Source: an uncultured Clostridia bacterium
GTDB taxonomy: Bacteria > Bacillota > Clostridia > Christensenellales > Pumilibacteraceae
DNA length: 47,885 nt
Assembly (NCBI GenBank): GCA_947589465.1
Contig: CANQAE010000006.1
Span: 1-47,885 of the forward strand
Reading direction: 5' to 3'
Within the stretch, counting starts at the first letter, position 1. The number at the start of each line of letters is the position of its first letter. Under the pieces are notes generated by a model. That model worked only from the letters and a program-made list of their open reading frames with translations. It was not told where the DNA came from and did no database searches. This document shows positions 1 through 47,885 of this stretch, piece by piece. The position numbers and the translations under genes were made by a program.

Positions 1-397
1 CAATCGTGATCATTACCATAATAACACAACTTTCCCAATCCCCGTACCATTCAGCCCATTCTTCATATGTATCGGCGCAAAATATATCCATACGCTGTTT
101 AGCACATTCTTCTTCCGATATAACCATAACTGTTCCGATTTTACCATGATCAACTATTGCATACGCATAAAAAGTTTTGTTTGCCTCAAAATCCACATTG
201 CCGTCGGAAAGTAGCATAGCGACACCAATACTTTTGATTGCACTTTGGTTAGAATTAAAAACCGCCTCTTTCGCTCTATCAAAAGCGCCAACGAATAGTG
301 GAATAGCAATCGCCGCCAACACTGCGATAATTGCGACAACTATCAAAATTTCGGCAAGCGTAAAGCCTTTCTTGTTTTTCTTTACTTTAACTGTCAT
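1..397 (-). CDS. prepilin-like protein with type IV N-terminal methylation motif (partial)
   Basis: The gene starts at 397 with ATG behind an AAAGGAG site and stays open for 132 codons to the left edge, so the C-terminus is missing. The N-terminus is a short basic leader ending in K-K-G, then F-T-L-A-E and about 20 hydrophobic residues. This is the classic class III signal: cleavage expected between G11 and F12, with the conserved glutamate at position 5 of the mature protein. The family comprises pilins and pseudopilins of type IV pili, type II secretion and competence systems, processed by a PilD-type peptidase at the membrane. The visible globular part is acidic and rich in Tyr and Trp and is not diagnostic. 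No pilus ATPase or platform gene is in the window, so the specific machine is unknown. Confidence 0.85.
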   Translation of the reverse strand, partial: MTVKVKKNKKGFTLAEILIVVAIIAVLAAIAIPLFVGAFDRAKEAVFNSNQSAIKSIGVAMLLSDGNVDFEANKTFYAYAIVDHGKIGTVMVISEEECAKQRMDIFCADTYEEWAEWYGDWESCVIMVMITI

Positions 398-430
398 TTT
401 TCTTTCTCCTTTTTCAATATAAGTACGCAA

Positions 431-459
431 ATTATAATAATTTTTTGCTCGGTTGTAAT
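431..459 (-). promoter_or_regulatory. promoter candidate for the prepilin gene
   Basis: On the minus strand a perfect TATAAT (436-431) lies 17 nt after TTACAA (459-454). It is about 35 nt upstream of the prepilin start codon. The -35 match is only moderate. Confidence 0.5.
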
Positions 460-460
460 T

Positions 461-501
461 GATTTAACTTTTTTATTATTATTTTAATAATAAAGTTAAT
501 C
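461..501. repeat. AT-rich inverted repeat
   Basis: Two arms, each a GATT-AACTTT segment plus a TATTATTA segment, face each other around a TTTTAA centre. The left arm has three extra T residues. It lies between divergent genes, just upstream of the prepilin -35 box. It could be an operator or a weak terminator; no function is assigned. The rest of 502-652 shows nothing I can name. Confidence 0.55.
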
Positions 502-652
502 AACTGCATAAAACCACATATTTGCCGTTCAATTGTTGTTATTTTTAATGAATTATATAACAATGTATTATCCACATACTTCAATATGAAGACGTATTTT
601 TGTACCCTCGGCGGACTGTATAATAATATCTTTGGTACGATTTCCGCCTCGC

Positions 653-681
653 TTGCGTTTCCCCTGCTTTTATAGTATAAT
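653..681 (+). promoter_or_regulatory. promoter for the radical SAM gene
   Basis: A perfect TATAAT (676-681) follows TTGCGT (653-658) at 17 nt, 38 nt upstream of the chosen start codon. Confidence 0.55.
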
Positions 682-718
682 TGTAGCGATAAAAAGTAAT
701 CGAAAAGGAGATTTGGCG

Positions 719-1597
719 ATGATTGTCAAATTTATCGATACGAAAAATGTAATAACAAAGTCGAATTTGCCTGTATGCGATTTTTCGGTAAACCCGTATA
801 CCGGTTGCGAACATGCCTGCAAATACTGTTATGCTTCTTTTATGAAACGCTTCACGGGGCACACAGAAGAATGGGGCGCGTTCCTCGATATTAAAGATTG
901 GGGCAATATATATAATCCCGAAAAATACAAGGGCAAAGAACTGTTTATTGGCTCGGTCACAGATCCGTATCAACCTGCGGAAGAAAAATACAAACGCACA
1001 CGCTCCCTCTTGGAACAACTTCAAGGTAGCGGCGCGGTCATTTCGATAGCAACGAAGTCCGACCTCATTTTGCGCGATCTTGATCTTATAAAAACTTTCC
1101 CCGACGCAAGAGTGTCATGGTCGATAAATACGCTCGACGAAAATTTCAAAAACGATATGGACGGAGCAGTCAGCATAACTCGCCGCATTTCGGCGATGAA
1201 AGAGTTCCATAACGCAGGCGTTCGCACTACTTGTTTTATATCGCCGATATTTCCCGAAATAACCGACATAAAAGCAATAATAAAAGAAACAAAAAACTTT
1301 TGCAATCTGGTTTGGCTCGAAAATCTTAACCTGCGCGGCAACTATAAACCCGTTATACTCAGTTATATAGCCGACAAATATCCGAACCTCTTGCCGCTTT
1401 ACAAGGCAATTTACACAAAAAACGACAGAACTTATTGGACGGCGCTCGACGCGGAAATGCGTCGGTTTTGTGCATTGGAAAATTTGCCGTACATTCGCGA
1501 TGACGACAGTATGCGCCGCCCGTTTGACGCGCCGCCTATCGTGGTAAATTATTTTTTTCACGAGCAAGTAAAGAAGTCGGCAAAGGGAAAAGCATAA
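719..1597 (+). CDS. SPL-type radical SAM protein (COG1533-like)
   Basis: 292 aa. The ATG at 719 is chosen over upstream in-frame codons because AAAAGGAG (704-710) sits 8 nt before it and the radical SAM signature then falls near the N-terminus. The motif N-P-Y-T-G-C-E-H-A-C-K-Y-C-Y gives cysteines C30, C34 and C37 (CX3CX2C), the ligands of the [4Fe-4S] cluster that cleaves S-adenosylmethionine. The G-S-V-T-D-P-Y-Q-P-x-E segment and the later P-I-F-P-E-I-T segment are typical of the group related to spore photoproduct lyase. The length (about 290) suits the short COG1533 proteins of unknown substrate rather than bona fide SplB (about 340). It is monocistronic with its own promoter. The reaction is not predictable. 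Confidence 0.85.
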   Translation: MIVKFIDTKNVITKSNLPVCDFSVNPYTGCEHACKYCYASFMKRFTGHTEEWGAFLDIKDWGNIYNPEKYKGKELFIGSVTDPYQPAEEKYKRTRSLLEQLQGSGAVISIATKSDLILRDLDLIKTFPDARVSWSINTLDENFKNDMDGAVSITRRISAMKEFHNAGVRTTCFISPIFPEITDIKAIIKETKNFCNLVWLENLNLRGNYKPVILSYIADKYPNLLPLYKAIYTKNDRTYWTALDAEMRRFCALENLPYIRDDDSMRRPFDAPPIVVNYFFHEQVKKSAKGKA

Positions 1598-1694
1598 TAC
1601 CGCGTTTTTACAGTTGATAATTTTCGCAAAACTACGCCGCCGTTCCCTTTTGGTTTGTACTTCAAAAAAATTTTTTCGTAAAAAAGTTTACATA

Positions 1695-1723
1695 ATGACA
1701 AAACGATTTTTATAGTTTATTAT
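1695..1723 (+). promoter_or_regulatory. promoter for rubrerythrin
   Basis: ATGACA (1695-1700), a 17-nt spacer, then TATTAT (1718-1723); each box matches consensus at 5 of 6 positions. The -10 lies in an AT-rich stretch (ATAGTTTATTATTAT) that only loosely resembles a PerR box, so peroxide control is possible but not shown. Confidence 0.6.
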
Positions 1724-1755
1724 TATGGTACCATTTTATTCAAAGGAGAAAAATC

Positions 1756-2301
1756 ATGGAGAAAAAACACCCATATGTCGGCACACAAACCGAAAAGAAC
1801 TTACTCGCCGCATTCGCAGGCGAATCGCAAGCGCGAAACAAGTACACCTACTTCGCTTCCGTCGCAAAGAAAGAAGGCTACGAACAGATTTCGGCGATCT
1901 TCTCGAAGACCGCAGATAACGAAAAAGAACACGCAAAACTGTGGCTGAAAGAACTCAAAGGCATAGGCGACACTGCCGAAAATCTCAAAGCCGCCGCCGA
2001 CGGCGAAAATTACGAATGGACGGATATGTATGAAGAATTCGCGGTTACAGCCGAGCGCGAAGGCTTTACGACACTCGCAAAAAAGTTCCGCATGGTCGCC
2101 GCTATCGAAAAGCACCACGAGGAACGTTACCGCGCCCTTCTTCGCAATATCGAAACGTCGCAAGTGTTTGAAAAAAGTTCGGTCAAAGTTTGGGAATGTC
2201 GCAACTGCGGTCATATCGTGGTAGGCACGGCGGCGCCCGAAGTTTGCCCCGTCTGCAATCATCCGCAAAGTTACTTCGAAATAAGCGAAACAAACTATTG
2301 A
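1756..2301 (+). CDS. rbr: rubrerythrin
   Basis: 181 aa, a normal length. It is a non-haem di-iron peroxidase that reduces hydrogen peroxide in the cytoplasm of anaerobes using electrons from rubredoxin/NADH systems. The N-terminal four-helix ferritin-like domain carries the E-rich metal motifs (E23 in A-G-E-S-Q-A; the N-E-K-E-H segment; the [10 protein letters not shown] segment). The C-terminal rubredoxin-like domain has C148-X2-C151 and C164-X2-C167. The start codon follows AAAGGAG by 7 nt. It is a single-gene unit with its own promoter and ends 47 nt before a strong hairpin terminator. The order ferritin-like then rubredoxin is that of classical rubrerythrin, not reverse rubrerythrin. Confidence 0.96.
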
Positions 2302-2348
2302 TTTACGCGCGTTTTGCGCACCTGTATACGAAAAAACCAAATTTTAAG

Positions 2349-2382
2349 AAAAACGGTCCGAATATTTTTTCGAACCGTTTTT
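2349..2382. terminator. bidirectional terminator between rbr and yfbR
   Basis: A 14-bp stem with one mismatch (AAAAACGGTCCGAA with TTCGAACCGTTTTT) is flanked by A-rich and T-rich tracts. It can end both the rubrerythrin transcript and the converging yfbR transcript. Confidence 0.85.
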
Positions 2383-2408
2383 GTTTTTCGCGTCGTTTTT
2401 TCGGCGTA

Positions 2409-2987
2409 TCATTCCGCCTGCAATTTATCCAAGGTAAGGTAAAACGCCTCAATAAAATTCTCCTTGAAATATTTTACGCATTCCATTTCCGCGCCGTCCA
2501 CCGATTTACCTATGCTTTCGATGGCGCTGTTGAATTCGGGATTGCCCGCCTCTATTTCCTCTATGCATTTGATATAGGCGGCAAGTTTGTCGGCGTACTT
2601 TACGACCTTATATTCGTCGCTCTTTTTGTCAACGATATAGCCTTCGAGTTCTTCGGCAAGAACGGGCGGAAGTTGGCGTATGATCTTTTGTTCAGCCTCG
2701 CGTTCCAATTGCTTGTACGCGTCGGTAATGCCGTTGTTGAAATATTTTATCGGCGTTGGCAGATCGCCCGTTATGACTTCGCTCGTTTCGTGATAAAGCG
2801 CAATGACGGCGGCGCGATCGGCGTCGAGTTTACCGCCGAAAAGTTTGTTTTGAATAATGCAAAGCGAATGTGCAAGCAAAGCCACGCAATGCGAATGTTC
2901 GGCTACGTTCTCGTTGAAATAACTGCGCATCAGGCTCCACCTGTTTATATACCTCATTCGATGCAGGAAAGCGTAAAATTTATACAT
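2409..2987 (-). CDS. yfbR: YfbR-family 5'-deoxynucleotidase (HD superfamily)
   Basis: 192 aa. The sequence follows E. coli YfbR almost end to end: the I-N-R-W-x-L-M-R opening, the N-V-A-E-H-S block (H31), the Y-H-E-T-S-E-V-I-T-G-D-L-P-T-P-I-K-Y-F-N block (H66, E67) and V-K-Y-A-D-K-L-A-A-Y (D133). Known family members dephosphorylate deoxynucleoside 5'-monophosphates using a divalent metal held by H, HD and D residues. Here the aspartate of the HD pair is replaced by glutamate (E67), a conservative change that may still bind metal. The gene is last in an operon with transketolase (4 nt away) and a hexose phosphomutase, and ends at the terminator at 2349-2382. Confidence 0.88.
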   Translation of the reverse strand: MYKFYAFLHRMRYINRWSLMRSYFNENVAEHSHCVALLAHSLCIIQNKLFGGKLDADRAAVIALYHETSEVITGDLPTPIKYFNNGITDAYKQLEREAEQKIIRQLPPVLAEELEGYIVDKKSDEYKVVKYADKLAAYIKCIEEIEAGNPEFNSAIESIGKSVDGAEMECVKYFKENFIEAFYLTLDKLQAE

Positions 2988-2991
2988 AAAT

Positions 2992-4968
2992 TTACTTCCT
3001 TTCCGCTCTTTTTATTGTTTTTTCGGTCACGTCCGCAACGTTTTGCGCCGTGAAGCCGTAATACGCGAAAAGTTTCTTTGCGGGCGCCGACATTCCGAAC
3101 GTATCCATACATACGCAAGCGCCGTCAAGTCCTACGTACTTGCCCCACGACAAGGACGAAGCCGCTTCGACTGCGACACGGGCGCGAACCGAATGCGGCA
3201 ACACGCTCTCTTTGTATTCGTCGCTCTGCTTTTCGAACAGTCTGAAACACGGCATCGATACGACTCTTACCTTTATTCCGCGTTCAAGCAGCAGTTTTTG
3301 CGCTTCGATAGCCGTGCTCACTTCCGAACCCGTTGCCATGATTATGCCCTCGAAATCCTTGCAATCGCTTATTACATATCCGCCCATCTTCGCCTTTTCG
3401 CCCGAACCCGTCAAAAGCGGAAGATCTTGCCTCGATTCGACGATACATGTCGGGCAATCGGCTTTTACGGCTTCGATGAAAGCCGCCGCCGTTTCTTTCG
3501 CGTCGGCGGGACGGAATACGTTGAGGTCGGGCATCGCGCGAAGTCCCGAAAGGTGTTCTATCGGTTGATGCGTGGGACCGTCCTCGCCCACTCCTATGCT
3601 GTCGTGCGTAAAAATATAGATTATCGGCAAATGCATAAGCGCGCTCATCCTGATAGCGTTCTTCATATAGTCGCTGAATGCGAAAAACGTGGATACGTAT
3701 GTCCTGAATCCGCCGTGCAAATGTATGCCGTTGGCTATTGCCGCCATTGCGTGTTCGCGGATACCGTAGTGAATATATCTTCCCGTTTCGTCCGCTTTGC
3801 CGAATTCGCCTTTACCGTTGAGCGTAGTAAGATTGGACGGACCGAGATCCGCCGAACCGCCCACGAGCGACGGGATCATATCCGCCAACTTATTGAGCAC
3901 TATATTGCCCGCCTTGCGCGTAGACACGGCGGAGTCGAATTTGTAAAGTTCGGCTTCGTCTATATCTATCTTTCCGTCGAGGTCGCGCATGAACGCCTCG
4001 TAGTCGGCGGGATATTTTGCCTTATAGGCTTTAAGTTTGTTGTCGTATTCGGCGCTGTTACGAGCAAGTTTTTTTGTGATCTCTTTGTAGAAATTTCTCA
4101 CTTCTTCGGGAACTTCGAATGAGTCGTATTCGTAGCCGAGCGCCTTTTTCGTCGCAGCCACTCCCTCCGCGCCAAGAGGAGAACCGTGACACGACGCCAT
4201 GCCCGCTTTTGGCGATGCATATCCTATCTGCGTCTTTACGATTATGATCGAAGGTTTGTTCTTCTCCGCTTTCGCTTCCTCGATCGCCTTGCCGATAGCA
4301 TCGATATCTTCGCCGTTTTCGACGCGCAACACCTGCCAGCCCATGGCTTCGTGGCGTTTGCCGACGTCCTCGCCGAACGTAATTTCTATGTTGCCCTCTA
4401 TCGTAATGTCGTTTTTATCGTAAAGGAGAATAAGTTTGCCGAGTCCCAGCGTACCCGCAAGCGACGCCGCCTCGTATGAGATCCCCTCCTGCAAACAACC
4501 GTCGCCCGTAAAAGCATACGTATAATGGTCTACGATCTTTATGTCGGGCTTATTGTACTTTGCGGCAAGCATCTTTTCGGCAATTGCGAACCCTACCGCA
4601 TTGGCTATTCCCTGACCGAGCGGTCCCGTCGAAGTTTCTACGCCCGGACAAACTTTGTATTCGGGGTGACCCGTCGTTATCGAGCCGAACTGCCTGAAAT
4701 TTTCGAGGTCATCTATGCTCACATCGTAACCGAACAGATGAAGCGCCGCATACAGTAGCGCCGAACCGTGTCCCGCCGACAGCACAAACCTGTCCCTGTC
4801 CGCAAAAACGGGGTGGGTTGGGTCGTGTTTCATATGGTTTGCAAACAATTCGTACACCATGGGAGCGGCTCCCAATGGAAGTCCCGGATGCCCGCTCTTT
4901 GCTTTTTCGATTTCTTCGATCGACAATACGCGCATAGCGCTTATTGCCATTTGTTCACTCTTGTTCAC
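2992..4968 (-). CDS. tkt: transketolase
   Basis: 658 aa, full length. It transfers two-carbon ketol units between sugar phosphates in the cytoplasm (non-oxidative pentose phosphate pathway) with thiamine diphosphate and a divalent metal. Visible marks: the S-G-H-P-G-L-P-L-G-A N-terminal motif, the G-D-G-C-L-Q-E-G ... N-D cofactor motif (around residues 155-186), C-H-G-S-P-L-G, G-G-S-A-D-L in the pyrimidine domain and H-D-S-I-G-V-G-E-D-G-P-T-H-Q-P-I-E, then the C-terminal transketolase domain. The start is GTG at 4968 with AAGGAG 9 nt upstream. It sits between the phosphomutase (13 nt upstream) and yfbR (4 nt downstream), so the three are probably co-transcribed. Nothing looks damaged. Confidence 0.97.
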   Translation of the reverse strand: MNKSEQMAISAMRVLSIEEIEKAKSGHPGLPLGAAPMVYELFANHMKHDPTHPVFADRDRFVLSAGHGSALLYAALHLFGYDVSIDDLENFRQFGSITTGHPEYKVCPGVETSTGPLGQGIANAVGFAIAEKMLAAKYNKPDIKIVDHYTYAFTGDGCLQEGISYEAASLAGTLGLGKLILLYDKNDITIEGNIEITFGEDVGKRHEAMGWQVLRVENGEDIDAIGKAIEEAKAEKNKPSIIIVKTQIGYASPKAGMASCHGSPLGAEGVAATKKALGYEYDSFEVPEEVRNFYKEITKKLARNSAEYDNKLKAYKAKYPADYEAFMRDLDGKIDIDEAELYKFDSAVSTRKAGNIVLNKLADMIPSLVGGSADLGPSNLTTLNGKGEFGKADETGRYIHYGIREHAMAAIANGIHLHGGFRTYVSTFFAFSDYMKNAIRMSALMHLPIIYIFTHDSIGVGEDGPTHQPIEHLSGLRAMPDLNVFRPADAKETAAAFIEAVKADCPTCIVESRQDLPLLTGSGEKAKMGGYVISDCKDFEGIIMATGSEVSTAIEAQKLLLERGIKVRVVSMPCFRLFEKQSDEYKESVLPHSVRARVAVEAASSLSWGKYVGLDGACVCMDTFGMSAPAKKLFAYYGFTAQNVADVTEKTIKRAERK

Positions 4969-4981
4969 TGCAATATTCTCC

Positions 4982-6445
4982 TTATTTATCTTTTTGATTT
5001 TTCAATTTTTCGAGATTGGCCAAATCGAGTCCGTACGGCGAAAGAAATTCAACGAGCAGTCCCGCCGTTTTGCTCAGCCCGCCGCGAACGTCGCACTCGA
5101 TATTTATCGGTATTATGGGGTCGTGAACGCTCATACGCGCCATAAAAAATCCCCACTCGGTATTTGCGCGCACGCCTTCGTAAGACTTCTTCAAGTCGAA
5201 ATTGTCCTTCGCCCACAGTTCCATATCGGCGAGGACTTTTTGACCTTTGATTTTCCAATCGTCGCCCGTAAGTTTTATGCGCACTTCCGCTTCTTCCACA
5301 GGCTGAGCAAGGTCGCTTATGAGCGATTCTATATCTTTACTCTGCCTTTTGAGTTCGACGGCTTTTATGAGCAACTTGACGGCGAGATAAGCCCCGTCGT
5401 CCAAAAAATAATTTTCGGCGAAAGCGGCGTGTCCCGAAGTTTCTATGGCGAGCGGAACGTTATTGCCCTGCGCCGTAAGATCGCACGCGAAATCTATGAC
5501 GTTGCGATATCCGCGCTTGTAACGGATATGCTTGCCTCCCCTACGCTCTATGAACTTCGTCAGTCCGTCGCTCGTAACCGAGTCGGTAACAATGTACGCG
5601 CCCTTATGCTGTTCGAGCAAAATAGCCGAAATGAGCGCTATCAATCTGTTGCGGTTGATTTCCGCGCCCGACGAAGTGACGATCGCGCTTCGGTCTACGT
5701 CGGTATCGAATATAATGCCAAGATCCGCCCCGACTTCTTTGACGCGTTTCGAAATGCTGTCCATAGCCTGCTTATCTTCGGGATTTGGCTTATGGAACGG
5801 AAAATTTCCGTTCGGTTCGAGATATTGCGAACCGCTCACGTCTGCTCCGAGCGGCGCAAGGATCCTGTCGGCGAAAAATCCGCCCGCGCCGTTGCCCGCG
5901 TCTACGACAATCGAAAATCCGTGCAGTCCGCTTGGCAGATATTGCAAAATTTTGGTCTTTATCGTTTCGCAGTACAGTCCCAAAAAGTCACCCTTTTTCG
6001 TTTCGCCCTTGCCAAAAAGCCTCTTGCCTTCGTTTGCATATTCGAGCACGGTGGCAAGTTCGGCGGAAGAAAGTCCCCCCTTGGGTGTAAAAAATTTAAG
6101 TCCGTTTTTGTCCGCGGGGTGGTGGCTTGCCGTAACCATTATGCTGCCACCGCACTGCGTTTCGGGATACACGGTCATCATAAACATGGACGGCGTGGAA
6201 CACATTCCGCAGTCGTACACTTCGCAACCGCAAGTAACGAGCGCGTCTATCGCGGCGCCACATAGCGTTTCGCCCGTAAGTCTGCTGTCGCGCCCCACTC
6301 CCACCTTTAACGAAAATCCGTTTTCGCCGAGCCAGAAGGCGAACGCCGAGGCGATATCGCTTACTGCGGCGGCGGTGAGAACGGCTTCCGTCCCCATTGC
6401 CGTACCTCTTACGTCCGTTCCGCTTTTAAGTTGAAGATAATCCAT
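4982..6445 (-). CDS. phosphomannomutase/phosphoglucomutase
   Basis: 487 aa alpha-D-phosphohexomutase. The family isomerises hexose 6-phosphate and 1-phosphate through a phosphoserine. Landmarks in order: S-G-T-D-V-R-G (8-14), the catalytic loop T-A-S-H-H-P (105-110, phosphoserine S107; the usual sequence is TASHNP), the metal loop D-T-D-V-D-R (247-252), the sugar-recognition loop E-T-S-G-H (335-339), and a C-terminal phosphate-binding domain (R-A-N-T-E-W-G near residue 430). The C-terminal part resembles the PMM/PGM type more than GlmM, which carries a G-E-Q-S-G-H loop. First gene of the operon with tkt and yfbR. The ATG follows CGGAG. The exact sugar preference cannot be read from the sequence. 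Confidence 0.9.
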   Translation of the reverse strand: MDYLQLKSGTDVRGTAMGTEAVLTAAAVSDIASAFAFWLGENGFSLKVGVGRDSRLTGETLCGAAIDALVTCGCEVYDCGMCSTPSMFMMTVYPETQCGGSIMVTASHHPADKNGLKFFTPKGGLSSAELATVLEYANEGKRLFGKGETKKGDFLGLYCETIKTKILQYLPSGLHGFSIVVDAGNGAGGFFADRILAPLGADVSGSQYLEPNGNFPFHKPNPEDKQAMDSISKRVKEVGADLGIIFDTDVDRSAIVTSSGAEINRNRLIALISAILLEQHKGAYIVTDSVTSDGLTKFIERRGGKHIRYKRGYRNVIDFACDLTAQGNNVPLAIETSGHAAFAENYFLDDGAYLAVKLLIKAVELKRQSKDIESLISDLAQPVEEAEVRIKLTGDDWKIKGQKVLADMELWAKDNFDLKKSYEGVRANTEWGFFMARMSVHDPIIPINIECDVRGGLSKTAGLLVEFLSPYGLDLANLEKLKNQKDK

Positions 6446-6503
6446 AACAAAACTCCGTTATATTATTCTTTCGGCGACTTGCGACGAAAAACACATTACA
6501 GAC

Positions 6504-6532
6504 AATATAACATAAATCAAAAAATTTTACAA
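6504..6532 (-). promoter_or_regulatory. promoter for the phosphomutase-tkt-yfbR operon
   Basis: TTGTAA (6532-6527), 17-nt spacer, TATATT (6509-6504) on the minus strand, about 58 nt upstream of the phosphomutase start and divergent from the nadE promoter. Confidence 0.5.
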
Positions 6533-6551
6533 GTTATTATGGGTCAAAAGT

Positions 6552-6580
6552 TTGAGTTTTTGGACGTTATATGCTAAAAT
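6552..6580 (+). promoter_or_regulatory. promoter for nadE
   Basis: TTGAGT (6552-6557), exactly 17 nt, then TAAAAT (6575-6580), 20 nt before the chosen nadE start. An ATG at 6571 overlaps the -10 region and so cannot be the translation start of this transcript. Confidence 0.65.
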
Positions 6581-6600
6581 ATTTCAGAGGAGATTTTCAT

Positions 6601-8235
6601 ATGTCGATTATCGTAGCACTCTGCACGCCGACAATAAAACCGGGTGCGGTAAAATCAAATACGCAAAGCATAAAAGATTGCATAACAAAAGCCAAAAAAG
6701 CGGACGTTATTGTGTTTCCCCGCCTCGCATTGACGGGCGCGACTTGCGGAAGCATGTACTCCTTCCCCATTTTGTGCCTCGCCGCGAAAAAGGCGCTCGA
6801 CGAAATAGCCGCCTTTACTTCCAAAACGGTAATCGTCGGCTTGCCGTTCGAAAACGGCGGCAAAGTTTTTGACACAACGGCGCTCATTCGGGACGGAAAG
6901 GCGGAACTGTTTTGTATGCCGCGCGGCTGGACGAACGCGGACGACAACTACATCGAGTACGGTAGCGATACCGTGCCATGTTTCGAAACGGAAGGTTTGA
7001 AGATCGGGATCGCACCCGACGCCGAAAAGACGGACGCGGACGTTACGGTTATCCCGACAGCATACCCATGCTACCTCGGCGAAAAACAAAACAAAATAAA
7101 CGAACTCATCGCTCTGCCCGCGGCTATTTCGGTCAGCGCGGGAAAAGGCGAATCGGTAAGCGGCAAAATAATGAGCGGCGACAAAATAGTTTGCGTCAAC
7201 GGCAAACTCGAAGAATACGGCGGTTATGACGAAGAAATCGTATACGCAAAGATAGGAAAAGTAAAAAGCGGCGGCATGGGTCGCGAAAACCGCCCTCTTT
7301 CGTTTGTTCCGCTAAATGGCGACGAATGCGACGAGATCTATGATATTATGGGGCGCGGGATAACCAACCGAATGAACGAAATAGGCACAAACAGCGTCAT
7401 ACTCGGATTGAGCGGCGGTCTTGATTCGACAAACGTACTGCTTGCCGCCGTATTAACATTCGAAAAGTACAAACTCGACAAGAAAAACATTATTTGCGTA
7501 ACAATGCGCGGCGACGGCTCGACGCAACGAACTCAGGACAACGCTTCCGCTCTCATCGAGGCGTTCAAAGTCACCGGCATAAACGTCCCGATAGACAGCG
7601 CCGTCGCTCTCCACCTGCGCTCGATAAGACACGACGCGAAAGACGTTGTATACGAAAACGCTCAGGCGCGCGAGCGTACTCAAATTTTGCTCGACCTTTC
7701 AAACAAATACAACGCCCTCATGCTCGGCACGGGGGATCTATCCGAAATTTGTCTCGGCTGGTCCACTTTCGGCGGCGATCAACTCAGTCAATACAATCCC
7801 AACTGCTCGCTTACGAAAACCGCGATAAGAACTTTGCTTTCGCGCTACACCGAAAGCAGGCATAACAACAAAGCGGCGGCGAAAATCATAGAGGATATAC
7901 TCGCCACGCCCATTTCGCCCGAACTCATTGCGGGGCAGCAAACAGAATCCATCCTCGGTCCTTACGAAGTACACGACTATTACATAAGCCAAATACTCGC
8001 CCAAAAACAAACGCCGAGTATCGTAGTGAAAAACGCGGCGGAAAAGTTCGGCATATCCGTAGACAACGCAAAAAAATATATGTCTACATTTCTCTCACGC
8101 CTGTTCAAATATCAATTCAAACGCAATTTCGGTCCCGACGGCGTGCGCTTGTTCGAATACGATCTGTACGGACTTACGATCCGTTCCGATTTCAGCCCAG
8201 AACTATGGCTAAACGACCTCGAAAACAGCCGTTGA
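6601..8235 (+). CDS. nadE: NAD+ synthetase with a degenerate glutaminase domain
   Basis: 544 aa. ATG 6601 follows AGAGGAG by 8 nt. Residues 1-225 are a nitrilase-fold glutaminase domain and residues 250-544 an NAD synthetase domain that adenylates nicotinate adenine dinucleotide and amidates it with ammonia. The synthetase part keeps the pyrophosphate loop S-G-G-L-D-S (271-276), A-R-E-R-T-Q-I-L and G-T-G-D-L-S-E-I-C-L-G-W. The glutaminase part keeps the framework (V-F-P-x-L-x-L-T-G-x-T-C-G) but not the Glu-Lys-Cys triad. The FPEL glutamate is R41, the VPK lysine aligns with R108, and the ICED cysteine aligns with D140. The domain is also shorter than in usual 630-aa forms. I infer an ammonia-dependent enzyme with an inactive glutaminase, or one supplied by another protein. 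The synthetase half is also divergent: M-R-G-D-G-S replaces the common M-P-G-F/Y-G motif. Confidence 0.9.
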   Translation: MSIIVALCTPTIKPGAVKSNTQSIKDCITKAKKADVIVFPRLALTGATCGSMYSFPILCLAAKKALDEIAAFTSKTVIVGLPFENGGKVFDTTALIRDGKAELFCMPRGWTNADDNYIEYGSDTVPCFETEGLKIGIAPDAEKTDADVTVIPTAYPCYLGEKQNKINELIALPAAISVSAGKGESVSGKIMSGDKIVCVNGKLEEYGGYDEEIVYAKIGKVKSGGMGRENRPLSFVPLNGDECDEIYDIMGRGITNRMNEIGTNSVILGLSGGLDSTNVLLAAVLTFEKYKLDKKNIICVTMRGDGSTQRTQDNASALIEAFKVTGINVPIDSAVALHLRSIRHDAKDVVYENAQARERTQILLDLSNKYNALMLGTGDLSEICLGWSTFGGDQLSQYNPNCSLTKTAIRTLLSRYTESRHNNKAAAKIIEDILATPISPELIAGQQTESILGPYEVHDYYISQILAQKQTPSIVVKNAAEKFGISVDNAKKYMSTFLSRLFKYQFKRNFGPDGVRLFEYDLYGLTIRSDFSPELWLNDLENSR

Positions 8236-8285
8236 CAAAAATTAAACGAAACGCGCGCATAAAAACATCGAATTTCGGCGCATAA

Positions 8286-8325
8286 AAATTCCCGTCCGAA
8301 TGTCATTGCATGCGGACGGGGATTT
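8286..8325. terminator. bidirectional terminator between nadE and the ABC permease
   Basis: Stem CCCGTCCG (8291-8298) pairs with CGGACGGG (8313-8320), extended by A/T pairs on both sides, with a T-rich tail on the plus strand and the mirror on the minus strand. Converging genes share it. Confidence 0.9.
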
Positions 8326-8339
8326 ATTTTTTTAAAACA

Positions 8340-9572
8340 TTATTTTTCCTTTCGAAAGACCGATTTCAAAACTTCGGTAAGTTTTGGGCGTTTGCCGTAC
8401 AGCAAAACTCCCACTCTGTAAATTTTGGCGGCGAGGATCCCGATCGCAATCACCGACCCCACCAAAACGCCTATCGAAATGACTACCTCGTACCACGCCA
8501 CCGTACTCATCGCTATGCGCGTAAACATAGCCATGGGTGACGTAAACGGCACATACGAACATATTTGCATAATGGTATTGTCAACGTTTCCGCTCGCCAT
8601 GGACAGCACTACCACAAAGAACGCTATTATGAACAAAAAGGTCACCGGCATCACTGCGGTATTCACGTCTTCGAGTTTTGAAGCCGTCGAACCTATCGCG
8701 CCGTAGAGAAATGCGTATATAAAAAATCCGAGTACGAAAAATACGAGCATATACAAAAACAAGTCTATCGGGATATTGAAAATAGACTGCACGAGAGCGT
8801 TCCCCTCCCATGCCGACTTGTTTATGTTGTAAAACAGTAGCGCCGAGCCGAATATAGCCGCAAGTTGCACGAAACCCGCCGTACACGAAGCGAGAACCTT
8901 ACCGAACATCATATTCGTCGGCTTTGCGCTCGTTATGAGCAGTTCCATTGCCCGCGAACTTTTTTCGGTCGCGACGTTCGTGGCAACCATCTGCCCGTAC
9001 AACAAAATCACCATATACAAGGCGATGATCATTACGTAAGTATAAAGGAAATTGTCTATCTGATTTTTCCCCAAAGCGGTCGTTTTTGCTTCTATCCGAA
9101 CGTCGAGAATATCGTTAGCCTGTTCGGGCGTAAGTCCGTTTTGGAGCATTGCGTTCAGTCTGTACAGTTCGATTAGGACAGCGTTTGCGGTCGCGACGTT
9201 TGTGTCGTACATTGACAGATTGTCCACATAGTAGGTGAAAGATGACAGCCCGTTTAGCGCAAAGGCGCATTCCGCCTCACCCGAAGTTATGCGCTCTTTC
9301 AACTCGTCAACGCCACCGTCCGCCATTTCGACCTCGTAATCTTGGAATGCCGCCGAAAAATATTGTTCCGCAAGCGACGAAAATTCGGCGTCATTCGAGT
9401 ATATCAACATGACCCGTTTTTCGGGCTCGCCGCCGCCGAAAAGCGAAGTTATATTAGGTATAAACATGGATAGCGCTATCGCTATGACCGAAAAAATCGT
9501 TATCCCGACAAAGATCTTATTCTTGAAATACCCTTTGAGTTCAAATTTGAATATTTTGGAGAATTGCTTCAT
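8340..9572 (-). CDS. ABC-2 type permease, NatB-like
   Basis: 410 aa integral membrane subunit of an ABC exporter. One hydrophobic segment lies near residues 20-42, then a large extracytoplasmic loop (about 45-175), then five or so membrane segments from residue 180 to 390. The A-T-E-K-S-S-R-A-M-E-L-L-I-T-S-A segment, followed by K-P-T-N-M-M-F-G-K, is the hallmark of NatB/ABC-2 permeases. NatB of Bacillus takes part in Na+ export, but many homologues export other substrates, so the cargo is unknown. The gene starts 9 nt after the ATPase gene and ends at the terminator at 8286-8325. Confidence 0.88.
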   Translation of the reverse strand: MKQFSKIFKFELKGYFKNKIFVGITIFSVIAIALSMFIPNITSLFGGGEPEKRVMLIYSNDAEFSSLAEQYFSAAFQDYEVEMADGGVDELKERITSGEAECAFALNGLSSFTYYVDNLSMYDTNVATANAVLIELYRLNAMLQNGLTPEQANDILDVRIEAKTTALGKNQIDNFLYTYVMIIALYMVILLYGQMVATNVATEKSSRAMELLITSAKPTNMMFGKVLASCTAGFVQLAAIFGSALLFYNINKSAWEGNALVQSIFNIPIDLFLYMLVFFVLGFFIYAFLYGAIGSTASKLEDVNTAVMPVTFLFIIAFFVVVLSMASGNVDNTIMQICSYVPFTSPMAMFTRIAMSTVAWYEVVISIGVLVGSVIAIGILAAKIYRVGVLLYGKRPKLTEVLKSVFRKEK

Positions 9573-9581
9573 TCCTTGCTC

Positions 9582-10469
9582 CTAAACCTGCTTTTCGGTG
9601 TATTCCACGAAAATATCGTTGAGCGAAGGCTCGTAGACCTTCACCTCGTCTATATCGTAATCGTCTATCAATCTTTTCATTGTTTCGCGCTTGTCCGTTT
9701 CGTCCGCAAGTCGTAAAATAAGCGACCCATCCCGCTCGTAACAGGCGTCGCCGAAGTCTGCCTTAATTTTTTCGGCGGACGGCGAATCGACAACAAGACG
9801 ATCGCGGGCATAACTTCTCTTTATCTCGCGAAGGTCGCCGCTCAAAACTATCTTGCCGCCGTTCAGAATCGCTATATTGTCGCAAAATTCTTCTATATAA
9901 TTCATCTGGTGTCCCGAAAACAGGACGATCTTTCCGCTCTCTATCTGCTCCCTTACCACTTCTTTGAGAAGCATTGCGTTGACGGGGTCGAGTCCCGAAA
10001 AAGGCTCATCGAGTATGATTATTTGCGGGTCGCAACAAAGCGCGGTGATCAATTGGATCTTTTGTTGGTTGCCCTTGGACAGAGAATCCAACCTTTTGTT
10101 GCGATACTCGGTCATGCCGAGTTTGTCAAGCCAACGATCGACAGCCTTTTTCGCCTCTTTTTTGTCCGCGCCTTTCAGTTCGGCGAAGTACACAAGTTGA
10201 TCGAATATCTGCTTTTTTGGATACAGCCCCCGTTCTTCGGGGAGATAGCCAAGATTCAGCCGAGAATAATCTATGGGCGAGCCGTCCACCGTAATTTCTC
10301 CGCTGTCGGCGGGAAAAACGTTCATCAAAATGCGGATCGAGGTCGTTTTGCCCGCGCCGTTCCTGCCGAGTAAGCCGAATGCTTTTCCGCTCTCGACCGC
10401 AAAAGATATGCCGTCAAGCACCTTTTTATCACCGAAAGATTTGCTTATGTTTTTAAATTCGAGTACCAT
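9582..10469 (-). CDS. ABC transporter ATP-binding protein, NatA-like
   Basis: 295 aa nucleotide-binding subunit paired with the permease immediately downstream. Walker A is G-R-N-G-A-G-K-T-T (35-43), the Q-loop segment is Y-L-P-E-E-R-G-L-Y, the signature is L-S-K-G-N-Q-Q-K (the usual form is LSGGQ), Walker B is I-I-I-L-D-E-P and the switch histidine lies in F-S-G-H-Q. The Y-L-P-E-E-R-G-L-Y-P and L-S-K-G-N-Q-Q-K motifs are typical of the NatA/YhaQ group of exporters. The roughly 80-residue C-terminal extension is also common in that group. The start codon has only a weak ribosome site (AAGAAAG). Transcription may come from its own promoter or from the upstream regulator gene. Confidence 0.92.
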   Translation of the reverse strand: MVLEFKNISKSFGDKKVLDGISFAVESGKAFGLLGRNGAGKTTSIRILMNVFPADSGEITVDGSPIDYSRLNLGYLPEERGLYPKKQIFDQLVYFAELKGADKKEAKKAVDRWLDKLGMTEYRNKRLDSLSKGNQQKIQLITALCCDPQIIILDEPFSGLDPVNAMLLKEVVREQIESGKIVLFSGHQMNYIEEFCDNIAILNGGKIVLSGDLREIKRSYARDRLVVDSPSAEKIKADFGDACYERDGSLILRLADETDKRETMKRLIDDYDIDEVKVYEPSLNDIFVEYTEKQV

Positions 10470-10521
10470 TATTCTTTCTTATATTATTTCACCGTGAGAT
10501 TTTTAATGCGTTATATAAGCA

Positions 10522-10542
10522 AAACGCGATAAATGCGCGTTT
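10522..10542 (-). terminator. weak terminator-like hairpin after the regulator gene
   Basis: AAACGCG (10522-10528) pairs with CGCGTTT (10536-10542). On the minus strand a short T run follows. It may partly separate the DtxR-type gene from the ABC genes. Confidence 0.4.
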
Positions 10543-10561
10543 TTCGATATGCATATGCCTA

Positions 10562-10939
10562 CTAATCCTTAAAGTCGCCCTTTTCGTCAAAGGACTTCAA
10601 TATCGCGAAAAGTTCGGACGAAATCACGTGTTCTATTCGGCAAGCGTTGTCCTCGGCAAGTTGTCTGTCCGCGCCCGCGCGCATCAAAAGATGAGTTATC
10701 ACACGGTGTCTGTCGTAAATATCGTTCGCCTTTGCCGCGCCCTCCTCCGTCAACGTAATGAGCCCGCTCTTGTCGATTGCTATGTAACCTTTCGAATGAA
10801 GCAAATTGACCGCACGCGAAACGCTCGATTTGGCATAGCCGAGATCGGCGGCAATGTCCACGGCGTGAACGTTGCCGTTGCGCTTTTTCAAAATTAAAAT
10901 TGTTTCGAGATACATCTCTTCCGATTCGCGAACCTTCAT
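10562..10939 (-). CDS. DtxR/MntR-family metal-dependent repressor
   Basis: 125 aa. An N-terminal winged helix-turn-helix (E-M-Y-L-E-T-I-L near residue 8; A-D-L-G-Y-A-K-S-S-V-S-R-A-V as recognition helix at 31-44) is followed by a metal-binding dimerisation domain with R-H-R (H78) and A-C-R-I-E-H-V (C100, E103, H104). M9, C100, E103 and H104 match the ancillary metal site of DtxR; other DtxR site residues differ (T82 where DtxR has E83). There is no SH3-like third domain, as in MntR-length proteins. Family members repress iron or manganese uptake, or control export, when bound to Fe2+ or Mn2+. The start follows CGGAGG. It lies 92 nt upstream of the NatAB-like genes in the same direction, so it may regulate them. 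Confidence 0.88.
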   Translation of the reverse strand: MKVRESEEMYLETILILKKRNGNVHAVDIAADLGYAKSSVSRAVNLLHSKGYIAIDKSGLITLTEEGAAKANDIYDRHRVITHLLMRAGADRQLAEDNACRIEHVISSELFAILKSFDEKGDFKD

Positions 10940-10981
10940 AAAAACCTCCGTTTATGAGCGCCAAACAGGCTACATATGTTT

Positions 10982-11011
10982 ATTATATCATCGGAAAACA
11001 TAATTTGTAAA
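10982..11011 (-). promoter_or_regulatory. promoter of the DtxR-type regulator gene
   Basis: TTTACA (11011-11006), 18 nt, then a perfect TATAAT (10987-10982). ATGTTT and its complement AAACAT flank the -10 region with 14 nt between them and could form part of an operator. This sequence does not resemble the known MntR or DtxR boxes closely. Confidence 0.6.
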
Positions 11012-11063
11012 GAAATTTTTTATAAAAAACGATTCGGGCAAGTTCGGATAGGAGTGTAAGCAA

Positions 11064-12155
11064 CTATTTTATCGGCTTGACTTGCTTATCGCAATATATG
11101 CAACGACAAATTCCGTTGTCGCGCTTGAAGTAATGTTTCAGTTCCTGTTCGGTAGAAGTAATGCAATTGGGATTATCACACCTAAACTCCCCCGTTTCGC
11201 CGCTAACAGTCGGTTTTTTGCCGTCGCCTAGTTCGAGCAATTTGAGTATGAGCGCCATACGCATAAGTTTTCCGTTCTCCGCCTGCTTGAAGTAGCACGC
11301 GCGACTGTCGTCGTCCACGTCCACGCTTATTTCGTTTACGCGGGGTAATGGGTGCAAAATACACATATCTTTCTTTGCGGTTTTAAGTTTTGCGGCGTTC
11401 AAAATATAACTGTCCTTTAATCGTTCGTACTCCGCTTTGTCGGCGAAACGTTCCCTCTGTACGCGCGTCATATACAGAATATCGAACTCGCTCATATGTT
11501 CGAGCATATCGTTCGTCTGCACAAACGAAAGTCCGCAGTTTTCTCCTCTTTTCGCCTTGGCATTGACGTCATCGATGACGTATTGCGGCAATTGCAATTC
11601 GTTCGGCGAAACAAGCACAATCTTGTTGTTTTCGTAACGCGAGAGCGCGGCGATAAGCGAATGTACCGTTCTGCCGTACTTCAAATCGCCGACTATTCCC
11701 ACGGTAAGTCCGCTCAATCTCCCCTTTTCGCGATAGATGGTGAGAAGATCGGCAAGCGTTTGGGTGGGATGATAATGTCCGCCGTCGCCCGCATTGATGA
11801 CGGGTATGGACGCATTGAACGACGCAACGAGCGGAGCGCCCTCCTTAAAGTGACGCATAGCGATTATGTCGGCATAGCAACTTACTACCCTAACGGTGTC
11901 GGCGACGCTTTCACCTTTCGACGCAGACGAACTGTTCGCCTCGGCAAAGCCTATGACGTTGCCGCCGAGTTCGTACATAGCCGCTTCGAAACTCAGCCTC
12001 GTGCGAGTAGACGGTTCGAAAAAGAGCGTCGCGAGTTTTTTGCCCCTGCATCTTTCGGCGTACTTATCGTGATGAGCGGCAATATCGAGCGCCGTGTTCA
12101 TAAGTTCGTCGAGTTCGCCCACCGAAAGGTCTAATATATCTATTACGCTCCTCAT
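11064..12155 (-). CDS. pyrB: aspartate carbamoyltransferase with fused PyrI-type zinc domain
   Basis: 363 aa, about 50 longer than a normal PyrB. It condenses carbamoyl phosphate with aspartate in the cytoplasm. Catalytic motifs are intact: F-E-P-S-T-R-T-R (carbamoyl phosphate loop, 49-53), S-A-S-K-G-E-S (K80), M-R-H (R101), H-P-T-Q (129-132), T-R-V-Q-R-E-R and H-P-L-P-R. After residue 320 comes [10 protein letters not shown] with C326-X4-C331, and then C352-X2-C355. This is the four-cysteine zinc site of the PyrI regulatory chain (C109/C114/C138/C141 in E. coli) without its nucleotide-binding half. In E. coli that zinc domain clamps the regulatory chain to the catalytic chain. Last gene of the pyr operon, 1 nt from pyrE. 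No hairpin terminator is evident behind it. Confidence 0.95.
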
Positions 12156-12156
12156 A

Positions 12157-12786
12157 TTACTTTATCCAACTTTCGTCCGAAGGGTTGTCCCTGAACGCGA
12201 TAAGTCTGCCGGCGTCTTCGGGCTTAATATATCCCTCTTTTGCGGCGACCTCAACTACCGTATCGAAGTCTGTAAGCGAATAATTGACGACATTTGCCTC
12301 TTTCATTCTTTCCAGCCCTTTCTTCATGCCGTAAGTAAATATGCTTACCACGCCGAGTACTTCTGCCCCCTCCTCTCGTAGCGCTTCCACTACTTCGAGA
12401 ACGCTGCCGCCAGTGGAAATGAGATCTTCTACGACAACTACTTTTTGTCCTTTTTCGAGTTTGCCCTCGATACGGTTTTGTCTGCCGTGGTCTTTCGCGC
12501 CCGAACGCACATACCCCATCGGCATATTCAAAATATGTCCCGTTATGGCGGCGTGAGCGATACCCGCGGTAGAAGTTCCCATCAACACTTCGGCGTTCGG
12601 GAAGTGCTTTTTGACGAGTTCGGCAAGTCCGTTTTCGATATCAGTCCTTACCTCAGGTGCGGTGAGCGTGAGTCGGTTGTCGCAATACACGGGGCTTTTT
12701 ATGCCGCTCGCCCAAATAAACGGCTGTTCGGGGCGTAAAAATACCGCCTTTATCGACAATAGATCTTTTGCGATTTTCGTTTTCAT
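12157..12786 (-). CDS. pyrE: orotate phosphoribosyltransferase
   Basis: 209 aa. It transfers phosphoribose from PRPP to orotate to make OMP. The PRPP-binding motif [13 protein letters not shown] ([10 protein letters not shown] form) lies near residue 120, preceded by the V-R-S-G-A-K-D-H-G segment with lysine and histidine of the flexible loop and by the [10 protein letters not shown] segment. The ATG follows AAGGAG. It sits between pyrF (13 nt upstream) and pyrB (1 nt downstream), in the usual arrangement of consecutive late pathway steps. Confidence 0.96.
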
Positions 12787-12799
12787 AATATCTTTCTCC

Positions 12800-13498
12800 T
12801 TAATTCAAAAATTCTTTTATGCATCGTTCGTACGCGACGACGGGGTCCGGCGCGGCAGTTATCGGTCTGCCTACTACTATATAGTCCGAACCGAGTTCGC
12901 GGGCAAGCGCGGGAGTCGTTACCCTCTTTTGGTCGCCCGTTTCTCCGCCCTCGAATCTTATGCCCGGTGTAACCGTAACGAACGTTTTTCCGCATACATT
13001 ATGTACCTTATCCGCTTCGAGCGGCGAACAAACCACTCCGCTCAGCCCCGCTTCCATGGCTGTACGCGCATAATGCATTACCACCTCGTCGAGCGGTCTG
13101 TCTATGAGCAGATCGCGGCGCATCGTTTCTTCGTCGGTGGAAGTAAGTTGCGTTACGGCGATCAAAAGCGGTCTGCTGCCGTCGGGACGGGTAAGTCCTT
13201 CGAGCGCGGCTTGCATCATTCGTCCCGTACCCGCCGCGTGAACATTGCACATATCCACGCCGAGCCCCGAAAGCACCGCCATTGCCTTTTTGACGGTGTT
13301 GGGGATATCGTGCAATTTGAGGTCGAGGAATATCTTGTGTCCTCTTTCCTTGATCTTACGCACAATGTCGGGACCTGCCGCATAAAACAGTTCCATTCCT
13401 ATCTTTACAAACGGCTTTTTGCCTTCGAATCTGTCCAAAAAATCAAGAGTTTTTTGCGCGCTGTCGAAGTCGCAAGCGATTATCACGTCTTTACCCAT
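12800..13498 (-). CDS. pyrF: orotidine 5'-phosphate decarboxylase
   Basis: 232 aa TIM-barrel enzyme giving UMP, the last step of de novo synthesis. The catalytic charged network is visible as [11 protein letters not shown] (D-x-K-x-x-D form). Other marks are A-C-D-F-D near the N-terminus, V-T-P-G-I-R-F phosphate loop and V-V-G-R-P-I-T near the end. It belongs to the shorter PyrF subfamily found in Gram-positive bacteria. Its start overlaps the pyrD stop by 8 nt, which suggests translational coupling. Confidence 0.96.
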
Positions 13499-14408
13499 TT
13501 ACACATTCTCCTATAATTTCTTTCAATGATTGAATTCTGTATTTTTGCATTACCGTCGGCAATGCGTTGATTATATCTCGGCAAGCGAACGGATCGACGA
13601 GATTCGCCGCGCCCACCTCAACTGCGGTCGCGCCCGCAAGCATCATTTCGATAACGTTTTCGGCGCTCGCCACGCCGCCTATGCCTATCACGGGGATCTT
13701 GACGCGACTCGCCGCGTCGTTCACCATTCGAAGGGCTATCGGGAATATGGCTTCGCCCGAAAATCCCCCCTTACGGTTTGCGATAACCGGCTTACGCGTA
13801 CGCAGATCTATCCTCATGCCGAGCAAGGTATTTATGAGGCTTATTCCGTCCGCACCCGCCGCTTCGCACGCTTCGGCAATTGCCGCAATGTCTGTTACGT
13901 TCGGCGACAACTTGATTATGACGGGCTTACGTACACGCTTTTTGACAGCCTCGGTCACCTGAGCCGCCGCGGACGGCGAAGTACCGAAACTCATGCCGCC
14001 GCCGTGAACGTTAGGACAACTTATGTTGATTTCGAGCCACCCGACGCAATCGCACTCGTCGAGCCTTTGCGCGGTATAGACGTACTCGTCCACCGAAAAT
14101 CCGCCGACGTTTGCCATTACCTTTTTCGAAAAGCAACTTTTTAGACGCGGAAGTTCCTCGGCGATGACCTTTTCGACTCCCGGATTTTGCAAGCCTACGG
14201 AATTTATCATTCCCGCGGTACACTCGGCTATACGCGGAGTCGGATTGCCGAATCTCGGCTCTTTCGTCGTGCCTTTGAACGAAAACGTGCCGAGTATGTT
14301 TATGTCGTAAAGTTGCGCGAATTCGTACCCATACCCGAACGTTCCGCTCGCGGGAATGACGGGATTGTCGAGAGTTATCCCGCACAGATCGACTGTCGTA
14401 TCTACCAT
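13491..14408 (-). CDS. pyrD: dihydroorotate dehydrogenase B, catalytic subunit
   Basis: 305 aa from ATG 14408, chosen because AAGGAGGAG lies just upstream; a longer frame from 14447 has no such site and would run deep into pyrK. FMN-containing class 1B enzyme oxidising dihydroorotate to orotate. The active-site cysteine is in [12 protein letters not shown], the class 1 signature; class 2 enzymes have serine. G-I-G-G-V-A-S and the phosphate-binding C-terminal barrel residues are present. Class 1B works as a heterotetramer with PyrK and passes electrons to NAD+, which fits an anaerobe. It overlaps the pyrK stop by 7 nt. Confidence 0.96.
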
Positions 14409-15127
14409 ATTATCTCCTCCTTGCAGAGTACCGGTCCGTCTTTGCAAATGCGTTTATAGCCGTATTTCGTCTTGCAACTGCAACCCATGCACGCGCCGAA
14501 GCCACAACCCATTCGCTCCTCGAAACTGAATTGCCCGCTCGTTTTCGACTTGTCGTACACCGAACGAAGCATGGCGGCGGGTCCGCAAACGTACACATAC
14601 GTATAATCTGTATCCATATAGTCGGTGACCCTGCCTTTTTTGCCGTGCGAACCATTTGAAGTCGCCACGGTGAGGTCGCAAAATTCGGCAAATTCCTTTT
14701 CGAAAAATACATCGCTCTTGTCGTGAAATCCAAGTACTGCGGAAACTTTTTTGCCCTCTGCCGTCAACTTCTTGGCAAGTAAGTACAGCGGCGGAACGCC
14801 TACGCCCGCTCCGACGAGAAGCGGTCTGTCGCCCGAAAGCGAAGTGTCGTAACCGTTGCCGAGTCCCGAAAGGACGTCGAGTTCGTCGCCGACTTTCATA
14901 TTGCTCATTCTATTCGTCCCCGCGCCGACTATCTTGTAAATTATCGTTATTTCGTCGCCCTTAATGTCGCAAACCGAAATAGGTCTGCGTAAAAACAGAC
15001 CTTCGATCTTTATGTTGATAAACTGCCCCGGCCTAGTGCAAGCCGAAGCGTCGCCGCGTAGACGCATAAGCATAATGTTATGCGTCAGCGGCTTGTTTTC
15101 GGTAATGGTAAAAATTCCGTTCTTCAT
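14402..15127 (-). CDS. pyrK: dihydroorotate dehydrogenase electron transfer subunit
   Basis: 241 aa flavoprotein that carries FAD and a [2Fe-2S] cluster and links PyrD to NAD+. The N-terminal ferredoxin-reductase beta-barrel contains R-P-I-S-V-C-D (flavin binding), followed by the nucleotide domain with G-A-G-V-G-V-P-P-L-Y and C-G-P-A-A-M-L. The C-terminal cluster loop M-G-C-G-F-G-A-C-M-G-C-S-C plus a later C-K-D-G-P-V supplies the cysteines. It starts 4 nt after carB and overlaps pyrD by 7 nt, so the two subunits are probably made in equal amounts. Confidence 0.96.
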   Translation of the reverse strand: MKNGIFTITENKPLTHNIMLMRLRGDASACTRPGQFINIKIEGLFLRRPISVCDIKGDEITIIYKIVGAGTNRMSNMKVGDELDVLSGLGNGYDTSLSGDRPLLVGAGVGVPPLYLLAKKLTAEGKKVSAVLGFHDKSDVFFEKEFAEFCDLTVATSNGSHGKKGRVTDYMDTDYTYVYVCGPAAMLRSVYDKSKTSGQFSFEERMGCGFGACMGCSCKTKYGYKRICKDGPVLCKEEIIW

Positions 15128-15131
15128 GATC

Positions 15132-18100
15132 CTATTTTGCGTCTATGGGCGAAATGCAAAGCGTCGTTTCTTCCAAAACATCAAGCAGCGCATTCACCGT
15201 ATCGAGCGAAGTAAATATCGTGACATTGTTTTCGATAGCATAGCAACGGATCTTGTAGCCGTCGCTTTCGCCCATCGAACCTATGTCGCGCGTGTTGATG
15301 ACGTAAGCGATGTAGCCCGCTCTTATTGCGTCGTGAATTTCGTTGCCCTCGCTGATTTTATGCAATACGTGGGTGCGTATTCCGTTGCGTTTCAAAAATT
15401 CCGCCGTGCCTTCGGTCGCTTCGATATTGAAGCCGAGGTTGTAGAATCTGCGGATGAGCGGCAACGCCTCCTCCTTGTCCTTGTCGGCTATCGTGGCGAA
15501 CACCGTGCCGTAATTTTGGAGTTTCATTCCCGAAGCCTGCAACGCTTTGTAGAGCGCTCTGTACAACTTGTCGTCATAACCTATCGCCTCGCCCGTAGAC
15601 TTCATTTCGGGAGAAAGATATGCGTCGAGTCCCCTTATTTTATTGAACGAGAACACGGGAACTTTTACGTACCATCTCGTCTTTTCGGGGGGATATATCT
15701 CGAATATTCCCTGCTCTTTGAGGCTCTTGCCGAGTATGACTTCGGTCGCGATATCGGCAAGGCTGTATCCCGTAGACTTGGAAAGGAAGGGGACCGTTCT
15801 TGACGAACGCGGATTGACTTCGATGATATAGACTTTTTCGTCCTTGTCAACTATGAACTGGATATTGAACAAGCCGACTATTCCTATACCCAAACCGAGT
15901 TTTTTCGCATACTGCAATATTATGCCCTTAACTTTGTCCGAGATACTGAAAGTGGGATAGACGCTTATCGAGTCGCCCGAATGAATACCCGTTCTTTCCA
16001 CAAGTTCCATAATGCCGGGCACGAAAACATCTCTGCCGTCGCATATCGCATCTACCTCGACCTCTTTGCCGTAAATGTACTTGTCCACGAGTACGGGCTT
16101 ATCCTCGTTGATCGCTTCCGCCGTCTTCAAGTATCTCCTGAGTTGTTCTTCGTTGGCTACGATCTGCATAGCCCTGCCGCCGAGCACGAAACTCGGTCGA
16201 ACAAGAACGGGATAGCCTATCTTTTCGGCTGTCTTTACTCCTTCCTCAATATTAGTAACCGCCTTTCCTTGCGGCCTCGGTATATTGAGTTCCTGCAAAA
16301 CTTTTTCGAAACTGTCGCGATTTTCGGCTTTTTCTATCGCCGCGCAATCTGTTCCTATGATCTTGACTCCTCTTTTCATGAGGGGTTCGGCGAGATTTAT
16401 CGCGGTCTGTCCGCCGAGCGACGCGATAACTCCTTCGGGCTTTTCGAACTCGATAATGTTAATAACGTCCTCTGTCGTAAGCGGTTCGAAGTAAAGTTTG
16501 TCGCTCATAGTATAGTCGGTGGAAACCGTTTCGGGGTTATTGTTGATTATTATGGCTTCGTAGCCCGATTGTTTTATGGTGGTAACGGCGTGGACCGTCG
16601 AGTAGTCGAATTCGATACCCTGCCCTATACGAATCGGACCTGCACCGAGAACGACAATCTTCTTTTTGTTCGTCACTCTCGAATCGTTCTTGCCCGTATA
16701 CGACGAATAAAGGTACGGAATGTAAACTCCCGTATGCATGGTGTCTACCATACGGAACACCGGATACATCTTTTCTTTCTTGCGGATGGCGTAAACTTCG
16801 TCCTCCGTCATATTCCAGAGTTGCGCTATGTACTTGTCGCTGAATCCCATTATCTTGGCTTCCTTCAAAGCCTTGACGTCGCCGACCCTCTTTTTGAGTT
16901 CGAACTCCTTGTCAACTATATTCTTGACGGCTTGCAGGAAGAACGGAGTTATTTCGGTGACTTCGAACAGTTTGTCTACCGATACGCCCTTGCGAAGAAG
17001 TTGCGCTATCGCGAAAATGTTGTCGTCGCGGAATTTGCTTATGTATTCGAGCATCTCGTCAACGCTCATATTGTCGAATTTGGCAAGGTGAAGGTGACAA
17101 ACGCCTATCTCCAACGAACGCACCGATTTAAGCATACATTCTTCGAGGTTGGAGCCTATGCCCATGACCTCGCCCGTCGCCTTCATCTGCGTGCCGAGAA
17201 CGTTGGAAGCCATTGTAAACTTGTCGAACGGGAAACGCGGGAACTTCGCCACAACGTAATCGAGGCTCGGTTCTATCGCAGCCGTTCCGCCGCCTACCTT
17301 GATTTCGTCGAGAGTCATGCCGACCGCTATTTTCGCAGTGACGCGTGCTATCGGATATCCGCTCGCCTTGGATGCAAGCGCGGACGAACGCGAAACGCGC
17401 GGATTGACTTCGATGAGATAGTATTCGCTCGAATGAGGATTGAGTGCAAATTGAATATTGCAACCGCCCTCGATTTTGAGTTCTTTTATTATCTTTATGG
17501 CGCTGTCGTTAAGCATTTTGAGGTCGTGGTCGTTGAGCGTCATTATCGGCGCAACGACTATCGAGTCGCCCGTATGCACGCCGACGGGATCGACGTTTTC
17601 CATTCCGCAAATGGTGATCGCTTTGTCCGTCGAATCGCGCATTACTTCGAATTCTATTTCTTTGTAACCCTTGACGCTCTTTTCAATAAGCACCTGATGA
17701 ACGGGGGAAAGTTTGAATGCGTTGAGCCCTATCTCCACGAGTTCTTCCTCGTTATCCGCAAATCCGCCGCCCGTGCCGCCGAGCGTAAACGCAGGACGTA
17801 ATACTACGGGATAGCCTATTTTCTTTGCCGCTTCTTTGGCTTCATCGAGGCTGTAAGTTATTTGCGACGGAATGACAGGCTCGCCTATCGACTGACAAAG
17901 TTCCTTGAACAGTTCGCGATCCTCGGCGCGTTCTATGCTTCGACTGCTCGTGCCGAGAAGTTCGACGCGACATTCTTTGAGGATCCCCTTCTTTTCGAGT
18001 TGCATAGCCATATTGAGTCCCGTCTGCCCGCCTATGCCGGGGACGATTGCGTCGGGGCGTTCGTATCTCAATATTTTGGCTATATATTCGAGCGTGAGCG

Positions 18101-18302
18101 GCTCCATGTACACTTTGTCGGCGATCATCGTATCCGTCATAATGGTGGCGGGATTGGAGTTAACAAGCACAACCTGATAACCCTCCTCTTTGAGCGCGAG
18201 GCACGCTTGCGTGCCGGCATAGTCGAATTCGGCGGCTTGTCCTATAACGATAGGACCCGAACCGATGATCAAAATCTTTTTGATGTCCTTTCTCTTTGCC
18301 AT
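15132..18302 (-). CDS. carB: carbamoyl-phosphate synthase large chain
   Basis: 1056 aa, full length. It makes carbamoyl phosphate from bicarbonate, ammonia and two ATP. Two homologous halves each begin with a G-S-G-P-I-x-I-G-Q or G-A-G-P-I-R-I-G-Q motif (near 14 and near 553) and carry an ATP-grasp domain (F-T-L-G-G-T-G-G-G; F-V-L-G-G-R-A-M). The C-terminal allosteric MGS-like domain contains T-E-G-T-A-E-F-L and V-I-N-T-R. The ATG follows AAGGAG. The small glutaminase chain (carA) normally lies directly upstream, but here pyrC does, 20 nt away, so the glutaminase must come from elsewhere or free ammonia is used. Only one carB is seen, so it may also serve arginine synthesis. Confidence 0.97.
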   Translation of the reverse strand: MAKRKDIKKILIIGSGPIVIGQAAEFDYAGTQACLALKEEGYQVVLVNSNPATIMTDTMIADKVYMEPLTLEYIAKILRYERPDAIVPGIGGQTGLNMAMQLEKKGILKECRVELLGTSSRSIERAEDRELFKELCQSIGEPVIPSQITYSLDEAKEAAKKIGYPVVLRPAFTLGGTGGGFADNEEELVEIGLNAFKLSPVHQVLIEKSVKGYKEIEFEVMRDSTDKAITICGMENVDPVGVHTGDSIVVAPIMTLNDHDLKMLNDSAIKIIKELKIEGGCNIQFALNPHSSEYYLIEVNPRVSRSSALASKASGYPIARVTAKIAVGMTLDEIKVGGGTAAIEPSLDYVVAKFPRFPFDKFTMASNVLGTQMKATGEVMGIGSNLEECMLKSVRSLEIGVCHLHLAKFDNMSVDEMLEYISKFRDDNIFAIAQLLRKGVSVDKLFEVTEITPFFLQAVKNIVDKEFELKKRVGDVKALKEAKIMGFSDKYIAQLWNMTEDEVYAIRKKEKMYPVFRMVDTMHTGVYIPYLYSSYTGKNDSRVTNKKKIVVLGAGPIRIGQGIEFDYSTVHAVTTIKQSGYEAIIINNNPETVSTDYTMSDKLYFEPLTTEDVINIIEFEKPEGVIASLGGQTAINLAEPLMKRGVKIIGTDCAAIEKAENRDSFEKVLQELNIPRPQGKAVTNIEEGVKTAEKIGYPVLVRPSFVLGGRAMQIVANEEQLRRYLKTAEAINEDKPVLVDKYIYGKEVEVDAICDGRDVFVPGIMELVERTGIHSGDSISVYPTFSISDKVKGIILQYAKKLGLGIGIVGLFNIQFIVDKDEKVYIIEVNPRSSRTVPFLSKSTGYSLADIATEVILGKSLKEQGIFEIYPPEKTRWYVKVPVFSFNKIRGLDAYLSPEMKSTGEAIGYDDKLYRALYKALQASGMKLQNYGTVFATIADKDKEEALPLIRRFYNLGFNIEATEGTAEFLKRNGIRTHVLHKISEGNEIHDAIRAGYIAYVINTRDIGSMGESDGYKIRCYAIENNVTIFTSLDTVNALLDVLEETTLCISPIDAK

Positions 18303-18322
18303 AATTTTTTCTCCTTGGAAAA

Positions 18323-19504
18323 TTATTTTTGTTTATAAACGACTTTGCCGCCAAAAACGGTAAGTAGGTTTACTCCGTAAAGTTCGGCGCCCTCAAACGG
18401 CGTCGCCCTGCCTTTGGACAAAAATTCGCTTGGATCCACGACGAACTTTTCGTCTAAATTCCATACCGAAAAATCTTTGCCCTGTTCTAAACCGAAACGC
18501 TTGCGCGGCGCATAGGCAAGCAGTTCGATTAGCCTATCCATGGTTATTATTTCGCGTCGTACGAGGTGGGTGTAAAGCAACGGAAAAGCGGTTTCGAGTC
18601 CCACTATTCCGAACGCGCTTCCGCAGAGTCCGCGGCTCTTTTCTTCCGCCGAATGAGGCGCGTGATCGGTGGCTATCATGTCTATCGTGCCGTCCGAAAT
18701 GCCTTCTATGAGCGCAAGCCTGTCCGCTTTCGAACCGAGAGGCGGATTCATCTTGAATTTTCCGTCCTCTTTGAGCGCGGATTCGTCCAAAACGAGGTAA
18801 TGGGGTGCGGTTTCGCAAGTCACATTCGCTCCACTCGCCTTTGCGTCCCTGATAAGCGAAACGCTTTCCGCGGTCGAAACATGACAAACGTGGTAGGCAC
18901 AACCGGTATCCAATGCAAGCCTGAGATCGCGCTCTACCTGCCTATATTCGCTCGCGGGGTCTATGCCTCGGTGCCCGTGCGAGCGCGCGTACTCGCCGTC
19001 GCGGATATAACCGCCGTTAATTAGCGAAACGTCCTCGCAATGGGCAACGATAATTTTGCCGAGAGCCTTTGCCGAGAGCATAGCCTCTCTCATTAGGCTT
19101 TCGTCCGCAACGCCGCTTCCGTCGTCGCTGAACGCTATCACGAGGTCGCTTATTTCTTTCATTGCCGAAAGTTCTTTACCCTTTCGTCCTTTCGTTATTG
19201 AGCCGTAAGGATACACCGCTATGCAAGCGTCGCGATCGATTATATCCCGCTCCGCCTTAACTCCTTCCTTGCAATCGGGAACGGGATCGAGGTTTGGCAT
19301 TGTGCAAACTGCCGTATACCCGCCCCTCGCCGCCGCGCGCGAACCGGACGATATCGTTTCTTTATAAGAAAAACCCGGTTCGCGGAAGTGCACGTGCACG
19401 TCGCAAAAACCGGGCAAAACGGTCAAACCGGACAAATCGCCGACAAAACGTACTGCTTCGTCTTTCAAATCAATATCTATCGGCTTTTTTTCGAATTTGT
19501 CCAT
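18323..19504 (-). CDS. pyrC: dihydroorotase
   Basis: 393 aa, type I (zinc amidohydrolase) form. It cyclises carbamoyl aspartate to dihydroorotate. The metal motif D-V-H-V-H-F-R-E-P-G-F is present. Further metal ligands are in V-A-H-C-E-D and Y-H-V-C-H-V-S-T-A-E, and the catalytic aspartate is in A-T-D-H-A-P-H. The N-terminus is short: it begins only about 30 residues before the first metal motif, whereas typical members have about 55. The start ATG 19504 has GGAG 6 nt upstream. First gene of the pyr operon, placed directly behind an attenuator-like leader. Confidence 0.95.
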   Translation of the reverse strand: MDKFEKKPIDIDLKDEAVRFVGDLSGLTVLPGFCDVHVHFREPGFSYKETISSGSRAAARGGYTAVCTMPNLDPVPDCKEGVKAERDIIDRDACIAVYPYGSITKGRKGKELSAMKEISDLVIAFSDDGSGVADESLMREAMLSAKALGKIIVAHCEDVSLINGGYIRDGEYARSHGHRGIDPASEYRQVERDLRLALDTGCAYHVCHVSTAESVSLIRDAKASGANVTCETAPHYLVLDESALKEDGKFKMNPPLGSKADRLALIEGISDGTIDMIATDHAPHSAEEKSRGLCGSAFGIVGLETAFPLLYTHLVRREIITMDRLIELLAYAPRKRFGLEQGKDFSVWNLDEKFVVDPSEFLSKGRATPFEGAELYGVNLLTVFGGKVVYKQK

Positions 19505-19516
19505 AAATTTCTCCGC

Positions 19517-19544
19517 AAAAAATCCCGTCGAATATACGGCGGGA
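19517..19544 (-). terminator. leader terminator (attenuator candidate) in front of pyrC
   Basis: On the minus strand TCCCGCCG and CGACGGGA form an 8-bp stem with one mismatch and a 6-nt loop, followed by six T residues (19522-19517). It lies between the promoter and the pyrC ribosome binding site, where it would end transcription before the operon unless prevented. GCGGCGAC further upstream (near 19600) can pair with its first arm, so an antiterminator is possible. Confidence 0.75.
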
Positions 19545-19550
19545 CAAAAT

Positions 19551-19604
19551 TCACGATAAACTTATAGTGAGAGTATTTTCGCAATCTTGCCGACGTCGCC
19601 GCAT
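19551..19604 (-). CDS. possible 17-aa pyr leader peptide
   Basis: ATG 19604 opens MRRRRQDCENTLTISLS and stops with TGA 6 nt before the leader terminator. Four consecutive arginine codons (CGG CGA CGT CGG) follow the start. No convincing ribosome binding site precedes it, so translation is unproven. The position, with its stop next to the hairpin, recalls the E. coli pyrBI leader, where a ribosome close behind the polymerase stops the terminator from forming. Confidence 0.35.
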   Translation of the reverse strand: MRRRRQDCENTLTISLS

Positions 19605-19627
19605 CGACTTAAAGATTAATTGAACTT

Positions 19628-19656
19628 ATTATACAACCGCTCAAACCTATTGTCAA
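19628..19656 (-). promoter_or_regulatory. consensus promoter of the pyr operon
   Basis: Perfect TTGACA (19656-19651), 17-nt spacer, perfect TATAAT (19633-19628). The transcript would have a leader of about 115 nt before pyrC. Confidence 0.85.
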
Positions 19657-19672
19657 GCGTTTTGAGGCAAAT

Positions 19673-20188
19673 TCAGTCGCCTTTTTCAAATTTTTCGAGC
19701 GCGGCTATGACCTCGTTTGCAACTTCCTCGACGCTCTTATCGTCTGTATTTACCGTTATGTCGGCATAGGCAGAGTAAACGCTCTCGCGTTCGGCGATGA
19801 TCTCTGCTATCTTCTTCGGGCTGTTGTCCTTCAAGAGCGGTCTTGAAAAATCGTCTTTCGTCCTAAGATATATAGTCTGCGGCGACGCGGTGAGTCGCAC
19901 CTTGACGAACTTTTCTATAAGGTCCATATTCGGTTTGAAAAGCGGAACGCCACCCCCGCAACTTACCACGAAATTGTCCTGCCAGACGACCTCGCACATA
20001 ACGTCGTGTTCATAGCCTCTAAACACCTTCTCGCCGAATGTGATGAATGCGACGGAAATGGGCATACCAAGACGCGCCACCATGCAGTCGTCTATGTCGG
20101 CGAAACACATACCGAGTTTTTCGGCGACAAGCCGCGCCGTAACAGTCTTTCCGCTACCCATCATACCAATAAAAGCAATATTTTTCAC
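19673..20188 (-). CDS. aroK: shikimate kinase
   Basis: 171 aa. It phosphorylates shikimate with ATP. The P-loop G-M-M-G-S-G-K-T is at residues 8-15. The shikimate-binding aspartate is in D-I-D-D, the arginine in K-V-F-R-G-Y-E, the glycine triplet in C-G-G-G-V-P and the lid arginine in R-P-L-L. The start is GTG 20188 with AAGGAG upstream, overlapping the aroQ stop by 4 nt (GTGA). Last gene of the aro operon. Its end lies close to the pyr promoter, and I see no obvious terminator between them. Confidence 0.94.
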   Translation of the reverse strand: MKNIAFIGMMGSGKTVTARLVAEKLGMCFADIDDCMVARLGMPISVAFITFGEKVFRGYEHDVMCEVVWQDNFVVSCGGGVPLFKPNMDLIEKFVKVRLTASPQTIYLRTKDDFSRPLLKDNSPKKIAEIIAERESVYSAYADITVNTDDKSVEEVANEVIAALEKFEKGD

Positions 20189-20601
20189 TTCGATCTCCTT
20201 TTCAATACGTCGATAGCCGCCTTGTATCCGTCAATGCCCAACCCGCAGATCATTCCGTCGCATTTCGAAGCGGTTACCGAAAATCGCCTGTACGATTCTC
20301 GCGCCTCTATGTTGGTAAGATGCACCTCTATCTTTGGTACGACAAGCATACTCAACGCGTCGGCTATCGCTACGCTCGTGTGCGAATATCCGCCAACGTT
20401 GATTATGAGCGCATCCGCGTCGCAGTTTTGCACTGCGTCGATGAGGTCCCCCTCTCTGTTCGACGTGACAAATTCGAACTCTACGTCGGGCGCGTAAGAA
20501 ACAAGTTTGTCTTGCAATTCTTTGAGCGTAAACGACCCGTATATCTTTTCCCTGCTGCCGAGTTTGTTCATGTTTGCGCCGAAAATAACAGTTATCTTCA
20601 T
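20185..20601 (-). CDS. aroQ: 3-dehydroquinate dehydratase, type II
   Basis: 138 aa, a usual length for the small flavodoxin-like type II enzyme that dehydrates 3-dehydroquinate by anti elimination. Conserved features: the N-terminal G-A-N-M-N-K-L-G-S-R-E-K-I-Y-G, where family members have GPNLNLLGxREPxxYG, with the catalytic arginine and tyrosine kept; I-N-V-G-G-Y-S-H-T-S-V-A; E-V-H-L-T-N-I-E-A-R-E with the catalytic histidine; and G-L-G-I-D-G-Y-K. The proline of the first motif is replaced by alanine and the proline of the NPG motif by valine. Its ATG overlaps the aroE stop (ATGA). Confidence 0.92.
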   Translation of the reverse strand: MKITVIFGANMNKLGSREKIYGSFTLKELQDKLVSYAPDVEFEFVTSNREGDLIDAVQNCDADALIINVGGYSHTSVAIADALSMLVVPKIEVHLTNIEARESYRRFSVTASKCDGMICGLGIDGYKAAIDVLKRRSK

Positions 20602-21311
20602 AATCTCTCCATCAACTTTAAGTATACACTTTCGAACTCGGAGTTGTCAAACCGTTTGCCCGAAAAAATTTCGTAAGAAAAGATCGCCTGCGCAACGAGC
20701 ATTCCGAGTCCGTTGTAGTTACGGCAATCAAGTTGCAAAGTTTCGCCCGAATATCTAAGGTCATAACAAAACTTTACCCCCGTCACGGGTGGAAAAAACG
20801 TGCCCGAAACGCAACTCACTATGCCTTGCGGCGCGAACGAATCGTCGTAAATTTTTACGCCCGTTTCGGCGGCAAATTGCTTCGCCTTGTCTATGTTTCT
20901 GCCAAGAACTCTGATTTCCGCGCCCTTGCGGAGCAAGGCGGTCACGCACGCACGCGCCGCTCCGCCGTAGCCGAGTACGAGTATGGGCATCGACTTGACG
21001 TCGCCGACCTTCAAGCCGAGGTCGAACAAAAATCCGTCGCCGTCGGTACTGTACCCAGCCATATCTCTTACAGTCACGGTATTGACGCTTCCATAGCCGC
21101 TTCGATCGCAGTTTAGAAATCTGATGATATCCGACTTAAACGGCTTTGTGACATTGAATCCGTCCGCCTCCTCCCAAAGGCTCGGCGAAATATACGGAGC
21201 GTCCACTATCGAATACTCGGCGTCGAAGCCGAACATCGAAAACAAATTCGAATATATCGCGGGCGACAACGAATAACCTATTCCTTTGCCGAGAACAAAA
21301 AACTTTTTCAT
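20598..21311 (-). CDS. aroE: shikimate dehydrogenase
   Basis: 237 aa from ATG 21311. The start is supported by GGGAG 8 nt upstream and an ATGA overlap with the end of aroA; a longer frame from 21380 lies inside aroA. It reduces 3-dehydroshikimate with NADPH. Substrate-binding motifs: Y-S-L-S-P-A-I-Y-S, F-N-V-T-K-P-F-K (catalytic lysine), N-T-V and Y-S-T-D-G-D-G-F. Cofactor motif: L-G-Y-G-G-A-A-R-A. The protein is shorter than typical AroE (270-290 aa), mainly in the C-terminal half, but all key residues remain. Confidence 0.93.
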   Translation of the reverse strand: MKKFFVLGKGIGYSLSPAIYSNLFSMFGFDAEYSIVDAPYISPSLWEEADGFNVTKPFKSDIIRFLNCDRSGYGSVNTVTVRDMAGYSTDGDGFLFDLGLKVGDVKSMPILVLGYGGAARACVTALLRKGAEIRVLGRNIDKAKQFAAETGVKIYDDSFAPQGIVSCVSGTFFPPVTGVKFCYDLRYSGETLQLDCRNYNGLGMLVAQAIFSYEIFSGKRFDNSEFESVYLKLMERL

Positions 21312-22519
21312 TCGAACAACTCCCAAAATGACGGGTAACTTATTTCGACGCACTTTTCGTCGTCGATATTTCCGCCGCAAGCGGAAAGCGCGTTCGCGAC
21401 CGCCATGCTCATGGCTATTCTGTGGTCGCCGTACGAAAGCGCATTGCCGCCCTTTATGCCGGTGCCTGCTATCATAAATCCGTCGGGAAGCGCTTCGATT
21501 TCAGCACCCATACCGCGCAAATTCGCTACCGTACACTTTATTCTGTCGCATTCTTTGTTTTTCAGTCCGCCCGCGTCTTTGATTACGCACTTTCCGCCCG
21601 TAAAACAAGCCAATACCGCAAGAAGCGGCAACTCGTCGATAAGCGCGGCAGACAGGGCGCCGCTTATCGTAAACGGAGCGAGCGTTGACTTTTTGACTGT
21701 GATATCCGCGCGGTCGCCTTTGCTTTCCACTTCGATATCTCCGCCTATGCTTACCAAAAAATCTATCAGTTCGCGTCGTGTCAAACCCACGTTTTTCAAA
21801 TAGCAGTACCCCTTGTTTAGGGCAAGCGCAATCGGATATGCCGCCGAAGACATATCGCCCGGAACGTCTATAAGCGTGCCCGAAAGTTTGCTTTTGTAAA
21901 GTTCGATCCTACCGCCTTCGACCTTAATGTCTGCGCCGAAAAGTGCAAGCATATCTTCGGTATGAGTACGCGTCCTTATTTCTTCGGTAACCGTTGTCCT
22001 TCCTTCGGCGTTTAGTCCCGCCAGCAAAACCGCGCCCTTGACCTGTGCGCTCGGCTTGTCGGGGCAAAAGTCTATTCCGTTCAGCACCGCGCCTTTGACT
22101 GTGATCGGCAAGCGACCGTTTTTGCCCGTTATGTCCGCGCCCATTCGCCTCAAAACGTCGATAACAGCACCCATATCCCGCCTTTTCAGCGAATCGTCGC
22201 CCGTAAACGTCACGGTCTTGTCTTTACCAGCGGTTGCGCCCGCGAGCAATCTCAGCGTAGTTGCGGAATTGCCTGCGTCCACGTTGCCGTCGATCGACCG
22301 CCCGCCCGTAATTACAAATGCGCCGTTTTTGACTTCGATCTCCGCGCCGAGAGCGGCAACGGCGTCGAACGCCGAAACGGTGTCGCCGCTTATGAGCGGA
22401 TTTACGATTGTCGTCTTGCCGCTTGCGAGCCACCCCATGACGGCAGCCCTTATCGTAATGCTTTTGTCGGGCGGCGGCGTAAGGGCGCGCATAAATTGTT
22501 TCATAGGTCTAATACGCAT
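21308..22519 (-). CDS. aroA: 3-phosphoshikimate 1-carboxyvinyltransferase (EPSP synthase)
   Basis: 403 aa from ATG 22519, which overlaps the aroB stop by one base (TGATG). A GTG 3 nt upstream is an alternative. It joins PEP and shikimate 3-phosphate. Landmarks: P-P-P-D-K-S-I-T-I-R-A, N-A-G-N-S-A-T-T-L-R-L-L, K-P-S-A-Q-V-K-G-A, D-E-L-P-L-L-A-V, K-N-K-E-C-D-R-I and G-D-H-R-I-A-M. The loop N-A-G-N-S-A-T-T-L-R replaces the N-x-G-T-x-x-R form of class I enzymes. The protein is slightly shorter than the usual 425-430 aa. Third gene of the aro operon. Confidence 0.94.
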   Translation of the reverse strand: MRIRPMKQFMRALTPPPDKSITIRAAVMGWLASGKTTIVNPLISGDTVSAFDAVAALGAEIEVKNGAFVITGGRSIDGNVDAGNSATTLRLLAGATAGKDKTVTFTGDDSLKRRDMGAVIDVLRRMGADITGKNGRLPITVKGAVLNGIDFCPDKPSAQVKGAVLLAGLNAEGRTTVTEEIRTRTHTEDMLALFGADIKVEGGRIELYKSKLSGTLIDVPGDMSSAAYPIALALNKGYCYLKNVGLTRRELIDFLVSIGGDIEVESKGDRADITVKKSTLAPFTISGALSAALIDELPLLAVLACFTGGKCVIKDAGGLKNKECDRIKCTVANLRGMGAEIEALPDGFMIAGTGIKGGNALSYGDHRIAMSMAVANALSACGGNIDDEKCVEISYPSFWELFE

Positions 22520-23466
22520 CACATAGCCTCTTTGAGCAATCTAATGAACTCGTCTTTCGAAAGCACGACTTCGCGAATATCGCCTATGCTGTACGGATAC
22601 ATTATGCTTATACCATCCTCGTTTTTCTTGTCGGCGGACGCGATAACGGCGACCGCTTCGGGTTCGAACGTCACGCGCGTATCGCCTATATATTTACTTA
22701 AATACGACTGCAATTCGTAAAAATAATTGTGTTCGAGATAATCTCGGAGCATGAGCAGTTCGAAACGGAGTCCGAGCAAGACGCTCATTCCGTGCGAAAG
22801 TCCCGTTATCATCTCGATGGGGTGTCCCACCGTATGTCCTATATTGAGCGCCTTTCGCGCCCCGTTTTTGTCGGTAAAATCCTTGTTTACGATATCGCTC
22901 TTTATCTTGACGCACTTTTTTATCGCTTCGACTGCTTTGAATTTGCCGTGCATAAATTCAAACAGGTCGGCGTCGAGCAAAGAGGTCTTTACTATTTCTC
23001 CCATACCGCTTCGATATTCACGCGTCGGGAGCGTGTGAAGATATTTGGTTTCTATAAAGGTGTCGGGCAGACAAAAACTACCCACCGCATTTTTTATGAG
23101 TCCTACGTTTACGCCCGTTTTGCCGCCTATGCCGCTGTCCGCCATGGCAATAAGCGACGTGGGTACAAAACTCCAACTTATGCCGCGCATATACACCGAA
23201 GCCGCAAATCCCGCTACGTCGCCCACTACTCCGCCGCCGAACGCCGTAATTCGATCGCCGCGCCGAACGCCGCATTTAAGCATCGCCTCGGCGATCTTTT
23301 GCACCGTATCGAGGTTTTTATTCTCCTCGCCCGCGCGCATAACGAACTTGTTTTCGGGCAGCATCCCCCCATATATTCGGTCGAGGTTTTCATCTGTGAC
23401 GACGAACGCGCTCGCGTATAATTCATCGAGTTCTTTGCCCGAATTTATAAATACTTTTTGTTCCAC
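22519..23466 (-). CDS. aroB: 3-dehydroquinate synthase
   Basis: 315 aa, on the short side for a family of about 350. It converts DAHP to 3-dehydroquinate using NAD+ and a metal. Key motifs: G-G-G-V-V-G-D-V-A-G-F (NAD binding), A-D-S-G-I-G-G-K-T-G-V-N, G-M-G-E-I-V-K (metal and substrate), N-I-G-H-T-V-G-H (metal histidines) and D-K-K-N-E-D-G. The start is GTG 23466, supported by AAAAGGAG 7 nt upstream, so it overlaps aroC by 22 nt. Second gene of the aro operon. Confidence 0.94.
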   Translation of the reverse strand: MEQKVFINSGKELDELYASAFVVTDENLDRIYGGMLPENKFVMRAGEENKNLDTVQKIAEAMLKCGVRRGDRITAFGGGVVGDVAGFAASVYMRGISWSFVPTSLIAMADSGIGGKTGVNVGLIKNAVGSFCLPDTFIETKYLHTLPTREYRSGMGEIVKTSLLDADLFEFMHGKFKAVEAIKKCVKIKSDIVNKDFTDKNGARKALNIGHTVGHPIEMITGLSHGMSVLLGLRFELLMLRDYLEHNYFYELQSYLSKYIGDTRVTFEPEAVAVIASADKKNEDGISIMYPYSIGDIREVVLSKDEFIRLLKEAM

Positions 23467-24485
23467 GCCGTCGCTCCTTTTCGGTTGTATCTGTCTATGA
23501 CCTCATCCACAGTATCGCCGCCCACGCAGTCGATTATCGCCGACAAAAGAACGAACGACGAAATCGCTTCCGCCACCGCGCACGCCGCGGGTACGGCGCA
23601 AACGTCGCTTCGCACATTGCCGCTCTTGCACGGATCGCCGAACTTATTTACCGTCGATAGTCCGCTTATGCTCGGTATGGGCTTCAAAGTGAGCGTAAAT
23701 ACTATGTCCTCTCCGTTCGAAATTCCGCCCTCGATGCCGCCGCAATTATTCGAAATCCTCTTGGGTCTATTTCCGCCATTTACTATGCAGTCGGCAACTT
23801 CGCTCCCGTAAAAGTCGCAAAATCGCACCCCAAGTCCACATTCGACCGCCTTTACGGACGGAATACTCATCAGCGCGCCCGCAAAAAGAGCGTCAAGTCG
23901 TCTGTCCCAAAAAGCATATGAACCTATCCCCGAAATAACTCCTCCGAGCGTGACGACAAGCCGTCCGCCGAGAGTTTCGCCCTTGGCTACCGCCTTGTCT
24001 ATCTCGCGCTTTATTTGTTCATTTGACTCGATATCGACGTCGCCGAGCCGAGTTACGCGCGCATTCACGGTTATGCCGAGAAGTTCCAACATCTGTTTCG
24101 CAACTGCGCCGACGGCGGTTCGAACGGCTGTTTCGCGCGCGCTCGCGCGTTCCGCTCCGAGCGTCGGATCACCGAAACAATATTTCATATCCGCAACCAT
24201 ATCGACATGACCGGGACGGTAATATTCAAAGTCGCCTTTTTTGCCGCAATTGCCGTTGGGTATTTCTATCGCCAGCGGAGCGCCCGTGGACTTCCCGTCA
24301 TTCAGTCCCGAAACTATTTTCGCCTTATCGCGAAGCGATTGCCGCTCGCTCCGCCCGTAAACGTTCTGCCTACGAGCAAGCATTTCGTCTATTTTGTCCG
24401 TGCTTATAACAAGCCCCGAAGGCAAGCCCTCGATAATGGCAATCAATTTTTCGCCGTGTGACTCTCCCGCTGTCAAAAATCTCAT
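23445..24485 (-). CDS. aroC: chorismate synthase
   Basis: 346 aa. It eliminates phosphate from EPSP to give chorismate and needs reduced FMN. Landmarks: the N-terminal T-A-G-E-S-H-G-E-K-L motif, Y-R-P-G-H-V-D, G-A-E-R-A-S-A-R-E-T-A-V-R-T-A-V-G-A, N-C-G-G-I-E-G-G-I-S-N-G and the C-terminal D-V-C-A-V-P-A-A segment. First gene of the six-gene operon, although it catalyses the last of the steps encoded here. The ATG lacks a strong ribosome site. DAHP synthase is not in the window. Confidence 0.94.
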   Translation of the reverse strand: MRFLTAGESHGEKLIAIIEGLPSGLVISTDKIDEMLARRQNVYGRSERQSLRDKAKIVSGLNDGKSTGAPLAIEIPNGNCGKKGDFEYYRPGHVDMVADMKYCFGDPTLGAERASARETAVRTAVGAVAKQMLELLGITVNARVTRLGDVDIESNEQIKREIDKAVAKGETLGGRLVVTLGGVISGIGSYAFWDRRLDALFAGALMSIPSVKAVECGLGVRFCDFYGSEVADCIVNGGNRPKRISNNCGGIEGGISNGEDIVFTLTLKPIPSISGLSTVNKFGDPCKSGNVRSDVCAVPAACAVAEAISSFVLLSAIIDCVGGDTVDEVIDRYNRKGATAWNKKYL

Positions 24486-24512
24486 AATCCGTTTCCACCA
24501 AATCCAATGTCG

Positions 24513-24518
24513 ATTATA
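24513..24518 (-). promoter_or_regulatory. -10 element candidate for the aro operon
   Basis: A TATAAT lies 28 nt upstream of aroC inside TATACTATACTATAAT. No good -35 hexamer is found at 16-18 nt, so the promoter is uncertain. Confidence 0.35.
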
Positions 24519-24621
24519 GTATAGTATAACTTTTGCAAAAAAGCAAATATTTTTCGGCTTTGCGCCGAATAATTATGGCCGTCTAACCTACCTGCCCCAC
24601 TGCCAAATTACAGGGCATACA

Positions 24622-24651
24622 AAAAGGCGATTACATAAGTAAACGCCTTTT
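24622..24651 (-). terminator. terminator after the surface lipoprotein gene
   Basis: AAAAGGCG (24622-24629) pairs with CGCCTTTT (24644-24651), with an inner TTAC/GTAA pair. T-rich tails occur on both strands. It lies between the lipoprotein gene and the aro operon. Confidence 0.75.
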
Positions 24652-24672
24652 GTTTTTCGAGAATTTCGACTA

Positions 24673-24812
24673 CCAAACAATCATTCGATAAACGAAACAA
24701 GTTTACCAACCGAAACTGTCGGAATTTTTACCAACATGGTTCGAAACTAACAGCCTGAAACTGTCGGAATGCCAAACACTCATTCGGTTCGAAACTAAAA
24801 TTATCGGTTCAA
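24673..24812. repeat. degenerate short tandem repeats
   Basis: Three different motifs recur in this non-coding stretch: GAAACTGTCGGAAT at 24712 and 24757, GGTTCGAAACTAA at 24738 and 24786 (with a partial GGTTC copy at 24806), and CCAAACA-TCATTCG at 24673 and 24772. Two of the copy distances are 45 and 48 nt, which suggests a decayed array. The remainder of 24540-24828 holds only the terminator above. Confidence 0.6.
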
Positions 24813-24828
24813 AACGACAATTGCCGTT

Positions 24829-27018
24829 TTAATTACTTGTGGGGTAATATCCCATAACCGCGCCGAGGTGACCTTCTTGTCCCTTAACCCCAACATAGAT
24901 ATTGAGATAGTCGCCATCAAACAAAGGATTTTCTTTGTCGGTGATCGGTTGATTATTAGCGTCCATGAAGTTGGTCTCATTAAAGTATGCCACACCTCCC
25001 TTTGCACTCTGGAATATTGGAGCACCGCTTGTCGCCAACAGTCCATTTTCAAACATCGCTTTGACAACTAATGAACTTTGCGTGTTTCCTTGACCGAAAT
25101 CGAGCGGAGTATTGTCGCCGATACCGAGATATCCTTTTATCTTTGCGTATTCGGGAGCCGCTTTTCCGGTATTGGCTTTGAATACCGCTATAAAGTTGAA
25201 CTTGCCGTCTTTAAGGAACGTCCTGCCGAACGGCGTAAACGCGGCATTGATACCCTTCACATCACCTGCGAGTCCTTGCGCCTTTACGAGAGCAAACCAG
25301 CCTTCGGTTCCTTCGACAAACGATTCGAGATGGCTGTCTGCCGAAACTTTGACATTGGCGGCATAAAGCGAGCCTCGAGTCGATTGAAAGTCGGCTTCGT
25401 CGCAAATCATAACGGGACCGCCCGCGCCTATCATTTCGGAATGATCGACCGTAAAGAAGTTTTGCTTGTCATACGGTTCGCCGCCCCATACATACATAAA
25501 CGAGTTGTAGTTGTCGTATGCCTTGCAACTTTGGATCGCATGCTTTGTTATCGATCCGTTCCAGGATTCGGGGAAGAAAGTGATAAACCATTTGATGGCT
25601 ATCGAGTTTTTGATAACGAAATCAACGTCTTGAACCTTGTAGAAGATAAGTCCGCCGCTGAGTACGCCGCCGTTCTCGTCGCTGCGATTGGAGTTGCCTA
25701 TAAGATACAAGTTCTTCATGGTCGAAGATGCAATATTGTTTGTATTGTCCTTGTTCTTGCCGACGATCTTGATAAGCGTAGCATGGCTGACTACCGCGCC
25801 CACGTTGGTGACCTTGTCGCTCTCTCGAACTACGAGAGGCATAGCGGACGCGTCGAGGTTGAAATAGTTACCTATAATTTCAAAATTTTCCCCAGGCGCT
25901 ACACATCTTTCGTAGATCTCGCAACCGTCACGAAGCGAATTTACTACCGAAATTCCGGGGTTGTCTTGCGTACCGCGATTATAATCTTCGTCGCTCGGAT
26001 TTACATCTTTCTCGGTATACAAGAAAGACGCGGGAATATCTTCTTTTGTGATGCTTATGTCATTATGCAAAATAACGGCGGCTACCTTTTTATTAGCGTC
26101 ATAGCCGTTGTCGGCTTTGAATTTCTTCCACTGAGCGTCGGCAGTTCCATGTTCTCCATCAGAAGATTCGAACGACAATCTGTCGTACTCGATCATGCAA
26201 AGGTCCTTTGCGGTATAAACATTCCAGCCGTCAATTACTTTGAATTCGAAACTTACGCTTTGCGTCGACGAATCGGACTTACCCTTGATAAACGGACGAA
26301 CCGTAAACTTTATGGTTTTGCCGACTGCGGGGGTAAGGAATTGATATTTTCCGTATTCTTTAACTTCCACATATTGCTCGATATTTGCAGCCTTTTCATA
26401 TGCTTCTTCATTCTTGATTTCCAAGGTAATTTCTGCGTCTATTTTGGAGTAATCGACTGGTACGGAATAGCCTTCTTCCAAAACCGTAACTTCGGGCTTA
26501 AATTCGAACGGGTTATCGTCGCCTACGTAGAATCCGTCGTTACGATCATAGAATTCCGAGCGTTTTGCGTTGGGATTCGAATCGGTAACTTGCTTTTCGG
26601 CGATCGCAGTATTATGCGCCGTAATAAATTGCGGCAACGTAACGCCGACTATCCTGAGATCTTCCGGATTATCCGGATTGTCGGGTCCGGGACCGGCGGG
26701 TTCGGTAACCGTGATTTCATAATTAACGGTGACGTTCTTGTACGTTATTTTGAGGTCGAATTTGCCCACTTGTGCGGTACTGAATTCGCCTACCGTAATA
26801 CCGTCTGCTTTCTTGACCGTTTCCGTCGTTCCGTCGGAGTAATAAACAATAATTTCGAGTTTATCGGTTTTCAGAACTCCGTCCTTTTCGACAACGGTCG
26901 CAATAGTTCCGTCTTTCACTTCTATCTTTTCGATAGTCTTGCCATCTTGGCACGCTACCGCCGTAAAGACCAAAGTCAATACAAGCAAGAACATAGCCAA
27001 AAATTTGAATTTTCTCAT
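24829..27018 (-). CDS. large surface lipoprotein with N-terminal Ig-like domain
   Basis: 729 aa. A hydrophobic signal ends in T-A-V-A-C with the lipid-accepting cysteine at C23, so the mature protein should be anchored on the outer face of the membrane. Residues 25-105 form an all-beta Ig-like domain (I-E-K-I-E-V-K-D-G ... Y-Y-S-D-G-T-T-E-T-V ... G-K-F-D-L-K-I-T-Y), followed by a Pro/Gly/Asn linker (107-120). The long C-terminal part (about 250-729) alternates short hydrophobic strands with Asn- and Gly-rich turns, reminiscent of a parallel beta-helix, but I recognise no enzyme family. ATG follows AAAGGAGG. It is last in a unit with an ABC transporter, which suggests a role in binding or displaying that system's substrate. 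Confidence 0.8.
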   Translation of the reverse strand: MRKFKFLAMFLLVLTLVFTAVACQDGKTIEKIEVKDGTIATVVEKDGVLKTDKLEIIVYYSDGTTETVKKADGITVGEFSTAQVGKFDLKITYKNVTVNYEITVTEPAGPGPDNPDNPEDLRIVGVTLPQFITAHNTAIAEKQVTDSNPNAKRSEFYDRNDGFYVGDDNPFEFKPEVTVLEEGYSVPVDYSKIDAEITLEIKNEEAYEKAANIEQYVEVKEYGKYQFLTPAVGKTIKFTVRPFIKGKSDSSTQSVSFEFKVIDGWNVYTAKDLCMIEYDRLSFESSDGEHGTADAQWKKFKADNGYDANKKVAAVILHNDISITKEDIPASFLYTEKDVNPSDEDYNRGTQDNPGISVVNSLRDGCEIYERCVAPGENFEIIGNYFNLDASAMPLVVRESDKVTNVGAVVSHATLIKIVGKNKDNTNNIASSTMKNLYLIGNSNRSDENGGVLSGGLIFYKVQDVDFVIKNSIAIKWFITFFPESWNGSITKHAIQSCKAYDNYNSFMYVWGGEPYDKQNFFTVDHSEMIGAGGPVMICDEADFQSTRGSLYAANVKVSADSHLESFVEGTEGWFALVKAQGLAGDVKGINAAFTPFGRTFLKDGKFNFIAVFKANTGKAAPEYAKIKGYLGIGDNTPLDFGQGNTQSSLVVKAMFENGLLATSGAPIFQSAKGGVAYFNETNFMDANNQPITDKENPLFDGDYLNIYVGVKGQEGHLGAVMGYYPTSN

Positions 27019-27035
27019 TTTAACCTCCTTTTGAG

Positions 27036-27049
27036 ATCAGTAAACTGAT
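27036..27049. repeat. perfect palindrome before the lipoprotein gene
   Basis: ATCAGT-AA-ACTGAT lies in the 47-nt gap between the Ig-like gene and the lipoprotein gene, a few bases upstream of the ribosome site. It could be an operator half-site pair or a processing hairpin; no function is shown. Confidence 0.4.
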
Positions 27050-27065
27050 ATATCTAAAACACCTA

Positions 27066-27524
27066 TTAGGTGGGATTTTTAAAATTGTTTATTTGGACCG
27101 TAAAATCACGGCTACGGGCTTTTTGTCCGTCTTTACTGAGTATATAAACCTTTGCGTATAAAATATCGAAGTCGTCCGAAAGCACGCTCACCTCGCCGTC
27201 CGACGTGATCTGCAATTTGCCGACTGCGTTATCGGGCATATTGACGATGAACTCCACTTCCTTGTTCGTGGCGTTTTCGGGCATAACTTTGCAATAAAGT
27301 CTGAACTTCAATCCTTTGCTGTATTCCTTTACTACGAAATCCTGGTCGGGATAACGAGGCGGATGAGAGATCTTGTACGAATCCGAATACGGGTCGTCGA
27401 TAAGTTCGATACTCTGAACATACAATATGGGGTCGAAAATAGCAAGTTTTATGCCGAGATATCCGACCAAAACTATCGAGAGAATATATATTACGCAAAT
27501 TGTCAAAACTACTGACTTTCTCAT
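27066..27524 (-). CDS. membrane-anchored Ig-like (Big_2-type) protein
   Basis: 152 aa. One N-terminal membrane segment (about 6-28) has no lipobox, so the rest probably faces outward. The C-terminal part reads L-Y-C-K-V-M-P-E-N-A-T-N-K-E-V-E-F-I-V ... G-E-V-S-V-L, the pattern of bacterial Ig-like group 2 domains (V-x-P-x-N-A-T-N-K-x-V-x-W). Such domains mediate adhesion or act as spacers. The start ATG overlaps the permease stop by one base (TAATG) with GGGAG upstream, and the lipoprotein gene follows 47 nt later, so it belongs to the same transcription unit. The function is unknown. Confidence 0.75.
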   Translation of the reverse strand: MRKSVVLTICVIYILSIVLVGYLGIKLAIFDPILYVQSIELIDDPYSDSYKISHPPRYPDQDFVVKEYSKGLKFRLYCKVMPENATNKEVEFIVNMPDNAVGKLQITSDGEVSVLSDDFDILYAKVYILSKDGQKARSRDFTVQINNFKNPT

Positions 27525-29233
27525 TACATTTTCTCCCTATAATAGAGCCTTACTTTTATGATGAATAGGTAAATGCGCATTGCCGCAAACGCCATCGCTA
27601 TTATCATAAGTTTAAGGCAAGCCGTAATGGGATTGACGCCGCTCTCGTTGAACAATATGAACGAGAAAAACGCAACCGCAAACGAAACCAAAAACGCCAT
27701 TACGGTCATAAAATTGCTGTTCGGATTGTTGATCTCTCCGCCCGTCGTGGCATATTGTTCGTTTTGCGGATTCATTATGTCACGCTCGGCGCTCCACACC
27801 ATATGTCCTATATGGAAGAACAGCACGGTAAGCGCAAGCATTATGAGTCCGCCCACTCCTATCGAGGACGAGTTGAACGCGCCGAATATTCCTATCGACA
27901 CGATTATCGAGATCAGCGAAAACAGCGAGTTGTAAAAAATCTTACACAAAAGCGGGAAAGTCATATCGAGAGGTTTTGTCTTCTTCATATATCCCGCTCT
28001 ACCTTCCATGGAGTACATAGTGGAAACTATGCCGTTCGAGGAAAGCAAAATAAGCAATATGATAAGCAGATTGAACGCGTATATCATATAGTTGCCGAGT
28101 ATGTTCGTACTCATTGCCGCATAAATTTTGTTGAGCAAAAGTATGAGTATGGGTACTGCGATATAAACCGCCAAAAAACTATACGAAATCGACGAACGCA
28201 GATTGAGCAAAAATTCCTTGCGCAAGATCGACTTGTATTTTCTTCTTTTGCGGTTCTCCTTTGCCTTAATGAATTCTTTCTTCTCGAATTCGAAAGGTTG
28301 TGCGGTCATCTTCAAAAACAGCGGCTTTGCAATGAGATAAACTATGCCGAGCACGACCGCTATCGTCACGAGCACATACAAAAACACGAGTGCGTTGGAA
28401 GGTTTGAGCGTAAAGGTAAGGTTTTCGTACGTGCCGATAAGCATTTCGGTTATCGCGTACAGCGGCAATATGTATGTCTTTGCCGACTCGATAAACGATA
28501 TTACCGACGGTCTGTATTTGAGCGGCCAATCGTTGATGAAGTTGATATTTTCGGGTATCAACATAATAAGTTCGACTATAAGCGCGATCACCGCTCCAAC
28601 GACAAGCACGAACAAAGTGACTTTGACGGGCTCATACTTTTTGAGGAATTGATACACGAACATGGCAGGTATGGCAAGAAGCGCTCCTATCGCGACGGGC
28701 AACGCCGACACGAAAATAAGGACAAACGCCATCCAGAAGTACATTCCCACCGAAAGATGCGAAACCATTCCGTACGCTATGAAAAGCGGGAACGTGAATG
28801 TGTACGATCTCATAAGTTCGAACAAGTAGTACACCACGAGTTTGGAGAAGAACACCATATTACCCGTCACGGGCATGGTGACGAGAACTCTGTTGTCGTC
28901 CGCGAAAAACAGAGTTTTCATAAGTCCGACCATGCATGACAATACGCTCAGTATGAATATTATGGAGAACGCGAGCGCCATTACTATTGGCGGCACCCAG
29001 GCGATTATGGCAAAGATGCTGAAAAACGCCGAATAGTAAAAGATATAGTACGCCGCCACGATTATCGCCGCAATGCGCAACACGAAAAAGACCACCTTTG
29101 CGATCAACTGCTTGGTAGAAGTTAAAAACGAGAGATCGAGTTTGTCTTTAAGTTGCATCATAACGAGCGACTTAAAGTGCGAAAATGCGCGACCTCGCTT
29201 TTTTTCTTTCACTTGTGCTTCCGTACTACTCAC
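27524..29233 (-). CDS. large polytopic ABC transporter permease
   Basis: 569 aa with about a dozen hydrophobic segments arranged in two halves, separated by a charged cytoplasmic stretch near residues 315-345 (many Lys, Glu and Arg). After that stretch comes L-R-K-E-F-L-L-N-L-R-S. The pattern resembles large ABC-2-like permeases of Firmicutes that work with a separate ATPase. The start is GTG 29233, overlapping the ATPase gene by 8 nt, so coupling to the ATPase is likely. It ends within 1 nt of the Ig-like gene. I cannot assign a substrate. Confidence is high for membrane protein and moderate for ABC permease, which rests mainly on context. Confidence 0.75.
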   Translation of the reverse strand: MSSTEAQVKEKKRGRAFSHFKSLVMMQLKDKLDLSFLTSTKQLIAKVVFFVLRIAAIIVAAYYIFYYSAFFSIFAIIAWVPPIVMALAFSIIFILSVLSCMVGLMKTLFFADDNRVLVTMPVTGNMVFFSKLVVYYLFELMRSYTFTFPLFIAYGMVSHLSVGMYFWMAFVLIFVSALPVAIGALLAIPAMFVYQFLKKYEPVKVTLFVLVVGAVIALIVELIMLIPENINFINDWPLKYRPSVISFIESAKTYILPLYAITEMLIGTYENLTFTLKPSNALVFLYVLVTIAVVLGIVYLIAKPLFLKMTAQPFEFEKKEFIKAKENRKRRKYKSILRKEFLLNLRSSISYSFLAVYIAVPILILLLNKIYAAMSTNILGNYMIYAFNLLIILLILLSSNGIVSTMYSMEGRAGYMKKTKPLDMTFPLLCKIFYNSLFSLISIIVSIGIFGAFNSSSIGVGGLIMLALTVLFFHIGHMVWSAERDIMNPQNEQYATTGGEINNPNSNFMTVMAFLVSFAVAFFSFILFNESGVNPITACLKLMIIAMAFAAMRIYLFIIKVRLYYREKM

Positions 29234-31682
29234 TCTGTTCCGCCTTTTTTGTCTTTTTGTGCTTTTTTCCGTCGGGCTTGCCCTTTTTTCCGTCGTCCTC
29301 GTCGGAAATTACCTGCCTTTCAACGTCCGTTTCCTCTATCGTCTTTAAGTAAAAATCTTCGAGCGTGTTATCGGGACCGAATTCCGAAACGTTGCGCGTG
29401 CAGATTATTTTGCCTTTTTTGATTATGGTTATGCGATCGCATATACGCTCCACTACGTCTATGATGTGGCTCGAAAAGAACACTATGTTCCCCTCTTTGG
29501 CGTGTTGCTTCATACATTCCTTGACTTGATAAATGCTGTTGGGATCAAGTCCGGTGAGAGGCTCGTCGAGTATCCAAAGACGCGGATTATGAACAAGCGC
29601 CGCCATTATCGTGATCTTTTGCTTCATTCCGTGCGAGTACGTGCGCATACTGTTGTCTATCGAGCCTTCGAGTTCGAACAACTTGACGTATCTGTCTATG
29701 CGCTCGTCGCGTTCTTCCTTGCCGACGTCGTAAATGTCCGCTATATAGTTAATGTATTCTCTGCCCGTCAGTCGCTCGTAAAGCGCGTAATGGTCGGGTA
29801 CGTACCCTATCTGCCTTTTGGCTTCGACCGATTGCTTCTCGACGTCGTAACCGCATACCTTGATCGTGCCTTCGGTTATCGGTTGTATGCCGACGATGCT
29901 TTTTATTATCGTCGATTTGCCCGCGCCGTTCGGTCCCAAAAAGCCGAATATTTCGCCTGCATGAACTTCGAGATCGGCGTTCTTGACCGCATAAACGTTA
30001 CTCGATCCGTAACGTTTGCCAAATCCCTGCAATATGAGTTTGTCAGTCTGATCGTTATACATAGGTTCGGTTTTACTCCTCCCGTTTAATGTGCTGAGCA
30101 TAGCGTACTTGTCCTGTCTGAATTTTCGGTTGCGCGCATGCATATCGTAATGGAAGTCGGCAACCAAGAAAAATTGTTCGTACACGAACCACATTGCAAA
30201 CGCTATGCCGACGTACACCACGAAAAACAATACCTGATATACCGGATAGTATACGAAATGCAATCCCCCGATGTCGAATTCCAGAACAAAGTTCGTGCGA
30301 AGCGCTTCCGCCCATGAGCCGAGTTTGTCCACTATAAAGTCGCTGTTGAGAAAGAAATAGTCAACGTCGCCGTAATTGCTGAACCAGCCGTTTATCACAA
30401 GCACGAGCAAGAAGTACACGGCAAAGCCCGCCATCGAATACCAGAATTGTCTGAACTTCGGACGCGCGAACATTTTGAGTGCGACAAGCAGCAACGGCAT
30501 AAAGAATGCGCAAAAGTGATTTATCCAAAACAGCACGAGCGCCGTGCTGAACATATTCGTCCCGTCTGCGTAATTGGGCATTGCCATTGCCAAAAACGCG
30601 CCCATGACGTTGATGAAATATGTAAAGTAAAAGAGTTTGTCCAACTTAAATATTATGCAGATCGGGATTATATACATCGCCGTGTTGCATAAGTGCAACG
30701 GCCAATGATACGGCGTCAATATGTCGGCGAAAGTGTAATTGTACGAATACGAAATCATTGTCGCAAGCGCAAGAAACAATATCGAGTAATGTATAACTTC
30801 CTTCGACTTATTTCGCAATGCAAAGTAGACCGCGATCGGTATAAGCACCGACGCATAAAGAAACGCGCGATGGTCGGGTCCCAAATCTTTGACCGTATAA
30901 AGCGTGTTCGCCCGCCCGAAAAGCATTTGAAGCAGATACGGAGGAAACGCCGCGATGAGCATCGGCAAAACCGACAAAAGCAAATTGAGCGCTTCTTTCT
31001 TCGAAATGCGCAAATTGCCGTCGCGGATCCAGGCGTTGCCGCATATAGCAAGTCCGCAACCTATTTCGGCAGCCATCGCCGCCGCCGACAAATTAAGTTC
31101 GGCTCCAAGCGAAAAGTCGCAAAACAGCGTAAGCATGGGAGTCAAAAATCCAAGACAGATTACGAATACGGGCGTGGCGAAAAATTTCACCGCGTTGTTG
31201 GCGGTCTTGAAATCGTAAAACGGATACAGTATGACTGTCAAGATCGCCGCCGCTTCGAGCCATAACATCAAGGTAGACAATACGCCGAGTCCCGACGAAA
31301 CGGGAGCGGCAATAAGTCCGTACTGTCTGTACGGGTCTATTATGTCAAGATCGACGAGAGTTGCGTTCCTCAGGTCGCGGCTCGCAGAAAAATAACGAAG
31401 CACAAACATAAGCGCCGCAAACAAGGACGGCAATATATATTTGTCCTCTACTGGCTTAACGAATCGTCTTTTCTTTTTGCCCTTTTTCTTTTCGTCATTT
31501 CCCTCGTCTGCTTTTTTTGCGGCTTTGCTCGCTTCGGCGTTTATGGTATGTATATCGGATTGCGAGGGCGCAACCATATCGGCGTCACATTCGTGACGCT
31601 TTTTGCCGCACGCAAATACTTTGCTTATCGCGGCTATAAATATGGTGACGGCAAGTCCCGCCGATACAAATAAATAGTACAT
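29226..31682 (-). CDS. YwaF/TMEM164-like membrane domain fused to ABC ATPase
   Basis: 818 aa. Residues 1-20 form a membrane segment; 25-80 is a highly charged, Lys-rich stretch; 80-510 contains about a dozen membrane segments. Within that part, H-W-P-L-H-L-C (328-332), a Phe/Tyr-rich helix and F-W-I-N-H-F (388-389) match the pattern of the YwaF family, the bacterial relatives of TMEM164. Residues 545-785 are an ABC ATPase: Walker A G-P-N-G-A-G-K-S-T (583-591), signature Y-S-H-G-M-K-Q-K (682 on), Walker B L-W-I-L-D-E-P (702-708) and H739. The tail (795-818) is Lys-rich. The frame is continuous, so the fusion is real unless two sequencing errors cancelled. First gene of a four-gene unit with a consensus promoter. 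The ribosome site GGGGGAGG is only 2 nt from the ATG. Confidence 0.88.
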   Translation of the reverse strand: MYYLFVSAGLAVTIFIAAISKVFACGKKRHECDADMVAPSQSDIHTINAEASKAAKKADEGNDEKKKGKKKRRFVKPVEDKYILPSLFAALMFVLRYFSASRDLRNATLVDLDIIDPYRQYGLIAAPVSSGLGVLSTLMLWLEAAAILTVILYPFYDFKTANNAVKFFATPVFVICLGFLTPMLTLFCDFSLGAELNLSAAAMAAEIGCGLAICGNAWIRDGNLRISKKEALNLLLSVLPMLIAAFPPYLLQMLFGRANTLYTVKDLGPDHRAFLYASVLIPIAVYFALRNKSKEVIHYSILFLALATMISYSYNYTFADILTPYHWPLHLCNTAMYIIPICIIFKLDKLFYFTYFINVMGAFLAMAMPNYADGTNMFSTALVLFWINHFCAFFMPLLLVALKMFARPKFRQFWYSMAGFAVYFLLVLVINGWFSNYGDVDYFFLNSDFIVDKLGSWAEALRTNFVLEFDIGGLHFVYYPVYQVLFFVVYVGIAFAMWFVYEQFFLVADFHYDMHARNRKFRQDKYAMLSTLNGRSKTEPMYNDQTDKLILQGFGKRYGSSNVYAVKNADLEVHAGEIFGFLGPNGAGKSTIIKSIVGIQPITEGTIKVCGYDVEKQSVEAKRQIGYVPDHYALYERLTGREYINYIADIYDVGKEERDERIDRYVKLFELEGSIDNSMRTYSHGMKQKITIMAALVHNPRLWILDEPLTGLDPNSIYQVKECMKQHAKEGNIVFFSSHIIDVVERICDRITIIKKGKIICTRNVSEFGPDNTLEDFYLKTIEETDVERQVISDEDDGKKGKPDGKKHKKTKKAEQSE

Positions 31683-31719
31683 ATCCTCCCCCGAATATTA
31701 TCCGCAAAAATTCACTGAA

Positions 31720-31748
31720 ATTATACCATAAGGCTAATATCAAGTCAA
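31720..31748 (-). promoter_or_regulatory. promoter of the ABC/surface protein unit
   Basis: TTGACT (31748-31743), 17 nt, perfect TATAAT (31725-31720), about 38 nt upstream of the fused ATPase gene. Confidence 0.75.
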
Positions 31749-31866
31749 TGAAAAAATTCCGAATTTGCGTAAAGTATACAAATTTAAGTAAAATTTTGGT
31801 ATTTTTTTGCTTTATATAATAAAATAAAAATCAAATTTATACAATAGCCGTCTTTTTTATGTATTG

Positions 31867-32310
31867 TCACGGTCTTTTGTCGAGTTCTATCGTCACCGGT
31901 CCGTCGTTATGCTGAACTATCTGCATATCCGCGCCGAACACTCCCGTCTTTACGCGCGCGCCGAGCAAAACGAGTTTTTCTACGAAATATTCATACAACT
32001 TTTCGGCGACCGCGGGGTCCTCGGCAAGCGCGAAACTCGGCCGATTGCCGCCCGTCGCGTCCGCGCACAAAGTGAATTGCGATATGACGAGTATTTCGCC
32101 GCCTATATCTTTGAGCGCGACGTTCATTTTGCCGTCTTCGTCCTCGAAAATGCGTATATTGTATATCTTTTTCGAAAGGTAGTCGGCAAGGCTTTGGGTA
32201 TCGCCGCGCTCCACGCCGAGATAGACGCACAACCCTTTGCCGATCTTGCTCACGAGTTTCCCGTCCACCGAGAGCGACGCTTCCTTTACTCTTTGAACGA
32301 CCGTTTTCAT
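31867..32310 (-). CDS. dtd: D-aminoacyl-tRNA deacylase
   Basis: 147 aa. It hydrolyses D-aminoacyl-tRNA (D-Tyr and others, also Gly-tRNA-Ala) in the cytoplasm to protect protein synthesis. Family marks: M-K-T-V-V-Q-R-V at the N-terminus, V-I-S-Q-F-T-L (the S-Q-x-T motif), G-G-N-R-P-S-F, G-V-F-G-A-D-M and the C-terminal N-D-G-P-V-T-I (the cross-subunit Gly-cisPro motif of Dtd is in this region). The start overlaps the end of the S51 peptidase gene (ATGA), so it is the last gene of that operon. Confidence 0.95.
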   Translation of the reverse strand: MKTVVQRVKEASLSVDGKLVSKIGKGLCVYLGVERGDTQSLADYLSKKIYNIRIFEDEDGKMNVALKDIGGEILVISQFTLCADATGGNRPSFALAEDPAVAEKLYEYFVEKLVLLGARVKTGVFGADMQIVQHNDGPVTIELDKRP

Positions 32311-32957
32311 ATATCCATCCTCTTGGCATTGCCTATGTATTCAACGGGTAGCCCGTCCTCGAAAACTATCGCGCTGTCGTTTCCTATCGCGTACGACGGC
32401 GAATATTTCTTCGCCACTTCGTCGAATTCGGGTCGCTCGTCATAATGCGGGCAAGCCAAACCTTTCAAGAAGCCGAGAGCGGGCAAAACCTTGTATTCGC
32501 CGCTCTGCCCGCGCAATATATCGTAATCGGTGTATGCGTTTTCGAACCAGCAAACCGCGCCCGCGCTCAATCCGCAAAGTATGACTCCGCGCTCGTAAGC
32601 GTCCGCAAGCATCTTGTCTATCCCGCGTTCCTGCCAAAGGTCGAGCATGAATTTCGTGTCGCCGCCGCCTACGTAAACGCAGTCCGCTTTCTCGAACTTC
32701 GCCCTTATCGCGTCGCTATCCATTTCGCCGTAAACGAGCAGTCCCACTTCCGCCTTGATGTCGAAAACGGAGGTATATGTCTTGCGAAAACTGTTGAAAT
32801 ACGGCATACTGTCATGGCTCGCCGTTCCCAAAAACAACGCGCATCCTCTACCGCCCGCGGCACGCTCTTTGATATAGCCGGCAATAACTTTGTCCACTTC
32901 GATCGTGGTCTTGTTCTTTATCTCGCCGCCGCCTATCGCGACTATACGTTTTGTCAT
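32307..32957 (-). CDS. peptidase family S51 (peptidase E-like)
   Basis: 216 aa from ATG 32957, chosen because AAAGGGAGG lies just upstream and the family begins with an M-x-K-x-I-V-A-I-G-G-G motif. A longer frame would read through the Gly-rich tail of the neighbouring gene in another phase. The S51 fold is related to class I amidotransferases. The nucleophile is S131 in G-L-S-A-G-A-V-C-W-F, with Y-V-G-G-G-D-T preceding it and C-P-H-Y-D-E-R after it. Characterised members cleave Asp-X dipeptides or cyanophycin; the short length fits the dipeptidase-like intracellular group. It lies 40 nt after the DUF2207 gene and overlaps dtd. Confidence 0.88.
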   Translation of the reverse strand: MTKRIVAIGGGEIKNKTTIEVDKVIAGYIKERAAGGRGCALFLGTASHDSMPYFNSFRKTYTSVFDIKAEVGLLVYGEMDSDAIRAKFEKADCVYVGGGDTKFMLDLWQERGIDKMLADAYERGVILCGLSAGAVCWFENAYTDYDILRGQSGEYKVLPALGFLKGLACPHYDERPEFDEVAKKYSPSYAIGNDSAIVFEDGLPVEYIGNAKRMDI

Positions 32958-32997
32958 TCGCGTTCCTCCCTTTTTGCCTCGTTTCGTGAGGCATATG

Positions 32998-34872
32998 CTA
33001 TCTTCTTCCGCCGCCGCCTCCGCCGAAGCCGCCGCCGCCGAAACCGCCGCCAAAGCCGCCGAAACCGCCGCCTCCGCTAAACGACGAACGGGACGGACGG
33101 GACGCCATTGCCGAAGCATAACTTACGAACGAATTCCTGAAAATCGCGTTGAATACCATAAAGTCGAATATGTCGGGACCATGGTAGTAGGCAGGCGGCG
33201 GGACAGATTCGAGTTCTTCGAACTTTTCCTGCCAGATCTCGCTTACGCCGAGCACGTTCGCGTACGGTAATATGTTGTAGTAATACTGAGGATCGTCTTC
33301 GAGCATCTTTTCGAGTTTGTCCTTTTCGGCAAGGCGAAGAAACTCCTTGAAGCCCACGATTTGCCCCATAACCGACGCGTAATATTCTGATTTGCGATTC
33401 ATCATGCCGCATACGAAGCCTATGACCGCAAGTCCGCAGTAAATCACCGCCCTCGCATACACGGGGAATATCCCGCCGAGGAAAAACAGCGAAGCCACCA
33501 CTCCGCCGAACAGCACGGCGACCGTCATGCCGAGGCAAAACAAGGTTATGCGCTTCGTCGATAACTTGTGCTTTACGTTGAATATATATCGCCCGCAACC
33601 GAATCCTATTGCCGTGAATATTGCCGCGAAACCTATCGGGAATATTAGCGAACTAATCAGAGAAATATTGACCTGTATCGTGAAAACGCAAATTGCGATC
33701 GCGACAAGTATTGCGCCGACCGCCGCTATCACGGGCGAAAATTTCGATTTTCCGTCGAACAACTTGCCCGCATAATCGCATTTTATTTGACTTGTAGCAA
33801 GCGCTATTTCGGCATAGTACGAATCGGAAAGTTGGGCGCTCGAAATCTTGTCGCCTTTCTTGAATAGTCCGTTGAAGATTATCTTTCTGTGCAAAGGCTC
33901 GCCATCACCTATTTCGCCCTTTTTGATGAGCGTGAAGTCGTTATCTTCGACGCTTTCTATCTCAATAAGCCCCTTTGACGCAAAGTAAAATATCATTGCC
34001 GTAATATCTTTCGGCTCGCAATTGTTGTCAATAAGATATCCCATTTGCGCAGGATCGAGTTCCTTGCCGCTATCGAGCGGCGGGGTCGCATTGACCACGG
34101 GGACGATCATTCTGTCCTTCAATGCGAACAATTTCAAGCATACGGCGGAGGTGACGAGTGCGAGTATCAAAAGGATCGAAACAAGTCCCGCCGCCCCGAA
34201 ATTAACGTTGAATTTGCGACCCATCTCCGCATCAACAGTAACTCCGTTGAACGGATCGAGATCAAGCCCCGTCATGGTGATCGTCTTGCGATCTTCGTCA
34301 AGACTAAACGCGGACGTGGTTACTGACGAACCGTAATCGCCCATATAGACTTTAAGGTCTTTTATTTCGAAAGGAAAACTCATTTTTACCGAAACGTTTT
34401 CCTGTTTCGTTGTCCAGCCGTACGGAACTATGTTCATATAGTAATTGGTATTTTGGACGGTGCGCACAGGCGGTACTATGTCGTACGAAATGACATAATC
34501 TATTTCCTTGCCGATGGGATAGTAAGTATAGTCGTCGCCCGTGTAAACAGCCAAAAAGCCGTCTTCGGACGACATATAGTACGTATCGCCCGTTACGGTA
34601 ATGTTACGATATTGTTCGCCGCTGCCTGTCGGCAACCACCTTATTATGCCCCTGCTTCGAACGTTGAACCTTACCGTGAGCGATTCCGTAACCGAAGCGA
34701 CGTGATCTTCCGCTACTGCAATATCGTAATTTGCTTTCGTTATGGTATATCCGTTGTCAACGCGAAATTCATCGTATGCGTTATCCGCCGGTAACGGCAC
34801 CAACAAAAGTACGATGAATACGCCCAAAAAGAGCAAGGTGACGGCAACTATCAGCCATCTGAATTTTTTCAT
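32998..34872 (-). CDS. DUF2207 membrane protein with Gly-rich C-terminus
   Basis: 624 aa. An N-terminal membrane segment (about 5-27) is followed by an all-beta extracytoplasmic domain of the DUF2207 type (N-Y-D-I-A-V ... V-T-E-S-L-T-V-R-F ... G-I-I-R-W-L-P). Next come a membrane segment near 235, a cytoplasmic region with the L-I-D-N-N-C-E-P-K-D-I-T-A winged-helix-like stretch, two pairs of membrane segments (about 375-480), and a tail made almost only of Gly and Phe (last 25 residues). Proteins of this build commonly occur next to LemA, as here, where the LemA stop and this start are adjacent (TAAATG). The function is unknown; a membrane-stress or envelope role is often suggested for the pair. 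Confidence 0.88.
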   Translation of the reverse strand: MKKFRWLIVAVTLLFLGVFIVLLLVPLPADNAYDEFRVDNGYTITKANYDIAVAEDHVASVTESLTVRFNVRSRGIIRWLPTGSGEQYRNITVTGDTYYMSSEDGFLAVYTGDDYTYYPIGKEIDYVISYDIVPPVRTVQNTNYYMNIVPYGWTTKQENVSVKMSFPFEIKDLKVYMGDYGSSVTTSAFSLDEDRKTITMTGLDLDPFNGVTVDAEMGRKFNVNFGAAGLVSILLILALVTSAVCLKLFALKDRMIVPVVNATPPLDSGKELDPAQMGYLIDNNCEPKDITAMIFYFASKGLIEIESVEDNDFTLIKKGEIGDGEPLHRKIIFNGLFKKGDKISSAQLSDSYYAEIALATSQIKCDYAGKLFDGKSKFSPVIAAVGAILVAIAICVFTIQVNISLISSLIFPIGFAAIFTAIGFGCGRYIFNVKHKLSTKRITLFCLGMTVAVLFGGVVASLFFLGGIFPVYARAVIYCGLAVIGFVCGMMNRKSEYYASVMGQIVGFKEFLRLAEKDKLEKMLEDDPQYYYNILPYANVLGVSEIWQEKFEELESVPPPAYYHGPDIFDFMVFNAIFRNSFVSYASAMASRPSRSSFSGGGGFGGFGGGFGGGGFGGGGGGRR

Positions 34873-35457
34873 TTAGAATTTTACCTGTACGTTCTGTCTT
34901 TCGCTTTCTTCAACCTCGAAAAACGGCTTTTTGGTAAGTTTCATAGCATTTGCTATAAGGTTGGACGGGAAAAACATTATCTTGTTATTGAATTGCTTGA
35001 CAGTGGCGTTGTAATATTTGCGATGCTGTGCGATATCGTTTTCAATAGACGTAAGTTGACTTTGCAACATAGCGAATTGTTGATTCGCTTTGAGATCGGG
35101 ATATGCTTCCTGCAAAGCAAAAAGAGATTTGAGAGTCCCGCTGAGCATATTTTCCGCTGCGATCTTGTCCTCGGCGGAAGTCGCGTTCATTGCCCTGTTT
35201 CGCGCTTCGACCACCTTGGTGAGCGTTTCGGACTCGTGCGAAGCATAACCTTTGACCGTTTCAACGAGATTGGGAATAAGGTCCCACCTCTTTTTGAGAT
35301 AAACGTCAACCGTCGAAAACGCTTCTTCGACGTTGTTACGTAAACCGATGAGCGAATTGCGCGTGGAGATAAGCCAAATGACTATTCCCACGACCACAAC
35401 GACCGCGATTATGACTATCAACCAAATAGCCCAACTTTCGATCCCCAACAAAAACAT
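34873..35457 (-). CDS. LemA family protein
   Basis: 194 aa from ATG 35457, supported by GGAGG 8 nt upstream. A single N-terminal membrane helix (about 8-30) is followed by the LemA coiled-coil domain: N-S-L-I-G-L-R-N-N-V-E-E-A-F-S-T-V-D-V-Y-L-K-K-R-W-D-L-I-P-N-L-V, Y-A-S-H-E, A-R-N-R-A, Y-P-D-L-K-A-N and the C-terminal Y-N-x-x-V-x-x-F-N block, here followed by F-F-P-S-N-L-I-A. These are the family's defining segments. LemA proteins are widespread with no settled function. First gene of the operon with the DUF2207 protein, the S51 peptidase and dtd. Confidence 0.93.
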   Translation of the reverse strand: MFLLGIESWAIWLIVIIAVVVVVGIVIWLISTRNSLIGLRNNVEEAFSTVDVYLKKRWDLIPNLVETVKGYASHESETLTKVVEARNRAMNATSAEDKIAAENMLSGTLKSLFALQEAYPDLKANQQFAMLQSQLTSIENDIAQHRKYYNATVKQFNNKIMFFPSNLIANAMKLTKKPFFEVEESERQNVQVKF

Positions 35458-35507
35458 ATCGAATCCTCCGTAAAAACTTATTTTGCCCGCTTTCGACAGG
35501 CAAAAAG

Positions 35508-35537
35508 AATATAACATAACTCCTTAATTTTAGTCAA
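35508..35537 (-). promoter_or_regulatory. promoter of the lemA operon
   Basis: TTGACT (35537-35532), 18 nt, TATATT (35513-35508), about 50 nt before the lemA start. A small hairpin (GCCTG with CGGGC) follows in the leader. Confidence 0.6.
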
Positions 35538-35676
35538 CTGTTTTGGGATTGATTACATGATTTATTATGTAACCGCTCCGTTGTTTATATTAGTTCCCCT
35601 ACTTCGATTTGCAAAAATTTCGCCAAAAAATCATAGTAATTGTCGATTATTTCAAGTACGCGAGCGGCGAAAAGTA

Positions 35677-35682
35677 TATAAT
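35677..35682 (+). promoter_or_regulatory. -10 element for the HtrA-like gene
   Basis: Perfect TATAAT 34 nt upstream of the start codon. The 17-nt-distant hexamer (AAGTAC) is a poor -35. Confidence 0.4.
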
Positions 35683-35716
35683 ATTACTATACGAATTTTT
35701 CATAAGGAGTCTAAAA

Positions 35717-36952
35717 ATGCGTCTTAAAAAATTTTTGATCATAACGCTAACGGCGCTCATTGTTACGCTATTAGTAGGTTGTGCGCCGTCCGCCTACGAC
35801 ATAGCAAAGAAAAACGGTTACGAAGGAAGCGAGGAGCAGTGGCTCGTATCGCTTCGCGGAAACGACGGAGCGGACGGAGCCGATCTCAATATTTACGATA
35901 TCTATCAAACCGCTCTCGATTCTGGGTTCGAAGGAAGTTATCTCGACTTTTTGGATAAATATCTCGATTTCGAACAGTCCGCCGACAATTCCGCGGCAAT
36001 TACCAAGGGACTGCGAAGCGCCGTACTCATAGAATGTACAATTCACAATATCACGCACATGGACAGCGTTCAGGCTGGCGCGGGCGTCGTGTACAGGCTC
36101 AATAAAACCGAGGGCAGCGCGTACATAATCACCAACTACCACGTCGTATACTCCACGTCGCTCAATACCGTTTCGAATGATATCACGATAACTCCGTACG
36201 GCAGCGACAAAAAAATTTCCGCCGAGTACATAGGCGGTTCGGCGATATATGACATAGCGGTCTTACGTACAAGCGACGCATACTTTACGACCGACCTGCC
36301 TCTCGCCGTTTCGATCGCAAATTACGACGTTTGCGTGGGACAAACGGCAATAGCAATAGGCAACCCCGCAGGTTACGGAATTTCGGCGACGACGGGAATA
36401 GTCAGCGTCGAGAGCGAATACCTCACAATGAACGCCATCGACGACAGATCGCAGTCCGTTCAAAGCCGTGCAATTCGTACCGACGCGGCAGTCAATTCTG
36501 GAAACAGCGGCGGCGGCTTGTTCGACGCGGACGGCAATCTTATAGGCATAGTCAACGCCAAATCGGCGGATACGTCTTACCAAAACATGGGGTACGCAAT
36601 TCCCGTTTCGGTGGCGACGGCGGTGGCTCAAAATATAATAAACAACCACGGCACGTTCCTAAAAGGCACTCTCGGCATTACAGTCGAATCGGTAAATCCC
36701 CACTCCTATCTCTCTGACGGCAAGATCAGGATCGCCGAAACGGTGACCGTAAAAGAGGTCGAGGGCGCGTCGGTCGGCAAAGTCGTACGAGGCGACATAA
36801 TTAGGTCAATAAGCATAGACGGCGTAGAAACGACGGTGACCCGAAGTTTCCACATTACCGACGTAATGCTCCTGTCTTCTCCCGGCGACGTCGTCACCCT
36901 AAAAGTTCTGCGCGGCAATACCGAACTTACGGTAAGCGTAACGTGCAAATAA
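35717..36952 (+). CDS. HtrA/DegP-like lipoprotein serine protease with PDZ domain
   Basis: 411 aa from ATG 35717, 7 nt after AAGGAG. The signal ends in L-L-V-G-C (lipid cysteine C22), so the protease is tethered outside the membrane. Residues 27-85 contain two copies of a short module (N-G-Y-E-G-S-E-E-Q-W-L and S-G-F-E-G-S-Y-L-D-F-L) around a collagen-like G-x-D-G-A-D segment. The trypsin-like domain follows with the triad H142 (N-Y-H-V-V), D179 (Y-D-I-A-V-L) and S264 (G-N-S-G-G). A PDZ domain occupies about 310-411 (V-V-R-G-D-I-I-R-S-I). Homologues degrade misfolded exported proteins. Monocistronic, ending at a strong terminator. Confidence 0.93.
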   Translation: MRLKKFLIITLTALIVTLLVGCAPSAYDIAKKNGYEGSEEQWLVSLRGNDGADGADLNIYDIYQTALDSGFEGSYLDFLDKYLDFEQSADNSAAITKGLRSAVLIECTIHNITHMDSVQAGAGVVYRLNKTEGSAYIITNYHVVYSTSLNTVSNDITITPYGSDKKISAEYIGGSAIYDIAVLRTSDAYFTTDLPLAVSIANYDVCVGQTAIAIGNPAGYGISATTGIVSVESEYLTMNAIDDRSQSVQSRAIRTDAAVNSGNSGGGLFDADGNLIGIVNAKSADTSYQNMGYAIPVSVATAVAQNIINNHGTFLKGTLGITVESVNPHSYLSDGKIRIAETVTVKEVEGASVGKVVRGDIIRSISIDGVETTVTRSFHITDVMLLSSPGDVVTLKVLRGNTELTVSVTCK

Positions 36953-36977
36953 AAACAAACAAGTACTGTCGTTTACG

Positions 36978-37007
36978 CAAGGCGAATATATTTCGCCTTG
37001 TTTTTTT
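36978..37007 (+). terminator. terminator of the HtrA-like gene
   Basis: CAAGGCGAA (36978-36986) pairs perfectly with TTCGCCTTG (36992-37000), followed by seven T residues. Confidence 0.92.
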
Positions 37008-37028
37008 GCAAAAACGGCTCATCTGTGC

Positions 37029-37058
37029 TTGATTTTCATCATATTTATATGCTACAAT
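37029..37058 (+). promoter_or_regulatory. promoter of the repeat-tailed membrane protein gene
   Basis: TTGATT (37029-37034), 18 nt, TACAAT (37053-37058). The expected transcription start is only about 12 nt before the ATG. Confidence 0.55.
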
Positions 37059-37076
37059 AAATGTCGGTAAACCGAA

Positions 37077-38087
37077 ATGATAAAAACTGCTCTAAAAAAC
37101 GTATTTAAGAATTCTATCTTTATTTTTGTCGCCATGGGTATAGTGTATCTGGTGATCTTACTTGCGCTGTTTTGGCTTATTTCGGCAATTACGGGCAATA
37201 TCGGCGACACTTTCAATAAACTCGGCGCGCTTATCAACGACTCGTCGGTGCAGTCGTCCACGGCTGTAAACGAATTTTTGGGATACGCTTTCGGTCAAAT
37301 AAATTGGCACGGCAACTTCTTTGCGACAATCAAGCAGATCATAAGCACCGAGTGGATACAAAACACCGTCAAAGGCTTCTTCGAAACGCTCGACGTATCG
37401 GCGGAAGGGTTCGGCGAACAGTTCACGCTCATCATCGACGGATTTTTTGGCACGTTCGTATCGCAAATCATTGCATTTGCGGCGGTCTGCGCGATAGGCA
37501 TAATGCTCGCCAACCTCGCCACCGGATTCGCGATTCGCAGACGTTCGGCAAAGCGAAATATAAAAAGAACGATCTTCGCCTTTACGATCACCCCCCTGTT
37601 TCAATCCGCAATGATAATCATAATCATAGTCATGGCTATTCTAATAGGGTACTTCGCGATTTTGGCGTTCGTCGCAATTGTCATCGCCGCCGAAATGCTG
37701 TCGCTCATATTCTCTTGGCTCGTGTACAAAGACGAATCTTTGAAACTCAAAGACGTGTTCACGCTGAAAAACATTTTGCAAAACCTCGCGGTGCGCGGCA
37801 TACTGTACGCAAGTTGCGCTTTGCTCGCCGTATTGCTCTGGCTCATCAATCCGCTTATCGCCATTTTGTTGACCATTCCCGTTATCATTTATATCGAAAA
37901 CATAATCGAAATCAACACGGACTCGTTTGTTAGCGATATGGTAAAATCCAAAAAACTTAATATCTCTACCGAAAACCTTAACGAAACAACAGAAACGCAA
38001 ATCGAGGAAGCGACCGAAAACCTTAACGGAACCGCCGAAAAGCAAAACTACGAAACTACCAAAAACCTCGAAGAAACTGCCGAATAA
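37077..38087 (+). CDS. polytopic membrane protein with acidic repetitive tail
   Basis: 336 aa, not recognised. Hydrophobic segments lie near 13-37, 128-150, 175-215 and 235-275, with a soluble loop between 40 and 125, an arrangement similar to unannotated Clostridia membrane proteins. The last 45 residues are a Glu/Thr/Asn-rich tail built of repeats of the type E-N-L-N-E-T-x-E-x-Q. The ATG at 37077 has no good ribosome site, and the predicted transcript would have a very short leader. Its promoter and the preceding terminator make it the first gene of its unit. Confidence 0.7.
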   Translation: MIKTALKNVFKNSIFIFVAMGIVYLVILLALFWLISAITGNIGDTFNKLGALINDSSVQSSTAVNEFLGYAFGQINWHGNFFATIKQIISTEWIQNTVKGFFETLDVSAEGFGEQFTLIIDGFFGTFVSQIIAFAAVCAIGIMLANLATGFAIRRRSAKRNIKRTIFAFTITPLFQSAMIIIIIVMAILIGYFAILAFVAIVIAAEMLSLIFSWLVYKDESLKLKDVFTLKNILQNLAVRGILYASCALLAVLLWLINPLIAILLTIPVIIYIENIIEINTDSFVSDMVKSKKLNISTENLNETTETQIEEATENLNGTAEKQNYETTKNLEETAE

Positions 38088-38211
38088 GACCGCGCCGAAC
38101 AGAGGCGACAAATCATTTTTTCCATGTGTTATGCAATCCATATGGCATCTTTTTTATTTTTATCGTATTTTTGCACGAACAAAAGCACATACTACGATTA
38201 AGGAGATACTT

Positions 38212-38646
38212 ATGAACGAGCAACACACAATTAAACTTTTGAGAGAATGTGACGCGGGGATCAAGATGGGCATCGTAGCCATCGACGACGTAATACGTCA
38301 CGTTGACAACAAGGAGTTTCACGACAAACTTTTCGGCTACAAACAGGAGTACAACAGACTTCAAAACGAGATCCAAGGACTGCTTGAAAAGCACAAGGAC
38401 GAGGGCAAAAGCCCCAACCCCGTCGTTCGCGGAATGGCGTGGATGAAAACGTCGCTGAAAATCTGTCTTGACGAATCGGACAAAAATATTGCCGATATTA
38501 TGACTGACGGATGCAATATGGGTATAAAAACGCTCAATAAATTTTTAAATCTGTTTGCGGACGCCGACGACGAATCGGTTAGTCTTGCTAAACGTCTTGT
38601 CAATCTCGGCGAACGTCAAGTCACCGAAATGCGACAGTTTTTGTGA
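38212..38646 (+). CDS. small helical-bundle protein of unknown function
   Basis: 144 aa from ATG 38212, 6 nt after AAGGAG. The protein is almost entirely helical with no signal or membrane segment. Amphipathic helices (11-35, 42-65, 72-95, 95-120, 123-142) suggest a four-helix bundle of ferritin-like build, and the block M-A-W-M-K-T-S-L-K-I-C-L-D-E-S-D-K-N-I-A-D is followed by M-T-D-G-C-N-M-G-I. Small proteins of this pattern are common in Clostridia without known function. It could bind metal but shows no di-iron E-x-x-H pair. The 124-nt gap upstream shows no convincing promoter, so it may be read through from the membrane protein gene. Confidence 0.7.
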   Translation: MNEQHTIKLLRECDAGIKMGIVAIDDVIRHVDNKEFHDKLFGYKQEYNRLQNEIQGLLEKHKDEGKSPNPVVRGMAWMKTSLKICLDESDKNIADIMTDGCNMGIKTLNKFLNLFADADDESVSLAKRLVNLGERQVTEMRQFL

Positions 38647-38663
38647 CAAATTACCTGCAAACA

Positions 38664-38700
38664 AAAAAGGCAAGGATAATTTTTTAGTCCTCGCCTTTTT
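38664..38700. terminator. bidirectional terminator between the small helical gene and tnaA
   Basis: AAAAAGGC (38664-38671) pairs with GCCTTTTT (38693-38700), extended inward past one mismatch by AGGA/TCCT. It serves converging transcripts. Confidence 0.85.
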
Positions 38701-38722
38701 ATTTTAATGTTTGCGATATTTG

Positions 38723-40102
38723 TTATTTGAGAAGTTCGAGTTTTCCCGTGAAGTGACGAAGCACAGGCGCTTCTTCCACGATTTTAAGACCTTTGATCTT
38801 GCTTGCATTCTTCTTGACCTCGATAAGAGCGTCAACGATAACGTCGAGGTGCGCCTGAGTATATACTCTGCGCGGGATGCAAAGTCTTGTAAATTCGAAC
38901 TTGGATTCCTGTTCCTTGTGCGTAACGGGATCGCGATCGAGCATATAGGAACCGATATCGCAACCGCGTATGCCCGCCTCTATGTAAAGTTGAACGGCAA
39001 GAGCCTGTGCGGGATATTGATACCAGGGTATATGAGGAAGCATCTTCTTTGCGTCAATAAACAGCGCATGACCGCCGACGGGAGTTTGATAAGCGATGCC
39101 CGCCTCGTCAAGTCTTGCAGCCATATATTCGAGTTGACCTATACGATAGTTGAGGAAGTCTTCCTCGATACCTTCTTTTAGACCTATCGCCAGCGCTTCG
39201 AGGTCGCGTCCCGACATACCGCCATAAGTAACGAATCCCTCAAAGGAAATGCAACTTTGCTTGATCTTTTCGAAAGCCGCCTTGTCGCGCGTTCCCAAAA
39301 GACCGCCCATATTGACGATTGCATCTTTCTTCGCCGACATGGTGAAGTAATCGGCATATTTGAAGCATTCCGATATAATTTGCTTTATGGACGAATTCTT
39401 GAATTCTTCCTCGCGCTGTTTGATGAAGTGCGCGTTTTCGGCATAACGAGCGGCGTCGATCATAAACGGAATTCCGTTGTCATGGGCTATCTTGCTCGCC
39501 TCGCGGATATTAGCGACCGAAACGGGCTGTCCGCCTGCCGAGTTGTTGGTGATAGTCATTATAATAACGCCGATATTTTCTTTGCCGTATTCTCTTATGA
39601 GTTCTTTGAGTTTGCCGCAATCCATATTGCCCTTAAACGGAAGTCTGAGCGAAGTATCCAACGCTTCGGGAACTACGCAGTCGATGGGAATACCGCCCGC
39701 CATAACGGCATGACCTCTCGTCGTGTCGAAGAACATATTTGCTATGGCATATTTCTTGCCCGCAAGCAAAATGGGCATAAGGATCTTTTCGGCGGCGCGG
39801 CCTTGGTGTACGGGCTGAATGTACGGGAAACCGAAAATTTCTGTCGCGCTCTCGATCACGTGTTGATAACTGAGCGCGCCTGCATACGACTCGTCGCCCA
39901 TCATAACGCCTGCCCATTGATTGATGCTCATGGCGTTGGTACCGCTGTCGGTAAGGCAGTCAATGTAAACGTCCTGAGAATTCAAACCGAACAAGTTATA
40001 GTGTGCGGCTTTGATTTTTTCTTCTCTTTCTTTGCGTGTAAGCATTTTGAGCGGTTCCACGCTTTTGATCCTGAAAGGTTCGGCAATGTAAGTTGGTTTC
40101 AT
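38723..40102 (-). CDS. tnaA: tryptophanase (tryptophan indole-lyase)
   Basis: 459 aa from ATG 40102 with AAGGAG upstream. PLP enzyme splitting tryptophan into indole, pyruvate and ammonia. The fold is shared with tyrosine phenol-lyase, but three discriminating positions match tryptophanase: D126 in F-F-D-T-T-R-G-H (TPL has Thr), isoleucine in C-D-I-G-S (TPL has Arg381), and H450 in L-R-H-F-T (TPL has Phe). The PLP lysine is K259 in M-S-A-K-K-D. It is monocistronic with its own promoter and terminator. No tnaC-type leader peptide gene fits in the 78-nt gap to gerC, and no permease gene is adjacent. It suggests indole production and amino-acid fermentation. Confidence 0.9.
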
Positions 40103-40134
40103 TCTATCTCTCCTTAAAAATATTTTATGACTAT

Positions 40135-40163
40135 ATTTTAGCATTTCGAAAAATAAAAATCAA
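40135..40163 (-). promoter_or_regulatory. promoter of tnaA
   Basis: TTGATT (40163-40158), 17 nt, TAAAAT (40140-40135), 33 nt upstream of tnaA. Confidence 0.6.
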
Positions 40164-40179
40164 CCTTTGAGAGGAAAAT

Positions 40180-41466
40180 TTATGAAACTTCTACATTTAT
40201 TTTATATTCCGCTTGTACATTTTTTACGAAATCAATTTGTTCGCCGTAAATTTTGTACTCACGGTTGCATTGCTTATAGAACTGCGTTTCCAGACCGAGA
40301 ATGTCCGCGCCCGTTTTTTTGCCGTAATCGAGCGCTTCTTCTATTTCTTCTTTTACGATCTGCTCGGCGCGTTTGGCAATGCACTTTTTGACCTCTTTTT
40401 TGCTCGCGAACTTGCCCGTTTCGGAAATCATGAATCTCGTTTCGGTTTCGAGTTCCATGTTGACGTTGAAAGTAACGATCGGCTTGCCGTCTTCGAATTG
40501 CGCTTTGATCGTCCCGTCTTTTTTGCGGACCTGCATCGGCACGTAAGATATTACATCGTCGCCTATCACGACGTTGTCCGCCTCGAAATAGCCTTTGTTG
40601 CTTTTCTTGTCAAACATACTCAGTCCCTTTGTGCCGAGCGGCGACATTTTGCCCACCGCCTTGCCATCCTTGAACAGCATGGACATGTTAAGTTCTTTAA
40701 GGCTCGGTCCCTGCGACCCGCCGCTTCCGCCTCCCGAATCGGAGCCGCCGCCCCCGCTTCCGCCGCTACTGCTTCCGCTACCTCCGCCCGAATTCGAACC
40801 GCCGCCTCCGCCTCCCGAATCGGAGCCACCGCCCCCGCTTCCGCCGCCTCCGCCGCTGCCACTATCCTCCTCAAACCCTATAATGGGTAGCGAAGAAGCG
40901 TGCGACGGTGTGTGATTTTCACTCAAAAATTTAAGCACCGAAACAATGCGAATATTGATCGAATTTTCCGAAAAGTCGGCTACGTCGAAAACGCCCGACC
41001 CGTTAGTCTGCGAAAATTCGTTGAGTTTTTGCATAAATTCTTCGGCTTTGCCTTCGCATACGAACAATATCATTTGCGGACTAATCATTCCGCTCGCCAA
41101 AATATAATCGAGTTCGTTGGTAAATCCCTGTTTTGCCATTTCCTCGCCGACAAGGATTATTCCACAATGAGCGAGTTCGATTTTCAGTCCCATCTTGGTG
41201 GAGAGTTTTTCGAACGCCTCGCCGATATCCTTCCCTTCTGCGTGAACGACGAGCAGTTTTGACGAACCCTGCGCCTGCTGTTGCGGCACGTTGATCTGCA
41301 CGAAAGTTTCTATTTTGTCGTCTTTTTTGTCAAAAGCGACAACCGTCACCGCACTTTTTGCTTCGACGCTCGGCGAATCTTCGAGCGGAAAGACGGCGAC
41401 CAAAAGCAAAAAAATCAGGGCGAAAACTTTAATTATCAGTACTTTTTTCTCGTGAGTCATCTTCAT
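40180..41466 (-). CDS. gerAC: GerC-type spore germination protein, Gly/Ser-linker variant
   Basis: 428 aa. It matches the Ger(x)C family in its V-Q-I-N-V-P opening strand, L-I-L-V-G-E-E-M-A-K-Q-G segment, the middle M-x-M-F-K-D-G-K-A-V-G-x-L strand and the C-terminal helix and strand (D-I-L-G-L ... N-V-Q-A-E-Y-K-I-N-V-E-V). Normal GerC proteins are lipoproteins starting with L-x-G-C-W-D. Here the N-terminal hydrophobic segment (8-27) is followed by P-L-E-D-S with no cysteine, so it is probably held by an uncleaved membrane helix. Residues 202-252 are almost only Gly and Ser, a flexible linker between the two domains. Third gene of the operon, overlapping gerAB by 38 nt. The subunit helps sense germinants at the spore inner membrane. 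Confidence 0.85.
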   Translation of the reverse strand: MKMTHEKKVLIIKVFALIFLLLVAVFPLEDSPSVEAKSAVTVVAFDKKDDKIETFVQINVPQQQAQGSSKLLVVHAEGKDIGEAFEKLSTKMGLKIELAHCGIILVGEEMAKQGFTNELDYILASGMISPQMILFVCEGKAEEFMQKLNEFSQTNGSGVFDVADFSENSINIRIVSVLKFLSENHTPSHASSLPIIGFEEDSGSGGGGGSGGGGSDSGGGGGGSNSGGGSGSSSGGSGGGGSDSGGGSGGSQGPSLKELNMSMLFKDGKAVGKMSPLGTKGLSMFDKKSNKGYFEADNVVIGDDVISYVPMQVRKKDGTIKAQFEDGKPIVTFNVNMELETETRFMISETGKFASKKEVKKCIAKRAEQIVKEEIEEALDYGKKTGADILGLETQFYKQCNREYKIYGEQIDFVKNVQAEYKINVEVS

Positions 41467-42550
41467 TTTTCTTTTTTCTCCTGCCTATGAGCGAAATTAC
41501 AAGCATAAAAATGGGCAAAATCACTTCCACAACAAGGCACAGCCACCTCGCCGGGCTCGTGCCGAGTTCAAACAAACTGCTCTTGTCGATGAAAACGAAT
41601 TGGCAAAGCACGAACAGCGCGACTGCGACGATAATGCTCCAAACCGTATCGCCACCCTTACCTACAATGTCTTTCAGCGACGAAGTTATGGCAATAAAAC
41701 TCAAAATTATCTGTATGAATATGGATATCATCCAAATACAAAAAATTGGTATATCGAACCTGCCGAAAAGGTAACTGCCCGACGAATATACTACCATGTT
41801 GCTTATATTATGCCCGTAGTCTATGATGATCGGGTAGTCGCCGTACGCCGCGAACAGCACTATCGCAAAGTACATTACCGCCGCGCTCGAAATCAACGCG
41901 CTTGCCATGCTTTTGAGCACAAAGAGTTTGCGCATACGCACCCTGCCCGTAAAGATGAGCAATACGGCTACGTCGCCGAACCAAAGCGGAAACTTGTTAA
42001 GCGTGCCTATAATGTCGCTTTTATCGGCGATCATGGGATACAATCCGCTTATTTCGAGGTTGCCCGCCGTGAGAAAAAACAATATGGCAAGCGACGCCAG
42101 AATGAACGGGAAAAACAGTTGCGCCGTTCTTCCGAGCGGGCGAAGTCCTTTCGAGGCGAACAGCACGAGCAAAAACAGCAGAAGAATAAAGCAAACGGTA
42201 AAATCTATGCTGCGCAAGATAGACGTCGTGAAAAACAGCCTTATTTCGCCTATCATAATTATGGTTTTTACGCCGAGCAAGACGGCAAAAACAAGCATAA
42301 TCGCCTTTGCGACGATCTTGCCCACGCTGCCCAACAGCACCTCGTAAAAAGTTTTGTCGGGATTGAGTTTGATGATAAACAAAATTACGAGCAGCATGGC
42401 AAGTTCTATCAGCACAAAGATGAGCATACTTATCCACCCATCTCTGCCCGAATATTTTATGAGTAATCCCGGCGCAAGAAAAATTTTGAGCGCCATTACG
42501 GCAATGAACACAAATACCGACAATTGGCTCGCGTCTATTGATTTTCGCAT
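41429..42550 (-). CDS. gerAB: GerB-type spore germination permease
   Basis: 373 aa with ten hydrophobic segments, the usual GerAB/APC-superfamily build. Family marks: S-Q-L-S-V-F near the N-terminus, S-G-R-D-G-W-I-S between helices 1 and 2, L-P-x-P-F-I-type segment around residue 150 (here F-F-P-F-I-L), and G-R-F-D-I-P-I-F near 268. GerB subunits bind the germinant inside the membrane of the dormant spore. It overlaps gerAA by 16 nt and gerAC by 38 nt, so the three are co-translated. The C-terminal tail is short and charged. Confidence 0.92.
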   Translation of the reverse strand: MRKSIDASQLSVFVFIAVMALKIFLAPGLLIKYSGRDGWISMLIFVLIELAMLLVILFIIKLNPDKTFYEVLLGSVGKIVAKAIMLVFAVLLGVKTIIMIGEIRLFFTTSILRSIDFTVCFILLLFLLVLFASKGLRPLGRTAQLFFPFILASLAILFFLTAGNLEISGLYPMIADKSDIIGTLNKFPLWFGDVAVLLIFTGRVRMRKLFVLKSMASALISSAAVMYFAIVLFAAYGDYPIIIDYGHNISNMVVYSSGSYLFGRFDIPIFCIWMISIFIQIILSFIAITSSLKDIVGKGGDTVWSIIVAVALFVLCQFVFIDKSSLFELGTSPARWLCLVVEVILPIFMLVISLIGRRKKKNEDDSREKSTDN

Positions 42551-43959
42551 TCGTCCTCCCCCTGCCTTACGTTATTTATATTGGGTATTGATTGCGGTCG
42601 TGTTTTCAATTTGGGGATCGGGACTCTTATCAACGAATCTTTGAGATCGTTTTTGACGTACGGCGCGAACGGCGCTGTGTACGGCACGCCGAAACTGTCG
42701 AGAGAAGTCATGAGATGCACGAAGAAAAGCGCCGAAATTATCAAGCCGTAAAAGCCCAAAAGCCCGCCCATGATTATCAAAATTATGCGTATAAGACTCA
42801 TCGTCCCCACCTCGTTGGGAACGGTATAAAGCGATATGGAACTGAGCGCCACCACCATTACCGCGGGCGAACTGATTATGCCCGCGTTGACCGCCGTTTC
42901 GCCGAGCACAAGAGCGCCGACGATGCTCATCGCCATACCGACTGCGCGCGGCATACGGACGCTTGCCTCGCGGATAATTTCAAACAGAAGCAGTACAAAC
43001 AGAATTTCGGTAAGCGGCGGCAACGGGATCCCTTCGATCGCGTTCATAAGCGTCGTCAAAAACCGTACGGGAATTACTTCCTGATGAAACATTTGGAGCG
43101 CGACGAAAAATCCCGGCAAGATCGCGCCGAAAAAGAGGGCGATAAGCCTCATTATTCGCAGAAAAGACGAATATGTGTTGCGTTCGTAATAGTCCTCGCT
43201 GCTCTGCAACGTTTCTATGAACATGAACGGGACGGTTATCACCATCGGCGAGCCGTCCACTATGAGCGCTACCCTGCCTTCAAGCAATTTCGCGCACACG
43301 ACGTCGGGCTTTTCGGACACGCCCGACTGCTGGAATATCGAAAACGGGTGATCTTCGAGCAGCGGCTGCAAATAGTGGCTGTCCACAAGGCAATCTATGT
43401 CTATTTTCGTAAGGCGTTTACGCACCTCGTTGATTATTTCGGGCGAGGCTATCGTCGAAATATACACGAGCGCCACCATGGTCGATCCGACCCGCCCGAC
43501 ACGGAACTTTTCGATACCCAGTGCCGGGGTTCTGAGCCTTCTTTCGATGAGTCCCAGATTTGTTTTCAGGTCCTCGATAAACCCCTCGCGAGGTCCGCGC
43601 ATGACCGTTTCGGTGGGCGGTTCGGCAACCGCTCGCTTGTCGTATTTGCGCGCGTTTATGCCGAGAACGTCATCGCCGACGAAAAGCAACAGATCGCCGC
43701 TGAGCAGCGCCGACATAGCATCTTCTTCCTTTTCGAGAATTTCGGTTTCGGAAGCCTGCAATACCACGTTTTTTATTTCTTTTGCGCCCTCGGCTTTGAG
43801 TCCGTAGAGTTGTAACGCTTTGATGACCCCCTTAATGACGACCGCGTCCGTCAATTCGGTGTTGAATAACAATTCGAAGGTTTTCTTCCCCACCTTGACC
43901 TCGCGCGTCTTGACCGACGTCTGCGTTGCGAATTTATCGAGTAACTCCTTGGCTTTCAT
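42535..43959 (-). CDS. gerAA: GerA-type spore germination protein
   Basis: 474 aa. It has a cytoplasmic N-terminal domain, the signature region D-S-H-Y-L-Q-P-L-L-E-D-H-P-F-S-I-F-Q with E-G-R-V-A-L-I-V-D-G-S-P, then Q-S-S-E-D-Y-Y-E-R and about five membrane segments from 245 to 430. GerA subunits form the oligomeric ion channel of the germinant receptor. The ATG at 43959 has no ribosome site and lies almost on the predicted start of a sigma-G-like transcript. A GTG at 43893 with GAGG upstream is an alternative start giving 452 aa. First gene of the operon. Confidence 0.92.
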   Translation of the reverse strand: MKAKELLDKFATQTSVKTREVKVGKKTFELLFNTELTDAVVIKGVIKALQLYGLKAEGAKEIKNVVLQASETEILEKEEDAMSALLSGDLLLFVGDDVLGINARKYDKRAVAEPPTETVMRGPREGFIEDLKTNLGLIERRLRTPALGIEKFRVGRVGSTMVALVYISTIASPEIINEVRKRLTKIDIDCLVDSHYLQPLLEDHPFSIFQQSGVSEKPDVVCAKLLEGRVALIVDGSPMVITVPFMFIETLQSSEDYYERNTYSSFLRIMRLIALFFGAILPGFFVALQMFHQEVIPVRFLTTLMNAIEGIPLPPLTEILFVLLLFEIIREASVRMPRAVGMAMSIVGALVLGETAVNAGIISSPAVMVVALSSISLYTVPNEVGTMSLIRIILIIMGGLLGFYGLIISALFFVHLMTSLDSFGVPYTAPFAPYVKNDLKDSLIRVPIPKLKTRPQSIPNINNVRQGEDECENQ

Positions 43960-43967
43960 ATCGAATT

Positions 43968-43996
43968 TATTATGTGTAATTATCCGCCCCTTATTC
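43968..43996 (-). promoter_or_regulatory. sigma-G-like (forespore) promoter of the ger operon
   Basis: On the minus strand GAATA (43996-43992), a 17-nt spacer and CATAATA (43974-43968) match the sigma-G consensus gHATR-N17/18-CATWHTA exactly. This fits forespore expression of germinant receptors. Confidence 0.6.
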
Positions 43997-44076
43997 TCTC
44001 AATATATATAAAACAACGATAGACGCATCTTATATAAAACGACGATAACCAACCTTTGTTCTTGCCTGCTCCTTAT

Positions 44077-44216
44077 AAAAAGCGGCGAAAGCCGCCTCGT
44101 GCGAGATACTTGCAATCGCACAAGCCGTATTACATAATTTGATTGGCTGCGCAAAGCAAACTTGCTTAAAGCGCAGGTGCGACGAAAAACTCGGCGGATG
44201 ACCGAGTTTGTTTTTT
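44077..44216 (+). ncRNA. hairpin-rich intergenic element, possible small RNA
   Basis: This 308-nt gap between gerAA and the channel gene contains four hairpins: GCGGC-GAAA-GCCGC (44082-44095), GTGCGA/TCGCAC (44099-44121), a nested stem CTGCGC-AAGCAA/TTGCTT-GCGCAG (44147-44176) and AAACTCGG/CCGAGTTT (44187-44209) followed by GTTTTTT. The last is a good plus-strand terminator; the first followed by T residues would serve the minus strand. A structured small RNA or a palindromic intergenic repeat are both possible. No known riboswitch motif is recognised. The strand is given from the stronger terminator. Confidence 0.4.
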
Positions 44217-44243
44217 GACAAAAGTGCTTCGATGTGGTATAAT
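44215..44243 (+). promoter_or_regulatory. consensus promoter of the formate/nitrite channel gene
   Basis: Perfect TTGACA (44215-44220), 17 nt, perfect TATAAT (44238-44243), directly behind the preceding terminator. Confidence 0.85.
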
Positions 44244-44267
44244 CGAGGCTGATGGAGAATTGTTTCT

Positions 44268-44915
44268 ATGAATACATTCGGTAAGATCTTGCGACAAACC
44301 GCAGACGGCATTATCGCCGGCATCATGATAGCGCTCGGCGGCACGGCGTATCTGTCGTGCTACAACGACAATCGTTACATAGGCGCGCTGCTCTTTTGCG
44401 TGGGGCTGTATTGCATTTGCATAAAAGGCTATTCGCTATACACCGGCAAGATAGGCTACACGCTCGATAAGCACGGCAAAGACGACATCTCGGTACTTTT
44501 GCTCGGATTGCTCGGAAACGCGATCGGCACGATCGCCTTCGGCTACCTCATTGCGGCGGCGATACCCGAAATCAAAGTTGCGGCTGCCGCGCTGTGCGAA
44601 TACAAACTCGCATTGCCTTATTGGCAAATTTTCGTTAGGGCGACGCTGTGCGGAATTTTGGTCTACCTCGCCGTGGATATCTTCCGCGAAAACAAAACTC
44701 CGCTCGGTATTTTGCTATGCATCCCCACATTTATTCTCAGTTCGTACGAACATTCGATAGCCGATATCTTCTACTTCGCCGCTTACGGAACTCCGTCTGC
44801 GCAAGCGCTTTTGGTCGTGTTCATCGTACTGCTCGGCAATTCGATAGGCGCGCTCATTTTGCCACTGCTCAAATTCGGGCGAAAAGCAGATAACTCACCT
44901 TGCGGCAACCTTTGA
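44268..44915 (+). CDS. formate/nitrite transporter family channel
   Basis: 215 aa with six hydrophobic segments, short for a family of 250-280. Family marks: G-I-M-I-A-L-G-G-T-A-Y after the first helix, L-Y-T-G-K-I-G-Y, L-L-G-N-A-I-G-T, L-C-G-I-L-V-Y-L-A-V (broken helix region) and S-S-Y-E-H-S-I-A-D with the conserved pore histidine. Members carry formate, nitrite or hydrosulfide across the cytoplasmic membrane; the E-H-S-I-A-D motif alone does not settle which. GGAGA lies 10 nt before the ATG. A consensus promoter drives it. Its last 21 nt overlap the end of the convergent ATPase gene. Confidence 0.85.
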   Translation: MNTFGKILRQTADGIIAGIMIALGGTAYLSCYNDNRYIGALLFCVGLYCICIKGYSLYTGKIGYTLDKHGKDDISVLLLGLLGNAIGTIAFGYLIAAAIPEIKVAAAALCEYKLALPYWQIFVRATLCGILVYLAVDIFRENKTPLGILLCIPTFILSSYEHSIADIFYFAAYGTPSAQALLVVFIVLLGNSIGALILPLLKFGRKADNSPCGNL

Positions 44916-47546
44916 CCTACGCGATCGCTTGTATTTCGCAATCGCCCGTTCCGCCGCTTTCATAAGTTCGACAAGGGGTATAACGGAGATCGCAAGCCCC
45001 ATCGCTATGGCGTATTCGGGAAGCGGGACGGCGACAAACCTGAATGCGAGAGCCAAAATCGGCACGTAAATGACAAGCGCAGTACACGCAAGCGACGCCG
45101 CCGTCGAACACCAAATATAACGATTGTGTTTCATGCCGAATATCGACTTACGGCGCGAACGCATATTGAACGAGTGGAAAATTTCTGCCATGGACAGCGT
45201 TAAAAACGCCATTGTCATACCGTGCGCCGATTCGATTATCGCGACCGAACCTGTTTCCATATACACGCCCGCAAAATATGCCGCGACGGTGATTACGGTA
45301 ACCAGTACCCCCTGTATCACCACGTCGATCATCATTCCGTCGGCAAAGATCCCGTCTTTCGGATTGCGAGGCGGACGGAGCATTATGTCGTCTTCCGCCG
45401 CTTCCATGCCGAGCGCGAGGGCGGGAAAGCAGTCGGTTATGAGGTTTATCCACAGCAAGTGGACAGGCTGTAATATAGTAAAGCCCATCAGCATCGCCGC
45501 AAATATCGAAAGAACTTCGGACAAGTTGGACGCGAGCAAAAATTGTATGGACTTGCGTATATTGTCGTATATCCGCCGCCCTTCTTCCGTCGCGGCTACT
45601 ATCGTTGCAAAATTATCGTCGGCGAGCACCATATCGGCGACGTTTTTCGTTACGTCGGTACCCGTAATGCCCATTCCTATGCCGATGTCGGCGTTTTTTA
45701 TGGACGGCGCATCGTTGACGCCGTCGCCCGTCATTGCGGTAACAATTCCCTTCTTTTGCCAAGCCTTGACTATCCTCACCTTGTGTTCGGGCTGTACTCG
45801 CGCGTATACTCCGTATTTTTCCACCCTGTCCGCAAATTGCTCATCGGTGAGTTCGTCGAGTTCGGCGCCCGTTATAGCCTCTTTGCGCGACGAAATTATG
45901 CCAAGTTCGGTGGCGATCGCGACCGCCGTGTCCATATGGTCGCCAGTTATCATTACAGGTCGTATTCCCGCCTTTTTGCACTCGACTATCGCGGGCGCAA
46001 CTTCGGGACGAACGGGATCGCTCATTCCCGCAAGCCCCACGAAGCACATATCGCGTTCGAGTTCCTCGGCGCGCGAGCAAGGCGGCGCCGAATAGAGTTT
46101 GAACGCGCACGACAAAACTCTGAGCGCCTTCCTTGCCATATTTGAATTTTCGTCAAGCACGGAGCGGCGCATTTTGTCCGTCAAAGGCACGATTTTGCCA
46201 CCAATATATATACTTCCGCACCTTTTGAGAAGTTCGTCGGGCGCGCCTTTCGTAAACTGAATTATGCGTCCGTCTACTCTATGGACCGTACTCATCATCT
46301 TTCGCGACGAGTCGAACGGTGCTTCGGCAAGACGCGGCAAATCGTTCCGCAGTTTCGAAACGTCGTAGCCTTCGCCCGTCGCAAACATTACGAGCGCATT
46401 TTCAGTCGGCTCCCCCCTCGGTTCTCCGTCCACCGTTTCGGCGTCGTTGCACAGCGACATTGCGTAACAGAGCGCGCTCTTGTCGCCGTGATATTCGACA
46501 ACCTTCATCTTGTTTTGCGTAAGAGTGCCCGTTTTGTCCGAACATATCACTCCCGTGCAACCGAGCGTTTCCACGGCTGTAAGTTTGCGAATGACCGCTT
46601 TCCGTTTGCTCATGTTGGTCACGCCTATGCTCAGTACGATCGTGAAGACCGCCGCAAGCCCTTCGGGAATGGCGGCAACCGCAAGCGACACGGCAACCAT
46701 AAACGTTTCGAGCGTCGAACCGAGCGTTATTTCGGGATACGAGCGTATCATATCTATCGCGAAAATCAACACACATATGCCTATTACCAGAATACTCAGC
46801 GTCTTACTCAGTTGCGCGAGTTTCTTTTGGAGCGGCGTTCTGTTGTCCTTCGCTTGCGAAATTGCGTCAGCGATTTTCCCCATTTCGGTTTTCATCCCAA
46901 TTGCGGTTACGACCATAGTTCCGCGTCCGTAAACCACCGTGCTACCCATATATCCCATGTTTCTTCGATCGCCCAAGGCGACTTTTTGCGACGCATTAAG
47001 TCTTTCGGTGTGCTTATCGACGGGCAACGACTCGCCCGTGAGCGCAGATTCTTCTACCTTGACATCCACCGTCGCGATGAACCGCCCGTCGGCAGGTATA
47101 TTGTCACCCGCTTCGAGCATAACGATATCGCCCGGAACAAGTTCTTCGCTTTTTATGACTGTCGGTTTGCCGTCACGCAACACTTTGCCCGTGTCGGCGC
47201 TGATCTCTTTGAGCGCTTCTATCGCCTTTTCGGCTTTACTCTCCTGAACTACGCCGAGTATCGCATTGATTATTACGACCGCCATTATGATAATAACGTC
47301 CGCAGGCGATTCGCCTGTTTTTAGCGATACTACGCCCGATATTGCCGCCGCTATTATCAATATTATTATCATCGGATTTGCAAGTTCTTGCAAAAATCTT
47401 ATTATCGGCGACTTCTTTTTCGGCTCGACAAGTTTGTTCTTGCCGTATATTTCGCCTCGTTTTTTCGCCTCATCGGCAGATAAACCGTCCGCCGAAGTCC
47501 TGTTTTCGGCTAAAACTTCGGCTGTCGTTTTGGCATATTCGGTCAT
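44895..47546 (-). CDS. P-type Ca2+-transporting ATPase (SERCA-like)
   Basis: 883 aa from ATG 47546, supported by CGGAGG; a longer frame from 47603 has no such site. It pumps cations out of the cytoplasm at the expense of ATP. Landmarks: cytoplasmic N-terminus (A-E-N-R-T-S-A-D-G-L), actuator T-G-E-S, helix M4 A-A-I-P-E-G-L-A-A-V, phosphorylation site S-D-K-T-G-T-L-T, nucleotide-binding F-T-K-G-A-P-D, hinge T-G-D-G-V-N-D-A-P, M6 segment W-I-N-L-I-T-D and a six-helix C-terminus. The M4 P-E-G-L and M6 N-x-x-x-D residues are those of type IIA/IIB calcium pumps. The 190 nt upstream are AT-rich with no certain promoter. Confidence 0.93.
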   Translation of the reverse strand: MTEYAKTTAEVLAENRTSADGLSADEAKKRGEIYGKNKLVEPKKKSPIIRFLQELANPMIIILIIAAAISGVVSLKTGESPADVIIIMAVVIINAILGVVQESKAEKAIEALKEISADTGKVLRDGKPTVIKSEELVPGDIVMLEAGDNIPADGRFIATVDVKVEESALTGESLPVDKHTERLNASQKVALGDRRNMGYMGSTVVYGRGTMVVTAIGMKTEMGKIADAISQAKDNRTPLQKKLAQLSKTLSILVIGICVLIFAIDMIRSYPEITLGSTLETFMVAVSLAVAAIPEGLAAVFTIVLSIGVTNMSKRKAVIRKLTAVETLGCTGVICSDKTGTLTQNKMKVVEYHGDKSALCYAMSLCNDAETVDGEPRGEPTENALVMFATGEGYDVSKLRNDLPRLAEAPFDSSRKMMSTVHRVDGRIIQFTKGAPDELLKRCGSIYIGGKIVPLTDKMRRSVLDENSNMARKALRVLSCAFKLYSAPPCSRAEELERDMCFVGLAGMSDPVRPEVAPAIVECKKAGIRPVMITGDHMDTAVAIATELGIISSRKEAITGAELDELTDEQFADRVEKYGVYARVQPEHKVRIVKAWQKKGIVTAMTGDGVNDAPSIKNADIGIGMGITGTDVTKNVADMVLADDNFATIVAATEEGRRIYDNIRKSIQFLLASNLSEVLSIFAAMLMGFTILQPVHLLWINLITDCFPALALGMEAAEDDIMLRPPRNPKDGIFADGMMIDVVIQGVLVTVITVAAYFAGVYMETGSVAIIESAHGMTMAFLTLSMAEIFHSFNMRSRRKSIFGMKHNRYIWCSTAASLACTALVIYVPILALAFRFVAVPLPEYAIAMGLAISVIPLVELMKAAERAIAKYKRSRRSKVAAR

Positions 47547-47670
47547 ATTTCCTCCGAGATTATGTAGCGGGGATTCGTCGCAAAAACGAGCGTTCCCGCG
47601 CATACTAAAATATATGCTTGCACCATACTTTTATAACTCAAATTAGCGCTATATCGGTGTTTGCGCCTAT

Positions 47671-47685
47671 ACTATATAATATAGT
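47671..47685. repeat. AT palindrome upstream of the Ca2+ ATPase gene
   Basis: ACTATA-TAA-TATAGT, a perfect inverted repeat, lies about 125 nt upstream of the ATPase start in a stretch with several TATA-like hexamers. It could be part of a promoter or operator. Confidence 0.35.
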
Positions 47686-47734
47686 TTATAATACTTTTTG
47701 GCTTAAATATCGACACCATCTCCCCGCTTATCAT

Positions 47735-47774
47735 AAAATATGGCGCAGTCAATTTTTTCGCCGCGCCATATTTT
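47735..47774 (-). terminator. distal of two tandem terminators
   Basis: AAAATATGGCGC (47735-47746) pairs perfectly with GCGCCATATTTT (47763-47774), with T-rich ends on both strands. It follows the hairpin at 47785-47811 for a minus-strand transcript entering from the right edge. Confidence 0.75.
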
Positions 47775-47784
47775 TACGTAGTAA

Positions 47785-47811
47785 AAAAGCAACGGAAGAT
47801 CCGTTGCTTTT
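47785..47811 (-). terminator. proximal of two tandem terminators
   Basis: AAAAGCAACGGA (47785-47796) pairs perfectly with TCCGTTGCTTTT (47800-47811); on the minus strand the stem is followed by TTTTTT. Confidence 0.85.
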
Positions 47812-47885
47812 CATCTTACTATTGGTTCAAGAAATAATTTGACGAGCGTCGTAGGTCTTCTCTGACCTAAGGCAACTTTTTCACT
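47785..47885 (-). ncRNA. 3' end of a structured RNA, possibly 6S RNA (partial)
   Basis: On the minus strand the right edge reads a perfect hairpin TAGGTC-AGAGAA-GACCTA (near 47850-47867), then TACGACG, an AT-rich unpaired stretch, CTTGAACCAA, and two intrinsic terminators. The order GAGAAG, CGACG, CTTGAACCAA recalls the 3' half of E. coli 6S RNA, but the 5' half is outside the window. The alternative is the C-terminus of a protein: one frame (47885-47811, 24 codons and TGA) is open, but its codons (three AGA, two TTA, GGT, CAG) are unlike this genome's usual choice. Either way a minus-strand gene ends here. Confidence 0.35.

Follow-up and report, generated by a model that had tools for sequence, protein, structure and literature searches.

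The four genes analysed here form one real, conserved unit, in which a membrane domain with a TMEM164-type acyltransferase core is fused to an ABC ATPase and is encoded together with a permease, a membrane-anchored Ig-like protein and a large surface lipoprotein. They lie within a stretch of 47,885 nt (the window) from an uncultured Clostridia bacterium. The four-component system is apparently undescribed; it is made of known families, and what is new is their combination and the domain fusion. The earlier note on this DNA knew of no described system of this composition, and our search of the open literature (subscription papers being outside its scope) likewise found none; for the bacterial members of the TMEM164 family (YwaF/TIGR02206 branch) it also returned nothing relevant, and nothing on Christensenellales lipoproteins with ABC transporters. 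The standalone bacterial members of the family appear to be uncharacterised.

The four open reading frames share one strand and stand where the earlier note had placed them (Table 1). Genes 1 and 2 overlap by 8 nt and genes 2 and 3 by 1 nt (TAATG), while 47 nt separate gene 3 from gene 4, and the relatives have the same spacing pattern (medians of -4, +3 and about +70 nt for genes 1/2, 2/3 and 3/4 respectively). The intrinsic terminator has no equally good counterpart among shuffled sequences and its fold is followed by a U run. Reading frames, overlaps and terminator thus confirm the proposal of a single unit, and a single transcript across all four genes is predicted as likely. The consensus promoter that formed part of that proposal is present, with 11 of 12 matches and a rank as one of the two best among 35 sites in 16 kb, but 21.5 promoter-type sites are expected by chance, so that the match alone is weak evidence. 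The hairpin between genes 3 and 4 may be an attenuator or a chance structure. Upstream of the unit, a DUF2207 membrane protein adjoins LemA (window 32998-35517).

Table 1. Features of the four-gene unit in window coordinates
Feature	Position	Strand	Remark
Gene 1, 818 aa, membrane domain with TMEM164-type acyltransferase core + ABC ATPase	29226..31682	-	
TMEM164 domain, aa 271-486	30225..30872	-	PF14808
Predicted catalytic Cys332	30687-30689	-	Predicted extracytoplasmic
Predicted catalytic His389	30516-30518	-	Predicted extracytoplasmic
Conserved His271 and His330 of TMEM164 domain		-	Predicted extracytoplasmic
ABC ATPase domain, aa 566-709	29556..29987	-	Intact motifs
Gene 2, 569 aa ABC permease, PF16949-like	27524..29233	-	Pfam profile
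Gene 3, 152 aa, N-terminal TM anchor (aa 8-27) + extracytoplasmic Ig-like domain	27066..27524	-	
Gene 4, 729 aa surface lipoprotein	24829..27018	-	Lipobox AVAC, Cys23 at 26950-26952
Big_3 Ig-like domain of gene 4, aa 49-104	26707..26874	-	Profile
Right-handed beta-helix of gene 4, about aa 261-680	24979..26238	-	Model; no conserved catalytic residues
Extended -10 sigma-A-type promoter, TTGACT-17-TATAAT, TG before -10	31720..31748	-	Consensus match only
Intrinsic terminator	24619..24653	-	Fold -17.3 kcal/mol, z -4.6
Weak hairpin, end of gene 3	27060..27072	-	z -1.4

Gene 1 encodes, in order, extra TM helices, the TMEM164 domain and the ABC ATPase. The fused ATPase recognized in the earlier note is therefore real, but its membrane half had been missed as a TMEM164-type acyltransferase domain. 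The match to PF14808 has an E-value of 8.6e-21 (74.9 bits against a curated cut-off of 25; 81.1 bits in a second search), and that to TIGR02206 ('TMEM164-related integral membrane acyltransferase') one of 1.6e-16; at 60.4 bits the latter lies under the curated cut-off of 75, and gene 1 is thus a divergent branch that is not filed under TIGR02206 itself. With the TMEM164/YwaF family it shares the membrane core, the conserved Cys of a PLHLC motif and the downstream His, whereas the extra preceding helices, the ATPase fusion and the setting in an operon set it apart. His330, Cys332 and His389 are found in 62/62 fused relatives and His271 in 61/62, and nearly all of these site residues are also kept in standalone TMEM164 proteins (C332 in 7/7, H389 in 6/7). 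From knowledge of the family we take Cys332 and His389 to be a catalytic pair, presumably the counterparts of Cys123 and His181 of human TMEM164. In family-averaged hydropathy profiles the positive charge of the loops alternates, and taking the ATPase to be cytoplasmic puts the Cys and His residues at the outer helix ends; from this placement, the TMEM164 domain appears to act on the outer face of the membrane, as LhaT does. TMEM164 has been reported to be a cysteine-dependent acyltransferase (PMC13276253).

The ATPase domain of gene 1 is of the generic ABC-2 type and its motifs are intact (Walker A GPNGAGKST, signature YSHGMKQK, Walker B WILDEP), with a switch His739 just downstream of the domain; Walker A, the signature, the Walker B Glu and the switch His are invariant in the alignment. 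A profile search with the TMEM164 region found no match among PDB sequences, and a fold search with its model gave nothing significant (best E 0.14, to unrelated transporters), which does not imply a novel fold. The gene 2 permease scores 23.1 bits against PF16949, just below the cut-off of 25.7, and this profile is matched by 10 of 13 aligned proteins (best 2e-14). It is the only profile that gene 2 matches up to an E-value of 1, a range that contains no MacB/FtsX-type (Type VII) permease profile, and a search of the permease profile against PDB sequences gave no match.

The two distal genes had been described as encoding extracytoplasmic proteins with Ig-like domains and no enzyme signature, and the Ig-like content is borne out, more weakly so in gene 3. 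There the profile signal is weak (E 0.0016-0.024 to six chains), and two relatives match Big_2. Gene 4 by itself falls just under the Big_3 cut-off, but of the 9 proteins aligned, 6 do reach a match (best 4e-40), and the profile of its Ig domain matches 2l7y with an E-value of 1.6e-8. The C-terminal part of gene 4 is beta-rich, and its AlphaFold2 model (mean pLDDT 73.5) aligns to proteins with a right-handed beta-helix, reaching Z-scores of up to 15.6 across about residues 261-680. Among 36 proteins, the columns kept at a level of at least 85% hold Gly, Asn, Pro, Ala, Leu, aromatic residues, the Cys of the lipobox and Lys3 of the leader. Asp, Glu and His are missing from these columns, and Lys3 is the only basic residue in them. 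This pattern favours binding over catalysis, and gene 4 is unlikely to be an enzyme despite its pectate-lyase-like fold. At one locus (L323, G106:C1, 7423-9600) a 726-aa lipoprotein is encoded behind a sister system; its Listeria-Bacteroides repeats (PF09479) resemble those in distant gene 4 proteins.

The neighbourhood search suggested in the earlier note was carried out on 65 fused loci besides the window, from which the duplicates L129 and L131 had been removed and some of which come from closely related genomes. Genes 2, 3 and 4 follow in the same order in 48 of the 65, with a lipobox in all 48; a further locus (L115) is also complete, its gene 3 having been identified by eye, one (L141) is rearranged with the lipoprotein gene first, and one (L121) is rearranged with genes 3 and 4 joined in a single protein. 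The remaining 14 reach a contig end no more than 3.2 kb downstream, before a full gene 4. No fused locus with room downstream has genes 1-3 without gene 4 sequence, and the fused ATPase is thus not regularly found apart from the other three genes, which bears out the note's suggestion of dedicated surface partners. The unit is conserved, but it is not general across Clostridia. Among the 347 genomes searched within the order, 59 carry the TMEM164 profile and 44 of these have it in long fused frames, and in a 299-genome sample of the phylum the only fused case is the window's own genome. Records of the fusion come from uncultured Christensenella and Clostridia MAGs, mostly of animal gut, and from a few Bacilli-type MAGs (Acholeplasmataceae, Acholeplasma, Izimaplasma, 'Bacillales'). 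When the distance matrices of the four proteins are compared in pairs, r lies at 0.67-0.90 (0.90 for genes 1 and 2, 0.80 for genes 1 and 4; permuted maximum 0.17), as would be expected for co-inheritance, and this shows shared history rather than contact. At L134 two TMEM164 units stand in tandem, strongly diverged from each other.

Within its genus the unit sits between dtd and aroC. The whole unit occupies this site in two genomes besides the window (G026 and G022), and in a third (G021) it is split over contigs; in two others (G023, G027) the interval from the flanking genes to aroC lacks the unit, and in G024 the gap (L265, G024:C37, 3529-5587) is occupied instead by two genes, one of Band_7 (flotillin-type) and another for a membrane protein. 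In G025 gene 4 is present alone, at full length, at the same site. The unit thus comes and goes at this site as a block, and the one exception shows that gene 4 can be retained without the transporter. The recurrent neighbours of the unit reflect mainly local synteny within related genomes and give no pathway clue, and no lipid-synthesis gene recurs among them.

The ATPase-permease pair alone is common in Clostridia (permease profile in 59 of 224 good genomes), and the inspected pair-only loci have no partners of the kind of genes 3 and 4. At 25 sister loci in the same order a plain ATPase and permease, with no TMEM164 fusion, are followed by one large TM-anchored protein, and hhalign shows homology of its N-terminus to gene 3 (E 1.5e-9) and of its middle to gene 4 (E 7.7e-13); as the sister clade joins the two in one protein, genes 3 and 4 probably work together. 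A tree of 98 permease sequences, built by a quick method and rooted at the midpoint, separates the pair-only, joined-partner and TMEM164 forms. One group holds 49 TMEM164 units together with L121, L127 and L141 (SH-aLRT 99); L127, with TMEM164 as a separate gene, and L121, with the fusion and an unsplit partner, lie near its base, the placement of L121 being unsure because of its long branch. This points to TMEM164 having been added about once, and the fused loci are thus not independent. The surface protein would have been split into Ig anchor and lipoprotein at about the same time, and as judged from sequence relationships the four-gene form is a derived branch of a broader ABC, permease and Ig/beta-helix family. 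A strict rule linking TMEM164 to a lipoprotein partner was considered and rejected, as L121 breaks it and the association goes back to about one origin.

We tentatively favour, as a reading that is possible rather than probable, ABC-driven presentation of a lipid to an outer-face TMEM164 acyltransferase, with the beta-helix lipoprotein as its surface partner. The products of genes 1-4 would form one envelope complex, in which the ABC domain of gene 1 would hydrolyse ATP and drive the gene 2 permease, and the permease would present or flip a membrane lipid to the outer leaflet. There the TMEM164-type domain would transfer an acyl chain by means of its outward Cys332/His389 site; the gene 3 Ig protein would couple the transporter to the gene 4 lipoprotein, and the latter, as a partner rather than a substrate, may bind or receive the modified lipid or a lipid-linked envelope component. 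YbbAP-TesA of Escherichia coli offers a precedent, as there an ABC complex is proposed to hand membrane lipids to an enzyme outside the inner membrane (PMC12646458), although that system pairs a Type VII permease with a soluble hydrolase whereas the present unit has a PF16949-like permease and a fused membrane acyltransferase. Several results tell against this reading: the TIGR02206 and PF16949 scores below cut-off, the lack of a significant PDB match for the TMEM164 model, the lack of a recurring lipid-synthesis gene next to the unit, and the survival of gene 4 without genes 1-3 in G025. Of the roles suggested earlier (envelope assembly, possible export of a lipid or polymer), the envelope or lipid role is sharpened by the TMEM164 domain with its Cys and His, predicted to face outward. 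With still greater reserve we suggest an ATP-driven acyltransferase machine that modifies either an outer-leaflet lipid or the dedicated beta-helix lipoprotein, in an undescribed envelope-modification pathway of Christensenellales-type Clostridia and some Bacilli. Covalent fusion and conserved gene order tie a branch of the TMEM164 family here to an ABC transporter, an Ig protein and a lipoprotein. The branch thereby gains a defined partner set and a directional hypothesis, outer-leaflet acyl transfer driven by ATP, and the role of the TMEM164 family in bacteria becomes testable. If true, this hypothesis would describe a new kind of ABC machine, one that energises a membrane acyltransferase, and would bear on how acyl donors reach the outer face.

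That last point was left open in work on LhaT (YpjA of Bacillus subtilis), an extracytoplasmic lipoprotein N-acetyltransferase of the ATGY superfamily, which it shares with TMEM164 (PMC12345273), and it provides the second-ranked, though unlikely, reading: at the outer face the TMEM164 domain would N-acylate the lipoprotein encoded by gene 4, possibly along with other lipoproteins, and the ABC pair would flip the acyl-donor lipid. Besides the common superfamily and outward-acting acyl transfer, it would account for the constant company of a lipoprotein in the complete fused loci, against a TM-anchored partner in the sister loci that lack the fusion, and for gene 4 sequence wherever there is room for it. 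The association amounts, however, to about one evolutionary event, and L121 keeps the fusion with its Cys and His beside a joined TM-anchored partner and no lipoprotein; it is this retention of the active site that puts N-acylation second. The persistence of gene 4 without genes 1-3 in G025 also speaks against it, and a general lipoprotein modifier would need no lipoprotein of its own. LhaT itself belongs to another Pfam family, is unfused and has no known ABC partner, and DUF1405 is not among the Pfam matches of gene 1 up to an E-value of 1.

A mechanical role modelled on NosDFY is less probable again. NosD has a beta-helix fold, and the ATPase, permease and beta-helix partner of the unit are of the same part types as NosF, NosY and NosD. 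In such a scheme, for which NosDFY is a precedent as an ATPase and permease with an extracytoplasmic partner (PMC7660919), the transporter would work the beta-helix protein mechanically so as to assemble or load a surface component, and TMEM164 would be a later, secondary addition. It agrees with the sister clade, which has the same machine without TMEM164, and the ATPase matches NosF in the PDB, as it does many other proteins. But the TMEM164 active-site residues are kept throughout, which makes a purely structural domain unlikely; moreover, NosDFY serves nitrous oxide reductase and has neither TMEM164 nor an Ig coupling protein, gene 4 has no match to the NosD profile (only Big_3 was found), and among the neighbours seen, which were judged without nos models, there are no reductase or copper genes. 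An ordinary efflux or immunity exporter of the LanFEG kind, in which the lipoprotein would serve immunity and the membrane domain would have no particular function, would suit the generic ATPase domain and the common two-gene pairs among the permease relatives, but is very improbable given the conservation of a large beta-helix lipoprotein and an Ig protein with the fusion, the lack of recurring peptide, lantibiotic or regulator genes nearby, and PADLOC matches that fall only within the generic ATPase domain. With its PADLOC matches so confined, a defence role is likewise unsupported.

Some loci show further arrangements of these modules. The window's own genome carries a second system (L220, G000:C8:8000-13614) with a related ATPase and permease and a 989-aa TM-anchored Ig protein (Big_2); in such 'type I' units of the same order the partner corresponds to genes 3 and 4 joined, but it is not a lipoprotein, and TMEM164 is absent. 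At L300, L303, L309, L313, L314 and L318 a single ATPase-permease pair is followed by two joined Ig/beta-helix partner genes in tandem. A standalone TMEM164 gene is present in the window's own genome (G000:C25:19895-20539), and another (L320, G214:C24, 289-1176) lies directly downstream of a sister system with a joined partner, a possible second association of TMEM164 with the sister module.

Follow-up and report, generated by a model that had tools for sequence, protein, structure and literature searches.

A TMEM164-family membrane domain fused to an ABC ATPase in a conserved four-gene operon of Clostridia

The stretch of 47,885 nucleotides analyzed here (the window), from a gut-type Clostridia bacterium, carries a gene in which a polytopic membrane domain of the TMEM164/YwaF family and an ABC ATPase are joined in one polypeptide, and this fusion is the first gene of a conserved four-gene operon that continues with a permease, an Ig-like protein and a surface lipoprotein (Table 1). 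The arrangement suggests a previously undescribed machine for envelope lipids or lipid-linked molecules. The reading favored here, plausible though short of probable, is an envelope exporter of the ABC-2 type in which a Cys/His acyl-transfer domain of the TMEM164 type would be part of the motor subunit and face the outer leaflet, with a chemistry, a substrate and a coupling that we infer. The YwaF/TMEM164 family is widespread, and human TMEM164 was recently identified as a lipid transacylase with a link to ferroptosis. We know of no activity for the bacterial relatives, and the conserved fusion, whose operon is fixed and includes surface partners, provides the first strong functional context for the family.

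Table 1. Features of the fusion gene and its operon (positions in the window).
Feature	Residues	Position	Strand	Remark
Gene 1, fusion of polytopic membrane domain (TMEM164/YwaF family) and ABC ATPase	818 aa	29226..31682	-	
Extra membrane block, about five segments	80-265	30888..31445	-	without Pfam family
TMEM164 (PF14808) domain, seven predicted membrane segments	271-486	30225..30872	-	
His271 codon	271	30870..30872	-	near-invariant
P-L-H-L-C motif	328-332	30687..30701	-	holds Cys332
N-H motif	388-389	30516..30521	-	holds His389
ABC ATPase domain	548-785	29328..30041	-	DrrA/GldA/NosF/ABCA-like
Walker A, GPNGAGKST	583-591	29910..29936	-	
ABC signature-like, YSHGMKQ	682-688	29619..29639	-	
Walker B, LWILDEP	702-708	29559..29579	-	
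Gene 2, ABC-2-type permease (PF16949 family)	569 aa	27524..29233	-	GTG start
Gene 3, N-terminal membrane anchor (single-pass) and small extracellular Ig-like-type domain	152 aa	27066..27524	-	operon-conserved
Gene 4, surface lipoprotein with Big_3 Ig-like domain and predicted right-handed beta-helix	729 aa	24829..27018	-	
Gene 4 lipobox Cys23	23	26950..26952	-	near-invariant in family

Architecture and topology of the fusion

The predicted continuous frame of 818 codons was borne out on the minus strand, where it runs unbroken from ATG to stop, and the plus-strand translation of 29226-31682 was found to be broken up by stops. Both Pfam families, TMEM164 and ABC_tran, were matched in the one protein. 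Hydropathy gave 13 membrane segments ahead of the ATPase, in agreement with the dozen or so expected, and the AlphaFold2 model of the fusion was consistent with these segments (mean pLDDT 81.5, pTM 0.69). The ABC_tran match covered residues 566-709 (102.6 bits, E 3.5e-29), and Walker A, the signature, Walker B and the switch His (H739) were all conserved in the fusion alignment, with Y682 to Q688 invariant across it. The positions quoted beforehand for the two Walker motifs, and likewise for P-L-H-L-C and N-H, were all correct.

The assignment of the membrane domain to the YwaF/TMEM164 family stood, with a PF14808 match of 74.9 bits (E 8.6e-21) against a Pfam gathering cut-off of 25 bits, but the extent given for it in the original prediction, residues 80-510, did not, the match spanning only residues 271-486. 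An ordinary ABC permease family was looked for over residues 80-510 and none claims them. TIGR02206 ('TMEM164-related integral membrane acyltransferase') was matched with 59.5 bits (E 2.8e-16), below its curated NCBI cut-off of 75 bits; judged by sequence, the domain is a clear relative of TIGR02206 that lies outside the curated subfamily. The preceding block (residues ~80-265) was also found in unfused relatives of ~480 aa, and its origin as an internal duplication of the TMEM164 domain was rejected (hhalign probability 0.7%). PDB sequences gave no match to a profile of the TMEM164-type membrane domain, profile searches with the membrane domain and with the permease found no relative of solved structure at thresholds up to E 10 and E 1, and when the model of the complete fusion was compared with solved structures, only the ATPase was matched.

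Within the predicted P-L-H-L-C and N-H pattern, Cys332 was conserved in 97 of 97 relatives (fused, long and short together) and His389 in 95 of 96, whereas the His of P-L-H-L-C is not universal, being replaced by Q or F in long relatives. Cys332 and His389 are presumably the counterparts of the catalytic residues of human TMEM164. Among the sequences aligned at position 271, 65/66 fusions and all of the long (10/10) and short (7/7) relatives have His. Because the ATPase is cytosolic, the last membrane segment should run from outside to inside, which would place the positively charged loops 289-299, 345-349 and 402-411 inside and His271, Cys332 and His389 in the outer half, so that these three residues are predicted on the outer side of the membrane. 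In an unrelated fusion (L150), a signal sequence and an extracellular-type metallophosphatase immediately precede the TMEM164 domain; this layout puts the N-terminus of its TMEM164 domain outside and agrees with the topology predicted for gene 1. The conserved Cys and His could instead be metal- or cofactor-binding residues.

Distribution, origin and operon partners

A survey of genomes, proposed with the original prediction, recovered the same domain order in more than 60 distinct homologues from Clostridia and Acholeplasma/Bacilli-type bacteria, in independent assemblies, and TMEM164 and ABC_tran were both matched in 32/32 aligned full fusions (identity 33-51%), which rules out a chance frame. 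The source is a draft assembly of 56 contigs, where an assembly join or a lost stop codon might create such a fusion, and the membrane part might alternatively be the transporter's own permease. The probability of either is virtually nil: the fusion recurs across the independent assemblies just described, the stop or frameshift between the domains that could have undone the prediction is absent in dozens of independent genomes, and the permease is, as foreseen, a separate gene, itself conserved, which overlaps gene 1 by 8 nt, with the membrane part matching TMEM164 in every aligned member.

At six loci, the membrane and ATPase halves were found as adjacent separate genes in the same operon. 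In a tree of the ATPase domain, the fusions formed a single clade (98/92); the split forms were their probable sister, through a weak join (91/38), and the ABC-permease loci lacking TMEM164 fell outside. The tree suggests that the fusion arose essentially once. Loci with an ABC permease and a closely related ATPase also work without any TMEM164 domain, so this domain is an accessory.

The four-gene operon was kept at nearly all fusion loci long enough to show it. PF16949 was matched by 13/15 relatives of gene 2 (best E 8e-15), the window's own protein scoring 23.1 bits, just below the cut-off of 25.7. The flanking genes vary among genomes, those read including many housekeeping genes, and were rejected as additional partners. 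The operon parts other than the ATPase were also scanned with PADLOC (anti-phage defence), with no match. The four-gene operon with its two extracellular partners, the split-gene versions and the near-invariance of His271 are additions to the original prediction. The original interpretation is partly supported: the family assignment, the fusion and the separate permease hold, and the part of a lipid-handling enzyme tied to a transporter is putative.

In the gene 4 family, the lipobox Cys was identified in 45 of 51 members by strict pattern, plus three on reading, and this conservation points to a lipid-anchored partner at the outer face. Together with a predicted active site that faces the outer leaflet, it would also be compatible with lipoprotein maturation, in which N-acylation or another remodeling of the gene 4 product's lipid at the outer leaflet would be the task of the TMEM164-like domain. 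This role is considered improbable, as generic lipoprotein acylation needs no ABC exporter of its own, and as the earliest-branching pair of fusions (L032 and L094) has a surface protein with an N-terminal membrane anchor and without a lipobox, yet retains Cys332 and His389. No match to the NosD family was obtained for gene 4 in Pfam. The best structural alignment of its predicted beta-helix was with the alginate epimerase/lyase 8ja4 (Z 13.5, 245 residues, rmsd 4.7), followed by pectate lyase and polygalacturonase, and this likeness to polysaccharide-active enzymes would suit the export of a lipid-linked glycan, bound outside by the beta-helix lipoprotein and acylated by the TMEM164-like domain. 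Such glycan or glycolipid export seems quite unlikely, however, given that the operon is without a glycosyltransferase, its flanks differ between genomes, and conservation in gene 4 falls mainly on Gly and Asn, with no catalytic cluster.

Proposed mechanism

In two reports, human TMEM164 is described as a transacylase, dependent on cysteine and independent of CoA, for which PC is the arachidonate donor and ether lyso-PE the acceptor (PMC13276253, PMC11592020). In the envelope exporter favored here, the fused ATPase and the separate permease would form the exporter, the direction of which we infer to be export, and the Ig-like protein (gene 3) and the beta-helix lipoprotein (gene 4) would be its dedicated partners at the outer face. 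In the outer half of the membrane, the TMEM164-family domain would most likely transfer or hydrolyze acyl groups: Cys332, activated by His389 and perhaps by His271, would accept an acyl chain from a phospholipid and hand it on to an acceptor that is presented by the exporter or by the surface partners. With ATP bound and hydrolyzed on the same polypeptide, acceptor delivery, or else the opening of the active site, may be coupled to the transport cycle. An ATP-driven membrane acyltransferase, in which the ABC motor and the TMEM164-type active site would make up a single machine, ATP would serve to deliver the acceptor to an outer-leaflet phospholipid for transacylation and the surface lipoprotein would receive or present the product, is regarded as unlikely.

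Among solved structures, ABCA1, ABCA3, ABCA4 and ABCA7 matched the ATPase domain best by sequence, and NosF was among the closest solved ATPase matches (Z 28.7, 233 residues, rmsd 2.0). NosD is a periplasmic beta-helix protein, a fold also predicted for gene 4, and the gene set is conserved and includes a dedicated single-pass Ig partner. These features are consistent with mechanotransmission of the NosDFY/MacB type, in which the ATPase and permease would drive conformational work on the Ig and beta-helix proteins with no export, the TMEM164-like part being a non-catalytic structural or lipid-sensing adaptor. This explanation is judged somewhat unlikely: similar ATPase Z scores are common to many ABC families, so the likeness to NosF is weak; no N2O reductase/NosL or copper genes were seen in the neighborhoods, which were inspected through gene sizes, family matches and a partial reading; and the near-invariance of Cys332 and His389 in both fused and unfused relatives would be left unexplained.

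Comparison with known systems

The likeness of the ABCA phospholipid transporters to the fusion is limited to the ATPase domain, and their membrane architecture differs, so that no substrate can be deduced from it. With the ABC-2-type exporters (DrrAB, GldAFG, ABC_tran_2 PF16949), the system has in common a DrrA/GldA/ABCA-like ATPase and a separate permease in one operon, whereas here the ATPase carries a large non-permease membrane domain and two dedicated surface partners are present. The NosDFY copper-site maturation transporter has an ABC-2-type ATPase, a permease and an extracellular beta-helix protein, a fold that is predicted for gene 4, but it has no TMEM164 domain, and the gene 4 product is a lipoprotein with Ig domains.

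In the open literature searched, neither the four-gene system nor a function of a bacterial YwaF/TMEM164 protein was found described, and there was no paper on PF14808 or TIGR02206, or on Christensenella, ABC transporter, lipoprotein and TMEM164 combined; the titles and abstracts retrieved for YwaF held nothing relevant. To our knowledge, no acyl-transfer domain has been described before as part of an ABC motor subunit, and the present one, if true, would be the first case. The system suggests a type of envelope machine that would unite lipid chemistry and ATP-driven transport on one polypeptide, in Clostridia and wall-less Acholeplasma relatives, and the genetic linkage of acceptor, exporter and outer-face partners makes it testable. 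The Cys/His residues and the seven-segment layout of residues 271-486 are common to the TMEM164 family (PF14808; human TMEM164, B. subtilis YwaF; TIGR02206), whose ordinary bacterial members are stand-alone proteins of ~230-300 aa, whereas the fusion adds the N-terminal membrane block and the C-terminal ABC ATPase. Both forms occur in the source genome, with one fusion and one stand-alone TMEM164-family protein.

Architecture of gene 1 and its operon

In the protein encoded by gene 1, Pfam profiles placed a TMEM164 domain (PF14808) at residues 271–486 (74.9 bits) and an ABC_tran domain at residues 566–709 (102.6 bits). The membrane family region was also matched by TIGR02206, labelled 'TMEM164-related integral membrane acyltransferase' in NCBIfam and covering the same family as PF14808, with an E-value of 2.8e-16 and a score below the curated cut-off. 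The motifs quoted in the original prediction, P-L-H-L-C (328–332), N-H (388–389), Walker A and Walker B, were present at the residues assigned to them. An additional stretch of membrane segments, without a family match, occupies residues ~80–265; its origin as a duplicate of the TMEM164 part was unsupported by a profile comparison of both blocks. Where the sequence continued far enough downstream, almost every fusion locus kept the four-gene order with gene 1 first, the exceptions being contig ends and a few loci with overlapping frames chosen by simple gene picking. Upstream of the operon and a D-aminoacyl-tRNA deacylase gene, a DUF2207 membrane protein is encoded beside a LemA-like gene.

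Features of the operon, its upstream neighbours and two other TMEM164-family fusions
Feature	Position	Strand	Remarks
Gene 1, fusion	29226-31682	minus	818 codons, ATG to stop
Gene 2, permease	27524-29233	minus	8-nt overlap with gene 1
Gene 3, 152 aa	27066-27524	minus	N-terminal membrane anchor
Gene 4, lipoprotein, 729 aa	24829-27018	minus	
DUF2207 membrane protein	32998-34872	minus	just upstream of operon
LemA-like gene	34873-35517	minus	just upstream of operon
L150 TMEM164 fusion	L150:1354-4530		signal sequence and 5'-nucleotidase/metallophosphatase (extracellular-type), then C-terminal TMEM164-family domain
L151 frame	L151:2411-4312		634 codons; TMEM164-family domain and second, unrelated-looking polytopic membrane domain

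Distribution and history of the fusion

A TMEM164-family match was found in 103 of 248 sampled genomes of Christensenellales, about 30 of them in frames of 667–845 codons. Both parts were confirmed in 33 true fusions among the fetched long-frame loci of this order, and each of the 32 aligned fusion rows (32/32) matched TMEM164 and ABC_tran independently in Pfam. The gene 1 fusion is real and inherited. A scan of named genomes gave further fusions in many Clostridia assemblies, as well as in Acholeplasma, Izimaplasma, Coprobacillus and other Bacilli-type assemblies. In the class (n = 291 genomes) and phylum (n = 299 genomes) samples, TMEM164 proteins were mostly stand-alone, ordinary members of 230–310 aa, and the two long frames above the cut-off outside the order (1059 and 634 codons) were both fusions to other domains. 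In one family within the order, some small genomes (1.0–1.2 Mb; G138, G151, G163 and G208) show an expansion to between five and eight genes of the TMEM164 family, some of them in tandem.

An unfused operon was found at six loci (L104, L105, L115, L119, L130 and L134), in the order membrane gene (476–487 aa), ATPase gene (244–286 aa), permease, gene 3 and gene 4; the ATPase frame of L134, missed by gene picking, was recovered at the tree step. Related ATPase–permease pairs without a TMEM164 gene were common (most of L108–L149). A tree built on 106 ATPase domains put the fusions in one group (support 98/92); the single unfused row within it, from L103, overlaps the fusion frame of that locus and is probably a frameshifted fragment of that frame. 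The split forms are the probable sister to the fusions, through a weak join (91/38), and the TMEM164-less loci fell outside both. This topology suggests that an ABC–permease pair gained a neighbouring TMEM164-family gene, which was then fused. At L108, L109, L144 and L147 the pair is followed by a surface protein of ~2050–2090 aa that, with its Ig-like repeats, matches the profile of gene 3; these loci look like a sister version of the system that lacks TMEM164. Every part of the system is from a known family; no description of the combination, the operon or the split precursor was found in open-access papers, most subscription journals being outside the search scope.

Conserved residues, topology and a possible acyl transfer

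The family members compared were fusions, unfused proteins of ~480 aa and ordinary proteins of ~250 aa; among them Cys332 was conserved in 97/97, His389 in 95/96 and His271 in 82/83 where aligned. His330, from the P-L-H-L-C motif of the original prediction, is invariant in the fusions, but the long relatives have Gln or Phe at this position. Since the ATPase must be cytosolic, the last membrane segment of gene 1 runs out-to-in; counting back the helices of the AlphaFold2 model from there, with basic loops inside, His271 and Cys332 are predicted to lie where their helices end on the outer side, and His389 within the outer half. The Cys/His site would look towards the outer leaflet, away from the ATPase and on the same face as the products of genes 3 and 4. 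An unrelated protein, at L150, supports this placement: its signal sequence and extracellular-type metallophosphatase directly before the TMEM164 domain fit an N-terminus-out topology, and that locus shows that the domain also recruits other partners.

Human TMEM164 is described as a cysteine-dependent, CoA-independent transacylase that takes arachidonate from phosphatidylcholine and passes it to ether lysophospholipids (PMC13276253, PMC11592020). Because of family membership, the conserved Cys/His, the topology and the operon, we tentatively read gene 1 as an outer-leaflet acyl-transfer domain tied to an ABC-2-type motor, with the acyl chemistry, the acceptor and the coupling all hypothetical; the exporter and its surface partners would handle a lipid, or a molecule linked to one, as the substrate of this domain. 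A main rival, less likely than this reading, is a non-transporting, mechanotransmission-type machine.

The surface partner

Big_3 Ig-like domains were matched by Pfam in 12 of 18 gene 4 homologues, and some gave pectate-lyase-like or beta-helix matches. The C-terminal part of the AlphaFold2 model of gene 4 (mean pLDDT 78.7) aligned with polysaccharide-acting right-handed beta-helix proteins (8ja4: Z 13.5, 245 residues, rmsd 4.7), and all top seven structural matches were polysaccharide-active beta-helix enzymes. A modelled fold in common with enzymes shows no function for gene 4, and the set of conserved residues (G166, N266, G383, N384, N442 and N608) is unlike that of an active site. Glycan export with acylation, another of the main rivals, is an unlikely role for the system. 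The lipobox Cys was nearly invariant in the gene 4 family (45/51 by strict pattern, three more by reading). Maturation of this lipoprotein by the TMEM164 domain, the remaining main rival, is quite improbable; it is weakened by the early-branching L032 and L094, where the Cys and His are kept, yet a membrane-anchored protein without a lipobox replaces gene 4.
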